From positions 1 through 64,000 of the forward strand of contig CAJOMV010000028.1 in assembly GCA_905235805.1 (NCBI GenBank): DNA of 64,000 nucleotides. The letters run 5' to 3'. Each line of letters starts with the position of its first letter. Position 1 is the stretch's first letter. Under the pieces are notes generated by a model. That model was not told the origin of the DNA. It saw nothing but the letters and a program-made list of their open reading frames with translations, and did no database searches. The stretch comes from an uncultured Ruminiclostridium sp. Lineage in GTDB: Bacteria > Bacillota > Clostridia > Oscillospirales > Ruminococcaceae. A program made the translations under genes and the position numbers. Shown here piece by piece: positions 1 through 64,000 of this stretch.

Positions 1-1
1 G

Positions 2-535
2 CTGATTTCCACCGGCGCGCTGGCAGTGGGCGTCACCGTTGTCTCCATGACCACCGGCATGAACACAGACGTCTACAATTATCTGTTCGGAAGTATCCTG
101 AGTATGTCGGGAAGTGACGTGTGGATCACAGTCCTTGTGTCCGTGTTTGTGCTGGCCCTCTTCATCTTTTTCTACCATCGGATTTTCGCGGTGACTTTTG
201 ATGAAAACTTTACACAGGCCACCGGTATTCCGGCAGGCACCTACAATTCTCTGATCGCCATCCTGACCGCGCTCGTGATCGTCATCGGCATGCGTATGAT
301 GGGATCCCTTCTGATCTCCAGCCTTGTGGTCTTTCCGGCCATGACATCCATGCGTCTGTGCCGGACTTTCCGCAGTGTCATGATCAGCGCGGCGATCGTC
401 TCGGTCGTGTGCCTGATGCTGGGACTTGTAATTTCCTATCTGTACGCCACTCCCACGGGAGCCAGCATCGTACTCTGCAACATGGCGGCATTTTTCATTT
501 ATGCAGTGATCGCCAAAGCCAAAGGGCTGGAGTAA
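2..535 (+). CDS. Metal (zinc/manganese-type) ABC transporter permease, ZnuB/MntB family, 5'-truncated by window edge
   Basis: Open frame from base 2 to stop at 535; multi-TM; motifs FYHRIFAVTFDENF and MGSLLISSLVVFPAMTSMR typical of ABC-3 family permeases; similar to the ORF at 50958-51812. Confidence 0.88.
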   Translation: MISTGALAVGVTVVSMTTGMNTDVYNYLFGSILSMSGSDVWITVLVSVFVLALFIFFYHRIFAVTFDENFTQATGIPAGTYNSLIAILTALVIVIGMRMMGSLLISSLVVFPAMTSMRLCRTFRSVMISAAIVSVVCLMLGLVISYLYATPTGASIVLCNMAAFFIYAVIAKAKGLE

Positions 536-592
536 AGAGGAGTAAGGCGGAGTAAAGACGATTTGCGATTCCTTCGTTTTTCTTCCATACCC

Positions 593-719
593 TTCAAGCA
601 CCCTTCAAGTGCTTTTCAAGTGCCCTTCAAGGGTTCTTCAAGTGCTTTTCAAGTGCCTTTCAAGCGCTCTTCAAGTGCTTCTCAAGCTCCTTTCAAGTGC
701 TCTTCAAGGGCTTTTCAGG
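593..719. repeat. Tandem 11-bp repeat, about 12 units of TTCAAGTGCTT-like sequence
   Basis: TTCAAG (or CTCAAG/TTCAGG) starts at 593,604,615,626,637,648,659,670,681,692,703,714 with no phase slip. Confidence 0.95.
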
Positions 720-941
720 TCCGTGGGCGCATAGACTTTTTGGTTTTTGCGTGTATACTTAAATAAGTTGAAAAGTCCTGCCCGCGGGGAGGCGGCGGAA
801 TGCAGAGCAGGTGTCAAGCACGCTCTGTGAAACGTCCTGCCTGCGGGGATGCTGAGGTGGTTTTGTACACAGGCAGAGATCCCCTGTCGGACAGGGAAAA
901 TCTCCTGAAGGACAGTGAAAAAAACAGAAAGGAACCGGAGA

Positions 942-2261
942 ATGAGCAGACGAAGTGAAGGCAGAGGCGAGAGTATTCTGTCGATCCTGATCGGGATATT
1001 GGTCCTGCTGGCAGGTGCTGCGGCGGTCTTTTACGCGGCATATAAGGTAAGTTATGTATCGGTCGACTATGGGATCCATGTGGGAATCGCCGAGGAGCTG
1101 GACTGGAGTGATCCCGTGCAGATGCTGAAGGAGCATCCCGAACCGGTATGGCATATTCTGGTGCGGATCGCCATGAAGATCTGCAGAGTGGATGCACAGC
1201 GGGCAGCCGGCTTTGTGTCAGGCGGTCTGTGTGCGCTCACCTATCTGATCGCGGCGCATTTCCTTTACCGCGCAGTTGGAAAGGGAGCGATCACTGCCCG
1301 CGACACGGCGGTCAATCTCTCCGTGAAGGCGTCTGCAGCCGCCTCTCCCGGATCTGCAAGCGGTCTCTCTTTGATCGGCGCGGCGGTTTTTACCTGGCTT
1401 CTGAGTATTTCCAGTGCCATCTTTGTGCCCTGGTTCAATGAAAAGCCCTACGTGGGACAGGGCTCTCCCAACCCCTGGCACAATCCGACCACCATTATGG
1501 TCCGTCCGATCGCCCTGCTTATCTTCATCCTTGTGATGGGTGAATGTGTGCGCGTTCAGAGGGGCGGTTTCCGCAAGGGACAGGGACTGCGTATCTGGAA
1601 GGGATTCCTGCTTGCCTTTCTTCTGCTGCTCTCCAACATCTCCAAACCCAGCTTTGTGCAGATTTTTTATCCGGCCATCTTCCTCTTGATGTTTCTGTGG
1701 CTCTTTGTATACCGCTTCAGAAATTTCCCCCTGGGTATGCAGCTTTTACTCTGCTGCGTCCCGTCTGTGGCGCTGATGGCTCTGCAGTTTATCTCGGCCT
1801 TCTACGGAAGCACCAATGAAGATTCCGCAGGTGTCGTGTTTGCGCCCTTCAAAGTCGCCGGCATATACACGCGCAACATCGCCTTCTCCACATTTCTGGT
1901 GCTTGCCTTCCCTCTGTTTGTCGGACTTTGCAGCATGGTGCGCCGGACCTTTGACTGGACGGATGCCTTTGCCTGGATCATGCTTCTGGTCGGTATGGCA
2001 GAGAAATTCCTCCTCGCCGAGGGAGGCTCCCGCATGGCCCACGGCAACTTCAACTGGGGTTATATTCTGGCAGTCTACCTGCTCTGGTTTGTCAGCATTC
2101 GCGACTACTCCGCGTGGAGCTGCAGCTTTCCTGAGGACGGCGGCGCCAAAAAGGCTCTCTCCATTCTCTTTTTCATCCTGGGAGGACTGGTGCTCATCGC
2201 TCACTTTATTTCGGGAATTTACTACCTCTATTACCTGATTGTCCTCGGAAACGGGATTTAA
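942..2261 (+). CDS. Polytopic membrane protein of unknown function (~10 TM)
   Basis: ORF 915-2261; ATG at 942 preceded by GGAACCGGAG; many hydrophobic segments; no family recognised with certainty. Confidence 0.75.
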   Translation: MSRRSEGRGESILSILIGILVLLAGAAAVFYAAYKVSYVSVDYGIHVGIAEELDWSDPVQMLKEHPEPVWHILVRIAMKICRVDAQRAAGFVSGGLCALTYLIAAHFLYRAVGKGAITARDTAVNLSVKASAAASPGSASGLSLIGAAVFTWLLSISSAIFVPWFNEKPYVGQGSPNPWHNPTTIMVRPIALLIFILVMGECVRVQRGGFRKGQGLRIWKGFLLAFLLLLSNISKPSFVQIFYPAIFLLMFLWLFVYRFRNFPLGMQLLLCCVPSVALMALQFISAFYGSTNEDSAGVVFAPFKVAGIYTRNIAFSTFLVLAFPLFVGLCSMVRRTFDWTDAFAWIMLLVGMAEKFLLAEGGSRMAHGNFNWGYILAVYLLWFVSIRDYSAWSCSFPEDGGAKKALSILFFILGGLVLIAHFISGIYYLYYLIVLGNGI

Positions 2262-2335
2262 AGAAAGAGTTGTAACCATAACCGAAAGTCTTCAAAAAGA
2301 ACTTCAAAAAGGCGGCTTCAATAAAATCAAAAAGA

Positions 2336-2357
2336 TGAGGCATTCGTGAGGCATTCG
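2336..2357. repeat. Two perfect direct copies of TGAGGCATTCG (11 bp)
   Basis: TGAGGCATTCG at 2336-2346 and 2347-2357. Confidence 0.8.
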
Positions 2358-2507
2358 AAGGTCCTTATCACTTGACAGACTCAGGACGACCTTGTAAAAT
2401 TCTTATTTACCCGTAGAATTTGTAGGTGATTTACAAGTGTAGAATAGATACGTGATTTTTTGCTGTCACTTACAGCTTTGATAAGTATTTTAAGGAGGAA
2501 TTTAATC

Positions 2508-2738
2508 ATGGAAAACACCGCGACCGCGAAAGAGCCCATTAACAGTGATATGCTCATTTCCGAAATCATTTCAAAGTATCCGGATGCCGTTTATCTTCTG
2601 ATGAACTGCGGCATGGGCTGTGTCAGCTGCCCCGCTTCTCAGATGGAATCTCTCACAGAGGCCTGCATGGTACACGGCCTGGACGGCAAGGAAGTCGAGA
2701 GATATCTCAACGTCGAGCTCGGCCTGGTCGAAGCCTGA
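2508..2738 (+). CDS. DUF1858-type redox disulfide domain protein (hybrid-cluster-protein-associated type)
   Basis: ATG 2508 with TAAGGAGGAA upstream; ISEIISKYPDAVYLLMNCGMGCVSCPASQMESLTEACMVHGLD matches this small domain family. Confidence 0.8.
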   Translation: MENTATAKEPINSDMLISEIISKYPDAVYLLMNCGMGCVSCPASQMESLTEACMVHGLDGKEVERYLNVELGLVEA

Positions 2739-2769
2739 TCAGGAAGCGTCAAAAAGCCATTTTATACAG

Positions 2770-2817
2770 CGTGAAAAGGTCTGCAGAGTTGTATACTTTT
2801 TCACGTTGTTTTTTTAT
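2770..2817 (+). terminator. Intrinsic terminator-like hairpin after the DUF1858 gene
   Basis: CGTGAAAA ... TTTTCACG followed by TTGTTTTTTT. Confidence 0.6.
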
Positions 2818-2843
2818 CCGAAAAAAGAGTTAGTCATGACTAA

Positions 2844-4247
<1,404 letters not shown>

Positions 4248-4267
4248 TCGATTATCGCACGAAAAAC

Positions 4268-4293
4268 GGGAGCGTTCCTTCGGGAATGCTCCC
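4268..4293 (+). terminator. Intrinsic terminator of eno
   Basis: GGGAGCGTTCC-TTCG-GGAATGCTCCC followed by TTTTTGTGT. Confidence 0.85.
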
Positions 4294-4342
4294 TTTTTGT
4301 GTGATAATTGTCTAAAAAATCAATAAAGTTTTGAAAAAAGTA

Positions 4343-4371
4343 TTGCAAATTGTTCAATTATTTGTTATAAT
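4343..4371 (+). promoter_or_regulatory. Sigma-A-type promoter TTGCAA-N17-TATAAT
   Basis: -35 at 4343-4348, -10 at 4366-4371, 17-bp spacer, upstream of ORF 4413. Confidence 0.6.
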
Positions 4372-4412
4372 TAATAATAATGTAGTGAATTTCAGAAAGG
4401 GTAGGTGTCAGA

Positions 4413-5687
4413 ATGCAGAACGACAGCTTGACCGGTTTGCTCACATTCGAGGATTTCCTGTCTATGGCAGGAGCGGCTATCTGCGATAAGAGCAAGGCAT
4501 ACATGATCGTTGCGGCGGATATTTCGGACTTCCATTTCATCAATATCAACTACGGCTATGATACCGGGGACGATGTCCTGCGCGACTCGGCGGAATTCAT
4601 CGGAATGTATCTTCCGAATACTCTCTTCGCCTCACGCTCTCACTCCGACCACTTCCTCCTGCTCGTCAGCATAGAGAACGTGAGCTATGAGCGGGTGATG
4701 AACGAGGTACAGCGCCTCAAGGAGCGCCTTAAGGAGAACATCTCGAAGCGTGTCGGCGGTATATCACCGAATATAAACGTCGGGATATACTTCGTCGAGG
4801 ACAAGGAAACAAATATAATCGCCGCGGTCGATAAGGCGAACGTAGCCCGCAGAACAAGCAAGGGCAATTATAATATACCATGTGTGGTCTACTCGGAGCA
4901 TCTTATGGACATTAAAGAGAACAGCGCTAAAATTCTTCCTATATTCGACGATTCGTTCAGAAAGGAATCTATCAGAGTATATCTTCAGCCGAAAATTTCA
5001 TCGGAAACAAAGAAAATAATCGGTGCAGAGGCATTATCCCGACTCGTTGACGACGCGGGCAATGTCATACCGCCCGCCAAATTCATAGCGGCTCTCGAAA
5101 AGACCGGCAAGATCGTAGAGCTGGATTTCTATGTCCTGTCATTTATCTGCAAGCTTATCAGAAAATGGATGGACAAGGGGATCGAGCCGATAACCATATC
5201 CTTCAACCTCAGTCGTATGCACTTTTACAGCCCTACACTTGTAGAGGATATCATAAAGCTGGCGGAGGAATACAACGTACCGCCGGAGTACATCGAGATA
5301 GAGGTAACGGAGTCGGTATTTTTCGAGGCGCAGGAGATGATAGTCCGAAAGGTGAGCGAGCTTCGCGAGTACGGCTTCAAGGTGAGCGTTGACGACTTCG
5401 GCTCGGGATATTCCTCGCTCAGCCTGATAGGAGTTCTCCCTGTAGATGTTGTAAAGCTCGACAAGAGCTTCGTGAAGGAGAGCCTCAAATCTCCCCGCAG
5501 CGGAGACCTGATGAAGGGGCTGATACGCATACTCAACGAGATACAGCTCGAGATAGTGTGCGAAGGCGTTGAAACTCCCGAGGAGGAGAAAATGGTAAAC
5601 GAGTACGGCTGCAGTGAGATACAGGGTTATCTGTACGACAAGCCGATACCGACCGACGAGTTTGAGACCAAATATATCAAGACATAA
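4413..5687 (+). CDS. Degenerate GGDEF plus EAL domain protein (probable c-di-GMP phosphodiesterase)
   Basis: GGDEF site replaced by RSHSDHF; EAL signatures GAEALSR, EIEVTES, DDFGSGYSSLS, VKLDKSF, CEGVET. Confidence 0.9.
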   Translation: MQNDSLTGLLTFEDFLSMAGAAICDKSKAYMIVAADISDFHFININYGYDTGDDVLRDSAEFIGMYLPNTLFASRSHSDHFLLLVSIENVSYERVMNEVQRLKERLKENISKRVGGISPNINVGIYFVEDKETNIIAAVDKANVARRTSKGNYNIPCVVYSEHLMDIKENSAKILPIFDDSFRKESIRVYLQPKISSETKKIIGAEALSRLVDDAGNVIPPAKFIAALEKTGKIVELDFYVLSFICKLIRKWMDKGIEPITISFNLSRMHFYSPTLVEDIIKLAEEYNVPPEYIEIEVTESVFFEAQEMIVRKVSELREYGFKVSVDDFGSGYSSLSLIGVLPVDVVKLDKSFVKESLKSPRSGDLMKGLIRILNEIQLEIVCEGVETPEEEKMVNEYGCSEIQGYLYDKPIPTDEFETKYIKT

Positions 5688-5688
5688 T

Positions 5689-5723
5689 AAAATCTCCGGA
5701 CAAGCGTAATGTCCGGAGATTTT
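5689..5723. terminator. Bidirectional intrinsic terminator between convergent genes
   Basis: AAAATCTCCGGAC ... GTCCGGAGATTTTTT. Confidence 0.85.
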
Positions 5724-5737
5724 TTGTTTGTGTAATT

Positions 5738-6391
5738 TTACGCGCCGTACTGCGCACGATAGTTTTTCATTGCTTCGAGGTACTCCTTGCCGTCAACAAT
5801 GCCGTTTTCGATCGCCTCGATTATGTCATTTATCGTGACAATGGAAAACACCTTCACGCCGAATTCCTTATACGCAGCCTGAACAGCGCTCATATCGCTG
5901 TCGAGAGCCTTTTCCATGCGGTCAACCGTTATCACCATGCCGGTGATATTCACGTCCGCGGCACCCTTCAGCTTCGGCAGCACTTCTCTCAGAGCCTTGC
6001 CGGAGGTCATAACGTCCTCGATGATGACTACTTTTTCGCCGTCGGTAAGCTGCTTGCCGACGAACATACCGCCCTCACCGTGGTCCTTTGCCTCCTTGCG
6101 GTCAAAGCAGTAGTTCACTTCGATACCGTACTTGTCATACAGCGCCACAGCCGCGCTGACCGAGAGGGGAATGCCCTTGTAGGCGGGACCGAAGAGGGTG
6201 TCGGCTTCAATGCCGTTTTCCTTGATGCACTCGGCGTAGTATTTGCCGAGCTGTGCGAGGTGCGCGCCGGTCTTGTAGTTGCCGGTGTTGATGAAGTAGG
6301 GAGCCTTTCTGCCGCTTTTCAGAGTGAAGTCACCGAAGGTGAGCACGCCGCAGTCAGCCATGAATTTGATAAAGCTTTCTTTGTAGGTCAT
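5738..6391 (-). CDS. pyrE: Orotate phosphoribosyltransferase
   Basis: PRPP motif VVIIEDVMTSGKALREV; FTLKSGRKAPYFINTG; FGPAYKGIPLSV. Confidence 0.95.
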   Translation of the reverse strand: MTYKESFIKFMADCGVLTFGDFTLKSGRKAPYFINTGNYKTGAHLAQLGKYYAECIKENGIEADTLFGPAYKGIPLSVSAAVALYDKYGIEVNYCFDRKEAKDHGEGGMFVGKQLTDGEKVVIIEDVMTSGKALREVLPKLKGAADVNITGMVITVDRMEKALDSDMSAVQAAYKEFGVKVFSIVTINDIIEAIENGIVDGKEYLEAMKNYRAQYGA

Positions 6392-6439
6392 TGTATTGCA
6401 GTCCTTTCCGTTTCTGTTGCAAATATTATAACATATTTT

Positions 6440-8149
6440 TCACGGATTTGCAATACTTTCTTCATTTTCCGGAGGAAGACTGATCCAGTTTTCGGAAGGC
6501 GTAATGCTTTTGTCAATTACTGTTCCTACAAGTCCGCCCTCGTATACAGATGAGCCGATATTCTGCGCGTCAATTGCGGAAGGGAAGGGAGCGCCGGACT
6601 CGGCAACAGCTTCAGCGGAGCTGCCCCGGTACTCCTTGGTGTCGTAGCTGCCTGCCTCACTGATCTCGATCGGTACGCCGTTTATCGTAATATACCCGAC
6701 ATACTGCGGTGCGACCCTGTTATCCGACAGGTCATAGGTGATCGTCCGCTTTCTCCGTCCGTCAGCAAATATTTCCTCACCAAAGGAGTGCGGCATATCG
6801 GAGATGCTGGAAATACTTCCGTCGTGGTAGTAAAGCTTTATGCTGAGATCCTGCGTTCTGACTATACCTCCGCCTGTCGGGTCATCATTGTCTGCGGGAG
6901 TAAATGTCAGTTCAAGCATATAGGGTGACAGGGAAAGAGTATCAAGTCTTACTTTCCCGTAAGGTGTAGTATCGATGTATATAATATCGTCAGAATTTCC
7001 GTTAGATTCGTCATATTTTGCAGATGCGTCATTTTTAGGAATGCTTTTCAGATATACCGGTTCTCCGAACAGATACACCTCGCTCACATCCCGCGGGTCG
7101 ATAGTGTTTGATTCGGTCAGATTGCAGGAATAGTAGGTGTTAGAACCCGAATATCCGCCGTCGAACACGAGCTGTCTGCCGTCGTTCATGATGACCTGCT
7201 CGCATTGTTCGCCGGCAAGAGCGGTTATTATCGTAGTATTGCCGTTGTCTGCGATCTCGTCAAACCAGAATATGACATGGTCACTCTTTAATGTCAGCTT
7301 TGTCAGATGCATCGTGATCCCCTCGAAAGGTGCAGCTTTTTCCGGGAGAGTAATGTATTTGTCGAGTGCTGTTTCTATCGGCTGCTTGTTCTCAGGAATG
7401 TTCGCAATTGCCGTGAACAGGTACGGTGAGCTCTCCCCGTCAATACGTCTGTTATCTATCGCGACATCGTAAGTTTCCAGCGGCTTTGTGACCGGGGATA
7501 TCTTGGAATACATATAGAAGGTATTCCCGTCACGGTACGCGATATCATGCTTCTCGAAGCTTGGTATCTGTTCAGCCTCCCTGTTGTCGGGGTAGCTGAT
7601 AGTGTTCCCGGTAGGTCGGGGAAGCGTTGAGAGGTCATCGGGAATCTCGGAATAGAAGGTCACCGAGTATTTTATGATAAGGTCAGTACCGTCGAATTTG
7701 TACCAGCTCACCTTAACGTTGATATTATCGAATTCGGCGGTAAGTCCGACCTCGGTGGTGCCGGATTCGCTGCGCTCCTCATCGGTTATCTGATGCTCGT
7801 CGAGTTTTTTCGATTCCTCTATCTCTGCCTGTTTCTGCGCATAGCCGGGAGAAGTTATATCTATACCGCCGTTTTTGTGGGGAGAAAAATAGTATATACC
7901 GACAAACGCACCCAGTACAAGTGACATAACAGCAATAACAGAAACTGTTTTATAAAATGACTTATTGTGCTTTTGCACAGTTGGATTATCCTTGATATCT
8001 GAACTAAAGCGGCAAATATTTTTGCGAGTATGTAATTGAGAGCTCCTTTTTGTAACATTTTCGCATATTGTACCCGTATCCGACAGCGGGAACCTTGTAT
8101 AGATATCGGAAAACGCTTGTTCAAATATATCCTTATACTTCATCGTCAT
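6440..8149 (-). CDS. Single-TM protein with large extracytoplasmic region, DUF4179-like, probable ECF anti-sigma/regulator
   Basis: Overlaps the upstream sigma gene; ~70 aa cytosolic N-terminus, one TM (VIAVMSLVLGAFVGIYYF), extracellular region. Confidence 0.7.
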   Translation of the reverse strand: MTMKYKDIFEQAFSDIYTRFPLSDTGTICENVTKRSSQLHTRKNICRFSSDIKDNPTVQKHNKSFYKTVSVIAVMSLVLGAFVGIYYFSPHKNGGIDITSPGYAQKQAEIEESKKLDEHQITDEERSESGTTEVGLTAEFDNINVKVSWYKFDGTDLIIKYSVTFYSEIPDDLSTLPRPTGNTISYPDNREAEQIPSFEKHDIAYRDGNTFYMYSKISPVTKPLETYDVAIDNRRIDGESSPYLFTAIANIPENKQPIETALDKYITLPEKAAPFEGITMHLTKLTLKSDHVIFWFDEIADNGNTTIITALAGEQCEQVIMNDGRQLVFDGGYSGSNTYYSCNLTESNTIDPRDVSEVYLFGEPVYLKSIPKNDASAKYDESNGNSDDIIYIDTTPYGKVRLDTLSLSPYMLELTFTPADNDDPTGGGIVRTQDLSIKLYYHDGSISSISDMPHSFGEEIFADGRRKRTITYDLSDNRVAPQYVGYITINGVPIEISEAGSYDTKEYRGSSAEAVAESGAPFPSAIDAQNIGSSVYEGGLVGTVIDKSITPSENWISLPPENEESIANP

Positions 8150-8618
8150 CGATCCTTTCGTTGTTCAGCAGCCTTCTGAGCTGCTCCCTGCCGCGTGCGA
8201 GCCGTGATTTTATAGCCGACTCCGACAATCCCGACATAGCCGCGATCTCGGAGACAGAGTAACCTTCATAGTAGTGCAGGTACATAGCGAACCTGCTTTT
8301 TCTGCTTAGCTTCATCACAAGCGGCAGCATATCATCGGTTCGGTCGGTGTGGGATATCTTCTCCGCCGCGGAGAGCGGCTGCGAGAATTTGTACCAGTGT
8401 GAACGGAGAATATCACGGCTGCGGTTGACCGTACAGCGCAGCAGCCAAGCCTTGACGTGCTCATCGCTCGCGAAGTTTCCCTCGTATGTATAGAGCCGCA
8501 GGAAAACCTCCTGCGTAACATCGTCCGCGTCGCTGATGTTCTTCACGATACACATAGCGGTAGCGCAGACGCTCTGCTTGTACAGATCCACATATCGCTC
8601 AAGCTCATTTGCGGTCAT
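8133..8618 (-). CDS. ECF-type RNA polymerase sigma factor
   Basis: ADDVTQEVFLRLYTYEGNF and YSVSEIAAMSGLSESAIKSRLARGREQLRRLL; start placed at MTANELERY. Confidence 0.9.
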   Translation of the reverse strand: MTANELERYVDLYKQSVCATAMCIVKNISDADDVTQEVFLRLYTYEGNFASDEHVKAWLLRCTVNRSRDILRSHWYKFSQPLSAAEKISHTDRTDDMLPLVMKLSRKSRFAMYLHYYEGYSVSEIAAMSGLSESAIKSRLARGREQLRRLLNNERIDDDEV

Positions 8619-8644
8619 TCCTATCCCTCTTTTCCGCTTGTATT

Positions 8645-8658
8645 TGAAAGCGCTTTCT
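8645..8658. promoter_or_regulatory. cre-like palindrome TGAAAGCGCTTTCT
   Basis: Core GAAAGCGCTTTC (8646-8657) is a perfect 12-bp palindrome; 13/14 fit to the recalled cre consensus TGWAANCGNTNWCA. Confidence 0.45.
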
Positions 8659-8663
8659 GATAA

Positions 8664-8690
8664 TAATACGTTTGAGAAAGGCAAAAGGTC
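8664..8690 (-). promoter_or_regulatory. ECF-type promoter candidate (GACC-N16-CGTATTA, minus strand)
   Basis: Minus strand GCGACCTTTTGCCTTTCTCAAACGTATTA; 16 bp between GACC and CGTATTA. Confidence 0.4.
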
Positions 8691-8722
8691 GCGTTTTTTT
8701 ATGAAAATATTTTTGAAAAAGA

Positions 8723-8754
8723 AGCCTCGCTGTCGGGGATACGGCAGCGAGGCT
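8723..8754 (-). terminator. Intrinsic terminator of the 8771-10234 gene
   Basis: AGCCTCGCTG ... CAGCGAGGCT followed by TCTTTTTC on the minus strand. Confidence 0.75.
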
Positions 8755-8770
8755 GTTTTTAGGATACATA

Positions 8771-10234
8771 TTATTTGTTCATATATTTCGTTTTATGAAC
8801 AGCAAGCTTTACTACGCGATAAGCGCCGTTATAGATACCGGAGCGCTTCGCGATCTCGATGTTGTTGCACATTTTCTCGATAATATCGCCGTTACGCTGT
8901 ATCAGGTCGAGCATAGCACAGGTCTCGGCGGGGGTAGCGCATTCATAGGTACCGTCGCCAAGCTCCGCGGAGCGGATAGCGCCCCATGCCTCGTGACCGC
9001 CGACACGCTTGATCATCAGCTTGGGGATAGGGTAGAACGCGAGCTCGCTGGGCTTTGTGATGAGAACATCGGAGCAGCGCATGAGCAGGTTTGTGGAGTA
9101 AACGGCTGCGAAGATGTCGGAGTGGCAGAAAGCGTGGATACCTGTCACCTCGCCGTCGTATGCCTCCTCGGTAAATCTGCGCGTAGCCTCGAAATCGTCG
9201 AAGTGCTCCGTCACAAGCCCTCTCATCTGCGGGATCTCACTGAGCAGTGCGTCCCATACATTCCTGTGGTCGCCGACGTTCACGAAGAGTACAGCATTGC
9301 CCGCCTTGATCTCGGGGAGGAGCTTTCTGATGATAGCTACGAAGATCTCCTTCTGCGCGCCGGCACCGCCTACGGACATGAGCCAGCGCTTTGCGCCGTT
9401 TGAGGCTCTTTCTCTGCGCTTGTCGCAGTCTGCCTCGATATTGCTTACGAGCTCGTGGTCGATGTAATGACCTGTGTAGGCGATAGAGGTGCGGGGCATG
9501 GGGTTGAGTATACGCTTGCCGCCCATACCGCGGAGTGCGCGGTAGCCGAGGTAAGCGGAAGGGGTCTGTACTGTATGGATAGCGCCCTCGGAGAGGTGCA
9601 GAGCCATAGGCCAGTTATCGGGTACAGCGTTCACGACGTTGGTAAGCCCCGCGTGGACGGCTGCCTGTGACGGCCATACATGTGTGGCGATATAGGGGAT
9701 ATCCTTTGGCAGGTCCCGGAAAACAGGCACCATTAGCTCTGCTGTTTTCTGGTCGCTGCAATTGTAGGTTATGCGGCGGAAGCCCTCGCTGTTGAGCGGC
9801 TCCCAAACGAGCTTGTTGAACAGCGGTATGGACTGGGACAGCCTTGAGCCGAGGGAATAGAGGTCGTTCTGCCCGGCGATTATCTTTCCGCAGGTGGTGT
9901 TGCCAAAGGAGCAGAGGTCGAACCAGTACGGCTCATAGCCCATAGCGCGGGCGGCGGACGCCATTGCCATGGAAATACGGTAATGACCGAAGCCCATTCT
10001 GATATTTCCTATAATAACGCTCTTCCTGTTGAACTCGACCTCCTTGGTCCCGGAGATATGGAGCTGCTGAATACCGAGAGCGTCGCCCACCGCGGGAGCG
10101 GGGGAAGCGGAGAGGTGATAGATCTTGCCGGAATCGTCGCCGTACTTGCGTATGAATTTCTGCTTGCCGGCAACAGCCTTTCTGTAAGCGCTTTCCGACA
10201 TTTCGTTCCCGAAGATGACCTTTGACTTGTCCAT
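8771..10234 (-). CDS. GT-B-fold glycosyltransferase-like protein (MGDG synthase/UDP-glycosyltransferase-like), function unknown
   Basis: IGNIRMGFGHYRISMAMASAARAMGYEPYWFD Rossmann/GT-B-like N-terminus; RWLMSVGGAGAQKE; ITKPSELAFYPIPKLMI resembling a GT-B C-terminal donor-site region. Confidence 0.6.
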   Translation of the reverse strand: MDKSKVIFGNEMSESAYRKAVAGKQKFIRKYGDDSGKIYHLSASPAPAVGDALGIQQLHISGTKEVEFNRKSVIIGNIRMGFGHYRISMAMASAARAMGYEPYWFDLCSFGNTTCGKIIAGQNDLYSLGSRLSQSIPLFNKLVWEPLNSEGFRRITYNCSDQKTAELMVPVFRDLPKDIPYIATHVWPSQAAVHAGLTNVVNAVPDNWPMALHLSEGAIHTVQTPSAYLGYRALRGMGGKRILNPMPRTSIAYTGHYIDHELVSNIEADCDKRRERASNGAKRWLMSVGGAGAQKEIFVAIIRKLLPEIKAGNAVLFVNVGDHRNVWDALLSEIPQMRGLVTEHFDDFEATRRFTEEAYDGEVTGIHAFCHSDIFAAVYSTNLLMRCSDVLITKPSELAFYPIPKLMIKRVGGHEAWGAIRSAELGDGTYECATPAETCAMLDLIQRNGDIIEKMCNNIEIAKRSGIYNGAYRVVKLAVHKTKYMNK

Positions 10235-10297
10235 GATAATTTCCTCCGTTTTTTATGAAATAATTTACCGAAACCTATTGACAAAATGAGATAAATG

Positions 10298-10352
10298 TGA
10301 TAGACTGTATATCAGATGATAGATTGACTATCACTTGATACATAGTGTATCA
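10298..10352. promoter_or_regulatory. Three tandem operator-like dyads TGATA-N7-TATCA, 19-bp spaced
   Basis: 10298-10314 TGATAGACTGTATATCA; 10317-10333 TGATAGATTGACTATCA; 10336-10352 TGATACATAGTGTATCA. Confidence 0.8.
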
Positions 10353-10372
10353 CATTTTCGGAGGTTTGTCAA

Positions 10373-11038
10373 GTGATAAATGAAATTTCTTCTGAATTTT
10401 CTCCGAAATATCTCAGGGATAAGCGAATGGAGCGGGCTGTGTCGGTCTGCGCGGCTCTGTTCCTCGAACACGGCATCGAGAAGATAAAAATGACCGATAT
10501 AGCCGAGGAAAGCGGTATCGGAGTGGCGACGCTCTACCGGTACTTCGGCACCAAATCGGGAATATCGGCAGCCGCGATGACCTACCTGTGGAACGACCTG
10601 AAGCAGTTGTTCGGCGGGGTGTTCGATTCGGAGACTTTTACGGGGCAGACAGGCATAAAGCAGATACGCGACCTGCTCCGTATGTTTATAGTAATGTATT
10701 CCGCGCATAAGGACTTCATGAAGCTTCTCGGCGAGTTCGACCGCATGATACTCGACGAGGGCTTCCCTAAGGAGGAGCTCGCGGATTACGAGCGCTCGGT
10801 CATCAATTTCTACCCGGTATTCGAGAGCGCCTTTAAAAAAGGTATAGAGGACGGTACCGTGAGAGCAGCCGCTGACCCGGAGCTCTTCTATATCACACAC
10901 GCGCATTCCCTTATGGAGATGTGCAAAAAGTTCATCAACGGCGAGATACTTCCGTCGGACGACTTCTCGGGCGCCGAGAGGGAGCTCGAAATGCTGATAG
11001 ACTGCGCCGTAAGTTATCTGGAAGTTCCGGCACGATAA
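10373..11038 (+). CDS. TetR/AcrR family transcriptional regulator
   Basis: GTG start after GGAGG; HTH region KIKMTDIAEESGIGVATLYRYFGTKSGI. Confidence 0.93.
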   Translation: MINEISSEFSPKYLRDKRMERAVSVCAALFLEHGIEKIKMTDIAEESGIGVATLYRYFGTKSGISAAAMTYLWNDLKQLFGGVFDSETFTGQTGIKQIRDLLRMFIVMYSAHKDFMKLLGEFDRMILDEGFPKEELADYERSVINFYPVFESAFKKGIEDGTVRAAADPELFYITHAHSLMEMCKKFINGEILPSDDFSGAERELEMLIDCAVSYLEVPAR

Positions 11039-11056
11039 AACAGGGAGGGTACAGAA

Positions 11057-12586
11057 ATGGAAAAGAAAATTGCAAGCAATAAGGTACTGTGGATATTCGC
11101 CATAGGTCAGCTCGGCTGGTCGATACTGGCGGGTATCATCTCAAACTGGCTGGTGTTCTTCTATCAGCCCACCGCCGAGGAGATAGCCCACGGTCAGACT
11201 GCGTGGATCCCGCAGGGTACATTTATAGGTCTCACCGCCATAGGTCTAATCACAGCCTTCGGACGTATCTTCGATGCGGTCACCGACCCGCTGATAGCCG
11301 GTAAATCCGACCGACTGAAGCATAAGCTCGGCAGACGCATTCCCTTTATGAGATTTGCGGCTCTGCCCTTCGGCGTAGTAACGGTGCTCATCTTCGTTTC
11401 CCCGATAGCGGAGGCGCAGAATCCCGTGAACGTCATTGCCCTGTTCGTGTTCGCGATGCTGTTCTACCTGTGCATGACCTGCTACTGCACTCCGTATAAC
11501 GCTCTTATCCCAGAGCTCGGACGCACTCAGAACACCCGCATAAACCTCTCGACCTTCATCTCAGTCACATATTTCTTCGGTACAGCGGTAGCTTACCTTG
11601 TACCGAATATCGCGGCATTCTTCATGACCGGGCTCACTCCCGATGAAGCGGTACAGTGGTATGGCGGCAAGGACGCCATGGTCAGCAAGCTCGGAGAGAC
11701 CCTCTCCAATCAGATAATCAGCGGCGACTTCACCGTTTACTCCAACTACGCCGACGCGTACCGTATCACAGTCGGTATCCTCGCTGTTGTTGCGGTTATC
11801 TGTATGTTCATACCCGCATTCCTTATCGACGAGAACACCTACGCTGACACCACTCCCACCGAGACACCCGCGTTCAAGTCTCTCGCCGCGACCTTCAAAA
11901 ACAAGGATTTCCGGCTGTTCGTCTGCTCCGATATCCTTTACTGGGTAGGTCTCACACTGTTCCAGACAGGTCTTTCGTTCTATATCACAGTCCTCATGGG
12001 TCTTGAGGCGTCATGGACCTTCCCGCTGTTCGCGGTCATGACTGTCATGTCGCTGGTATGCTATCCGGCGGTAAACATTCTGGCGAAGAAGCTCGGCAAG
12101 AAGAAGCTGATATCCTTCGCGTTCATGTTCTTTGCGGTGACCTTCATTGTAACGGCTTTCGCGGGTATTCTCCCGATACCGGGCGTCGCATACGGCATAA
12201 TCGTCGCGGTGCTCGCGTCCATTCCCATGGCGATCCTCGGCATACTCCCGCAGGCAGTGGTCGCGGATATCTCCGAGGCTGACAAGATAGACACGGGAGA
12301 GAGCAGACAGGGTATGTTCTACGCCGCGCGCACCTTCGCGTTCAAGCTCGGACAGTCCCTCGCGATGCTGATATTCACAAGCGTCGCGCTCATAAATGCC
12401 GAAGTCCCCGTAGGTGAAGCGGGCTACGGTCTCGGTTACAGACTTACCGCTGTGATAGCAACAGTTCTTTGCCTGCTCGGTGGATTTGTATTCTTCCGCT
12501 ACAACGAGAAGGGCGTTATCGGCAAGATAACCGCTGCGGCACCCGAGGAGAAGGCAGAGGAGAAGTCGGAGGACGAGAATGCTTAA
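11057..12586 (+). CDS. MFS transporter, glycoside-pentoside-hexuronide (GPH) cation symporter type
   Basis: 12-TM pattern; FGRIFDAVTDPLIAGKSDRLKHKLGRRIPFMR motif typical of GPH/MelB family. Confidence 0.88.
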   Translation: MEKKIASNKVLWIFAIGQLGWSILAGIISNWLVFFYQPTAEEIAHGQTAWIPQGTFIGLTAIGLITAFGRIFDAVTDPLIAGKSDRLKHKLGRRIPFMRFAALPFGVVTVLIFVSPIAEAQNPVNVIALFVFAMLFYLCMTCYCTPYNALIPELGRTQNTRINLSTFISVTYFFGTAVAYLVPNIAAFFMTGLTPDEAVQWYGGKDAMVSKLGETLSNQIISGDFTVYSNYADAYRITVGILAVVAVICMFIPAFLIDENTYADTTPTETPAFKSLAATFKNKDFRLFVCSDILYWVGLTLFQTGLSFYITVLMGLEASWTFPLFAVMTVMSLVCYPAVNILAKKLGKKKLISFAFMFFAVTFIVTAFAGILPIPGVAYGIIVAVLASIPMAILGILPQAVVADISEADKIDTGESRQGMFYAARTFAFKLGQSLAMLIFTSVALINAEVPVGEAGYGLGYRLTAVIATVLCLLGGFVFFRYNEKGVIGKITAAAPEEKAEEKSEDENA

Positions 12587-14219
12587 GCTTATAGATGTAA
12601 AATTCGCATATAAGGTCGACGGAAAGGGCTACGCCGTTACAACGTCCGAGAGCACGGGGAATTCCCGTGTCAGCCTCGACGTGTATGACGACGGCGAGGT
12701 GTTCAGAGCCTCTGTCAAAACAAGGAGCGAAATAGAGATAGTCAAGCTCGCGGCGCGCTTCGAGTATGATTTCCGCGAAACAGACCGCATTTTCCTCAAC
12801 GGCTATCAGTCCTGGACAGACAGCTATGAGCATACCATTTATGACACCGAGCACGGCATAGATCACGTTCCGGAGCCCCTGAACGGCAGGTACGCGTTCA
12901 ACGCCTACGGTGACTACGATTTCGTGAAGTATGTCCGCAGAAAGGGCAGACTGCATGGCTTCTCATACGGATATGTAAAGGACAGCTTCGGCAGATTCGA
13001 CCTTATCGGCTCGCTGAACGAGAGCTCCGGCTTCACGGTGATCAAAACAGATACAGCGAAAAAGACCATAACAGTGGAGAAGGACTGCTCCGGTCTGCAC
13101 ATCACCGACAGCTACGACGGTATCGCCGTTTATATGGGCAGCGGCTCCGAAAATGAGGTATTTGACCGCTATTTCGAGCTCATGAGCATACCTCCGACCT
13201 CCGAGAAGCCCATATTCGGCTACACGAGCTGGTACAGGCATTATCAGGATATCTGCGAGAGTTATCTGCTTGATGACCTCGAGGGGATAAAGACCTGCGG
13301 CTTCAAGGCGGACGTGTTCCAGATAGACGACGGTTATCAGACAGCCGTAGGCGACTGGCTGAGCATAGATATGTCGAAGTTCCCGAACGGTATGAGACCC
13401 CTTGCCGAGCGCATAGCCGCTGAGGGAATGACTCCCGGGCTGTGGCTTGCGCCCTTTGTCTGTGAGTTTAAGTCGGAGATGTTCACCGAGCACCCGGACT
13501 GGCTGCTTAAGGACGAGAACGGCGCGCCTGTCAGGGCAGGCTGCAACTGGAGCAACCAGTACGCGCTTGATATATATAATGAGGAGTTCCGCGACTATCT
13601 CCGCGAGGTATTCCGCACAGTGACCGAGGAATGGGGATTTGAGCTGCTCAAGCTCGATTTCCTGTATGCTGCCTGCATACTTCCCCGCAGGGACAAGACC
13701 CGCGGCAGGGTAATGGCGGACGGCATGGATCTGCTGCGCGAGCTTGCGGGAGGCGCAAAGATCCTCGGCTGCGGCGTTCCTATGGCATCTGCTTTCGGAA
13801 CAGTCGATTTCTGCCGTATCGGCACCGACGTAACGCCCGAATGGGACGGACAGGATTACATGAAGCTGTTCCACCGTGAGCGTCCTAGTACCAAGTACAG
13901 TATCCTCAATTCCGTGTTCCGCCGTCAGCTCAGCGGGCGCGCGTTCATTAATGACCCCGATGTGTTCATGCTTCGCGATACCGACAACAGCATGAGCGTA
14001 AAGCAGCGCCGCACCCTTGCGGAGATCAACGCGATGTGCGGGGGAGTGCTCTTCAACTCAGACAACATGGGCGAGTACGGGGAAGCGCAGAACGAAATGT
14101 TCGCTGACCTTATGCTGCTCCACGGCTCCCGGGTGCTTTCCGCCGAGCTTGACGGCAGCCGCCTTACGATAGCCGCCGAAAAGGACGGCAGGAACTTTAT
14201 CCGCGAATATACCGTGTGA
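12579..14219 (+). CDS. GH36-type alpha-galactosidase
   Basis: FLNGYQSWTDSYE, GYTSWYRHYQDI, FQIDDGYQTAVGDW, TPGLWLAPFVCE, LLKLDFLYAACILP; overlaps upstream gene by 8 bp. Confidence 0.85.
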   Translation: MLKLIDVKFAYKVDGKGYAVTTSESTGNSRVSLDVYDDGEVFRASVKTRSEIEIVKLAARFEYDFRETDRIFLNGYQSWTDSYEHTIYDTEHGIDHVPEPLNGRYAFNAYGDYDFVKYVRRKGRLHGFSYGYVKDSFGRFDLIGSLNESSGFTVIKTDTAKKTITVEKDCSGLHITDSYDGIAVYMGSGSENEVFDRYFELMSIPPTSEKPIFGYTSWYRHYQDICESYLLDDLEGIKTCGFKADVFQIDDGYQTAVGDWLSIDMSKFPNGMRPLAERIAAEGMTPGLWLAPFVCEFKSEMFTEHPDWLLKDENGAPVRAGCNWSNQYALDIYNEEFRDYLREVFRTVTEEWGFELLKLDFLYAACILPRRDKTRGRVMADGMDLLRELAGGAKILGCGVPMASAFGTVDFCRIGTDVTPEWDGQDYMKLFHRERPSTKYSILNSVFRRQLSGRAFINDPDVFMLRDTDNSMSVKQRRTLAEINAMCGGVLFNSDNMGEYGEAQNEMFADLMLLHGSRVLSAELDGSRLTIAAEKDGRNFIREYTV

Positions 14220-14240
14220 GATAATATATGAGAATACAGA

Positions 14241-14272
14241 AAGCCTGTCATATAGTGCTGTATGACAGGCTT
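14241..14272 (+). terminator. Intrinsic terminator after GH36 gene
   Basis: AAGCCTGTCATA ... TATGACAGGCTTTTGTTTTTTT. Confidence 0.85.
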
Positions 14273-14372
14273 TTGTTTTTTTCGGTCAAATCTGTACAGC
14301 CTCCGCCGGCTGCATGGCGAAGCTGTTAAGTTCGGGCTCAACCCCTTTTTTGCAAAAATTTCGGTGTACATA

Positions 14373-14401
14373 TTGCAATAAATAATAATTTATGGTATAA
14401 T
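14373..14401 (+). promoter_or_regulatory. Promoter TTGCAA-N17-TATAAT upstream of DUF1015 gene
   Basis: -35 14373-14378, -10 14396-14401. Confidence 0.6.
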
Positions 14402-14459
14402 AAACTAAATATGTAAACTGACATAATATGCATAAGTAAATACGGAGGTTCGGATATTT

Positions 14460-15725
14460 ATGAAAACTGCATTCACGGCTGCCGATATACTGCTGCCCGA
14501 AAACGCCGACATGGAGAAGTGGGCGGTAGATGCCTGCGACCAGTACACGGGAGAGCCCGAATACTGGGCGAGGGTAGAGCAGCGGGTGGGGGACGCGCCA
14601 TCTACGCTGAAGCTCATACTCCCGGAGGTGTATCTTGAGGAGACTGATGTTGACAAGCGTATCGACAAGATACACGAGAATATGAAAGCTATGCTGGACG
14701 GCGGCATATTCAAGGAATACCGCGATGCACTTATCTATATTGAGCGCGTACAGTCCGACGGTATGGTGCGCAAGGGGATAGTGGGAGCCCTCGACCTCGA
14801 GGAATACGACTACCGCAAGGGGAGCACCTCCGCGGTGCGCGCTACAGAGGCAACAGTGCCGGAGCGTATCCCACCCCGCCTGAAGGTACGAATGGGAGCG
14901 CCCATTGAGCTGCCGCACGTTATGGTGCTGATAGACGACGCGGATATGACGGTGATAGAGCCCTGCAAGAAGATACGAGAGACTTCAGAGCCGCTGTATG
15001 ATACTTCATTAATGGAGGGCGGCGGCAGGATAAAGGGCTGGCTGCTGGACGACAAGCTGAAAGAGAGCGTATATGACGCGCTGTACAAGCTCGGAGATAA
15101 TGACGCATTCAACAAAAAGTACAATATATCGGGCTATCCGACACTTCTGTACGCTGTGGGCGACGGAAACCATTCCCTCGCTACCGCGAAGGAGTACTAC
15201 AACCGCCTGAAAGCCGCCAATCCCGGACAAGACCTCTCCGATCACCCGGCAAGATACGCACTTGTAGAGATCGTCAATCTCCACAGCCCCGCGCTGCGCT
15301 TTGAGGCGATACAGCGAATAGTTACGGGTATCGACCCCGAGAAATTCATGGCGGAGGCTAAGACCCGCCTAAAGCTCGACCACAACGAGCTGTCCAGTCA
15401 GCGCCTTATTGCCGTATGGGGCGGCAGGGAAAGGCTCTACTATATCCATAACCGCACCTCGGAGCTCTCTGTCGGCAGCCTGCAGGAATACATAGACTGG
15501 TACATAGCGGGAAACGGCGGAAAGGTGGATTATATCCACGGCGCGGATATTGTCAGGAAGCTTGCCGCGCGCCCGAACAGCGTCGGCTTCATACTGCCGG
15601 ATATGCAGAAATCCGAGCTTTTCCCGACGGTCATCAAGGACGGAGCTCTGCCGCGAAAGACCTTTTCAATGGGTCACGCGGCGGATAAGAGATTTTACGT
15701 TGAATGCAGAAAAATAGTCAAGTAA
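14460..15725 (+). CDS. DUF1015 family protein
   Basis: MKTAFTAADILLPENADMEKWAVDACDQYTGEPEYW and ADGNHSLATA-like VGDGNHSLATAKEYY. Confidence 0.88.
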   Translation: MKTAFTAADILLPENADMEKWAVDACDQYTGEPEYWARVEQRVGDAPSTLKLILPEVYLEETDVDKRIDKIHENMKAMLDGGIFKEYRDALIYIERVQSDGMVRKGIVGALDLEEYDYRKGSTSAVRATEATVPERIPPRLKVRMGAPIELPHVMVLIDDADMTVIEPCKKIRETSEPLYDTSLMEGGGRIKGWLLDDKLKESVYDALYKLGDNDAFNKKYNISGYPTLLYAVGDGNHSLATAKEYYNRLKAANPGQDLSDHPARYALVEIVNLHSPALRFEAIQRIVTGIDPEKFMAEAKTRLKLDHNELSSQRLIAVWGGRERLYYIHNRTSELSVGSLQEYIDWYIAGNGGKVDYIHGADIVRKLAARPNSVGFILPDMQKSELFPTVIKDGALPRKTFSMGHAADKRFYVECRKIVK

Positions 15726-15743
15726 ATAACGGAGGTAACCACA

Positions 15744-16742
15744 ATGAGCAAAACTGCGAAGAAAATAACAGCATTTTTATTGTCGATCATCATGGTACTG
15801 GCTGCCGCCTTCATCGCGATACCTCCGGTAAAAGCGGCTGCGGTATCGGAGGTGATAACCTATAAGCTCACCTACACGACGAAGTACGCTAAGCTGAAGC
15901 TTACCCCTCGTAACAGCTCAAACACGATATACTACACAACTAACGGCACTCAGCCTACCACAGCCTCGAAAAAGTACACCGGCACTCTCGCAGCGTCAAA
16001 GTCTGTGCTTGTCCGCGCCGCGGAATACAACAAGAGCGGCTCCAAGGTCGCGACTATAAGGCTCACGCTTTGTCCGCGCGTACTCACACCGGATATCTCG
16101 GTCAGCACCTCGGGCGGCGTCAAGTATCTCACTGTCATGACTGCCACACCCGACGCGGTGATATACTACACCACAGACGGGACTGTACCGACTAAGAATT
16201 CCAGAAAGTACACGGGTGCTGTCAGATACACCTCCGGTGCGGTATATGTATTCCGCGGCTTTAAAACGGGCTTTACCTCAAGTCAGTCCATAGCATATTC
16301 CGACGAGGACGAGGTAGAAGAAGAAGAGATCGAAGCGAAGGAAGAGACCCCGGCAGGCTTTACGGCAACAGCGGATCAGGAAAGAGTCCTCAAGCTGATG
16401 AATGAGGAACGCGCCGCTGCCGGAGCGGGTACTCTGACGCTTGACGAAACTCTCTGCAAGGCTGCCGCGGTAAGAGCGGAGGAGATCTCCCGGAAATTCA
16501 GCCACGAGCGTCCCGACGGAACAAGATATGTTGCTGTGCTCGAGAGCTTGGGCATAATCAACAAAGCCTCCGCGGAGAATATCGCGGAAGGATATCTCAC
16601 AGCGGATGAGGTAATGAAAGGCTGGATGAATTCCTCAGGACACCGCAGGAACATACTCAACAGCACATACACCCATATAGGTATAGCAAAGTATACCGTC
16701 GGCGGCAGAAGCTACTGGGTGCAGATATTCGGAGCGCTCTGA
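15744..16742 (+). CDS. Secreted CAP (SCP/YkwD) domain protein with two chitobiase C-terminal-like repeats
   Basis: Signal peptide; IYYTTNGTQPTTASKKYTG and IYYTTDGTVPTKNSRKYTG repeats; CAP region LMNEERAAAG...FSHERPDGTRY...AENIAEGY...SSGHRRNILNSTYTHIGIA. Confidence 0.92.
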   Translation: MSKTAKKITAFLLSIIMVLAAAFIAIPPVKAAAVSEVITYKLTYTTKYAKLKLTPRNSSNTIYYTTNGTQPTTASKKYTGTLAASKSVLVRAAEYNKSGSKVATIRLTLCPRVLTPDISVSTSGGVKYLTVMTATPDAVIYYTTDGTVPTKNSRKYTGAVRYTSGAVYVFRGFKTGFTSSQSIAYSDEDEVEEEEIEAKEETPAGFTATADQERVLKLMNEERAAAGAGTLTLDETLCKAAAVRAEEISRKFSHERPDGTRYVAVLESLGIINKASAENIAEGYLTADEVMKGWMNSSGHRRNILNSTYTHIGIAKYTVGGRSYWVQIFGAL

Positions 16743-16745
16743 TAG

Positions 16746-17111
16746 ATGATACACAACGAAGAAAAAATGCCCTCGTGCGAGTTCCACCATGTCCACGAGG
16801 ATACTCTGAAAAGAATAAGCGCGGTAATGCCGGACGAGGATTCCTTGTTCGACCTTGCCGAGCTTTACAAGATATTCGGTGACAGCACCCGCATAAAGAT
16901 ACTGTATGCGCTGTTTGAATCGGAGCTCTGTGTCTGCGACATAGCCACCCTCATCGGCGCGAGTATGTCCGCTGTGTCTCATCAGCTCCGCATACTCAAG
17001 CAGGCGAGTCTCGTCTCCTACCGACGCGACGGCAAGACTGTATTCTACTCTCTTGCCGACGACCATGTGCGCTCTATCCTCGGACAAGGAATGGAGCATA
17101 TAAGTGAATAG
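16746..17111 (+). CDS. ArsR/SmtB family metal-type transcriptional repressor
   Basis: ELCVCDIATLIGASMSAVSHQLRILKQASLVSYRRDGKTVFYSLAD. Confidence 0.93.
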   Translation: MIHNEEKMPSCEFHHVHEDTLKRISAVMPDEDSLFDLAELYKIFGDSTRIKILYALFESELCVCDIATLIGASMSAVSHQLRILKQASLVSYRRDGKTVFYSLADDHVRSILGQGMEHISE

Positions 17112-17221
17112 TGAAAAATGAACAGCGGATAGTTTATAGTACCTGTATTACTCATCTCTGTTCTGTGTATTTTTTTATAATGTGTAATTTTTAGAACATA
17201 GAAGGATAAAAAGGCAGTTTT

Positions 17222-19519
17222 ATGGCGGAAGTAACGATAGAGGAATTTATAGAGCGCAGCAAGGCGAACTGCCGTGTCGCTGCGGAAATAACAGTCAAGC
17301 AGGAATACGCCGCGCGGTTTGACAAGAATTATAAGGATCTGCCCGCAGAGGAGCTTAGCGTATATATGGAGTCCGAGGAGGGAAAAGCCGCGGTCGAGAA
17401 CGCTCTTCATGCGCAGAAATTCTACAAGGCTCTTTCTTCCGAAAACGCGGCGGAGCATCCGCGTGTAACTGCCGCGTTCAACAAGAGCTTCCCCTCGCAG
17501 GCAAAAGCGGAGAAGAAGGAGAAAACAAAGCCCGAGCAGAAGAAAAAGCCGCGAAAGAATATGTCGGCTGCGGCACGGAAAGCCGAGTATTACGAGATCT
17601 ACAGATACTATGAGATAACGCGCGAGGTGGAGGAATACATACTTGACCGCGCTGAGGAGCGCATAAGAACTTATTATTCCGACCTTCGGAGATTTCTTCC
17701 GCACAAGTACATCAGAGAGATATACAGTGAATTCGTTTCAGAGCAGTTCATGAGCAAGTTCACCCGTCGTATGTACGACGAGGCTGCATTGAATTACAGA
17801 CGTATAGACGCTGCTGTGAGCGGCTCCGACCAGCTTTACAGCGACCTGAACGAGTTCATCTACGGCAGCGTTATCATGAGAATGCTGGAGGATTCGGGTT
17901 ATTCGGAGCTCAACAAGCGCCGCTATGTCCGCGAGTTCCTCGGGCGCTATTGTCCGCAGTACAAGAGACTGCGCGAGATGTACGCGCTTATAACCAGACG
18001 GCTCGACAGGGAAACAGTCTCGGGAGTAATAACGGAGGGTGAAGAATACAAGCGTGCTGTCCGGCACATGAAGTCCCAGATAGAGATATCGGAATCCGCC
18101 CACGAGATGATACTCCGCGAGATACCCGACAATGTCATTGACCTTTATCCCGGGGCAAGGAATATGCGCCGTCATTTTGTGCTGCATCTGGGACCCACAA
18201 ATTCCGGAAAGACCTACAACGCTCTGATAGCCTGCAAGGAGGCGGATACGGGAGTGTATCTCGCACCGCTGCGTCTGCTTGCTTACGAGATATGCGAGAA
18301 ATTCAACATAGAGGGCGTTCCCTGCGGAATGAAAACGGGCGAGGAATCCATTGAGGTACCCTTCGCGACGCATCTTTCATCGACAGTGGAAATGCTGAAT
18401 ACCAATGAGCACTACGATGTGGCTGTGGTGGACGAATGCCAGCTGATCGAGGACGAGGAACGCGGCGGCGCATGGACAGCGGCAATACTCGGACTTATGG
18501 CGGACGAGATACATCTCTGCGCGTCGGAGAACGCGGAATTCATACTCACGTCACTCATAGAGATGTGCGGCGACAGCTACGAGATAGTGCGGCACGAGCG
18601 TTCGGTACCGCTGGTATGCGACGACAGAAAATTCGTGTTCCCGCAGAGCGTGGAGCCTGAGGACGCGCTGATAGCGTTCTCGAAGAAGTCGGTCCTGTAC
18701 TACGCCGAGCAGCTGAAGCGCCTCGGTATCAGGGCGAGTGTTATCTACGGAGACTTGCCGTATGATGTGCGCCGCAGCGAGGTGTCACGCTTCATCAAGG
18801 GCGAGACGGATGTGGTCGTGGCGACGGACGCTGTGGGAATGGGGCTGAACCTCCCGATAAAGCGTGTGGTGTTCCTCGAATCCTACAAGTACGACGGACA
18901 CCGCCGCCGCTTCCTGCACGGCACGGAGATAAAGCAGATAGCCGGCAGAGCGGGGCGAATGGGAATGTTCGACACTGGCTACTATAACGCCGCGGAGTAC
19001 AAGGACGACATAAAGCGGAAAATGCGCAGGAAGAGCCACGACGTACAAAAGGCGCGCCTTCGCATACCGGAGAGCATCATCACCGTGGATATGCCGGTCT
19101 CGGAGATACTGCTGCGGTGGGGAACGATACCGGACGACGACATCTTCACCAAGAACAGCGTGGAGCGCGAGGTGATGCTTGCCCGCGACCTTGAGAAGCT
19201 CACATCGGACAAGTATCTTATATACAGATTTATCACGATACCGTTCTCGGAGACCCGCAAGGAGCTGTACGATTTCTGGATGGAGCTCTTCGAGGGTGAG
19301 ATATACGACGACAGGAAGTCGGTGTACTTCTACATAAGGACTCTTGAGCGGCGCGGACACGATCTCGAGGATCACGAGCTCGCATACCGCAAATGCGACA
19401 TTCTTTACTTCTACTATGACAGGTTCGGGCTCAAGGAGGATCTGAACGCTATAATGGAGCTCAAGCACGACATCTCGGCGGACATCATGGAGATACTGTC
19501 GGGGCAGGACGGCGCGTAA
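17222..19519 (+). CDS. SF2 helicase, SUV3-like
   Basis: Walker A HLGPTNSGKTYNAL, VVDECQLIED, ATDAVGMGLNLPIKRVVF, QIAGRAGRMG; motif set like SUV3. Confidence 0.85.
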   Translation: MAEVTIEEFIERSKANCRVAAEITVKQEYAARFDKNYKDLPAEELSVYMESEEGKAAVENALHAQKFYKALSSENAAEHPRVTAAFNKSFPSQAKAEKKEKTKPEQKKKPRKNMSAAARKAEYYEIYRYYEITREVEEYILDRAEERIRTYYSDLRRFLPHKYIREIYSEFVSEQFMSKFTRRMYDEAALNYRRIDAAVSGSDQLYSDLNEFIYGSVIMRMLEDSGYSELNKRRYVREFLGRYCPQYKRLREMYALITRRLDRETVSGVITEGEEYKRAVRHMKSQIEISESAHEMILREIPDNVIDLYPGARNMRRHFVLHLGPTNSGKTYNALIACKEADTGVYLAPLRLLAYEICEKFNIEGVPCGMKTGEESIEVPFATHLSSTVEMLNTNEHYDVAVVDECQLIEDEERGGAWTAAILGLMADEIHLCASENAEFILTSLIEMCGDSYEIVRHERSVPLVCDDRKFVFPQSVEPEDALIAFSKKSVLYYAEQLKRLGIRASVIYGDLPYDVRRSEVSRFIKGETDVVVATDAVGMGLNLPIKRVVFLESYKYDGHRRRFLHGTEIKQIAGRAGRMGMFDTGYYNAAEYKDDIKRKMRRKSHDVQKARLRIPESIITVDMPVSEILLRWGTIPDDDIFTKNSVEREVMLARDLEKLTSDKYLIYRFITIPFSETRKELYDFWMELFEGEIYDDRKSVYFYIRTLERRGHDLEDHELAYRKCDILYFYYDRFGLKEDLNAIMELKHDISADIMEILSGQDGA

Positions 19520-19551
19520 GCGCTTGTGAAACACAATGACAGGGGCAGCTT

Positions 19552-20679
19552 ATGAACAAACTGAGTATGGCAAAAATAAGTATTCTGGTGAGCATCACCC
19601 TGTTTTCCATACTTGCTGCCGCTATCATAATCATACTGAATTTCAACAACCGCACGGGCGGTGATGCCTCCGAGGAGGAGCGCATCTGTATAGGGCTGAT
19701 AATGAACGGCAAAGCGGACGACAGGAGCTGGGGGCAATCGCATTATGAGTCCCTTGCCCGCGTTGCCGGTGAAATGGGCGCTGAGCTGGTGTACCGCGAG
19801 GAGGTCCCGGAGGACGAGCATTGCGACGATGTGATTGACGAGCTTGTGAACAGTGCCGGCTGTAAGGTCGTGATCGCGGACTCCTACGGCTACGGCGAGC
19901 AGATAAAAGCCGCCGCTGAGCGGTATCCCGACGTATACTTCCTGCACGCTGCCGGGTCAGAGAGCGGGCACAATATCGGCTCGTTCTTCGGCAGAATGTA
20001 TCAGTTCAGGTATTTAAGCGGCATTATCGCGGGAAACCAGACAAAGACGAATAAAATAGGCTATGTGGCTGCTTTCCCGATAGACGAGGTGAACCGCGGG
20101 ATAAACGCGTTCACACTCGGTGTGCGCAGTGTGAATCCCGAGGCAGAGGTCTATGTCAGCTTCTGCGGCTCATGGACGGACGATGAGGCTGCCGGAGAGT
20201 CCGCGGAGACGCTTATCGGTGAATACGGCATAGACACGCTCACCCTGCACTGCGATTCTCTTGCTCCCCACAGAGCAGCCGACAGCAGGGGCGTGTGGTC
20301 GATAGGCTATAACTACGACAATTCGGAGCTTTTCCCGGATACATACCTGACAGCCTGCGTCTGGGACTGGGACAGCTATTACAGAGAGCAGATACAGTCC
20401 TGCGTTACGGGAAAATTCCGCGGTGAGCATAAGTGGCTCGGTATAGAGAGCGGGATAATGGAGCTGGTCGACCCCGGGAGGAACGGGATAGCCTCACCGG
20501 GATACAGTGAGCCGCTTGAAGCCGCGAAGGCGCGTTTCGAGTCCTTCGGGTACGATGTATTCTACGGACCCGTGACCGACAGCGAGGGCATTGTCAGAGT
20601 CCCGGAGGGCGAATCCATGTCCGACGCGGCGATGCTCGGAAGCTTTGACTGGTATGTGGAGGGCGTCCGCGTTGTTTAA
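19552..20679 (+). CDS. Membrane-anchored BMP/PnrA-type ligand-binding protein
   Basis: N-terminal TM without lipobox Cys; GYVAAFPIDEVNRGINAFTLGVRSVNPEAEVYVSFCGSW typical of BMP family. Confidence 0.88.
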   Translation: MNKLSMAKISILVSITLFSILAAAIIIILNFNNRTGGDASEEERICIGLIMNGKADDRSWGQSHYESLARVAGEMGAELVYREEVPEDEHCDDVIDELVNSAGCKVVIADSYGYGEQIKAAAERYPDVYFLHAAGSESGHNIGSFFGRMYQFRYLSGIIAGNQTKTNKIGYVAAFPIDEVNRGINAFTLGVRSVNPEAEVYVSFCGSWTDDEAAGESAETLIGEYGIDTLTLHCDSLAPHRAADSRGVWSIGYNYDNSELFPDTYLTACVWDWDSYYREQIQSCVTGKFRGEHKWLGIESGIMELVDPGRNGIASPGYSEPLEAAKARFESFGYDVFYGPVTDSEGIVRVPEGESMSDAAMLGSFDWYVEGVRVV

Positions 20680-21781
20680 GAATCTGACAAGACGAGGGAT
20701 AATATACACCGTCGCGTACACACTGCTGTTCGTTGCCGTAACGGTGCTCGCGGTGATACTAATACTCGGCGAGGACGGCTTTCGCAAGGAAAGGACGTAT
20801 GTGGGCTGCATACTGACAGGTACAGCGGACGACGGCGGCTGGAACTCCGACAATTACAGAGGGCTTGCGGAAGCCTGCGCGGACAACGGAGCAGTGCTGC
20901 GCGCGGCGGAGAACGTTCCGGAGGAGCGTGAGCCCTGCATAGAAGCGATACGCCGTCTGGCTGACGAAGGCTGCCGCGTCATATTCCTGACAAGCTACGG
21001 CTATGCGGAGTACGCGGCGGAAGTATCGGGCGAATATCCGAACGTGATGTTCTGCGCCAACAGCCCGGAATACACGGCGGACAATATGGTATACTGCTTC
21101 GCGAGAATGTATCAGGGACGCTACCTCGCGGGGATAGCCGCCGGTCTCGCCACAAGGACGAATGTGACGGGATATGTTGCGGCAATGCCGAACAGCGAGG
21201 TCAACCGCGGGATAAACGCGTTCACTCTCGGGGTGCGCAGCGTAAACCCGGAGGCTAAGGTGCTGGTGCGCTTCACCGGCTCTTGGGACGACCCGCCGGC
21301 TGAGGAAAGCGCGGTCACGCAGCTCGCCGATTTGTCAGCGGACGTGATCGCCTATCATCAGGACAGCGACACAACGGCACAGACCTGTGAGCGGCTCGGC
21401 ATCTCTTTCATAGGCTATAACACAGTTTCGGACAGCTATGCGTCACACATGCTGACCTCTGTAAGCTGCCGCTGGAGAAGGCTGTACGGACTTGTGCTCC
21501 GCGATACCCTGATAGGTAGCGGTGCGTTCGTGAATGACCGCTGGCTCGGGCTCAACGAGATGACGATAATGCTGTCGGAGCCCTCCGACGGAGCCGGCAG
21601 CCTTACAGCCTCCGCGATCACGGCGGCGAAGAGAAGGATAGAAGCGGGGAAGGACGTTTTTTCCGATACGATATATGACAATACCGGAGCGCTTCGCTGC
21701 GGGGAAGGCGAGACCCTCTCCGACAAAACGCTCCTTACGGGCATGGATTGGTTTGCCGAGGGGGTCGAGATAATTGAATAA
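20672..21781 (+). CDS. Second membrane-anchored BMP/PnrA-type ligand-binding protein
   Basis: GYVAAMPNSEVNRGINAFTLGVRSVNPEAKVLVRFTGSW; proposed TTG start overlapping the previous stop. Confidence 0.85.
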   Translation: MFKNLTRRGIIYTVAYTLLFVAVTVLAVILILGEDGFRKERTYVGCILTGTADDGGWNSDNYRGLAEACADNGAVLRAAENVPEEREPCIEAIRRLADEGCRVIFLTSYGYAEYAAEVSGEYPNVMFCANSPEYTADNMVYCFARMYQGRYLAGIAAGLATRTNVTGYVAAMPNSEVNRGINAFTLGVRSVNPEAKVLVRFTGSWDDPPAEESAVTQLADLSADVIAYHQDSDTTAQTCERLGISFIGYNTVSDSYASHMLTSVSCRWRRLYGLVLRDTLIGSGAFVNDRWLGLNEMTIMLSEPSDGAGSLTASAITAAKRRIEAGKDVFSDTIYDNTGALRCGEGETLSDKTLLTGMDWFAEGVEIIE

Positions 21782-24047
21782 GCTGCGAGATATCCTTATA
21801 AACCCCCGTTCCGCCATAAATATCTCATTTATCATAATACTTCTGTTTGTCGGCTTCATGCTCAACACACGTCTGCGGACGCTGATGTATGATTTCACGG
21901 AAAATCAGGTGGCTCGTCAGGCAGAGGTCATCGCCGAAAAGACCGCGGGCGTTCTTATGACTGAAATGGAGGCTTTGAAGTACCGTTCGTCGGTGATCGA
22001 GAACAAGGACGACGACATACAGCAGGTCATGCAGTCCATGTCGGGTATCGGCGATACTCTGCCTATCGGGCTCCTTGCCACTGACGGCAGCGCTGTGTTC
22101 GGCGAGCGTATCTCTCCCGCCGAGTTTTCCGGGGTACAGTCCGCCTTCCGCGGCAATGGAACTATAAGCTACAATTCAAAGAAGGGTCTGCTGTTCTGCT
22201 GGCCGGTATTCCACGGCGAGAATATAAAGTATGTGATGTACGAGCTGTGCCCTCTCGAGAGCATACGCGCAAGGTTCAGCGTGTCCTGCTTTGACGGCAT
22301 GGGCAAGGCTCTCGTCACCTCCCGCAAAAACGAGGTGATAATCCCCTTCAACAACGCCTCCGAGAGCGATATAGAGTTTTTTTACAGCTCGGAGATGTCC
22401 GAAGCCTTCGAGCTGGTGCAGAAGGATATGGAGCGTTCCGCTTCCGCCGCGCAGTTGGTGGAGACAGCGAAGGGGGAGTACTACGTTTTCTCATCGGAGA
22501 TGCCGGAAATGGATTTCTGCCTGTCTGGCTTCGTTGAGTCGGACGTAGCCGCCGCGGGAGCGAACGACATAGTGAGACTTGTTACCAACGTATTCGCGCT
22601 GATAACCATACTCTTCGTTATCGGCTGCGCTTACCTTATACTTACGTCGGCGAGACTGAGCGAGAACGAGGAGCTCCTCCGAGCGAAGCAGGTGGCGGAA
22701 GAAGCCTCCCGAGCAAAGAGCGATTTCCTCGCAAGTATGTCCCACGAGATAAGAACGCCCATAAACGCGATCCTCGGTATGGACGAGCTGATAATACGCG
22801 AGTATGACGACTCACAGCTCCGGCAGTACGCGCTGAATATCCGCAACGCCGGCAACACGCTGATGTCCATAATCAACGATATCCTCGACTTCTCGAAGAT
22901 AGAGTCCGGCAAAATGGAGCTTGTTCCGGTGGAGTACGATGTACCGCTGATGATATACGACCTTGTGAGCATGGAAAAGCCCCGTGCCGAGAAGAAGGAT
23001 CTGACGTTCATAGTGAACGCGGACGAGAATATCCCGCGCACTCTGTACGGTGACAATATCAGGATAAAGCAGTGCATACTCAACCTGCTGACGAACGCCG
23101 TGAAGTACACCGAGCAGGGCTGTGTGGCTATGACGGTGGGCTTTGAGCAGACCGACAGAGACCATATAAAGCTCCGCGTATCGGTCAAGGATACCGGCAT
23201 CGGCATAAAGCCGGAGGATATCGAGCGGCTGTTCACGCCCTTTGAACGCGTGGATCTCGAAAGAAACCGCTCCGTAGAGGGCACGGGTCTCGGTATGAGC
23301 ATAGTTAAGCGCCTGCTCGCCATGATGGATTCACAGCTTGAGGTGACCAGTGAGTACGGGAAGGGCTCCGAGTTCTCCTTCGAGGTGCTCCAGGAGGTCC
23401 GCGACCCACGTCCGATGGGCAATTACAAGACGAGCTACGACAAGGTGATAGAAACAGAGGTAGTATATCACGAGCAGTTCATAGCTCCAGAAGCGAGAAT
23501 ACTTATAGTAGACGATATAGAGATGAACCTGACGGTAGCGTCGGGACTTCTGAAAAAGACGGAGATACAGGTGGATACCGCTCTCGGCGGCAAGGAAGCG
23601 CTTGAGCTGACGGCAAAGCAGAAGTACGATGTTCTGTTCATAGATGACAGAATGCCGGGCATGAGCGGCGGGGAAATGCTACGCGAGCTGCGTTCCCGCA
23701 CCGATGACCCGAACAGCGCTGTGCCTTGCATAGTGCTTACCGCAAACGCGATAGCCGGTGCCCGTGACAGCTACATGAAGCTGGGCTTTGAGGATTACCT
23801 TTCAAAGCCGATAGACGGCACCGAGTTCGAGAAAATGCTCCAGCGCTATCTGCCGAAGGAGAAGGTGCTGATACCCGGCAGCTCCGCTGCGGAAAAGGCT
23901 GCGAGAAGCCGCAGGAGCAAGTCCGCTCCGCCCGAGGTAACGGCGGAGACAATGGCGGAAATGGAGAAGTTCCGCGAGTATATAGGTGAAGACGATAAGC
24001 TGAGCGACGCGATGCAGCTCCTGATGAGCAGAACGCGCAAGCACTGA
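21774..24047 (+). CDS. Hybrid sensor histidine kinase/response regulator
   Basis: HisKA SHEIRTPINAILGMDE; HATPase NLLTNAVKYT, DTGIGI, GTGLGMSIV; REC LIVDDIEMN...LFIDDRMPGMSGG; TTG start overlapping upstream stop. Confidence 0.93.
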   Translation: MNKLRDILINPRSAINISFIIILLFVGFMLNTRLRTLMYDFTENQVARQAEVIAEKTAGVLMTEMEALKYRSSVIENKDDDIQQVMQSMSGIGDTLPIGLLATDGSAVFGERISPAEFSGVQSAFRGNGTISYNSKKGLLFCWPVFHGENIKYVMYELCPLESIRARFSVSCFDGMGKALVTSRKNEVIIPFNNASESDIEFFYSSEMSEAFELVQKDMERSASAAQLVETAKGEYYVFSSEMPEMDFCLSGFVESDVAAAGANDIVRLVTNVFALITILFVIGCAYLILTSARLSENEELLRAKQVAEEASRAKSDFLASMSHEIRTPINAILGMDELIIREYDDSQLRQYALNIRNAGNTLMSIINDILDFSKIESGKMELVPVEYDVPLMIYDLVSMEKPRAEKKDLTFIVNADENIPRTLYGDNIRIKQCILNLLTNAVKYTEQGCVAMTVGFEQTDRDHIKLRVSVKDTGIGIKPEDIERLFTPFERVDLERNRSVEGTGLGMSIVKRLLAMMDSQLEVTSEYGKGSEFSFEVLQEVRDPRPMGNYKTSYDKVIETEVVYHEQFIAPEARILIVDDIEMNLTVASGLLKKTEIQVDTALGGKEALELTAKQKYDVLFIDDRMPGMSGGEMLRELRSRTDDPNSAVPCIVLTANAIAGARDSYMKLGFEDYLSKPIDGTEFEKMLQRYLPKEKVLIPGSSAAEKAARSRRSKSAPPEVTAETMAEMEKFREYIGEDDKLSDAMQLLMSRTRKH

Positions 24048-24089
24048 CAGTATCCCGTAGAGTAGATGCGGAAAGGCAGGTGAGGCTCC

Positions 24090-26942
24090 CTGAATTACAA
24101 CGTAGTCTTTGAGATAGCGGCAATACCGTTTATAGTGACTCTTTTCGTATTCATGCTCGTACGATACAGGGAACGCACCAAGCAGGACAAGTACTTTCTG
24201 AATTTGGTCATTTTTGTGCTGGTCACAGATGTGCTCGATGTCCTGCTCGTATATATAACGAATCTGAAGCTGGCTTCCTCCGGTGTCATCATAGTGATGA
24301 ACACGCTCGACCATATATCGGCGGTGTGCTCTACATTTTCATTTGTGCAGTATGTGTACGCGTATGTGGATTATAAGGCTGACAGACCCTCCCGCAGGAT
24401 ATTGTCATATGTCAACCTGTTCGTGCTGCTCGGTACGATGATATTGTATATGCAGAACTTCATCACCGGAAATATACTGACGGTGGACAGCGACGGTGTC
24501 TATTACGAGGGACCGCTGTTCATGTTCGCGACCTATCTTCTGCCCTCGTATTTTCTTATCTATGCTACCGCGATAATAGTAGTCTATAACAGGTCCTTCC
24601 GAAAGATACAGCTTGTGTCGGTGCTTGCGGGAATAGGCTTTATCGTGCTGTTCGCGATACTCCAGATGTTTGTGCTTACGGACTATCTGATAGTTTACTT
24701 CGCGTCCTCTGTGGCGATGTTCCTGATATTCCTGTCCCATGAGTCGCCGGAGTACCACAAGCTCGAGCGTGCGAACGAGGAGCTCCGCAAGTCCCGAGAG
24801 GAGGAGCAGCAGGCTAAACTGGAGGCGATAGCGGCAGACGAGGCAAAGACCCGCTTCATGTCGCAGATGTCACATGAGATAAGAACTCCCATCAACGCGA
24901 TAATGGGTTATAATGACATAATAATGAACGATACCGACGAGCCGGAGACCCGTGAATATTCCCGCAAGGCAAGACTTGCCGCGAGAAGACTGCTGGACTT
25001 CTTCGAGGGTATGTTCAATTTTATAGATATAGAGGGGAGCGAGGAGCTTCTCCGCGAGATAGCCGCGGGAACCGAGACAGAGACAGAGGTATCCCCCGAG
25101 CAGGCTCCCGAGGAGACCGTGCCGTACACTGTCACTGTGGCGCAGGACCACAGAATGCTGGTGGTGGACGATACCGAGATGAATGTCGATCTGCTCGTCC
25201 GTATGCTCAAGGGCATGGGCTTCGTCACAGACACCGCTCCCGACGGCGAGAAGGCTCTGGACAAGATACGGAGCAATACCTACGACCTCATATTCATGGA
25301 TCACATGATGCCGGTAATGGACGGTATGGAGGCAATGCGGATAATACGGGAGCAGCATCTCTGCGACGAAACTCCCGTGATAATGGTCACCGCGAATACA
25401 GTCAAGGGCGAGCGGGAGAAATACCTGAACGCCGGCTTTGCGGAGTATGTGACCAAGCCGTTCACGAATAAGTCGATAAAGGACGCGATACTGAAGCTCC
25501 TTCCGGTTGACGAGGAGTTCATCAGCCGTTCGTCGTGGGAGGAGGAGTGGCAGATACTCCAGAAGGAGCTGCCTTTCCTGCGCCTGTCGAGCGCGAGAGA
25601 GTACTTCCGCGGGGATTCGGATATGTTCGCGGACACCCTGAAGGACTACGCCATGACAGGCATACTTCCGAAGCTGGAGGAATATATAGAGAAGGGCGAT
25701 TACTACAACTACCGTGCTCTTCTTTGCACGGCGAAGGATTCCTCCGTGCTGATAGGAGCAGACAGTATAGCCGATCAGGCTGCGGAGCTGGAGGCGCTGT
25801 ACCGCCGTGGCAATATAGAGGAGCTCAAGGTCAAGCACATCATCTTCGCCGATAAGGTGAGAAAGACGCTCAAGCAGCTTGCTGCCGCGCTGAACCTTAC
25901 CGAGTCGGAAGCGGACGTGATAGCGGGATTGACGCAGCTTGACGCCCGTCCGCTGATACTTGTCATAGATGACGACCCCGTGCTCTGTGAGCAGATAAAG
26001 CAGATACTTTCCAAGGAGTATCGCATAGAGACGGCAGATACCGGCGAGGATGGCATTATCCGCGCGCAGGAGGACGCTCCGGCGCTTATCCTGCTTGACG
26101 TGAACCTGCTGAGCATGAACGGCTTCGACGTTATACGCGCTCTTGCCTCGATAGAGGAGACATCGGAGATACCGGTAGTGTTCATGACCGCGGACGAGAG
26201 CGGCGAGGCAGAGGTAAAGGGTTTTCGGAGCGGAGGAGCGGACTTTGTGCGCAAGCCCTTCATACCCGAGGTGCTCATGCGCCGTGTCAGCCGGATAGTG
26301 GAGCTCTCCGCGCTGCAGAAGCACCTGCGGCATGAGATAAGCCGCCGCACCGAGAAGATAGGGCATCTCTCCCGCGAGGTAATGCTCGCGCTGTCAAAGG
26401 CGGTGGACGCCAAGGATAAATACACGAACGACCATTCCCAGCGGGTGGCTCAGTACTCGGCATGGATAGCCCGCCAGCTCGGCAAGACAAAGCAGGAGCA
26501 GGACGCGCTGTACATAGAGGGTCTGCTGCACGACGTGGGCAAGATAGGGGTACATGAGGAGATAATCAACAAGCCGGGCAGACTGACTGCCGACGAATAT
26601 GAGGAGATAAAGCAGCACACGGTAATGGGCTACGAGATACTGAAGGTGATAACCGAGATGCCCGACGCCGCGAAGGCTGCCCGCTGGCACCATGAGCGTT
26701 ACGACGGCAAGGGCTATCCCGACGGACTGGCGGGAACGGATATACCGGAAAACGCCCGTATAATCTGCGTCGCGGATTCCTACGACGCGATGACCTCCCG
26801 CCGCGCGTATCAGGCACTCAAGCCGCAGGCGGAGGTTCGGGCCGAGATAGTCCGCTGCAAGGGTACGCAGTTCGACCCGGATATCGCGGACGCAATGGTG
26901 AGGATAATAGACGAGGATACAAATTACGAGCTGCACGGATAG
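24090..26942 (+). CDS. Composite signalling protein: multi-TM N-terminus, HisKA-like, REC, degenerate Hpt, REC, HD-GYP
   Basis: SHEIRTPINAIMGYND without HATPase boxes; LVVDDTEMN...LIFMDHMMPVMDG; LVIDDDPVL...ILLDVNLLSMNG; HDVGKIGVHEEI...HHERYDGKGYPDGL. Start possibly CTG 24090 after AGGTGAGG; computed ORF starts at GTG 24135. Confidence 0.85.
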   Translation: MNYNVVFEIAAIPFIVTLFVFMLVRYRERTKQDKYFLNLVIFVLVTDVLDVLLVYITNLKLASSGVIIVMNTLDHISAVCSTFSFVQYVYAYVDYKADRPSRRILSYVNLFVLLGTMILYMQNFITGNILTVDSDGVYYEGPLFMFATYLLPSYFLIYATAIIVVYNRSFRKIQLVSVLAGIGFIVLFAILQMFVLTDYLIVYFASSVAMFLIFLSHESPEYHKLERANEELRKSREEEQQAKLEAIAADEAKTRFMSQMSHEIRTPINAIMGYNDIIMNDTDEPETREYSRKARLAARRLLDFFEGMFNFIDIEGSEELLREIAAGTETETEVSPEQAPEETVPYTVTVAQDHRMLVVDDTEMNVDLLVRMLKGMGFVTDTAPDGEKALDKIRSNTYDLIFMDHMMPVMDGMEAMRIIREQHLCDETPVIMVTANTVKGEREKYLNAGFAEYVTKPFTNKSIKDAILKLLPVDEEFISRSSWEEEWQILQKELPFLRLSSAREYFRGDSDMFADTLKDYAMTGILPKLEEYIEKGDYYNYRALLCTAKDSSVLIGADSIADQAAELEALYRRGNIEELKVKHIIFADKVRKTLKQLAAALNLTESEADVIAGLTQLDARPLILVIDDDPVLCEQIKQILSKEYRIETADTGEDGIIRAQEDAPALILLDVNLLSMNGFDVIRALASIEETSEIPVVFMTADESGEAEVKGFRSGGADFVRKPFIPEVLMRRVSRIVELSALQKHLRHEISRRTEKIGHLSREVMLALSKAVDAKDKYTNDHSQRVAQYSAWIARQLGKTKQEQDALYIEGLLHDVGKIGVHEEIINKPGRLTADEYEEIKQHTVMGYEILKVITEMPDAAKAARWHHERYDGKGYPDGLAGTDIPENARIICVADSYDAMTSRRAYQALKPQAEVRAEIVRCKGTQFDPDIADAMVRIIDEDTNYELHG

Positions 26943-26952
26943 GGGTGAGGAA

Positions 26953-27996
26953 ATGAGCGTTAAGATCCTGATAGTGGACGACAGCAGGGTAGAGCGGAAT
27001 TTCCTTGCGGGAATGCTGAAAAAGCTCGGAGCGGAGCCCATTACAACGGAAAGCTGCGACGAGGGAACGGAGGCTGCTTGTCTGGAAAGGTTTGACCTGC
27101 TGTTCATCGACTACTTCATGCCGGAGGCTGACGGAGTTCACACTCTCCGCGAGATACGGCAGAACGAAAGAAGTAAGAACGCCGATACCCCCGCGGTAGC
27201 TCTCGGGACATCTGACTCCGCGTCTGACAGTGATTTCTTTGCGGAGCACGGCTTTGTGAATTACATCGAAAAGCCGGTCGACCCCGATGTGCTCCACGCG
27301 GCGCTGATATTGTATCTCCCGGAGGAGAAGCGGCGTGAGATAGGAACGGCAGTGAGTGAAACTGAGAAGGAACAGACGAAGCTATCCGTGCTTCCGGAGT
27401 GGCTGGGCGAGCTGACCGAGCTCTCGACGGAGGACGGTATCAGAAACTGCGGCACTGAGGAGGATTACCTCGGCGCGCTGAAGATATTCCACCGCTCGAT
27501 AGAGTCGATGTCGGACGAGATAGAGGGGTATTACGACACCGGTGACCTGAAGAACTACACCATAAAGGTGCATGCCCTGAAAAGCTCGGCGAGGATAATC
27601 GGACTGTCGGAGCTGTCGGAGCTTGCAAAGCAGCTCGAAGCGGCAGGGGACAGGGAAGACACGCAGTTCATTGAGCAGAACACCGGGACGCTGCTGGAGC
27701 TGTACCGCGGATACAGGGAAAAGCTCTCGCGGTTGTCGGAGGATAACAAGGCGCGGAAAGCGGACAAGCCTCCCGCGGACAAGGACTTCCTCGACGACGC
27801 GTTTTCATCGCTGGACGACTTTGCGGGGCAGATGGACTACGATCTTGTGGAGATGGTGGTCGATTCGGTGCGTGAGTATTCGCTCGGTGAACGCGAGCAG
27901 GCGATATTTGACGAGATAGACGAGGCGTTCATGGAACTCGATTGGAACAGGATTAGAACAGCCGCGCGGAAATACTTTGAAGATAATGAAGAGTAA
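26953..27996 (+). CDS. Response regulator with C-terminal Hpt domain
   Basis: REC LIVDDSRVERN...LLFIDYFMPEADG; Hpt IKVHALKSSARIIGLSELSELAKQLE. Confidence 0.88.
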   Translation: MSVKILIVDDSRVERNFLAGMLKKLGAEPITTESCDEGTEAACLERFDLLFIDYFMPEADGVHTLREIRQNERSKNADTPAVALGTSDSASDSDFFAEHGFVNYIEKPVDPDVLHAALILYLPEEKRREIGTAVSETEKEQTKLSVLPEWLGELTELSTEDGIRNCGTEEDYLGALKIFHRSIESMSDEIEGYYDTGDLKNYTIKVHALKSSARIIGLSELSELAKQLEAAGDREDTQFIEQNTGTLLELYRGYREKLSRLSEDNKARKADKPPADKDFLDDAFSSLDDFAGQMDYDLVEMVVDSVREYSLGEREQAIFDEIDEAFMELDWNRIRTAARKYFEDNEE

Positions 27997-28014
27997 AGAA
28001 AGGAAAATTACACA

Positions 28015-28872
28015 ATGCTGAAAAATGTAATGATCATCAGTACTTCAGAGAGCTTTGCTATTAAATCCATGGAGCAGAAGCTTCTCGCCGTGGAGATCAG
28101 TGCCTATCAGGTAGTCGCAAGGATCGCCGATATCGGAAGCAATATCGAGCGCGCGGGGCTTATCGTTCTCTATCTCGACGAGCGCATGGCGGCAATGACC
28201 GCGTCGCTCCAGAATATGCTTTCGTATCTCAACGACAAAATGTATGAGTCTAACAAAATGCTCATCATCATAGCCAAACGCAAGGACTACGAGACGGCTA
28301 TGCGCTACATCTCCGAGGACTTTGTGCTCCAGTTCTTTGATCGTCCGATGAACCTTGACGCGTTCGTCCAGACAGTGTTTGAGTATATGAACGAGGGCGA
28401 GAAGAGCATGGAGGAGGTCAAGGCGGACATCAAGAAGGAGAATGAGGAGGCCGCCGCAGCCCAGCAGCAGAAGCGAAAGTTCACCGATGAGATGGTGGTG
28501 GTCAAGAAAAAGAAGATACTGCTGGTCGATGACGATGCCTCATACCTGCGTATCATCAGAAACTGGCTCAAGGACGGCTATGAGGTCGGCGTTGCAAGCT
28601 CGGGGCTGCAGGCGATAATGTGGCTGGCGAGAAATGAGGTGGATCTGATACTGCTCGACTATAAAATGCCGGTAGCGTCCGGGGCGCAGATCTATGCTAT
28701 GCTCAAGAATGATTCCCAGACTCAGAATATCCCGGTGTTCTTCCTTACCGGAAACAGTGAACGTGAGAGCGTCCTCGAGATCCTGAAGCTCAACCCCGAG
28801 GGATATCTGCTCAAGACCTTCGACAGAAAGGCACTTCTCACAAGACTTGAAGAATTCTTTGAATTCCGTTAG
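28015..28872 (+). CDS. Tandem-receiver protein (degenerate N-terminal REC plus canonical REC)
   Basis: C-terminal ILLVDDDASYLRI...LILLDYKMPVASG...VFFLTGNSE; N-terminal domain receiver-like without clear phosphoacceptor. Confidence 0.8.
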   Translation: MLKNVMIISTSESFAIKSMEQKLLAVEISAYQVVARIADIGSNIERAGLIVLYLDERMAAMTASLQNMLSYLNDKMYESNKMLIIIAKRKDYETAMRYISEDFVLQFFDRPMNLDAFVQTVFEYMNEGEKSMEEVKADIKKENEEAAAAQQQKRKFTDEMVVVKKKKILLVDDDASYLRIIRNWLKDGYEVGVASSGLQAIMWLARNEVDLILLDYKMPVASGAQIYAMLKNDSQTQNIPVFFLTGNSERESVLEILKLNPEGYLLKTFDRKALLTRLEEFFEFR

Positions 28873-28877
28873 AGCGC

Positions 28878-28910
28878 GGCTCCGTTGTATCGGCACGATA
28901 TGGCGGAGCT
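28878..28910 (+). other. Stem-loop downstream of the signalling cluster
   Basis: GGCTCCG-ttg-TATCG-gca-CGATA-tgg-CGGAGCT; no T-tract immediately after. Confidence 0.45.
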
Positions 28911-28969
28911 GTTCATGTTTCCGCGTTTTATAGAACAGTATATTTTTTGAATTTTCATGCAGAAAAATA

Positions 28970-28998
28970 TTGAAATTTAGTCAGAAATATGATATAAT
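28970..28998 (+). promoter_or_regulatory. Promoter TTGAAA-N17-TATAAT upstream of carB
   Basis: -35 28970-28975, -10 28993-28998. Confidence 0.65.
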
Positions 28999-29029
28999 AT
29001 ATCGATATGTAAAACAGGGGGAATTGCTT

Positions 29030-32000
29030 ATGCCAAAAAGACAGGACATCAACAAAATAATGATAATCGGCTCAGGTCCCATTATCATCGGACAGGCGTG
29101 CGAATTCGACTATTCGGGCACACAGGCTTGCAAAGCGCTCCGCAAGCTCGGGTATGAGATAGTGCTCGTCAACTCCAATCCCGCTACTATAATGACCGAC
29201 CCCGATGTAGCCGATATAACCTACATCGAGCCGCTCAATCTTGACAGACTTACCCAGATAATCGAGAAGGAGCGTCCCGACGCCCTGCTGCCGAACCTCG
29301 GCGGTCAGTCGGGTCTGAACCTGTGCTCCGAGCTCTCCAAGGCAGGTGTGCTCGATAAGTACGACGTAAAGGTCATCGGCGTACAGGTCGACGCTATAGA
29401 GCGCGGTGAGGACAGAATAGAGTTCAAGCACACAATGCAGAAGCTCGGTATCGAAATGCCCCGCAGTGAGGTGGCATATTCGGTGGAGGAGGCTGTCGGC
29501 ATTGCCGAAAAGCTGAAATACCCCGTGGTGCTTCGTCCCGCTTATACCATGGGCGGCGCGGGCGGCGGACTCGTGTACAATGTCGAGGAGCTCAAGGTAG
29601 TATGCGCCCGCGGCTTGCAGGCAAGCCTTGTGGGACAGGTGCTGGTGGAGGAGTCCATAAGCGGCTGGGAGGAGCTGGAGCTCGAGGTCGTCCGCGACGC
29701 TGACGACAACGTCATCACTGTATGCTTCATCGAGAATATCGACCCCATAGGCGTGCATACAGGCGACTCGTTCTGCTCGGCACCCATGCTCACCATTTCC
29801 GAAGATGTCCAGAAGAAAATGCAGGAGTATTCCTATAAGATAGTACGCGCTGTCGGTGTCATCGGCGGCTGCAACTGCCAGTTTGCGCACGACCCCGTGT
29901 CCGGCAGGATAGTGGTCATCGAGATAAATCCCCGTACCTCCCGTTCGTCGGCTCTCGCCTCCAAGGCTACAGGCTTCCCGATAGCGCTTGTTTCTGCAAT
30001 GCTCGCCTGCGGTCTTACGCTTAAGGACATTCCCTGCGGCAAGTACGGAACGCTCGATAAATACACCCCCGGCGGAGACTATGTAGTTATCAAGTTCGCT
30101 CGCTGGGCATTCGAGAAGTTCAAGGGCGCCGAGGACAAGCTCGGCACGCAGATGCGCGCCGTAGGCGAGGTCATGAGCATAGGCAAGACCTACAAGGAAG
30201 CGTTCCAGAAGGCTATCCGCAGCCTCGAGACAGGAAGATACGGTCTCGGCTGGGCGAAGAACTTCCATGACCTTACAAAGGAAGAGCTGCTGCAGAAGCT
30301 GACATACCCCACCAGCGAACGGCAGTTCGTTATATATGAAGCACTCCGCAAGGGGGCGGATATCGAGGAGATATACCGCCTCACGAAGATAAAGCACTGG
30401 TTCCTCGAGCAGATGAAGGAGCTTGTTGACGAGGAAGAGCAGTTATTAAAGGGGAAGGGCAGTCTCCCGTCTCCCGAAGCACTGAAGCAGGCTAAGCTCG
30501 ACGGCTTCAGTGACCGTTACCTCTCGCAGCTTCTCGGCATCTCCGAGGAGTCTATCCGCAATGAGCGCTATAAGCTCGGCATCAAGGAAGCGTGGGAGGG
30601 CGTCCACGTCAGCGGTACCGAAAATTCCGCATACTACTACTCCACCTATCATCTTGAAAAGGACGAGAGCCCGGTAAACACCGACAAGCCGAAGATCATG
30701 ATACTCGGCGGCGGTCCGAACAGGATAGGGCAGGGCATAGAGTTCGACTACTGCTGTGTTCACGCGGCGCTTGCTCTGAAAAAGCTGGGCTTTGAGTCCA
30801 TTATCGTAAACTGCAACCCCGAGACAGTCTCCACAGACTACGATACCTCGGACAAGCTGTATTTCGAGCCTCTGACGCTTGAAGATGTGCTCGCTATATA
30901 TGAGAAGGAAAAGCCCGTCGGCGTGATAGCGCAGTTCGGCGGACAGACACCTCTCAATCTCGCGGCAGACCTGAAAAAGTACGGTGTGAATATCCTCGGC
31001 ACTTCTCCCGAGACCATCGACCTTGCCGAAGACCGCGACCACTTCCGCGCGATGATGGACAGGCTCGGTATACCCATGCCCGAGTCCGGAATGGCTGTAA
31101 ATGTGGACGAGGCTCTCGAGATAGCCAACAAGATAGGCTACCCGGTTATGGTACGCCCGTCCTATGTCCTCGGCGGCAGAGGAATGGAGGTCGTTCACGA
31201 TGACGAAATGATGAGGGTATATATGTCCGCGGCGGTAGGCGTTACCCCCGACAGACCGATACTGATAGACCGCTTCCTCCACAATGCTACCGAGTGCGAG
31301 GCTGATGCGATATCCGACGGAAAGAACTGCTTCGTTCCCGCCGTTATGGAGCACATTGAGCTTGCGGGCGTCCATTCCGGCGACTCGGCGTGCATACTGC
31401 CGTCCAAGAATTTAAGCGCGAAGCACGTTGAGACGATAAAGGAATACACCAGAAAGATAGCCGTGGAGATGAATGTCTGCGGACTTATGAATATGCAGTA
31501 CGCGATAGAGGACGACACCGTATATGTCCTCGAAGCCAACCCCCGTGCTTCGAGAACAGTCCCGCTGGTATCGAAGGTGTGCAGCATAAACATGGTGCGC
31601 ATAGCTACCGAGATAATGACCTCGGAGTTTACGAAGAGACCTTCTCCCGTACCGGAGCTGCATGACCGTGTTATCCCTCATTACGGGGTCAAGGAAGCTG
31701 TGTTCCCGTTCAATATGTTCCAGGAGGTAGACCCGCTTCTCGGACCGGAGATGAGATCTACCGGCGAGGTCCTGGGAATATCCCATTCCTTCGGTGAAGC
31801 CTACTACAAGGCGGAGGAAGCTACACAGACCAAGCTGCCCTCCGAGGGAACGGTACTGCTGAGCGTATGCGACCGCGACAAGCCGGAGCTTCTCGAGATA
31901 GCGAAGGCGTTCTCCGATCTCGGCTTTAAGATACTCGCGACCGGCAGATCCTACGAGATGATCGTTGAAGCGGGCATAAAAGCGGAGCGTGTGAACAAGC

Positions 32001-32251
32001 TGTACGAGGGCAGACCGAACATCACGGACTGCATCACAAACGGCGAGATACAGCTGATAATCAACACCCCGGCAGGCAAAACAAGCGTCCACAACGACAG
32101 CTATATCCGTCAGTACGCGATAAAGCACAGAGTACCCTACATCACCACAATGGCTGCCGCAAAGGCAAGCGCCGAGGGTATCAGAGCGGTGCGTGAGAAC
32201 GGCTGTATCGGTGTGAAGTCGCTCCAGGAATACCACGCGGAGATAAAATAA
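29030..32251 (+). CDS. carB: Carbamoyl-phosphate synthase large subunit
   Basis: PKRQDINKIMIIGSGPIIIGQACEFDYSGTQACKAL; two ATP-grasp halves; ATG 29030 after GGGGGAATTGCTT. Confidence 0.98.
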   Translation: MPKRQDINKIMIIGSGPIIIGQACEFDYSGTQACKALRKLGYEIVLVNSNPATIMTDPDVADITYIEPLNLDRLTQIIEKERPDALLPNLGGQSGLNLCSELSKAGVLDKYDVKVIGVQVDAIERGEDRIEFKHTMQKLGIEMPRSEVAYSVEEAVGIAEKLKYPVVLRPAYTMGGAGGGLVYNVEELKVVCARGLQASLVGQVLVEESISGWEELELEVVRDADDNVITVCFIENIDPIGVHTGDSFCSAPMLTISEDVQKKMQEYSYKIVRAVGVIGGCNCQFAHDPVSGRIVVIEINPRTSRSSALASKATGFPIALVSAMLACGLTLKDIPCGKYGTLDKYTPGGDYVVIKFARWAFEKFKGAEDKLGTQMRAVGEVMSIGKTYKEAFQKAIRSLETGRYGLGWAKNFHDLTKEELLQKLTYPTSERQFVIYEALRKGADIEEIYRLTKIKHWFLEQMKELVDEEEQLLKGKGSLPSPEALKQAKLDGFSDRYLSQLLGISEESIRNERYKLGIKEAWEGVHVSGTENSAYYYSTYHLEKDESPVNTDKPKIMILGGGPNRIGQGIEFDYCCVHAALALKKLGFESIIVNCNPETVSTDYDTSDKLYFEPLTLEDVLAIYEKEKPVGVIAQFGGQTPLNLAADLKKYGVNILGTSPETIDLAEDRDHFRAMMDRLGIPMPESGMAVNVDEALEIANKIGYPVMVRPSYVLGGRGMEVVHDDEMMRVYMSAAVGVTPDRPILIDRFLHNATECEADAISDGKNCFVPAVMEHIELAGVHSGDSACILPSKNLSAKHVETIKEYTRKIAVEMNVCGLMNMQYAIEDDTVYVLEANPRASRTVPLVSKVCSINMVRIATEIMTSEFTKRPSPVPELHDRVIPHYGVKEAVFPFNMFQEVDPLLGPEMRSTGEVLGISHSFGEAYYKAEEATQTKLPSEGTVLLSVCDRDKPELLEIAKAFSDLGFKILATGRSYEMIVEAGIKAERVNKLYEGRPNITDCITNGEIQLIINTPAGKTSVHNDSYIRQYAIKHRVPYITTMAAAKASAEGIRAVRENGCIGVKSLQEYHAEIK

Positions 32252-32273
32252 AGCAGAATTTAAGTAAAACAAT

Positions 32274-32306
32274 AACCCCTGTCTGATAAATAATCAGACA
32301 GGGGTT
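32274..32306. terminator. Intrinsic terminator between convergent carB and GNAT gene
   Basis: AACCCCTGTCTGAT-aaata-ATCAGACAGGGGTT. Confidence 0.85.
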
Positions 32307-32347
32307 TATCTTTATGTATCGGTTACTTTAATGCTTTTTATGGTCAT

Positions 32348-33031
32348 TTACCACAACAATTCAATTTCTTTCAGTAAATATGAATGTTCCTGTAAATAAT
32401 GTGACTCCTCAAGCGTCAGAACAGCAAACGGATTTGGTATATTGTCCTGTTCATGCGGAGGGTCAGACTCTAATTCTCTGCTTTTAGCCCGTTCAGCTAT
32501 GACCTTGTCAACTATCGCTTGTTCTTTTTCAGTCAGCAATGATACCACTCCTTTACCTGCTTCTGAACGGATAACATATTTCATATTATGAAATCTTGAT
32601 CTTACATCTTCAAATCCGACAGACTTATAAAGTTCATACCCCGCGTCTGTCGCTTTAAGCTCCACAAAGTCGAGCCCCAGCTCCTCCGCCTCATTGAGAA
32701 GCATTTTCAGCAGTTTTCCCGCGATGCCTCTTCTTCTGAACTCCTTTTTGGTATAGACATTCATCACGGTACCTGTTCTGCCGCTGATAAACGAAGGATT
32801 CGGCGGCTTTTCGGAAACATACAGAAAACAGCAGCTTATTATCACGCCGTTATCCCTGCATGTGAATACAAACAGATCTTTGTTCAGATGTTTTCTGAAA
32901 TAATCGGGCAGATCATGTGCGAGCTTGTCCGATAAATCTGTGGGGAGCTCTCCATAGTCCTCACGCAGGTATCCGAGCCTTGATCCCGTCAGTGCCGCAA
33001 TATCGTACATGCCGGCTTTATCAAATATCAT
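32348..33031 (-). CDS. GNAT family N-acetyltransferase
   Basis: VYTKKEFRRRGIAGKLLKMLLNEAEELGLDFVELKATDAGYELYKSVGF. Confidence 0.9.
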   Translation of the reverse strand: MIFDKAGMYDIAALTGSRLGYLREDYGELPTDLSDKLAHDLPDYFRKHLNKDLFVFTCRDNGVIISCCFLYVSEKPPNPSFISGRTGTVMNVYTKKEFRRRGIAGKLLKMLLNEAEELGLDFVELKATDAGYELYKSVGFEDVRSRFHNMKYVIRSEAGKGVVSLLTEKEQAIVDKVIAERAKSRELESDPPHEQDNIPNPFAVLTLEESHYLQEHSYLLKEIELLW

Positions 33032-33063
33032 TTCCTATTACACCGCGCTTTTTGCTATGTATG

Positions 33064-33402
33064 TCATTTATTTTCCGACTCGCAGCCTCTTGAAAAGAAT
33101 TCCGAAATACTTTCAAGCACCCTGCTTTCGTCGGTGATGAAGCCGAAGCCTTTCAGCCTGCGAAGCTGTCTTTCGTCGCTTATATTGAATATCGCCTTGT
33201 CGATGCCTCTTGTCACCGCATACGCGAGCACCGAGCGTACAAGTCCGTCATAGTACAGCTCCACCTCACTGTCGAGCGCGGTTATCATCAGGTCGCCGTC
33301 GCCCGTGAGCACAGCCGTAATGCCGCCGACACGCCTGTCCTCGTCCTTCATTACATAAACGAGCTTGTCGGCGATCTCGGGGTCTCTCAATATCGTTATC
33401 AT
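33064..33402 (-). CDS. Small hypothetical protein (truncated-GNAT-like)
   Basis: 112 aa ORF overlapping the start of the pseudouridine synthase gene; no clear acetyl-CoA motif. Confidence 0.6.
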   Translation of the reverse strand: MITILRDPEIADKLVYVMKDEDRRVGGITAVLTGDGDLMITALDSEVELYYDGLVRSVLAYAVTRGIDKAIFNISDERQLRRLKGFGFITDESRVLESISEFFSRGCESENK

Positions 33403-34166
33403 CTGTGTTTACCTCCTTTTTTCCTGTTCGGTGAAGAAGAGCTGCCCACAGCGCTGCGAAGAGTGCGGAGCTCCTGCTCGGTCAGGTCTGCGTATGTGCC
33501 GGGTCGCAGCATACCGAGCTTTACACCTCCGACGGAGGTACGGCGCAGCCGCTTTACGGTAAGCCCGACAGCCTCGCACATACGGCGTATCTGTCTGTTC
33601 TTTCCCTCATATATGACAAATTCAAGCACAGTACGTTCCGCGTCATTCGTTTTCACGGTGACAACGCATGGCGCCGTTACAACATTCTCTTCTATCTCGA
33701 CGCCCGCCATGAGCCGGTTTATCATATCCTCGGTGACCTTCTCCGCGACTGTCACGCGGTAGGTTTTGGATATATGCTTTTTCGGGTGCATTATATCGTT
33801 AGCGAGACTGCCGTCGTTCGTCAGCAGCAGCAGCCCCTCGGAATTCTTGTCGAGCCGTCCTATGGGATACACTCTCTCGTCTATCCCCCCCAGCAGCTCG
33901 GTGACGCTTTTTCTTCCGAGCTCGTCCGACATTGTGGTGACGTACCCGCGGGGCTTATACAGCTTTATGTAGCGCAGAGTATTCGGCTCCGCGCTTATTT
34001 TTTCGCCGCACACCGTGATGAGGTCATTTCGCGGGTCGGCTTTGTCGCCGAGCTTAACGGGATGCCCGTTGAGTTTCACCTCGCCGTCCGCGATGAGCTG
34101 CTCGGCTCTGCGGCGTGAGCAGTAACCGCTGTCTGCTATGATTTTCTGAATTCTGATAAGTTCCAT
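33399..34166 (-). CDS. RsuA/RluB family pseudouridine synthase
   Basis: S4 N-terminus IRIQKIIADSGYCSRRRAEQLI; VYPIGRLDKNSEGLLLLTNDG. Confidence 0.95.
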   Translation of the reverse strand: MELIRIQKIIADSGYCSRRRAEQLIADGEVKLNGHPVKLGDKADPRNDLITVCGEKISAEPNTLRYIKLYKPRGYVTTMSDELGRKSVTELLGGIDERVYPIGRLDKNSEGLLLLTNDGSLANDIMHPKKHISKTYRVTVAEKVTEDMINRLMAGVEIEENVVTAPCVVTVKTNDAERTVLEFVIYEGKNRQIRRMCEAVGLTVKRLRRTSVGGVKLGMLRPGTYADLTEQELRTLRSAVGSSSSPNRKKGGKHR

Positions 34167-34176
34167 ATCAATTCCG

Positions 34177-35322
34177 TCAATTTCTGTTGAAGGAGGCGAT
34201 GAGACCTCCGTTCAGTAAGTTCTTCAGCCAGTCAAAAACACCCTTGCTGGGCTCTGTTCGGGAAACATTCTCAGAAGCCACCAGCGCGACCTTCCTGAAC
34301 AGCTTCCCGTCAAGGAAGATATCCGCCTGTCCGAGAGCGTCTCCCTCATTTATTTCAGCGTACACGAATCGCGGTACGCTGTATTTCACCGAGATCCTGC
34401 GCGTCTCGTCCGCCGTCATGCCCAGCGTGACCTTTTCAGCGGGTACAAGAGGCACCGAGCCTGTATTGCCGCCCACTACCTCCGCCGCAAATGAGTTCAG
34501 CCTGATATCGTATGCCTTCATCTCGGAGAACGCGCTGTCCAGCAGCTTTGTGTGGTCGTCCCAGTCGTCGGGCGCATTCAGCGTTACCGCGATAAGGGTG
34601 CAGCCGTTTCGTTCCGCCGCCGAAACAAGACATCTTCGGGCATTGTCCGTAAACCCTGTTTTGACACCGATGCAGCCCTCATACATATCGAGCAGCTTAT
34701 TCGAGTTGAACAGGGTGCGCTTTTCCTGCGGATTACCGAATTCCGTCTCCGCCGACTTCATACCGCACATCTCGCGAAAATCCGTGTTTTTCAGAGCCTC
34801 CCGCGTCAGCAGCGCCATATCGTAGGCGGTGGAGTAATGCCCGTCCGCGTCCAGCCCGGAGGGATTGACGAAGTGCGTGTCGCTCATGCCTATCTGCGCG
34901 GCTCGCCGGTTCATCATATCCGCGAAGGCTCCCATGCTTCCCGCCACATTCACCGCGGCGGCGTTTGCAGCGTCATTCCCGGAGGGGAGCAGCATACCGA
35001 GGCAGAGTGCTCTTCTTGTGACGATATCACCCTCCGTGAGTCCCATGGAGGTGCCCTCCACGCGTATGGCTGTCCTGTCCGCGACGAAGAGCCTGTCGGG
35101 GTCTCCCGCTTCTATGGTGAGCAGGGCGGTCATTATCTTGGTCGTGCTGGCTATGGCGTGCTTCCTGTGAGCGTTCTTCTCATAGAGCACGGTACCGGTC
35201 TGCGCGTTCATCACGACGGCGCATTCCGCGGAGATGTCGATATCCGCAGGTACTGCGCCTGCGGAAGTATTCAGAAAAAGCAGCGATACGGCGAGTGCCG
35301 TGATAACAGAAATAATTTTCAT
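34177..35322 (-). CDS. D-alanyl-D-alanine carboxypeptidase (DacF-like)
   Basis: Signal peptide; KHAIASTTKIMTALLTIEAGD (SxxK), SGNDAANAAA (SxN), KTGFTDNA (KTG). Confidence 0.95.
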   Translation of the reverse strand: MKIISVITALAVSLLFLNTSAGAVPADIDISAECAVVMNAQTGTVLYEKNAHRKHAIASTTKIMTALLTIEAGDPDRLFVADRTAIRVEGTSMGLTEGDIVTRRALCLGMLLPSGNDAANAAAVNVAGSMGAFADMMNRRAAQIGMSDTHFVNPSGLDADGHYSTAYDMALLTREALKNTDFREMCGMKSAETEFGNPQEKRTLFNSNKLLDMYEGCIGVKTGFTDNARRCLVSAAERNGCTLIAVTLNAPDDWDDHTKLLDSAFSEMKAYDIRLNSFAAEVVGGNTGSVPLVPAEKVTLGMTADETRRISVKYSVPRFVYAEINEGDALGQADIFLDGKLFRKVALVASENVSRTEPSKGVFDWLKNLLNGGLIASFNRN

Positions 35323-35389
35323 TCAGTATGTTCACCTCGGGGATATTCTTTACCGTATCGGCTCCGAATATTCGGGTCAGCATACAAAA

Positions 35390-35806
35390 TTATTCCGCGT
35401 CGGTATCCTCTTTCTCTGTTGTCTCCTCGGAAGCCTCGTCGCCCTTCTTGCCGAACATGCCCTTCAGCTTGTTTATCAGCTCGGGAGCGCTGTCTATGAT
35501 ACCCTCGATAGGGCTGCTCTTGCCGCCGAGCTCGAGTATCTTGGAGTCGCCCTCCTTGTTTATCACGATGAAAGCCTGCGGCTTTATGGTGATACCTGCG
35601 CCCGCGCCGCCCGCGAAAACGTCCTTGGAGACATTTGCGGGGATATCCGAGCCGCCGGACACGAAGCCGAACGACACCTTCGATATCGGGATAATGGTAG
35701 TCCCGTCGGGGGAGGTGATAGGGTTCCCGATGATGGTGTTGACATCAACCAGGTCGCGTATTTTCTCCATCGAGGTGTTCATAAGTCCTTCAAGATGCTG
35801 TGCCAT
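35390..35806 (-). CDS. ytfJ: GerW/YtfJ family spore protein
   Basis: EGLMNTSMEKIRDLVDVNTIIGNPITSPDGTTIIPISKVSFGFVSGGSD. Confidence 0.93.
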   Translation of the reverse strand: MAQHLEGLMNTSMEKIRDLVDVNTIIGNPITSPDGTTIIPISKVSFGFVSGGSDIPANVSKDVFAGGAGAGITIKPQAFIVINKEGDSKILELGGKSSPIEGIIDSAPELINKLKGMFGKKGDEASEETTEKEDTDAE

Positions 35807-35825
35807 AATAGTCCTCCTGAATATG

Positions 35826-36656
35826 TTATCTTCCCCTGCTTGCGGCAGGTTTCATTTTTACTTTGTGAGCTTTGGACTTGCTGTTGTATTTCAGGTACGT
35901 TTTCAGCACCCTTATACCGAGCCACAGTACGCAGCCGAGAGCCGCGCCTGTCCGCAGCTTCAGCGTCGCGTAAACGAATATATCGTCCTTCTCCGCCTCA
36001 AAATCCGCTTCTATGTTTATTTCCTTTATTTTCGCGTCGAAGTATGCGGTGAGCCATTCCTCCAGGGAATAGAACGCGGTGCAGAGCCCGCCGTATTTTA
36101 GCGCGGTCTTTCCGGCTTCGTCCGAGCCGACCACCCAGTCCACATACACATCTCTTATCCTGATCTTCTTAAAAAGCCTCTTTATGGGAGGAGAAGCGCT
36201 CCTCACATAGTCCATTATCATGTCAACGCTGATATTGAGCTTCTTCTTCGGCTTTTTGACCTTCTCCGCTTTGGGAGCCTTCCCGGGAACCGTGGTACTT
36301 TCACTCTCCGCTTGGTCATCGTGCTTCCTGTCTCCGGCAGCGGCAGGCTTCTCATCGGCGCTCTGTGCTGTCCCGGTCACGGAAGATGAGTCCGCCGCCC
36401 GTTTGTCCGGCTTGCTCCGTGCAGCCTTTTTTTGCTGCTTCTCCAGCTTTTTCCGTTCCTTCTCCGCTTTCTTCTTCTGTCTGCGCTTTCGCTTTTCGAG
36501 GGTCTTAGGATCTGTCGGAACTTTAACTATCGTGAAGCAGAGAATTTTAATCCGCACCTCCGGGTTTGCGTCATATATCGCAGTGACCGTCACGGAGACC
36601 GAAAGAATGAGTATCAGGATAAGCAGGATCGAACCGAAAATGATCCAACCGATCAT
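35826..36656 (-). CDS. DUF2953 domain protein
   Basis: N-terminal TM, Lys-rich linker, C-terminal DUF2953-like region; between ytfJ and scpB as in many Firmicutes. Confidence 0.75.
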   Translation of the reverse strand: MIGWIIFGSILLILILILSVSVTVTAIYDANPEVRIKILCFTIVKVPTDPKTLEKRKRRQKKKAEKERKKLEKQQKKAARSKPDKRAADSSSVTGTAQSADEKPAAAGDRKHDDQAESESTTVPGKAPKAEKVKKPKKKLNISVDMIMDYVRSASPPIKRLFKKIRIRDVYVDWVVGSDEAGKTALKYGGLCTAFYSLEEWLTAYFDAKIKEINIEADFEAEKDDIFVYATLKLRTGAALGCVLWLGIRVLKTYLKYNSKSKAHKVKMKPAASRGR

Positions 36657-36677
36657 ATATCACATTACCTTTCGCAA

Positions 36678-37337
36678 TTATTCGTCATCGCCGCCGTCAT
36701 CATCGCTGTCCTCCGGCTCCGTGTCCGTGCCGTCGTATCCGGCATCGCTGTCATCGACAGTCTCGGGATATCCCAGCTCCTTCTCCTTCTCGAGCTCCGC
36801 GAGCTCGTCGAAATCGAGCTGACCGTCCTGGTCGGGCAGGGGAGGGAGCTCCTCTATCCTGCTGAGTCCGAAGCACCGCAGAAAGTTGTCCGTAGTACGG
36901 TAGGATATCGGCCGACCGGGTAAGTCGAGCCTTCCCGCCTCCTCGAGCAGTCCGCGCTCACAGAGGCTGTTCACCACGCTGCTGCTGTCGATGCCGCGCA
37001 CCTGCTCCACGAAGGACTTGGTGACCGGCTGGTTGTAGGCGATTATCGCAAGCACCTCCATTGCCGCCTGTGAAAGCGGCTGCTGACGCTTCGTCTCAAG
37101 AGCCTTCTTTATGTTCTCGGAGAATTCTCTCCGCGCGGCTATCTGAAAGCCGTTGTTTATCCGCAGTATCGTGAGCCCGCTCTCACGGACGTTGTACTGC
37201 CTTTCGAGGTGATCCACGAGCTTCACGGCGGTCTCCTCATCTATCCCAGAAGCCTCCGACAGCTTCTCAATGGATATCGGGTCGCCGTAAGCGAACATTA
37301 TCGCTTCTATAACGGCAATGCCTTCCGCGTAATTCAA
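36678..37337 (-). CDS. scpB: Segregation and condensation protein B
   Basis: VIEAIMFAYGDPISIEKLSEASGI; AMEVLAIIAYNQPVTKSFVEQVRGIDSSSVV. Confidence 0.95.
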   Translation of the reverse strand: MNYAEGIAVIEAIMFAYGDPISIEKLSEASGIDEETAVKLVDHLERQYNVRESGLTILRINNGFQIAARREFSENIKKALETKRQQPLSQAAMEVLAIIAYNQPVTKSFVEQVRGIDSSSVVNSLCERGLLEEAGRLDLPGRPISYRTTDNFLRCFGLSRIEELPPLPDQDGQLDFDELAELEKEKELGYPETVDDSDAGYDGTDTEPEDSDDDGGDDE

Positions 37338-38095
37338 TCCTCCGTCACCTCGCTTGTATCGGTATTATCGTCGTTTTCATTATCATAGGTCATCTCGTCG
37401 GACCTTCTGTCCGACATGACTATTGTCTCGCCGTCCTCGGAGAAATCAACTCTCCCGCGCTTTGAAAGCTCCAGCAGCGCAAGGAACACCGCCACCTGTG
37501 CGGACCGGGACTGCCCCTTGTACAGTGACCGCACGGAGATCTCCTCTCCCGAGCGCAGCTTCCGCAGCACGAACACGAGCTTCGTGAACACGCTGACATA
37601 AGACTGCTGCACTATCGGCTGTAGCACGAGCCTTGCGTCCTGTTTCAGCCTGCGGCTTTTTGTGCTGACTGCCGAATAATCCTCCAGCAGCTCATATCTG
37701 TCATGCCTGCCGCGGTACAGCTTGTCCACCGGAATGTCGAGCGGCTCCCTGACAAACACGGAATCGCCTATGTAGTGGCGTTTCAGACGTTCGGCGGCAC
37801 GCTTGCAAAGCGCGTATTCGATGAGCCGCCCGGACAGCTCCTTTTTCAGCTCCTCTACCTCCTGCTTCGGCAGGAGCTCGGCAGTCTTGATGTATATGAG
37901 GTGAGCCGCCATTTCGACAAACTCTCCCGCCACATCTATATCCGCCTGATGCAGCTTGTCGAGGTAGTCAAGGAACTGGTCGAGCAGTATGGATATCTCG
38001 ATGTCCCTGATATTGAGCTTATGCTTGCTGATAAGGTTCAGCATAAGGTCGAGGGGACCCTCGAAGATCTCGAGCTTGAAATTCAGTTCTTCCAT
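37334..38095 (-). CDS. scpA: Segregation and condensation protein A
   Basis: FKLEIFEGPLDLMLNLISKHKLNIRDIEISILLDQFLDYL. Confidence 0.96.
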   Translation of the reverse strand: MEELNFKLEIFEGPLDLMLNLISKHKLNIRDIEISILLDQFLDYLDKLHQADIDVAGEFVEMAAHLIYIKTAELLPKQEVEELKKELSGRLIEYALCKRAAERLKRHYIGDSVFVREPLDIPVDKLYRGRHDRYELLEDYSAVSTKSRRLKQDARLVLQPIVQQSYVSVFTKLVFVLRKLRSGEEISVRSLYKGQSRSAQVAVFLALLELSKRGRVDFSEDGETIVMSDRRSDEMTYDNENDDNTDTSEVTED

Positions 38096-38096
38096 A

Positions 38097-38780
38097 TCAG
38101 CAGATAAACATTGTTATCAGGTCAAGGAAACCGTAGATAGCGTCCGCTATGAAGCTGAACGGTATAGAGAGTATGCCTGTGTACATAAGTATGAGCAGAC
38201 CTATCATGATGTACTGCTCATACTGCATCATTTTGAAGTAGTATTTCTCCGGCAGGAACGCCCACAGCACTCTCGAGCCGTCGAACGGCGGTATCGGCAG
38301 CAGGTTGAACACGCCGTTGTACAGGTCGATGTCGATTATAAGCTGGAGAGCGAGGATAATGTAATAAACCACGACATTTGTGCTGTAATCGAAGCTGACT
38401 ATCAGTATCTTTTCGATGATCAGGAATACCAGTGAGGAGAGAATGTTAGCGAGAGGACCTGCCGCAGCCGTGATAGCCATAGCTGCCTTTTCGCTCTTTA
38501 TGTTCCGGCAGCGTCTTGTATTCACCGGCACCGGCTTAGCCCAGCCCACCCTGAACAGCAGTATGCCGATAGTCCCGATAAGGTCGAGGTGCGCGAACGG
38601 GTTGAGCGTTATACGCCCCTGCCTTTCGGCGGTATCGTCCCCGAGCAGCTTCGCCGTGAGCGCGTGGGCGCTCTCGTGCAGAGGGAATACCACAAACAGC
38701 ATGACCAGTAAAGAGAAGGCGGTCAGTATGATAGTCAGGAGATTTCCCGACATGATTGCACTTAACATAAAAAACCTCAA
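38097..38780 (-). CDS. Site-2 protease family (M50) membrane metalloprotease
   Basis: HESAHALTAKLLGDDTAERQGRITLNPFAHLDLIGTIG; downstream FNLLPIPPFDGSRV. Confidence 0.92.
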   Translation of the reverse strand: MRFFMLSAIMSGNLLTIILTAFSLLVMLFVVFPLHESAHALTAKLLGDDTAERQGRITLNPFAHLDLIGTIGILLFRVGWAKPVPVNTRRCRNIKSEKAAMAITAAAGPLANILSSLVFLIIEKILIVSFDYSTNVVVYYIILALQLIIDIDLYNGVFNLLPIPPFDGSRVLWAFLPEKYYFKMMQYEQYIMIGLLILMYTGILSIPFSFIADAIYGFLDLITMFIC

Positions 38781-38949
38781 TTCTTTTGTTCTGTCTGTAA
38801 AAAACGCTTGACAGCAATATCTTTTTCTATTATACTATATATTACAATATTTTGCAAGTGTTTTTTTCATTTATGCTAAATATAGTGGAGCGGTTTTAGT
38901 CATAATTTCCCGTTTTTACGGAATTTTTTGTAAAATTTCAAAAAAACAC

Positions 38950-38978
38950 TTGACAAATCATGTATTATCTGCTAAAAT
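38950..38978 (+). promoter_or_regulatory. Promoter TTGACA-N17-TAAAAT upstream of rpmB
   Basis: -35 38950-38955, -10 38973-38978. Confidence 0.65.
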
Positions 38979-39030
38979 ATCAAGGTATTGAATTATATCT
39001 AAGCGCAAATCGTAAGGAGGTGCTTGACCC

Positions 39031-39219
39031 ATGGCAAAATGTGAGATCTGCGGCAAGGGTGTCACTTTCGGTATCGCGGTTTCCCATTCACACAGACGTA
39101 CCAACAGAACCTTCAAGCCTAACGTACAGAAGGTAAAGGCTCTCGTGAACGGAACACCGTGCAGAGTAAATGTATGCACAAGATGCCTGCGTTCGGGTAA
39201 GGTACAGCGCGCTCAGTAA
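39031..39219 (+). CDS. rpmB: 50S ribosomal protein L28
   Basis: [47 protein letters not shown]. Confidence 0.98.
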
Positions 39220-39264
39220 GCGTATGACCCGGACAGATGACACAAACTGAACAAGACAGCATAA

Positions 39265-39284
39265 CCCCTCTGGTTCCAGAGGGG
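39265..39284 (+). terminator. Intrinsic terminator of rpmB
   Basis: CCCCTCTGG-tt-CCAGAGGGG then AGTTTGTTTTT. Confidence 0.85.
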
Positions 39285-39312
39285 AGTTTGTTTTTACGGA
39301 GGGAGCGGCGCA

Positions 39313-40164
39313 ATGCAGAAAAGCATAGAGGAGCGTGCAAAGGAGGTAATGCACCTGTCGGGCTTTACCGGGGATATCACGCGCTCACGGATAGAACACA
39401 GGCTCCGGCTCGCTGATATGTGGAAGATATTCTACGGCAGCAGGATACTTGAGATAGGATGCGGGCAGGGCGAGACTACCGCGGCGCTGGCGTATGCGGT
39501 GGGAGAGGGCGGCTTTGTGTACGCCATAGACCTTGCCGATGAGAACTACGGCTCTCCCGAAAATCTCGGCACCGCTAGAGAGCGGCTCATGTTTTCGCAT
39601 TTCGGAGGCCGCATCAATATAGACCTCGGAGTTAATGTACTGAATGACTCGTTTGATTTTGAGCCAAATTCCTTCGGTTATGTGGTGCTGTCCCATTGTC
39701 TGTGGTATCTTTCCTCGCAGGAGGAGCTAAGAGATATCCTCTTCAAGGCGCGAAAATGGGCGCCCCGTCTCTGCATAGCGGAGTGGGACCCGCGCGTCAC
39801 AGCAATGGGACAATACCAGCACTTCATGTCCGCCAACATACAGGCGATATGCGAATCCTACCACATCTCCGATCATTTCAACATCAAGACCATGTTTTAC
39901 CCTCACGAGATAGAGAACGCGATGCTCGCCTGCGGCTGGGATATCACCTCGGAGGACACTCTGGAGGCGTACGAATGTCAGGACGCGCTGTGGGAGATAG
40001 ACATAGTGAAGGAGATGTTCCCGCGGAAGATAAGCGAGCAGAAGAATATGCCGGTGAAGCTGAAACGCCTGCTGCTGTCGCAGATATATTCCCTCGGAGA
40101 CGCGGAGGCGGCAGAACCGCTGCCGGTTTTCGCGGCAACGGCTGAAAGGAGCGGAGAGATATGA
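39313..40164 (+). CDS. Class I SAM-dependent methyltransferase
   Basis: ILEIGCGQGETTAALAYAVGEGGFVYAIDLAD. Confidence 0.88.
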   Translation: MQKSIEERAKEVMHLSGFTGDITRSRIEHRLRLADMWKIFYGSRILEIGCGQGETTAALAYAVGEGGFVYAIDLADENYGSPENLGTARERLMFSHFGGRINIDLGVNVLNDSFDFEPNSFGYVVLSHCLWYLSSQEELRDILFKARKWAPRLCIAEWDPRVTAMGQYQHFMSANIQAICESYHISDHFNIKTMFYPHEIENAMLACGWDITSEDTLEAYECQDALWEIDIVKEMFPRKISEQKNMPVKLKRLLLSQIYSLGDAEAAEPLPVFAATAERSGEI

Positions 40165-40418
40165 GAGATCCACGAGTGAACAGAATTATCGGATATGTAA
40201 TTTTTTTCATTGCTTGCGGCTTTATGATAGCCGGCACTGTTAGCGGCGGTGTTTTTATGGCAGTCTTCTATGTATTGGGAGGCTTATTTGCCTTAGTATC
40301 AGTGGTGTGGATGGTGATGAAAGTCCGCTGTCCTCATTGCGGCGCATTGCTGTATCTGAAGCTGTATAATATCGACAGGTGTCCGCAGTGCGGAAAAAGT
40401 ACCGATCCGAACGCCTGA
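40161..40418 (+). CDS. Small two-TM protein with C-terminal zinc ribbon
   Basis: Two hydrophobic segments; VRCPHCGALLYLKLYNIDRCPQCGKS. Confidence 0.75.
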   Translation: MRDPRVNRIIGYVIFFIACGFMIAGTVSGGVFMAVFYVLGGLFALVSVVWMVMKVRCPHCGALLYLKLYNIDRCPQCGKSTDPNA

Positions 40419-40433
40419 AATATGTGAAAAAAC

Positions 40434-40462
40434 TTGCAATATAAAAAATATTATGGTATAAT
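40434..40462 (+). promoter_or_regulatory. Promoter TTGCAA-N17-TATAAT upstream of prfA
   Basis: -35 40434-40439, -10 40457-40462. Confidence 0.6.
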
Positions 40463-40484
40463 ATAAAGATACGGGGGTGAGCCT

Positions 40485-41558
40485 ATGACCGAAAAGCTGA
40501 ACGAAGCGGAAAAGCGTTATGAGGAGATAAGCGGGAAGCTGTCCGACCCGGAGACGGTCGCGGATCAGGAGCAGTACAGAAAGCTTATGAAGGAATATAA
40601 GAGTCTCACCCCGCTGGTAGAGAAGTTCCGGGAGTATAAGAAAGCCCGGTCCGACCTTTCCGAAGCGAAGGAAATGCTTTCCGCCGGCGGCTCCGACCGG
40701 GAACTCCGTGAAATGGCGCAGCTCCAGTATGACGAGAGCGAGGCTCTGATAGCGAAATATACCGAGGAGCTGAAAATAATGCTTCTCCCGAAGGACCCGG
40801 ACGATGACAGGAGCGTAATAATCGAGATAAGAGCGGGAGTAGGCGGCGAGGAAGCTGCATTGTTCGCGAATTCGCTGTACAGAATGTACACCATGTACGC
40901 CCAGTCGAAGGGCTGGAAGACCGAAGTGATAGACTCAAACCCCACCGAGCTCGGCGGCTTCAAGGAGATAAGCTTCTCCGTGGAGGGCGAGGGTGTCTAC
41001 GCGAAGCTCAAATACGAGAGCGGCGCGCACAGGGTTCAGAGGGTCCCGGAGACTGAGGCACAGGGACGCATACAGACCTCCGCGGTCACAGTGGCGGTGC
41101 TGCCGGAGCCTGAGGCTGTCGATGTGGAGATAAACCCCGCCGATCTCGAATATCAGACCTACCGTTCGAGCGGAGCGGGCGGTCAGCACATCAACAAGAC
41201 CGAGTCCGCCATACGCATAATCCACAAGCCTACGGGAACCATAGTAGAGTGCCAGGAGGAGCGCAGCCAGTACAAGAACAAGGATAAGGCGATGAAAATG
41301 CTCTATACCAAGCTCTATGAGGCGAAGCTGAATGAGCAGACCGGCAAGAGGGCTGCCGAGCGAAAGATACAGGTCGGCTCGGGAGACCGTTCCGAGCGCA
41401 TAAGGACATACAATTTCCCACAGAGCCGCGTCACCGACCACCGCATAGGGCTCACGCTCTACAAGCTTGAGCAGTTCATGAACGGAGCCTGCGACGAGGT
41501 ATTCGAGGCGCTTGCCATAGCCGATACGGCTGCAAAGCTTGCCGGCAGTCAGGACTGA
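40485..41558 (+). CDS. prfA: Peptide chain release factor 1
   Basis: GAGGQHINKTESAIRIIHKPTG; HRVQRVPETEAQGRIQTSAVTVAVLPEPE. Confidence 0.97.
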   Translation: MTEKLNEAEKRYEEISGKLSDPETVADQEQYRKLMKEYKSLTPLVEKFREYKKARSDLSEAKEMLSAGGSDRELREMAQLQYDESEALIAKYTEELKIMLLPKDPDDDRSVIIEIRAGVGGEEAALFANSLYRMYTMYAQSKGWKTEVIDSNPTELGGFKEISFSVEGEGVYAKLKYESGAHRVQRVPETEAQGRIQTSAVTVAVLPEPEAVDVEINPADLEYQTYRSSGAGGQHINKTESAIRIIHKPTGTIVECQEERSQYKNKDKAMKMLYTKLYEAKLNEQTGKRAAERKIQVGSGDRSERIRTYNFPQSRVTDHRIGLTLYKLEQFMNGACDEVFEALAIADTAAKLAGSQD

Positions 41559-41579
41559 ACAGAGAGACAAGAGGACAAA

Positions 41580-42614
41580 ATGGAAACAAAACTCGCAAAT
41601 GCGGGAGACGATATACTTGACGAAGCCGCGGAAATACTGAAAAGCGGCGGAATAGCGGCTATACCTACCGAGACGGTGTACGGGCTCGCTGCGAACGCCT
41701 ACGACGTGAACGCCGTACGCGCTGTTTTCCGCGCAAAGGGCAGACCGCAGGACAACCCGCTGATACTGCATATCTGTTCCGTGGAGATGCTGTATGATAT
41801 AGCGGAGACGGTGCAGACGCTGGCGCTGAAGCTCGCGGAGAGCTTCTGGCCGGGACCGCTTACAATGATATTCCCGAGAAAGCCTCATGTTCCCGCGGAG
41901 ACCTGCGGCGGACTGACCACAGCGGCGGTGAGAATGCCGAACAACAGGTTCACACTGAAGCTGATAGAGCGCTGCGGCTTTCCGATAGCGGCGCCCTCCG
42001 CGAATACCTCCGGGCTCCCGAGCCCGACGAGTGCCCGCCACGTTTTCGAGGATATGAACGGGAAGATACCGCTGATAATCGACGGCGGTGAGTGCAGATA
42101 CGGCGTGGAGAGCACAGTGATATGCTTCGAGAACGAGGACACCGTGCGTATACTGCGCCCCGGTGCTGTCACACCCGAGATGCTGCGGGAATTCTGCCAT
42201 GTCAATATAGATGGCGGCGTCCTTGAAAAGCTTGCTCCCGACGCGAAGGTCATTTCCCCGGGAATGAAATACAAGCATTATTCCCCGAAGGCGGAAGTAT
42301 ATATACTGAAGGGGAGCACTGAAAGCGACGAAAATTACCTGTCCGCGAAAGACGGCGTGAAAACGGGATTTCTCGGCTTCGGTGACGAGAAGCTCACCGG
42401 AGATATCGTAAGGTTCCCCTACGGCGCGTCGGCGGAGGAGCAGGCGGAGAAGCTTTTCTCGAGCCTGCGTGAAGCGGACGCGGCAGGCTGCACAGAGGTA
42501 TATGTGAGAATGCCCGACACATCGGGGATAGGGCTTGCGGTGTACAACAGGCTGCTGCGCGCGGCGGGATTTCGTATCATAGACGCTGACGGAGGCTCCG
42601 ATGCTGTACATTAA
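41580..42614 (+). CDS. L-threonylcarbamoyladenylate synthase (Sua5/YwlC/TsaC)
   Basis: GGIAAIPTETVYGLAANAYD, KGRPQDNPLILHI, PSANTSGLPSPTSARHV; C-terminal Sua5 domain. Confidence 0.95.
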   Translation: METKLANAGDDILDEAAEILKSGGIAAIPTETVYGLAANAYDVNAVRAVFRAKGRPQDNPLILHICSVEMLYDIAETVQTLALKLAESFWPGPLTMIFPRKPHVPAETCGGLTTAAVRMPNNRFTLKLIERCGFPIAAPSANTSGLPSPTSARHVFEDMNGKIPLIIDGGECRYGVESTVICFENEDTVRILRPGAVTPEMLREFCHVNIDGGVLEKLAPDAKVISPGMKYKHYSPKAEVYILKGSTESDENYLSAKDGVKTGFLGFGDEKLTGDIVRFPYGASAEEQAEKLFSSLREADAAGCTEVYVRMPDTSGIGLAVYNRLLRAAGFRIIDADGGSDAVH

Positions 42615-43230
42615 CGACAAAATTTACATAACGGGACTCACGGGAATGTCCGGGGCAGGAAAGACAACAGCCTGCCGTGTGTTCGCTGAAAACGGCTTTG
42701 CGGTGATAGACTGCGATAACGTGGCAAGGCGGGTCGTCGAAAAGGGCAGACCCGCGCTGCGGGACATTGCCGGGCATTTCACGGAGGATATCCTGACCGC
42801 CGACGGCGAGCTTGACCGCGGAAAGCTGGGCGGTATTGTGTTCGGAGACCGTGAAAAGCTCGATACGTTGAACGATATCATTTATCCGTATATCACATAC
42901 TTTATTGTGGATAAAATGACACAACTCGAGAAAAACGGCTCGGAGCTTATATTGCTGGACGCGCCTACACTGTTTGAGAGCGGTGCCGATAAGCTGTGCG
43001 ACGTGATAGTGAGTGTAACGGCGGACAGAGCCTCCTGCGCCGAACGAATAATGTCGCGTGACGGACTGACGGCGGAGCAGGCGGAAAATCGCCTCTCTTC
43101 ACAGCATGACGCGGGATTTTACAGGGAGCGCTCGGACTACTGCGCGGAGAACACCGGCACTGCGGAGGAATTTTCCGCGAAGATAGCCGATATTGCCCGC
43201 AGTATAGCTTCGGGACGCAGAGGAGATTGA
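42601..43230 (+). CDS. coaE: Dephospho-CoA kinase
   Basis: ITGLTGMSGAGKTTACRVF, VIDCDNVARRVVE; overlaps upstream gene by 14 bp. Confidence 0.92.
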   Translation: MLYINDKIYITGLTGMSGAGKTTACRVFAENGFAVIDCDNVARRVVEKGRPALRDIAGHFTEDILTADGELDRGKLGGIVFGDREKLDTLNDIIYPYITYFIVDKMTQLEKNGSELILLDAPTLFESGADKLCDVIVSVTADRASCAERIMSRDGLTAEQAENRLSSQHDAGFYRERSDYCAENTGTAEEFSAKIADIARSIASGRRGD

Positions 43231-43231
43231 T

Positions 43232-43834
43232 TTGAGCAGAAGAAGGAAAAGGCTCACAGCGGCAGTTATCGTCGTTGTTATCGTGGTGATCGCCGCGGTA
43301 GCGATAGCCCTGACAGTGCTCGGCAAGGAGACCAGACGGCGCGTATTGTTCGCGACCCACCCGATACAGTACGCGGAGTATGTGGAGGAATACTCTGCCG
43401 AGTACGGTCTGGATAAGTACCTGCTCTATGCCTTCATCAAGACGGAAAGCGGATTTGACCCAGACGCCGTTTCGGATACGGGAGCAAGAGGACTCATGCA
43501 ACTCATGGAAACTACCTTCGACTGGGTGAAATTCCGTCTCGGGGATGGGGATGAGGTCGTATATGACGATATGTTCGACCCGGAAATGAATATCCGCTAC
43601 GGGGCATATCTGGTCAGCTACCTGCTCGGGCGTTTCGGCAGCACCGACACAGCCGCCGCCGCGTATTTCTCGGGAGTGGGCGAGGTGAGCGGCTGGCTTG
43701 AGAACAGCGAGTATTCCGAGGACGGAGTACATCTCGATAAAATACCGAGCAGAAACTGCGCACATTATGTAAGTAAAATACAAAACGCGCTGAGCGTCTA
43801 TACAGAGCTTTACGCGGAAGAAAGGACGGACTGA
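43232..43834 (+). CDS. Lytic transglycosylase (SLT domain)
   Basis: LLYAFIKTESGFDPDAVSDTGARGLMQLMETTFDWV; N-terminal TM; TTG start. Confidence 0.92.
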   Translation: MSRRRKRLTAAVIVVVIVVIAAVAIALTVLGKETRRRVLFATHPIQYAEYVEEYSAEYGLDKYLLYAFIKTESGFDPDAVSDTGARGLMQLMETTFDWVKFRLGDGDEVVYDDMFDPEMNIRYGAYLVSYLLGRFGSTDTAAAAYFSGVGEVSGWLENSEYSEDGVHLDKIPSRNCAHYVSKIQNALSVYTELYAEERTD

Positions 43835-43835
43835 T

Positions 43836-45254
43836 ATGGCAAAAAAGGAAAAAGAGAAGAAGACAGATGCTTCAGAGCTGAAGGAGCAGCTCTTCATGAA
43901 GCGGAAGAACACCGGTCTCGCAATGAGCGACAGCGAGATATCGAAGGCAGACAAGTTCTGTGAGGGCTACAAGAGCTTTCTCGATATCGGAAAGACCGAG
44001 CGTGAAGCGTGCGCGGAGGCGATAAGGCTTGCCGAGAACGCGGGCTTCGTGCCCTTTGACAAAAACGCAAAGTATAAGGCGGGAGACCGCGTGTATCAGT
44101 GCAACCGCGGCAAGGCTGTCATTCTTGCGGTGATAGGCAAAAAGTCCGTCGAGAACGGCGTAAATCTCGTTGCGGCGCATATAGACTCGCCTCGTATCGA
44201 CTTGAAGCAGAACCCGCTCTATGAGAACGAGGGTATAGCGTATTTCAAGACCCACTATTACGGCGGCATAAAGAAATATCAGTGGCCGGTAACTCCGCTC
44301 GCGCTTCACGGCGTTATCTGTAAGGCGGACGGAGAGAGAGTTGATGTGAAGATAGGCGAGGACGAGAACGACCCGGTGCTCGTTATCACCGATATCCTCC
44401 CGCACCTTGCGGACGAACAGTACAAGCGTCCCGCCCAGAAGCTGATACAGGGCGAGGAGCTGAATATCCTCATAGGCTCGCGCCCCTTCCGTGACGACAA
44501 GGCAAGCGAGACTGTAAAGCTCAACATCATGAAGATACTCAACGATAAGTACGGCATTGTCGAGAGCGACTTCATCTCCGCAGAGCTTGAGTGTGTTCCC
44601 GCGTACAAGGCAAAGGACGTAGGCTTCGACAGGAGCATGGTCGGCGCGTACGGACAGGACGACAGAGTCTGCGCTTACACCGCGCTGTCCGCTATACTCG
44701 CGATAAAGGGAGCGCCCGACAGGACTGCCGTGACGATACTCACCGACAAGGAGGAGATCGGCAGTGAGGGCTGCACAGGCTTGCAGTCGGCGTATCTGAA
44801 GTATTTCATAGCCGACCTCGGCGAGATGTACGGAACTAACGGCAGAACTGTGCTCTCCGCGTCAAAATGCCTTTCCGCCGACGTGAACGCGGGCTTTGAC
44901 CCGACATTCTCCGAGCCCTTCGAGAAGCTGAACGCTTCCTACTGCGGCAGGGGCGTTGTACTGACAAAGTACACCGGCTCCCGCGGCAAATCCGGCACGA
45001 ATGACGCCTCCGCTGAATTTGTCGGTGAAGTGCGCCGTCTTTTCGACCGTGACGAGATAATCTGGCAGACCGGCGAGCTGGGTAAGGTAGACCATGGCGG
45101 CGGAGGAACAGTCGCTATGTACATCTCCAATCTGAATGTGGATACGGTGGATATCGGAGTACCCGTGCTTTCCATGCACGCTCCCTTCGAGCTTACCGCT
45201 AAGAACGATGTATATATGGCTTACAAGGCATTCAGAACATTCTTCAAGGGCTGA
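43836..45254 (+). CDS. M18 family aminopeptidase
   Basis: LVAAHIDSPRIDLKQNPLYENEGIAYFKTHYYGGIKKYQW; TDKEEIGSEGCTG. Confidence 0.95.
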   Translation: MAKKEKEKKTDASELKEQLFMKRKNTGLAMSDSEISKADKFCEGYKSFLDIGKTEREACAEAIRLAENAGFVPFDKNAKYKAGDRVYQCNRGKAVILAVIGKKSVENGVNLVAAHIDSPRIDLKQNPLYENEGIAYFKTHYYGGIKKYQWPVTPLALHGVICKADGERVDVKIGEDENDPVLVITDILPHLADEQYKRPAQKLIQGEELNILIGSRPFRDDKASETVKLNIMKILNDKYGIVESDFISAELECVPAYKAKDVGFDRSMVGAYGQDDRVCAYTALSAILAIKGAPDRTAVTILTDKEEIGSEGCTGLQSAYLKYFIADLGEMYGTNGRTVLSASKCLSADVNAGFDPTFSEPFEKLNASYCGRGVVLTKYTGSRGKSGTNDASAEFVGEVRRLFDRDEIIWQTGELGKVDHGGGGTVAMYISNLNVDTVDIGVPVLSMHAPFELTAKNDVYMAYKAFRTFFKG

Positions 45255-45282
45255 TAAACTCTTGTCCTAATAACAAATAAGC

Positions 45283-45329
45283 CCCCATAAACATATAATG
45301 TATGATACGGAACAACAATGTTTGTGGGG
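45283..45329. promoter_or_regulatory. 12-bp dyad CCCCATAAACAT ... ATGTTTGTGGGG overlapping the yunB RBS
   Basis: Arms 45283-45294 and 45318-45329, one G.U pair; 3' arm contains GUGGGG of the SD before ATG 45339. Confidence 0.65.
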
Positions 45330-45338
45330 TGAACTTAT

Positions 45339-46019
45339 ATGACCTGCGTAAAACATAAGAAGCACAGCATAGGACGGATAATAGGTACGGTGCTCATCGC
45401 TGCGGGACTGCTGACCGTAACGGCGCTTGCGGGGATCGAGCTGTATATCCGACCCACCCTGAAGCTGCTGCTGGACTATAAGTGCAGCACGGCAGCGGAG
45501 CGCGTTATCAGTGACGCGGTGTTCGATAAGCTGAAAGGCGAGTATGAGCTTTCGGATATCGTCACACTCACCTTCGACCCTAACGGGAACGTTGCCGCGC
45601 TTACCGCAGACCAGAGAAAGATAAACACAGTCCGGGCACTGCTGAGCGATGCTGTGAACGACGGTATCGACAGCCTTTCCGGTGAGTATGTGGGCATCTC
45701 CGCGGGAACGCTTACCGGCATCAGTATGCTGTACGGCACAGGGCATACCCTGAATTTCCGCATAGAGCCGAAGGGCAGCGCCAAGACCCGTCTGACCAGC
45801 AGCTTCAGGAGTGCCGGGATCAATCAGACAGTCCACAGCATAATCCTCGAGGTGAACGCGCAGCTGTCGCCCATGATGCCCGGCTTTTCCGAGACGGTGG
45901 ATATCTCCTACGATATACTGCTTTCGGAGTCTGTCATAGTCGGTACAGTGCCGGAGACGTATTCATACATAATTCTCGACAGCGAGAATATGAGTGAGCT
46001 TGCAAATATTGATATATAG
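45339..46019 (+). CDS. yunB: Sporulation protein YunB family
   Basis: Single TM then TAAERVISDAVFDKL, VSIPLGTLTG-like VGISAGTLTGISMLYGTG, GINQTVHSIILEV. Confidence 0.85.
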   Translation: MTCVKHKKHSIGRIIGTVLIAAGLLTVTALAGIELYIRPTLKLLLDYKCSTAAERVISDAVFDKLKGEYELSDIVTLTFDPNGNVAALTADQRKINTVRALLSDAVNDGIDSLSGEYVGISAGTLTGISMLYGTGHTLNFRIEPKGSAKTRLTSSFRSAGINQTVHSIILEVNAQLSPMMPGFSETVDISYDILLSESVIVGTVPETYSYIILDSENMSELANIDI

Positions 46020-48005
<1,986 letters not shown>

Positions 48006-48007
48006 CT

Positions 48008-50401
48008 ATGAAAAGACTTGTTATTTTGTTAATATCCGTTCTGGCGGTGGGCGCGGCAAGCATTTTTATGCTGAATAACCACTCAGACATGCAGGTCGCG
48101 CTGCCGCAGACCTATGAGACTACCGACGATAATATCCCCGAGGATATACCGGAGGAAGCGGTGACGGTAGTAAATGAGCTCTCTGTGTCCTTTTCGCAGA
48201 AAAAGACCTTCTACGACCACAATATAGATGTTGAACTCACCTGTTCGGACGAGGAGGCGGTGATATTCTACACCACCGACGGCAATGACCCTACCTCAGC
48301 CTCAAAGAAGTACAGCAAGCCTATAACGATATCCGCAAAAAGCACAGTGAACGCCACCACGATAAAGGCGATAGCCGTACACGGTGAAGAGCACTCGGAT
48401 ATAGCGCTGAAAAGCTATGTGGTGGGAAAGAACATAGACAGCCGGTTCGATGATGATACGCTTGTGTTTGTGCTCTCCTCCGACGAATACAATCTGTACG
48501 ATTATTACAACGGTATCGCGGTGGAGGGCTTCCTGCGTGACCAATATCTGAGGGAGGAGTACACCGGCGGCGAGATAAATCCCACAGCCCCCGCGAACTA
48601 CAATATCGGCGGGCGTGAGAGTGAGCGCCCAATGTATGTGGAGGTGTACGGCTCTGACGGAGAGCAGCTGATATCGCAGGCTGCGGGAGTGCGTGTCGTG
48701 GGCGGTTATTCACGAGCCAATGACCAGAAATCCTTCCGACTCATAGCTCGTAACGAATACAGCGATGGTAATGGAAAATTCAAATATCCATTCTTCCGTA
48801 ACGCGCGCAGCGCTTACGGCGACCTGCTGACCAGATATGACAGGATAACGCTGCGAGACGGCGCGAATGACCGCGAGTTTGCGGGACTTCGTGACGAGCT
48901 CTCCATGACCCTCTCATTCGACGCGGGCTTTATCGACGCGCAGAATGTCCGTCCCGCCGCGGTATTCCTCAACAGCGCATATTACGGCTACGCATGGCTG
49001 CATGAAGCGTTCGGCGCTGACTATCTCGCCACAAGGTATGGCGGCAATAAGGAGAATTTCCGCATAGTCGGGGCGAAGGAGCTGGAGATAGAGAGCGACG
49101 ACCCCGAGGATGAGCAGGCGGTCGCTGATTTCAACAAGCTTGTGGAGCTGGCGGAGAAGGATCTGACCTTTGACATCTATTTCCATGAATTCTGTGAGCT
49201 TGTGGATATCGACGACCTGATGCTCTACTATGCTATGCAGATCTACATAGACAATAAGGACTGGCCGGGAAATAACTTCAAAGCATGGCGGTACTACCCT
49301 TCGGAGGGTGAGGAGATAACGAGCGAGTATCTCGACGGAAAGTGGCGTTTCCTGCTGTTTGACGCGGAATTTGCGTGGGGCTTGTACGGAGCGGGCTATA
49401 ATGACAACACGCTGAAGGCTGTGCTCACAGGAAGACACATGCAGGGCGCGTCTCACATACTCCGGGGACTTCTTTACCGCAAGGATATGCAGGAAAAGTT
49501 CGCGGCAACGATGTGTGAGCTGTACGGCGGAGCATTCGCTCCCGACCATGTTCTCGAGACGCTGGATATGCTGATAGAGGAAAGTGACCCCGAGCAGATG
49601 TACGCTCTCGACAACGGCTATCAGTCGTCTTGGGCGAACAGGTGGACATTCGCTGACAGCCGTGAGCAGATCCGCGACTTTGCAAATTACCGTCCCGTGA
49701 TCGTAAAGCGCAATATCATGTCGCAGTTCGGCTATACCGGCGACACCTACAACGTATCCTTCCGCAATCCTAACGGCGCGAAGACAGTTATCGGCTCCTA
49801 TCCCATGTCCGATGCCCGGAGTGTTTCGATAGACTACTTTACCGAAGTCGGCACGGATATCGAAGCCTATCCCTACGACGGCTTTGCCTTTGACCGCTGG
49901 GAGATAAACGGTGTGAGCTACACAGAGCCCCGCCTGCATATTGACAGCTCCATGGCGGACGAGAACAACAGGATCGTGGCAGAACTGTACCTAAATCGTA
50001 CAGACAGGAACAGCGGAGTGATCGTTAGCGAGCTGTATACATCGGGAGACGGTGACTGGGTGGAGATATACAATCCCGGCACCGAGACCGTTGATCTGCG
50101 CGGCTGTCATCTCTCCGACACGCTCAGGAAGCTTGACCGCTACACTATTCCGAGCCTTGATATAGCGCCGGGAGAGGTGGTCACGATAGTTACCAAGAAC
50201 AACAATGAGACCTCGGCTCTGATGAAGCATCAGATGAACTTCAACCTGAAAACGGGAGAGACCCTCTACTTCACGGACGCGGAAATGAACATCATATCCG
50301 CCGTCCCGGTAATGGAGCTCCCGCCCGACAGGTCGCTAACGATAGGCGTTGACGGACTGTACCATGAGGATGCCGTCACCGAGGGCGCATATTTTGAATA
50401 A
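48008..50401 (+). CDS. CotH kinase family protein with chitobiase C-terminal-like and lamin-tail-like domains
   Basis: AVIFYTTDGNDPTSASKKYSKP; VRVVGGYSRANDQKSFRLIARNEY, WLHEAFGADYLATRYGG, DNKDWPGNNFKAWRY, FLLFDAEFAWGL; IVSELYTSGDGDWVEIYNPGTETVDLRGCHLSD. Confidence 0.9.
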   Translation: MKRLVILLISVLAVGAASIFMLNNHSDMQVALPQTYETTDDNIPEDIPEEAVTVVNELSVSFSQKKTFYDHNIDVELTCSDEEAVIFYTTDGNDPTSASKKYSKPITISAKSTVNATTIKAIAVHGEEHSDIALKSYVVGKNIDSRFDDDTLVFVLSSDEYNLYDYYNGIAVEGFLRDQYLREEYTGGEINPTAPANYNIGGRESERPMYVEVYGSDGEQLISQAAGVRVVGGYSRANDQKSFRLIARNEYSDGNGKFKYPFFRNARSAYGDLLTRYDRITLRDGANDREFAGLRDELSMTLSFDAGFIDAQNVRPAAVFLNSAYYGYAWLHEAFGADYLATRYGGNKENFRIVGAKELEIESDDPEDEQAVADFNKLVELAEKDLTFDIYFHEFCELVDIDDLMLYYAMQIYIDNKDWPGNNFKAWRYYPSEGEEITSEYLDGKWRFLLFDAEFAWGLYGAGYNDNTLKAVLTGRHMQGASHILRGLLYRKDMQEKFAATMCELYGGAFAPDHVLETLDMLIEESDPEQMYALDNGYQSSWANRWTFADSREQIRDFANYRPVIVKRNIMSQFGYTGDTYNVSFRNPNGAKTVIGSYPMSDARSVSIDYFTEVGTDIEAYPYDGFAFDRWEINGVSYTEPRLHIDSSMADENNRIVAELYLNRTDRNSGVIVSELYTSGDGDWVEIYNPGTETVDLRGCHLSDTLRKLDRYTIPSLDIAPGEVVTIVTKNNNETSALMKHQMNFNLKTGETLYFTDAEMNIISAVPVMELPPDRSLTIGVDGLYHEDAVTEGAYFE

Positions 50402-50402
50402 T

Positions 50403-50438
50403 AAAAAGTCCCGTATTCTGCCGAATACGGGACTTTTT
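50403..50438. terminator. Bidirectional intrinsic terminator
   Basis: AAAAAGTCCCGTATTC-tgcc-GAATACGGGACTTTTT. Confidence 0.9.
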
Positions 50439-50439
50439 G

Positions 50440-50961
50440 TCAGAGCACCTTGAGCTCGTCTGTTCTGATGTAGTAGTAGGTCTGACCTTCCTCGTCATAC
50501 CTGTCGAGAATACCCTTCACCTCGATATCGGCAGCGGTCTCGGGGTAATCGTCCGGGTAGCTCTTGCTGTCGTCGAGCATAAATTCGAGTCCCTGTGAAC
50601 AGCACGCCGCCGCGTCCGGCACCACAACGAAGAAGTATCTAGTCCCAAGCCTGTCATCGGTGACTGTATCGAAGAAGCCGTCCACCTTCATGGTCTGCCC
50701 GTAGTATTTCTCCGGCTCCACCATTATGTCGTATATAACGGAGTACACCATAGTCGAATTCATAGCGGTAAGGTCGAGGTCAACATTCGGGTCGGAGTCT
50801 GCGGTGACGTACTTCGCGGAAGGGTTTGGCTCCGCTCCGGCAGCGTCGCTGACTATCGCGTCTATAAGCGCATTGGGAGTGTCGGAAGCCTTCTGACCGC
50901 ATGACCCGAGCGTAAAAGCTGCCGCGAGTGTAAGTGAGATAAGAGATACGGAACGTTTCAC
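50440..50961 (-). CDS. Lipoprotein next to zinc-type ABC genes, DUF1980/YcgQ-C-like
   Basis: Lipobox AAAFTLGSCGQ; YGQTMKVDGFFDTV...FFVVVPDAAACCSQGLEFML; GTG start inferred at 50961. Confidence 0.75.
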   Translation of the reverse strand: MKRSVSLISLTLAAAFTLGSCGQKASDTPNALIDAIVSDAAGAEPNPSAKYVTADSDPNVDLDLTAMNSTMVYSVIYDIMVEPEKYYGQTMKVDGFFDTVTDDRLGTRYFFVVVPDAAACCSQGLEFMLDDSKSYPDDYPETAADIEVKGILDRYDEEGQTYYYIRTDELKVL

Positions 50962-51812
50962 AGTGCTTTCCTCCTTGTGAACAGTGAGATGATACAGAAA
51001 ATGAAAAATACGGCAATGTCGGTGACTACAATGGTCGAGCCGACAGGAGTACCGAACATAACGGATACGAATATACCTGCCCCTGCGCAAAATACGGAGA
51101 CCGCCGCGGAGCATATCACAACGCTCCGGAAGCTCTTGAACACCCTCATTGCGGAGAGGGCGGGGAAGATGATGAGAGCTGATATCAGAAGCGAGCCCAC
51201 GAGGTTCATTGCGAGCACGATTATCAGGGCGGTTATGACAGCGATAACGAGGTTGTACACGCCCGCCTTGACGCCGGCAGCCTTCATGAAGCTCTCGTCA
51301 AAGGTCACCGCGAATATCTTGTGATAGAACAGCAGGAAAGCAGAGATCACGATGACCGACATCACAATGCAGAGGATAACGTCCTCCCGCTTCAGGGTGA
51401 GTATTGATGTCGAGCCGAACAGGGTAGTGCACACGTCCCCGGAGATGTTCGCGGAGGACGGGAACAGGTTCATCAGCAGATAACCCACCGCGAGAGCGCC
51501 CACGGATATCATCGCGATAGCCGCGTCGCCGTTTATCTTCGCGTTCTGTCCCGTCCGCAGGAGCAGTATGGCGGAAATGACAGTTATCGGGATAACAACG
51601 TAGTTGTTGTTCGTGAGCCCGGTTATCCCTGCCACAGCCATAGCGCCGAACGCGACGTGAGACAGTCCGTCGCCTATGTAGGAGAACCGCTTCAGTACGA
51701 GCGTCACTCCCAGCAGCGACGAGCACAGGGCTATCAGAAGCCCAACTATGAGAGCATACCACACAAAGGGGTAGCTGAAATAAAGCTGGAGCTTTGCTGC
51801 AAGGTCAGCCAT
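50958..51812 (-). CDS. Metal ABC transporter permease, ZnuB family
   Basis: LLGVTLVLKRFSYIGDGLSHVAFGAMAV; FYHKIFAVTFDESFMKAAGVKAG; LVGSLLISALIIFPALSAMRVF. Confidence 0.92.
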   Translation of the reverse strand: MADLAAKLQLYFSYPFVWYALIVGLLIALCSSLLGVTLVLKRFSYIGDGLSHVAFGAMAVAGITGLTNNNYVVIPITVISAILLLRTGQNAKINGDAAIAMISVGALAVGYLLMNLFPSSANISGDVCTTLFGSTSILTLKREDVILCIVMSVIVISAFLLFYHKIFAVTFDESFMKAAGVKAGVYNLVIAVITALIIVLAMNLVGSLLISALIIFPALSAMRVFKSFRSVVICSAAVSVFCAGAGIFVSVMFGTPVGSTIVVTDIAVFFIFCIISLFTRRKAL

Positions 51813-52536
51813 TTTCTTCGCTCACCGTCCTTTCGGAGAAGCTTTTTCCAACTCCGCTCGCAAGGTAGTCGGCAGTAGTACCGAAGAAAAGCTGTCTGTG
51901 TGCACCGATATGCAGGATATGGGAGGCGTAGGAGGTAGCCGCGGCGAAGTCGTGGGACACCATAATGACGGTTATGCCGCTTTTGTTAAGTTCATTGATA
52001 AGCTCATACATATCCGTCTGCGCCTTCGGGTCGAGACCGGTGACCGGCTCATCGAGCAGCAGCATCTTCTGTGCGGCGCACAAGGCTCTCGCAAGCAGCA
52101 CTCTCTGCTGCTGACCTCCCGACAGCTCACGGTAACAGCGTCCCGCGAGCTCCGTTATACCGAGCCGCGCCATAGTTTCTCCCGCAAGCTTTTTCTCTTC
52201 CTTCGTATAGAAAGGGCGCAGCCCGCATTTGGGCAGACACCCTGATATCACTATCTCACGCACCGAAGCGGGGAAATCCCTCTGTATGGCGGTCTGCTGC
52301 GGCAGATAGCCGATGTCGCCGACCTTTATGTCCCCGTGCCGTATTATCTCGCCCGACATCTGCGGTTTAAGTCCGAGCAGAGCCTTTATCAGTGTGCTTT
52401 TGCCGGAGCCGTTCTCGCCGAGTATGCAGAGGTAATCGCCCTCCGAGACCGAGAAATTCAGTTCTTCCGCGACCGCGCTACCCTCATATCCGAGAGTAAG
52501 ATCTTTGCATTCCAGCTGTATGGACAACTCAGTCAC
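51805..52536 (-). CDS. Metal ABC transporter ATP-binding protein, ZnuC family
   Basis: Walker A LGENGSGKSTLIKALLG; IGYLPQQTAIQRDFPASVREIV; LSGGQQQRVLLARALC; LLLDEPVTGLD. Confidence 0.95.
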   Translation of the reverse strand: MTELSIQLECKDLTLGYEGSAVAEELNFSVSEGDYLCILGENGSGKSTLIKALLGLKPQMSGEIIRHGDIKVGDIGYLPQQTAIQRDFPASVREIVISGCLPKCGLRPFYTKEEKKLAGETMARLGITELAGRCYRELSGGQQQRVLLARALCAAQKMLLLDEPVTGLDPKAQTDMYELINELNKSGITVIMVSHDFAAATSYASHILHIGAHRQLFFGTTADYLASGVGKSFSERTVSEENG

Positions 52537-52544
52537 TTCCTCTG

Positions 52545-52560
52545 TTATTAAACTTAATAA
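52545..52560. promoter_or_regulatory. Operator-like palindrome TTATTAA-AC-TTAATAA upstream of the ABC operon
   Basis: 7-bp perfect arms, 2-bp spacer, just upstream of the 52536 start codon (minus strand). Confidence 0.5.
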
Positions 52561-52618
52561 ACCTACCGTTTCAGTATATCATTGACGGCAGCCATTGTCA
52601 ACGGTTTTCACTAACTTT

Positions 52619-53647
52619 TCACTCATTTTTCGGGATACCCGCTTCCGCGCGGAGCTGCCCGCAGGCGGCATTCACAGAGGCTCCGAGCTCCCGTCTCATG
52701 GTCACTCCGATACCGTTCCTTTTCAGGATATCGTAGAAGCTCATTATCCGCTCATGGGGAGTGCAGCGGAATTCCGAGCCCTCCGATGGGTTATATCGTA
52801 TTATATTGACATAGCAGATGAGAGGGGAGAGCAGCCCCGCGAGCTTTTCCGCGCATTCATTGCTGTCATTTACCCCGTCGAGCATGACGTATTCAAAGGT
52901 GATACGGCGGTTGTTTTTTTCGGAGTAGTACGCGGCGGCTTTTATTATTTCGGATATGCTGTATTTATTGGCTGAAGGCATAATGGACTTTCGCAGCTCA
53001 TCGTCCGGCGCGTGAAGGCTCACAGCGAGATTTACGGGCGACCCGCTGTCCGCGAGCTCGTATATCCTCGGGACTATCCCGCAGGTTGACAGCGTGATAT
53101 GCTTTATCCCGATATCGAAGCCTTTCGGGTACTGTGCCGTTTCGATAAGATCCAGCACATTCGCGAGATTTTCGAGCGGCTCTCCGATCCCCATTATGGA
53201 CAGACCATTTATTTTCACGCCGATATCCCGTCGTATGTGCATAATCTGCCCGACCATTTCCGACACTGTCAGATCGCGTATTTTCCGCAGCCTTCCGCTC
53301 GCACAGAACCTGCACCCCATATTGCACCCTACCTGTGTGGAAACGCAGATATTGTTCCCGAATTCATGCTTCATCAGCACTGATTCGATCAGGTTACCGT
53401 CCGAAAGCCTGAACAGATACTTGTCGGCGCTCTCCGATACAAGCTTTTTAACGCATTCAAGCTCCCCGAAGAAGAAATTCTCGGAGAGCTTTTTCAGTGT
53501 TTCTGTTTTAAGCGGCAGCGCCGAAAGGTCGGTCTTAAGCTCACCGTATACGGCAGGGAGTATGATACCTGCTCTTGACGGCTTTTCTCCGATCTCTGCA
53601 AGCTTCTCGGCGAGCGCCGCGGGGGTAAGTCCGTATATATCAGTCAT
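52619..53647 (-). CDS. RlmN-like radical SAM 23S rRNA methyltransferase
   Basis: STQVGCNMGCRFCASGRLRKIRDLTVSEMVGQI (CxxxCxxC); GASVNAACGQL C-terminal Cys; start at MTDIYGL. Confidence 0.85.
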   Translation of the reverse strand: MTDIYGLTPAALAEKLAEIGEKPSRAGIILPAVYGELKTDLSALPLKTETLKKLSENFFFGELECVKKLVSESADKYLFRLSDGNLIESVLMKHEFGNNICVSTQVGCNMGCRFCASGRLRKIRDLTVSEMVGQIMHIRRDIGVKINGLSIMGIGEPLENLANVLDLIETAQYPKGFDIGIKHITLSTCGIVPRIYELADSGSPVNLAVSLHAPDDELRKSIMPSANKYSISEIIKAAAYYSEKNNRRITFEYVMLDGVNDSNECAEKLAGLLSPLICYVNIIRYNPSEGSEFRCTPHERIMSFYDILKRNGIGVTMRRELGASVNAACGQLRAEAGIPKNE

Positions 53648-54602
53648 TTTTCGGTTCTTTTCTCTGTGCGGTGTGCATAGCTCTGTGAGCCTCACGGGCG
53701 CGGGCGTTCTTTTCCTTTATCCTGACGCGGTTCTTGTATATCTTCTCGAACTCCTCCGTCATCTCGAAGCAGGAGACGGTGATAACGCCTGTTTTCAGCT
53801 CATATCTCACGAATATGGTATCATGGTCCTCACAGCCCGAAGCCGCGACAAAGGAGCACTTCCCCTGCCTTATCAGCTCGCCGCCCGAAAGCTCGATCCC
53901 GCATTCTGGGCAGCAGATATGTATTTTTCTGCATACATCTGCCATACCGCTCGGCTTGATGTTCGTCTCGACGTTTGCGGTGCATATCGGCATATATAAG
54001 TCCCAGGGCTGCACTACAGTCTTTGAGCTTTTGACGGCAGTGCGCTTTGAGTATTCCTCCATGCCCTTTCCGAGGTCGAGCTTATCGGCGATAAGGTAGG
54101 TCATATACGCGTCGTTCAGTGCGTCATGCGCCTTGACCTCCTCGGTTATCCCGAGTGTCTCGAGCGCAGTCTTGAGCCCTATCTGCGACTGATCAGAGCC
54201 TGTCTGCACAGCGAAGATACGCTGGAGGTTGTAGTGTACGGGAAGGTCGCTGTCCGTTCTTCCGTGGAACGCGAGGTTCTCGCGGAGAATGGGCATATCG
54301 TCGTCTCCCCATGTAATGAGAACGGTATCCTTGCCGAAATACTCCGCCATTACGTCGAAGGAGTCGGTGAACTTCCCGCCCTTGTTGATGTCGGACTGCT
54401 TTATACCTGTGAGAGTGCTCACATAGGGGTTCATTCTCTTGTAGCAGACGGGCTTTATCATTACCTCGTTCTTGGCGATGATGCTTTGGTCCTCATCGAC
54501 CACCAGAAACCCTATCTGTATTATCTCCCCGTGCGGCAGGAGCTTTGATCTCACGGTATTTATGGGCTGGTTCCATTCAAGATCAAAAATGATGTACTTC
54601 AT
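53640..54602 (-). CDS. DEDDh 3'-5' exonuclease domain protein (KapD-like)
   Basis: MKYIIFDLEWNQPINT, ITWGDDDMPILREN, KAHDALNDAYMTYLI. Confidence 0.88.
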   Translation of the reverse strand: MKYIIFDLEWNQPINTVRSKLLPHGEIIQIGFLVVDEDQSIIAKNEVMIKPVCYKRMNPYVSTLTGIKQSDINKGGKFTDSFDVMAEYFGKDTVLITWGDDDMPILRENLAFHGRTDSDLPVHYNLQRIFAVQTGSDQSQIGLKTALETLGITEEVKAHDALNDAYMTYLIADKLDLGKGMEEYSKRTAVKSSKTVVQPWDLYMPICTANVETNIKPSGMADVCRKIHICCPECGIELSGGELIRQGKCSFVAASGCEDHDTIFVRYELKTGVITVSCFEMTEEFEKIYKNRVRIKEKNARAREAHRAMHTAQRKEPKND

Positions 54603-54603
54603 A

Positions 54604-55995
54604 TTACTTTCTTTCTTCGAGCGGTATGTAATCAAGGTGCTCCGCCACATACTTGTACGCGGGGCGGATTATCTTGCCGTTGTTGATTATTTCCTCGAGC
54701 CTGTGCGCCGACCAGCCCGAGATACGGGATATAGCGAATATCGGGGTGAACAGCTCCTCCGGTATGCGCAGCATATCGTAAACGAAGCCGCTGTAAAAGT
54801 CCACATTAGCGCATATCGGCTTGAAGAGGTGGCGCTTTTCCGCGATGACTTCCTTTGCAATTTTCTCCACGCGGGTATAGAACTTGAACTCCGCCATGCG
54901 TCCCTTCTCCTCAGCGAGCTTTTTCGCGTACTCACGGAGTATCAGCTCACGGGGGTCGGAGCGGGTATATACCGCGTGTCCGATGCCATAAACAAGCCCC
55001 GTCCTGTCGAAAGCCTGCTTGTCCACGATCTTTGCTATGTAGTCTCTGATAGCGTTCTCATTGTTCCAGTCGAGAACGTGCAGCTTTATGTCCTCAAGCA
55101 TGTGCTTGGTCTTCATATTCGCGCCGCCGTGCCTGAAGCCCTTCAGGGAAGCGATAGCCGCCGCCACAGCCGAATATGTGTCGGTACCGGAGGAGGTAAC
55201 GACATGGGTGGTGAAGGTGGAGTTATTGCCGCCGCCGTGCTCCGCGTGTATAACGAGGGCTGTATCGAGCACGCTTGCCTCCAGCGGTGTGAATTCTCCC
55301 GTCTCGCGCAGCATGTACAGGATATTCTCGGCGGTGGAGTATTCTGGTTTCGGGTTGCGTATCATGAGGCTCTCGTGCAGCTTGAAATGCTTGTACGCGC
55401 AGTATGCGTACACCGATATCAGCGGCATTTTAGCGATTATCTGAATGGACTGTCTCAGCACGTTCATAGCCGAGATATCCTCGGGGTTATCATCGTAGGA
55501 ATACAGAGTGAGAATACTCTTCTGCAGGGCGTTCATGATGTTCGAGCTTGGCGCCTTCATGATAACGTCGCGGGTGAAGTTGTTCGAGAGGCTCTGATAT
55601 CTGCTTATAAGGCTGTCGAACTGCTCAAGCTGCTCAGCGTTCGGGAGCTTCCCGAACAGCAGGAGGTATGTAGTCTCCTCGAAATTGTGTCTGCGTCCCT
55701 CGAAGCCTTTCACGAGGTCAACAATATTGTAGTTGTGGTAGTAGAGCCGTCCGTCGCAGGGGATCTTCTTTCCGTCAACGATATCGTACGACACGACATC
55801 GGATATCTCCGTCAGTCCCGCGAGCACTCCCTTACCGCTGCTGTCGCGGAGTCCGCGCTTCACGTCATACTCGACATAAAGCGACAGGTCAATGGTACCC
55901 TTGCTTAAGTTGTTGTCATACAGCTCTTCAATTATCTTCTTTTCACCCTCTTTAGGGTTTACGATCTCCTTTTCGGTCTCTCTTTCGATTGGCAT
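54604..55995 (-). CDS. Citrate synthase
   Basis: LVIHAEHGGGNNSTFTTHVVTSSGTDTYSAVAAAIASLKGFRHGGAN; GIGHAVYTRSDPR. Confidence 0.95.
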   Translation of the reverse strand: MPIERETEKEIVNPKEGEKKIIEELYDNNLSKGTIDLSLYVEYDVKRGLRDSSGKGVLAGLTEISDVVSYDIVDGKKIPCDGRLYYHNYNIVDLVKGFEGRRHNFEETTYLLLFGKLPNAEQLEQFDSLISRYQSLSNNFTRDVIMKAPSSNIMNALQKSILTLYSYDDNPEDISAMNVLRQSIQIIAKMPLISVYAYCAYKHFKLHESLMIRNPKPEYSTAENILYMLRETGEFTPLEASVLDTALVIHAEHGGGNNSTFTTHVVTSSGTDTYSAVAAAIASLKGFRHGGANMKTKHMLEDIKLHVLDWNNENAIRDYIAKIVDKQAFDRTGLVYGIGHAVYTRSDPRELILREYAKKLAEEKGRMAEFKFYTRVEKIAKEVIAEKRHLFKPICANVDFYSGFVYDMLRIPEELFTPIFAISRISGWSAHRLEEIINNGKIIRPAYKYVAEHLDYIPLEERK

Positions 55996-56155
55996 GTACC
56001 GATTTCCTTTCAATTAAAGATATACATATTTATTATATACAAAATCGCCGCAATAATCAAGATATATCTCCGAATGTTGTAGCAAATAGACAAAAACAAA
56101 TCGTAACACACCCGATTTTCTGTCAAATAAGCACATTCCGTCCGACTTCATTCAA

Positions 56156-56185
56156 ACATATCCGCACTCCTTCCCGCATATAAAT
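56156..56185 (+). promoter_or_regulatory. Candidate sigma-E promoter upstream of spoIIID
   Basis: ACATATC-N14-(G)CATATAAAT, resembling sigma-E -35 ATA-type and CATACANT -10. Confidence 0.4.
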
Positions 56186-56218
56186 TGGATAAATCTAACA
56201 TTTTGGAGGGGCAGCACC

Positions 56219-56509
56219 ATGTCAGCAAGAAAATCAGCAGCTGCGCAAGTCAGCGGAACAAAACAGGAAAGATGTGTAAGCCTCGCACTTTACATTATTG
56301 ATAACGGTTCGACGGTAAGGAATGCAGGAAAAGCCTTCGGAATAAGCAAAAGCACAGTACATCAGGACATCACCCAGCGGCTCGCTAAGGTCAACCCCGA
56401 CCTGCACCGACAGGTGCGCGAGGTGCTCGACCGCAACAAGGAGGAGCGCCATATCCGCGGCGGTATGGCTACAAAACGGAAGTATGAGGAATTAGCCGAA
56501 AAATCGTAA
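56219..56509 (+). CDS. spoIIID: Stage III sporulation transcriptional regulator SpoIIID
   Basis: IIDNGSTVRNAGKAFGISKSTVHQDITQRLAKVNPDLHRQVREVLDRNKEERHIRGGMATKRKY; GGAGGGG RBS. Confidence 0.97.
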   Translation: MSARKSAAAQVSGTKQERCVSLALYIIDNGSTVRNAGKAFGISKSTVHQDITQRLAKVNPDLHRQVREVLDRNKEERHIRGGMATKRKYEELAEKS

Positions 56510-56548
56510 AAATATCCCGCCCTGATCTACGGGGCGGGATATCTGCTG

Positions 56549-59107
56549 TTATTGGGCAATGGGGATCTCACTTAATATAGTTCGTACCCATTCGCCGTTT
56601 TTCTCTTCAATAGAGTAGTTAATTTCCATGTCATTTTCGGGATAGTATGGATTGCCGACAGTCGTTCTGAATTGCATATATCCCTTTGAGCCTTCAATTA
56701 GATATACAGGGTAGGAATAATACTTGTCGTCATGCTTTCTCGCGATGATACCGGTGTCGGGATCCAGCTCCTCGAAATCTATGAGCAGACTTCTGTCAAA
56801 CCCGAGGGTATCCGCTATCTCCCGCAGCCTAAACACGCTGCAATAGCCGTTCTCCGGCTCGGGAGCGGGAGCTGCTTCCTTGTACAGCTTGCCTATAAAC
56901 AGTTGACCGTACCCGTTGCGCCCGAATCCGTGGGGGAAATCTCCCACTCTGCCCATGCAGGAATACATGACATCGGGCTCGTTGATATCTATCCAGTAAG
57001 TCTCGGTATCCGCCATACCCGGTACGACAAATGCGAGGACATTGTCACCCACGGTGTAGAAATCATCGAAAAAAGTATTTCGCGGAGCATAGAAGCTCTG
57101 ACTTTCCGCGTCGCTTATCTCTAAAGTCCAGTTTATCCTGTTGCCCCATAACCCGAAGAAATATTCTCTGAACAGGTCGTAGTCATTCGAGACCGTCCAG
57201 CTCTCGTCGCTTATGCGGACATGCTGTTCGTTGTCCTCAATGATATTTCCCAGCATTTCAAGCGCAGTCCCTTCGGCTCTGTCGGGTGTCGTATCGACCT
57301 TCGACGGCTTGACGGCGGGGTTCGTGATAAGCGCTTTGTTGACAATGCCCGCGTGGAAGAAAAGTCCGTGCTTTTTGAATGCCCACGACTGCGGGTCATT
57401 CAGGTCAACACAGTTTGTTACAACATACTCACCGCCGATATTCTTCACCACGATATCATAGAAGCCGTAGTTGCTTAAATCATTCAGATATTCGCGGTCT
57501 TTGGCGTCATCAAAGTCAATGCCTTTCAGCTCCGCGAAATGCCCGATAATGCTGTCGTCTGTCCTTTCAACACCTATGAGCCATGTTTCGAGAGTGCCGA
57601 GGTAGCCGCTCATTGCAGCGTTATAATGAAACTCACCATACACGTCATGCAGGCTCGGGGTGAAGGAGTTGACAAAATCAATGTACTGTCTGTCTATCAT
57701 TCCGGCGAATTTCGCCCTGAATTCACCCTCATGCTTTATCTCATCTGAAATGACCACGCCGCCCTCTCCCAGAGTATAGGCGAGCTTGCTCGTGTCGTCG
57801 TTCAGATAGTAGTATATCATGTCATGCAAAGCATTTGCGCGTTGAAGCAGAACAGTTCCGTAGATGAAATCCTTTCCCGTTTCTATCGGGTGCACATCTG
57901 TATTTGAGAATGACCCGAGGTACAGCACACGGTTCAGCCCGAAAAATCCGAGCTTATTGCCCTCGGTTATCTTTTCATCGGTCTTTGTGAAGCTGGCTGC
58001 GAAGCCTTCCGCGGGTACGGCGCGGTCAAGCTCGGGCATATCATACCTGTACAGCGTATAGCCCTCATTGATATCCACAAGGTACAGGTGAGAGCCTTGT
58101 TCTTTGCCTGTACCGGTTTTCACTGTCCCGTATGTATATAGATACGCGTAGTTTTCGTCCGTGTGGATATCGAACAGCTTGCCGTTCCAGAAATCGAAGT
58201 CATACTCGGAGTTTGTGGAATAATCGAAGGTGAGGTCTCTTATCCCGTTGTCGTCCGTCCATTTCCCATAGAAATACTTCTCGAATACATCGAAGCTGTC
58301 CTCTGTTAGCATATTGTTTCCGGTGTAGCCGATAAGCTCCTCGGTCTCATACTCGGTATTATCATCAACGCCAATGTCATTTTCTTCTTCGTCCCAGTCA
58401 ATAAGCGGGAAGTAGCTGTACTGCACATACTCCACCGCGTTCTGGAGCATAACGGTATAGCCTTCCTCGGGGAAGTCCCTGAAAATGAACCCTTCTTCGT
58501 ACCTGATATTCTGTATATCTTTCAGCTCAACGGCGAACTCGCTGTATATTTCGTCCGCTTCATCGGGAGTCCCGGCAGGTATTCTGTAATTCACTCCGTC
58601 AAGTCCCGTATCATACATCACCGACAGCACCATATCGACAGTATAGCCGCGGAACTCAACATTTTTGTAATTCAGCAGGAACTGCGCCTTTCCGTTTCCC
58701 TTGTCGAGTATATCTTCACCCACCTTCTCGGCAGTCTCATGGGCGCGCACTTCCTCAAGGCTCATGCCCCATTTCAGGTTGCGGATATCGGGGTCGGCAA
58801 GTATCTCGGTTTCCTCTGTCACATCACCGTGGCTCGGTTCCACTGCGATATCGAGGTTCTTCCACAGCAGCACCGCGCCGGTGATGACCACCGCAGCCGC
58901 CGCAAGCGAGCCCGTGGTTATGACAAAGGCTTTCAGCTTACCGGACATTTTCTTTCTCGGAGCGGGCTGGGGCAGCTTCGATATATCTATCCTGTGTACT
59001 TCTGTCCGGAGCCTGCTGTCCGTCACAGCCTCGGGAGCGGCAAGGCGTATGTACTTATCGTCTATCTTTCCCAGCAGCCCGAGAAATCTTTCAACGTCCT
59101 TGCTCAT
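56549..59107 (-). CDS. Large single-TM protein with extracytoplasmic region, partner of ECF sigma factor
   Basis: TM AFVITTGSLAAAAVVITGAVLLW; overlaps upstream sigma gene; two FREYFFGLWG/FEKYFYGKWTD modules. Confidence 0.7.
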   Translation of the reverse strand: MSKDVERFLGLLGKIDDKYIRLAAPEAVTDSRLRTEVHRIDISKLPQPAPRKKMSGKLKAFVITTGSLAAAAVVITGAVLLWKNLDIAVEPSHGDVTEETEILADPDIRNLKWGMSLEEVRAHETAEKVGEDILDKGNGKAQFLLNYKNVEFRGYTVDMVLSVMYDTGLDGVNYRIPAGTPDEADEIYSEFAVELKDIQNIRYEEGFIFRDFPEEGYTVMLQNAVEYVQYSYFPLIDWDEEENDIGVDDNTEYETEELIGYTGNNMLTEDSFDVFEKYFYGKWTDDNGIRDLTFDYSTNSEYDFDFWNGKLFDIHTDENYAYLYTYGTVKTGTGKEQGSHLYLVDINEGYTLYRYDMPELDRAVPAEGFAASFTKTDEKITEGNKLGFFGLNRVLYLGSFSNTDVHPIETGKDFIYGTVLLQRANALHDMIYYYLNDDTSKLAYTLGEGGVVISDEIKHEGEFRAKFAGMIDRQYIDFVNSFTPSLHDVYGEFHYNAAMSGYLGTLETWLIGVERTDDSIIGHFAELKGIDFDDAKDREYLNDLSNYGFYDIVVKNIGGEYVVTNCVDLNDPQSWAFKKHGLFFHAGIVNKALITNPAVKPSKVDTTPDRAEGTALEMLGNIIEDNEQHVRISDESWTVSNDYDLFREYFFGLWGNRINWTLEISDAESQSFYAPRNTFFDDFYTVGDNVLAFVVPGMADTETYWIDINEPDVMYSCMGRVGDFPHGFGRNGYGQLFIGKLYKEAAPAPEPENGYCSVFRLREIADTLGFDRSLLIDFEELDPDTGIIARKHDDKYYSYPVYLIEGSKGYMQFRTTVGNPYYPENDMEINYSIEEKNGEWVRTILSEIPIAQ

Positions 59108-59664
59108 ATCTCTATCCCCTCCTTTTCAAGCTCCGCGCGAAGCTTTTCTCTCGCTCTCATCAGCGTCATCTTGACCTTACTTTCGCTGATATTCAGTTCC
59201 GTGGCGATATCGGACACGGTACTGAAATACCAGTATCTTTTCAGGAATATTATCTGCTTTTCGCGGGGAAGGGAGGCTAAGAATTTTTCTATCGCTTTTA
59301 TTGCAGTGTCGTCGTCGGTCTGTCTCTCGACGGTATTTTTGTCCGGTAAGCACTCCGCTATCTCATCGTAATCCACAGAGCGCATAGCGCCGCCTCTTTT
59401 GCCGGCACCTCTTCCGCGTATCAGGTTGAGCGCGATGTTCCGGGCAATGCGGAACAGGTACGCCGCGAAATCCGGGGGTCTCTTGGGCGGTATCACGTTC
59501 CACAGCCGCATATAGGTGTCGTTTACGCATTCCTCGCTGTCCTCATAGTTGCCGGTCACGTTGTAGGTGAGGCGGCGGCAGGGCTTTCCGTATTTCTTGT
59601 CGGTCTCGGAAATGGCGCTTTCGGAGCGGTCAAAGAACAGTCCTATTATCTTTTCGTCTTCCAT
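59104..59664 (-). CDS. ECF-type sigma factor
   Basis: EDSEECVNDTYMRLWNVIPP; YWYFSTVSDIATELNISESKVKMTLMRAREKLRAELEKEG. Confidence 0.92.
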   Translation of the reverse strand: MEDEKIIGLFFDRSESAISETDKKYGKPCRRLTYNVTGNYEDSEECVNDTYMRLWNVIPPKRPPDFAAYLFRIARNIALNLIRGRGAGKRGGAMRSVDYDEIAECLPDKNTVERQTDDDTAIKAIEKFLASLPREKQIIFLKRYWYFSTVSDIATELNISESKVKMTLMRAREKLRAELEKEGIEI

Positions 59665-59746
59665 TTTTTGTTTCCTCTCGCTTCATTTGCGGGAATATTT
59701 TTCCCTCTATCTATTATAACACCGTTCCGACCGGGTTCGTCACACA

Positions 59747-60091
59747 TTATTTCAGAGAAATTTCCAGCTTGTTCGGCAGGCATATTATCGGGAGGTATTC
59801 GGAGTGCAGCGGTCCGTGGTTCACGCACACCTTATCCGGGCAGCTCGCTTCTGTGACAAATATCTCCCCGTCCTGCACGCATACCGCATTCCAGCCATTT
59901 TCGCTCTCTACCGTGAAAGTCTCGTCGGGTGCCGTCCGCAGGTCTATCGTGTGTATAACCTCTCCGTTCAGCTTTATCTCCGCTGTATGCGCCTCTGTTT
60001 CACCGAAGAACGCGATATATGTATATATGCCCGCGGCAATGAGGACAAGTACCGCGATGACGGCTGCGATTATTATTTTCTTTTTGCTCAT
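59747..60091 (-). CDS. NusG domain II-containing membrane-anchored protein
   Basis: N-terminal TM; VCVQDGEIFVTEASCPDKVCVNHGPLHSEYLPIICLPNKLEI. Confidence 0.9.
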   Translation of the reverse strand: MSKKKIIIAAVIAVLVLIAAGIYTYIAFFGETEAHTAEIKLNGEVIHTIDLRTAPDETFTVESENGWNAVCVQDGEIFVTEASCPDKVCVNHGPLHSEYLPIICLPNKLEISLK

Positions 60092-60157
60092 AGAAATGCC
60101 TTCTTTCCGTAATTTATTATAGCATAAATCCTCTGACAGCGCAAGGCTTAAGAAAAT

Positions 60158-60186
60158 TTGACATACTCAAAAAATATATGTATAAT
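60158..60186 (+). promoter_or_regulatory. Consensus sigma-A promoter TTGACA-N17-TATAAT
   Basis: -35 60158-60163, -10 60181-60186. Confidence 0.8.
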
Positions 60187-60243
60187 TATCTGTAACATTT
60201 TTCTTTTTTTATCGTACATATAAGTGAAAGGAGGGCAGGGCAG

Positions 60244-60786
60244 ATGAAGGATAAGCTTATCGAGAAACTGAATAAAGGGGACGAGCGCGCGTTCGGAAAG
60301 ATAGTTGAGAGATATGGCGGGTATGTGATATCGGTGATAAAGCGTCGTTCCGGGGGACTTCTGACCTACGAGGACGCGGAGGAGATAGCGTCCGACACAT
60401 TCGCGGCACTCTGGAAGGAATGCGGGAAGATAGACCCGGAGAAGCCCCTCATGCCGTATCTCGCGGCAGTGGCGGGGAATCTCGTGATAAGCCGTCTGCG
60501 CGTCCTGAAGCTCACCGTCAGTATCGAGGATACCGACGAGCCCGCGATAGAGGGCTTTGTCCGTGATATCGAGAACAGGGAAGCCTTTGAATGTCTGCTG
60601 GGATCTCTGTCGGAGCTGACAGATAAGCAGCGCGAGGTCTTTGTCCGCTTCTATTTCTACGGCGAATCGCTGAAAGAGATAGAAGGGGCAATGAAGATAA
60701 GTCCGTCCGATACACGGACGACTCTGCACCGTGCAAGGGAGAAGATAAAGGAACATCTGATAAAAAGGGGGCATAGCTATGAATAA
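60244..60786 (+). CDS. ECF-type sigma factor
   Basis: TYEDAEEIASDTFAALWKECGKIDPEKPLMPYLAAVAGNLVISRLR; YGESLKEIEGAMKISPSDTRTTLHRAREKIKEHL. Confidence 0.92.
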   Translation: MKDKLIEKLNKGDERAFGKIVERYGGYVISVIKRRSGGLLTYEDAEEIASDTFAALWKECGKIDPEKPLMPYLAAVAGNLVISRLRVLKLTVSIEDTDEPAIEGFVRDIENREAFECLLGSLSELTDKQREVFVRFYFYGESLKEIEGAMKISPSDTRTTLHRAREKIKEHLIKRGHSYE

Positions 60787-61393
60787 AGAATTTCTGCCAA
60801 TAAATGAAGAGCCTTTAAGCAAGGAACAGTCAGAACGGCTTCTGAGCTTGTCCCGCGGTAAAGCGGGCATAAAGCCGGGGAAAAGCACTGCTGTCAGGGT
60901 ATTCATTGCCGTCGCAGCCGTTGTCGGCATAACAGCTGCCGCTGTCGGAAGTGCCGTGCTTTTCGGCGATATACCCGCCGCGGCGAACGAGGACGACGGA
61001 CTGCCGTACCGTATCATAAACAACGCGCTCCACGTCGGGAAATATTACGCCGACGGTGACACATCAGCGTCATATATCGAGATTTACGACGACGGCACGC
61101 TCCAGTGGAAGGGGATAGACCATTTCGAGTTCGCAAAGAGGACAAACATAGAGCATGGCGCACTGTATGGCAGGGAATGGGACGAAGAACTGGCGAAAGC
61201 TTCCGCCGAGCTTGCAGAAGAGTATGCTGCACGTCATACCTACACGGTCGTATACTGGAAGGGGATAGGTGAAACAATGGTGATGTACGACTGGAGCGAG
61301 GACAGCGAACATCTCGGCGGTACAGGCTGTGTCTATATCGACGAGAACACCATAGAGGCATACGGTATGATATTCATCTATACGGAAGAATAA
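60779..61393 (+). CDS. Single-TM protein coupled to ECF sigma gene (putative anti-sigma)
   Basis: Overlaps sigma gene; TM AVRVFIAVAAVVGITAAAVGSAVLF; extracytoplasmic domain. Confidence 0.65.
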   Translation: MNKEFLPINEEPLSKEQSERLLSLSRGKAGIKPGKSTAVRVFIAVAAVVGITAAAVGSAVLFGDIPAAANEDDGLPYRIINNALHVGKYYADGDTSASYIEIYDDGTLQWKGIDHFEFAKRTNIEHGALYGREWDEELAKASAELAEEYAARHTYTVVYWKGIGETMVMYDWSEDSEHLGGTGCVYIDENTIEAYGMIFIYTEE

Positions 61394-61396
61394 GAA

Positions 61397-61428
61397 AAAG
61401 GAACGAATGAGCGGTCATTCGTTCCTTT
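61397..61428. terminator. Bidirectional intrinsic terminator
   Basis: AAAGGAACGAATGA-gcgg-TCATTCGTTCCTTT. Confidence 0.9.
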
Positions 61429-62794
61429 CTTTTGTTGAAGCCGTTATCTGCCCCTCGGCGATACCCTCGGTGCTCTCCGGCATAAATATTATCTTAATAG
61501 TGGCGAACAGCAGCTTTGTGTCCTCCACAAGAGTTGGTCTTGCGATGTACTGTAAGTCCATGAGCAGCTTATCGTACGGTGTGGTATTGTATTTTCCGTA
61601 CACCTGCGCAAATCCGGTGAGCCCTGCCTTTGCCTGCAAACGGAACGCGAATTCGGGAGTCTCCGCTTCATATTGTGCCGCTATCTCGGGACGCTCGGGA
61701 CGCGGGCCCACCAGCGACATAGTCCCCTGGAACACGCATATAAGCTGCGGTATCTCGTCGATACGGAATTTTCGCAGCACTCTCCCGACCTTTGTCACAC
61801 GGTCGTCTCCCGCACCTGTGGAAAGCCTTGCGACACCGTCCTTTTCCGCGTCCATACGCATGGTGCGGAATTTGATGATATCGAACTCCCTGCGGTTTTT
61901 GGTGAGCCGCTTCTGTTTATAGAAGACAGTTCCGCCGTCCCGCTTGACGAGCAGTGCCGTAACGAGCATCAGCGGGGAGAGGATAACGAGCGCGAGCCCT
62001 GAAATGACGATATCGGCAATACGCTTGATAAACAGGTATTCCGGGGAAGGGTCATACCGTTCTATGGTCATAATAGGAAGGTGCAGTATATGGAGCGGTT
62101 CAGCGCTGCTCATAATGATATCCGCGACACCCGGTATAACGAACATCCTGATATTGGTGTCTATGCAGTATTTAACGATGATATTCCGCTCTTTGCTGTG
62201 TATCCCGCAGAGGAAAACCGCCTCCGCGTCACCGAGCGCCTTTCCGATGTCGTCTATGCAGTCGTTGATGTAGTAGGTGCCTGCGACCTCGAAGCGCTTG
62301 TCGAGCTTGTATTCCTTTATCAGCTCCTCAACGCTCTGTCTGGCGTCCCACACAATGACCGTGCGCATAGGTTTATTGTTGCGGAAAAAGCTCTTGTTCG
62401 CAAACAGCGACCAGAACACCGCCAGACAAGCCTGCACGGCAAACAGGACGACCAGCTCCCACGCCGAAGCGAAACGATAGGACAGCAGGAATATGATGAC
62501 ATAGGTTATGATATTAGTGACAAGTATTGAGAGAAGCTGACTGTAAACGAGCTCCGATATCCTGACAATGGAAACATTGAACCCCGAGTAGAGCTTGCAT
62601 ATCGTAAAATAGATGAACGCATACAGAAAAATGAGCGCGACATTTCCCCAGTGGAAGAACGGGATATAAATTGTATCCGCATAGCTCCAGTACCAGCACA
62701 GCGCAAACGGCACGGTTATAAGTATGACATTGAAGAAATTGAGGATAAATCCCCACAGCTTTCCGGTATTGCCGGATCTTTTTCCACCGTTCAT
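61415..62794 (-). CDS. Polyprenyl-phosphate sugar transferase (exopolysaccharide initiating glycosylphosphotransferase)
   Basis: KRIADIVISGLALVILSPLMLVTALLVKRDGGTVFYKQKR; RKFRIDEIPQLICVFQGTMSLVGPRPERPE. Confidence 0.95.
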   Translation of the reverse strand: MNGGKRSGNTGKLWGFILNFFNVILITVPFALCWYWSYADTIYIPFFHWGNVALIFLYAFIYFTICKLYSGFNVSIVRISELVYSQLLSILVTNIITYVIIFLLSYRFASAWELVVLFAVQACLAVFWSLFANKSFFRNNKPMRTVIVWDARQSVEELIKEYKLDKRFEVAGTYYINDCIDDIGKALGDAEAVFLCGIHSKERNIIVKYCIDTNIRMFVIPGVADIIMSSAEPLHILHLPIMTIERYDPSPEYLFIKRIADIVISGLALVILSPLMLVTALLVKRDGGTVFYKQKRLTKNRREFDIIKFRTMRMDAEKDGVARLSTGAGDDRVTKVGRVLRKFRIDEIPQLICVFQGTMSLVGPRPERPEIAAQYEAETPEFAFRLQAKAGLTGFAQVYGKYNTTPYDKLLMDLQYIARPTLVEDTKLLFATIKIIFMPESTEGIAEGQITASTKERNE

Positions 62795-62814
62795 CGTCTC
62801 TCTCCTTTCCTTGC

Positions 62815-62850
62815 AATAAAGCCGTATCCGAAGCGGAATACGGCTTTATT
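62815..62850. terminator. Intrinsic terminator
   Basis: AATAAAGCCGTAT ... ATACGGCTTTATT. Confidence 0.8.
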
Positions 62851-62869
62851 GAGAACTAAAGTGCCGGTT

Positions 62870-64000
62870 TCAGGCTTTCTTGCTCTTCTTGGTAAGCATT
62901 CTGATAATAAAGAGCGTAACGAGCATCAATACAATGGAGATACCGAGAACCGCGAATACATTCTGGATAAATCCCGAGATAAGGTATCCGACCGCGCAGA
63001 CTCCGGCAACAGTGAACGCGTACGGGAGCTGCGTGGATACATGGTTGACGTGGTCGCACTGAGCGCCCGTGGAAGCCATGATAGTGGTATCGGAGATAGG
63101 TGAGCAGTGGTCGCCGCAGACCGCGCCGGCAAGGCAGGCGGAAATGCAGATGATGACCATTTCGGGAATGATGCCGGTCTCGGCAGTAGTCGCAAGGTCG
63201 GCGGAGAATACTCCGGTAACGATCGGGATAAGAATACCGAAGGTGCCCCACGAGGTACCGGTAGCGAAGGAAAGACCGATAGCGACAACGAACAGGATAA
63301 GCGGTAAGAGTATCTGAATAGCTCTTGCGCTCTCAACGATGCCGGAAACGAACGGACCCGCCTCAAGCATACCTGTCATAGTCTTGAGCGTCCACGCAAA
63401 GCAGAGGATAAGGATAGCGGGTACCATCTGCTTGAAGCCCGCAACGATAGAATCCATGCAGCTTGTGAAGGTGAGCACGCGTCTCGCGAGGAAATATACG
63501 ATAACGATAATGATCGCGCCCATAGAGCCGAGCGCAAGACCGTAGGAAGCGTCACATTCAGCGAACGCCGTGATAAGGTCGGTGCCGGAGAACAGTCCGC
63601 CGGTATATACCATGCCAAGCACGCACATAACGATAAGGATAACGACCGGGAGGATAAGATCCATGACCTTGCCCTTTGTATGTGTGGGCTTGTCGTCCGG
63701 AGGATAAGCGGTGTTCTTCGTGGTGAAGAGGTCACCCTTTCTCGCGTTTTCCTCGTGGAGCTTCATGGTGCCGTAGTCAAAGTCGCCGAGAGCGATAAAG
63801 ATCACCATGATTATAGTAAGGAGAGCGTACAGATTGTAGGGAATGGTGTCGATGAAGAGCTGAATGCCGTTCACGCCGTCCACGGTGCCAGCCACAGCGG
63901 CAGCCCACGAGGATATCGGAGCGATGATGCAGATAGGCGCGGCAGTCGCGTCGATAAGGTACGCGAGCTTTGCGCGGGAGATCTGGTGCTTGTCCGTAAC
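62870..64000 (-). CDS. Na+/H+ antiporter NhaC family, N-terminus truncated by window edge
   Basis: FATGTSWGTFGILIPIVTGVFSA; AGAVCGDHCSPISDTTIMASTGAQCDHVNHVSTQLPYA; frame open to base 64000. Confidence 0.93.
   Translation of the reverse strand, partial: VTDKHQISRAKLAYLIDATAAPICIIAPISSWAAAVAGTVDGVNGIQLFIDTIPYNLYALLTIIMVIFIALGDFDYGTMKLHEENARKGDLFTTKNTAYPPDDKPTHTKGKVMDLILPVVILIVMCVLGMVYTGGLFSGTDLITAFAECDASYGLALGSMGAIIIVIVYFLARRVLTFTSCMDSIVAGFKQMVPAILILCFAWTLKTMTGMLEAGPFVSGIVESARAIQILLPLILFVVAIGLSFATGTSWGTFGILIPIVTGVFSADLATTAETGIIPEMVIICISACLAGAVCGDHCSPISDTTIMASTGAQCDHVNHVSTQLPYAFTVAGVCAVGYLISGFIQNVFAVLGISIVLMLVTLFIIRMLTKKSKKA

Follow-up and report, generated by a model that had tools for sequence, protein, structure and literature searches.

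In its parts, the known system closest to the one described here is the Med-KinD pair of Bacillus subtilis, in which Med, a BMP-family membrane protein, is reported to be needed by KinD (Banse 2011, cited in PMC11210211 and PMC3911142). The structure 2hqb, deposited as a ComK activator (Med) and the Med homologue of B. halodurans, is a BMP protein according to both sequence and fold matches. KinD itself has a TM-dCache architecture (PMC11210211). In LuxP-LuxQ, TorT-TorS and XylFII-LytS a membrane kinase receives the ligand at its ectodomain from a bilobal binding protein, an arrangement that we propose here too. LuxQ and TorS are hybrid kinases. Binding protein-driven sensor kinases of the LuxPQ, TorTS and XylFII-LytS types are established (PMC6321045), and in dCache_1PU receptors of the McpH type it is the Cache domain that binds the purine; in one case c-di-GMP was shown to be affected (PMC11245519). 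A literature search of limited coverage returned no description of a BMP-hybrid kinase system or of a BMP1-BMP2-kinase cassette.

Here we analyse a block of genes within a 64,000-nucleotide stretch of DNA, hereafter the window, from an uncultured Ruminiclostridium sp. (contig CAJOMV010000028.1). We propose, with a probability of roughly 0.7, that the block is a receptor operon and not a transporter, in which a purine input received by BMP proteins would pass through a kinase and the protein P5 to c-di-GMP breakdown. The proposal draws on gene linkage, the conservation of domains and residues, the absence of ABC partners and the identity of pocket residues, and from these we infer the ligand, the physical contact, the direction of phosphate flow and the enzymatic output.

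Results

Organization of the operon

Six collinear open reading frames lie on the + strand between positions 19552 and 28872 in the ORF listing of the window, and their positions and Pfam domains agree with the six-gene block that an earlier note on this DNA had described:

19552..20679, + strand: BMP1, 375 aa, a signal anchor (TM at about 11-29) followed by a BMP/PnrA-type domain (PF02608)
20654..21781, + strand: BMP2, 375 aa, a second anchored BMP protein (PF02608, N-terminal TM)
21774..24047, + strand: hybrid histidine kinase, TM-dCache-TM-HisKA (H324)-HATPase-REC (D624), no Hpt, as predicted by Pfam, AF2 and Foldseek
24135..26942, + strand: P4, 935 aa, multi-TM-HisKA-REC-degenerate Hpt-REC-HD-GYP (Pfam, motif counts)
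26953..27996, + strand: P5, 347 aa, a putative REC-Hpt shuttle (H207; Pfam REC and Hpt)
28015..28872, + strand: P6, 285 aa, a degenerate receiver and an intact receiver (D215), no output domain (Pfam REC)
28876..28912, + strand: terminator-like hairpin between P6 and carB, by pattern match only

The first three genes do overlap, as had been noted, and the junction sequence corrects the extents to 26 nt for BMP1/BMP2 and 8 nt for BMP2/kinase. The kinase gene, encoding 757 aa, begins at a TTG start codon, the likely start of BMP2 is the ATG at 20654, which gives 375 aa, and the true start of P4 may lie somewhat upstream of 24135, most orthologues being 945-950 aa long. A promoter-like site is found 5′ of carB. 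Upstream of BMP1, a gene for a Suv3-type helicase is separated from it by a gap of only 32 nt, so the transcription unit may begin further upstream; three relatives (loci L116, L117 and L121) have the cassette without the helicase.

Linkage of BMP and kinase genes across genomes

Linkage was examined with the kinase sensor domain as the sole query. A scan of GTDB genomes kept 80 loci with the kinase sensor, about a dozen of which are window-type genomes again, under public names. These loci span Bacillota, Synergistota and Succinivibrionaceae and come from rumen and gut Clostridia, Lachnospiraceae, Selenomonas, Anaerovibrio, Schwartzia, Synergistaceae and Succinivibrionaceae; Selenomonas ruminantium HD4 and ATCC 12561 and Anaerovibrio sp. 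RM50 are cultured carriers. In 78 of the 80 the kinase gene is immediately preceded by BMP genes, counting L192 as adjacent, where a 181 nt overlap is due to an extended ORF start, and the other two (L200 and L216) begin too near a contig end to judge. Both BMPs are present in 53 of the 63 loci with enough upstream DNA, and the 8-nt overlap between BMP and kinase is common to half of the collection (40/80). Distances among BMP proteins also correlate with distances among kinases (r=0.74 for BMP1 and 0.86 for BMP2, against a permuted maximum of 0.15). The conserved BMP-kinase linkage anticipated for this operon is thus found, and its true spread may be larger, since the scan pattern favours kinases near the window type.

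Within the genus, the kinase sensor occurs in 21 of 71 genomes, with BMP genes beside the kinase in the fetched loci. The window type, BMP1-(BMP2)-kinase-P4-P5-P6, occurs in fourteen genomes, in some of them cut by contig ends; BMP2, missing from 7 of these 14 loci, is dispensable in some lineages. In six others the cassette is of a second type, whose kinase is more distant and which includes both BMPs (in L125, BMP1 is lost at a contig end), followed by REC/HD-GYP proteins in 5/5 readable loci. The sole strong match outside the genus in a sample of 396 genomes from the order is G071, in which a BMP adjoins the kinase (L035), and in a phylum sample of 398 genomes the cassette kinase sensor is patchy, occurring in 6. 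Kinases of the Selenomonas type and of Synergistaceae share about 36-42% identity with the window kinase, but those of the second type in its own genus only 26-29%, a pattern suggesting that the cassette has moved horizontally.

Weak matches to the kinase sensor in G078, G294, G261 and G324 have no BMP neighbour and were set aside as other kinases. Genome G481, whose sensor domain does not differ from that of the S. ruminantium ATCC 12561 query, holds four kinase sensor copies, so the cassette kinase has multiplied there. Just after the cassette of S. ruminantium HD4 lies a gene for a sodium:alanine symporter-SBP_bac_3 fusion (L204:13630-15903), and a free SBP_bac_3 protein follows the cassette in L163.

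Family, anchor and fold of BMP1 and BMP2

Matches to PF02608 place both proteins in the BMP/PnrA family (3.8e-48 and 164.5 bits for BMP1, 2.2e-39 and 135.7 bits for BMP2; curated Pfam cut-off 24.1). As Pfam names PF02608 proteins ABC transporter substrate-binding, this widespread cassette can easily be annotated as part of an importer. A vitamin B6 label was rejected, the match to NCBIfam ABC_BMP_B6 being distant (59 bits vs a cut-off of 400). Inspection of both N termini in the window found a TM-like segment and no lipobox, as the first reading had it. The same holds for the wider set of sensor BMPs, with a credible lipobox in 0/129 and an N-terminal TM-like segment in all; most ABC-linked BMPs have a lipobox, and the L035 BMP has a possible one. 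Lipobox-like matches in eight BMP2 proteins were discarded because they fall outside any signal peptide, in the strand (VGCV) that comes first after the TM segment, as was one in BMP1 that precedes the TM in an extended part of the ORF. In a tree, sensor BMPs form one clade with full support, apart from ABC-linked BMPs, with BMP2 as one clade and BMP1 plus the L035 protein as another.

The AF2 model of BMP1 (pLDDT 90) has guanine-bound AtzT (6pi5) as its top PDB match (TM 0.93 by target length, rmsd 1.8 Å), and AtzT and Brucella 3s99 are its closest solved folds (TM 0.93-0.94 by target length). By sequence, too, BMP1 matches AtzT/3s99 best (4e-52), 2hqb being more distant (1.7e-25). AtzT and 3s99 share the fold and pocket residues of BMP1, but they are about 30% identical to it and are treated as ABC-type binding proteins. 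We know of no kinase partner for either.

Anchored BMPs also occur in another signalling setting. In the window's own genome (contig C133, L053:5093-9852) a Reg_prop/Y_Y_Y propeller HD-GYP protein of 1183 aa is followed by a BMP with an N-terminal anchor, an ATG at 8641, a 4 nt overlap with the HD-GYP gene and an intact purine-type pocket. This pairing recurs in L072 and L073, and its BMPs form a separate clade in the tree; the L072 and L073 proteins are near-identical, though one genome (G379) is of the same genus and the other (G319) of another, reflecting recent transfer or shared contamination. G319 has a further BMP in a signalling context, a lipobox-bearing one with a chemoreceptor (sCache_3_3, MCPsignal) and a histidine kinase nearby (L041:4648-9630, contig C2).

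Pocket residues and the likely ligand

The pocket of AtzT is formed by Tyr45, Ser97, Glu165, Trp194, Asn218 and Asn220 (PMC6834077). Aligned with it, BMP1 and BMP2 of the window both have W, S, Y, E, W, H and D, the last two of which match the adenine-modelled Brucella 3s99. Among 66 BMP1 proteins the pocket reads aromatic in 66, S in 64, E in 59, W in 65, H in 65, and D or N in 66, and it is kept in nearly all of 64 BMP2 proteins. These residues make an extracellular purine nucleobase the most likely ligand, which refines the nucleoside-type ligand suggested earlier: the pocket is of the purine-nucleobase (AtzT/3s99) type, not simply a nucleoside type. A phosphoribosyltransferase gene adjoins several ABC-linked BMP relatives. 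In a cassette-bearing locus, L194:12639-14345, a gene for adenine deaminase directly follows BMP1-BMP2-kinase, which fits the purine theme.

The same receptor might instead read a nucleoside, another heterocycle or a diverged signal, a variant to which we give a minor but real share. AtzT itself also accepts 2-hydroxyatrazine (PMC6834077), the structural matches show nucleoside and riboflavin binders in the wider BMP family, position 220 varies between D and N among sensor BMPs, and Glu165 is replaced by Gln in 6/66 BMP1 and 21/64 BMP2 proteins, so ligands may vary. However, hardly any variation is seen in Ser97, His218 or the stacking pair, and the nearest known structures have guanine or adenine bound, which argues for a purine nucleobase. 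Less probable still is that the BMPs act without a ligand, as co-factors by which the kinase is stabilised or turned on, a role that Med might have for KinD, the pocket being a relic. The dispensability of BMP2 would suit such a role, as would the broken BMP1 pockets of L113 and L122, both of which lack BMP2; together with the seven window-type loci without BMP2, these suggest that ligand binding may not always matter. Pocket columns are nevertheless conserved above average across phyla (0.82-0.86 vs 0.59-0.65).

ABC importer genes

None of the 80 cassette loci contains a BMP-type ABC permease gene, and, as already noted for the window, there is no BMP-type ABC gene near its operon. A PF02653 permease was found in none of 13 of the 21 carrier genomes of the genus, the window's draft genome included, and in some form in the other 8; by comparison, PF02653 matches four times in each of three ABC-BMP genomes from this genus. 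Since the window genome is 80.7% complete, its own lack of a permease is not proof, and G415, G420 and G426 (97-98% complete) carry the argument. The window BMPs have neither a permease in their locus or in the draft genome nor a lipobox. The closest BMP relatives outside the cassette sit mostly beside an ABC ATPase and BPD_transp_2 permeases, but the window BMPs belong to a separate clade and their cassettes are permease-free, which upholds the original view that they are not importer parts. That they are normal substrate-binding proteins of an importer encoded elsewhere, sharing the operon for regulation only, is very improbable: such relatives and the 8 permease-bearing genomes would allow it, but 13 carriers have no PF02653 permease, the sensor clade has anchors in place of lipoboxes, and the linkage kept across phyla is to the kinase.

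Kinase ectodomain

Between its two TMs the kinase has a predicted dCache ectodomain: residues 30-275, modelled by AF2 with a pLDDT of 85, match dCache domains in Foldseek (best 3.1e-10), with no Pfam match. A W-[FY] pair in the Cache pocket is conserved in dCache_1PU, dCache_1AA and dCache_1AM sensors that bind their ligands directly (PMC11245519). This pair is absent from the ectodomain of 21/21 kinases, the single match sitting in a TM segment.

Phosphorelay and c-di-GMP output

Pfam assigns HisKA, HATPase and REC domains to the 757-aa kinase, and its catalytic residues are kept in orthologues. It alone has an intact HATPase, as the earlier note had read; in P4, which also has two RECs and an HD domain, no HATPase accompanies the HisKA. 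The HisKA-REC-Hpt-like-REC-HD-GYP architecture given for P4 stands, except that its Hpt-like stretch is degenerate, the His being replaced by Cys in 13 and Ser in 1 of 14 orthologues. Its HD-GYP motifs, HDVGK and HHE[RH]YDG[KR]GYP, are intact in all 14, and P4 is a predicted c-di-GMP phosphodiesterase output. P5 keeps the REC and Hpt catalytic residues in its orthologues, and its Hpt motif, KVHALKSSARIIG, is invariant in 14/14. With no Hpt in the kinase and a degenerate one in P4, H207 of P5 is the sole intact Hpt of the window operon, and phosphate would be able to pass only through it. Of the tandem receivers attributed to P6, the second is intact (D215) and the first is degenerate, with STS in place of the acidic pair and Arg in place of Lys; Pfam finds one REC in P6 and likewise one, in the C-terminal half, in the short proteins beside the S. 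ruminantium cassette.

A C-terminal Hpt is present in 57 of 60 other kinases of >650 aa and in 0/11 window-type kinases, which have P5 instead; by sequence, the window lineage has its Hpt in a separate protein. In 38 of 68 readable neighbourhoods the closest genes of the operon include one for a GGDEF or HD-GYP protein, REC-GGDEF neighbours being confirmed by Pfam, and the other 30 have none among the counted genes.

Discussion

The earlier note had regarded the BMPs as dedicated sensors for the hybrid kinase, and our comparisons support that suggestion, its mechanism being inferred. In the receptor operon that we propose, BMP1 and BMP2 would be held outside the membrane by their N-terminal helices and would have a small metabolite from outside the cell as their ligand, most probably a purine nucleobase. 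Bound or unbound, alone or paired, a BMP would then touch the dCache ectodomain of the kinase and change its activity. Phosphate would move from H324 to D624 of the kinase and on to H207 of P5, and from there to the receivers of P4 and of the two REC proteins, altering c-di-GMP breakdown.

Med-KinD resembles this arrangement in combining a BMP protein with a dCache kinase, as judged here by Pfam, AF2 and Foldseek. In contrast to that pair, the cassette has two paralogous BMPs in one operon with a hybrid kinase, a relay of its own and HD-GYP/GGDEF outputs; Med is described as a lipoprotein, whereas the sensor BMPs have no lipobox. They are also nearer to AtzT/3s99 than to Med, which argues against orthology. 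With the LuxPQ type the cassette shares the linkage between a binding-protein gene and a kinase that has an extracytoplasmic domain; it differs from LuxPQ, TorTS and XylFII-LytS in its PnrA/BMP family, two paralogues, predicted dCache ectodomain and predicted c-di-GMP output. A probable purine input through a dCache receptor is common to dCache_1PU and the cassette, but the cassette kinase has no W-[FY] pair and a separate BMP has the purine-type pocket.

More tentatively, and with the odds somewhat against it, BMP1 and BMP2 may jointly control a single dCache kinase and so sense purine nucleobases outside the cell, in a cassette that has passed between phyla and tunes c-di-GMP behaviour. If the purine reading is right, a kinase family that cultured rumen strains possess would gain a ligand open to testing, and c-di-GMP control in the rumen community would have an input from outside the cell. 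If the paired receptor is real as well, c-di-GMP behaviour, and with it surface life, would be tuned to nucleobase supply in rumen and gut anaerobes.
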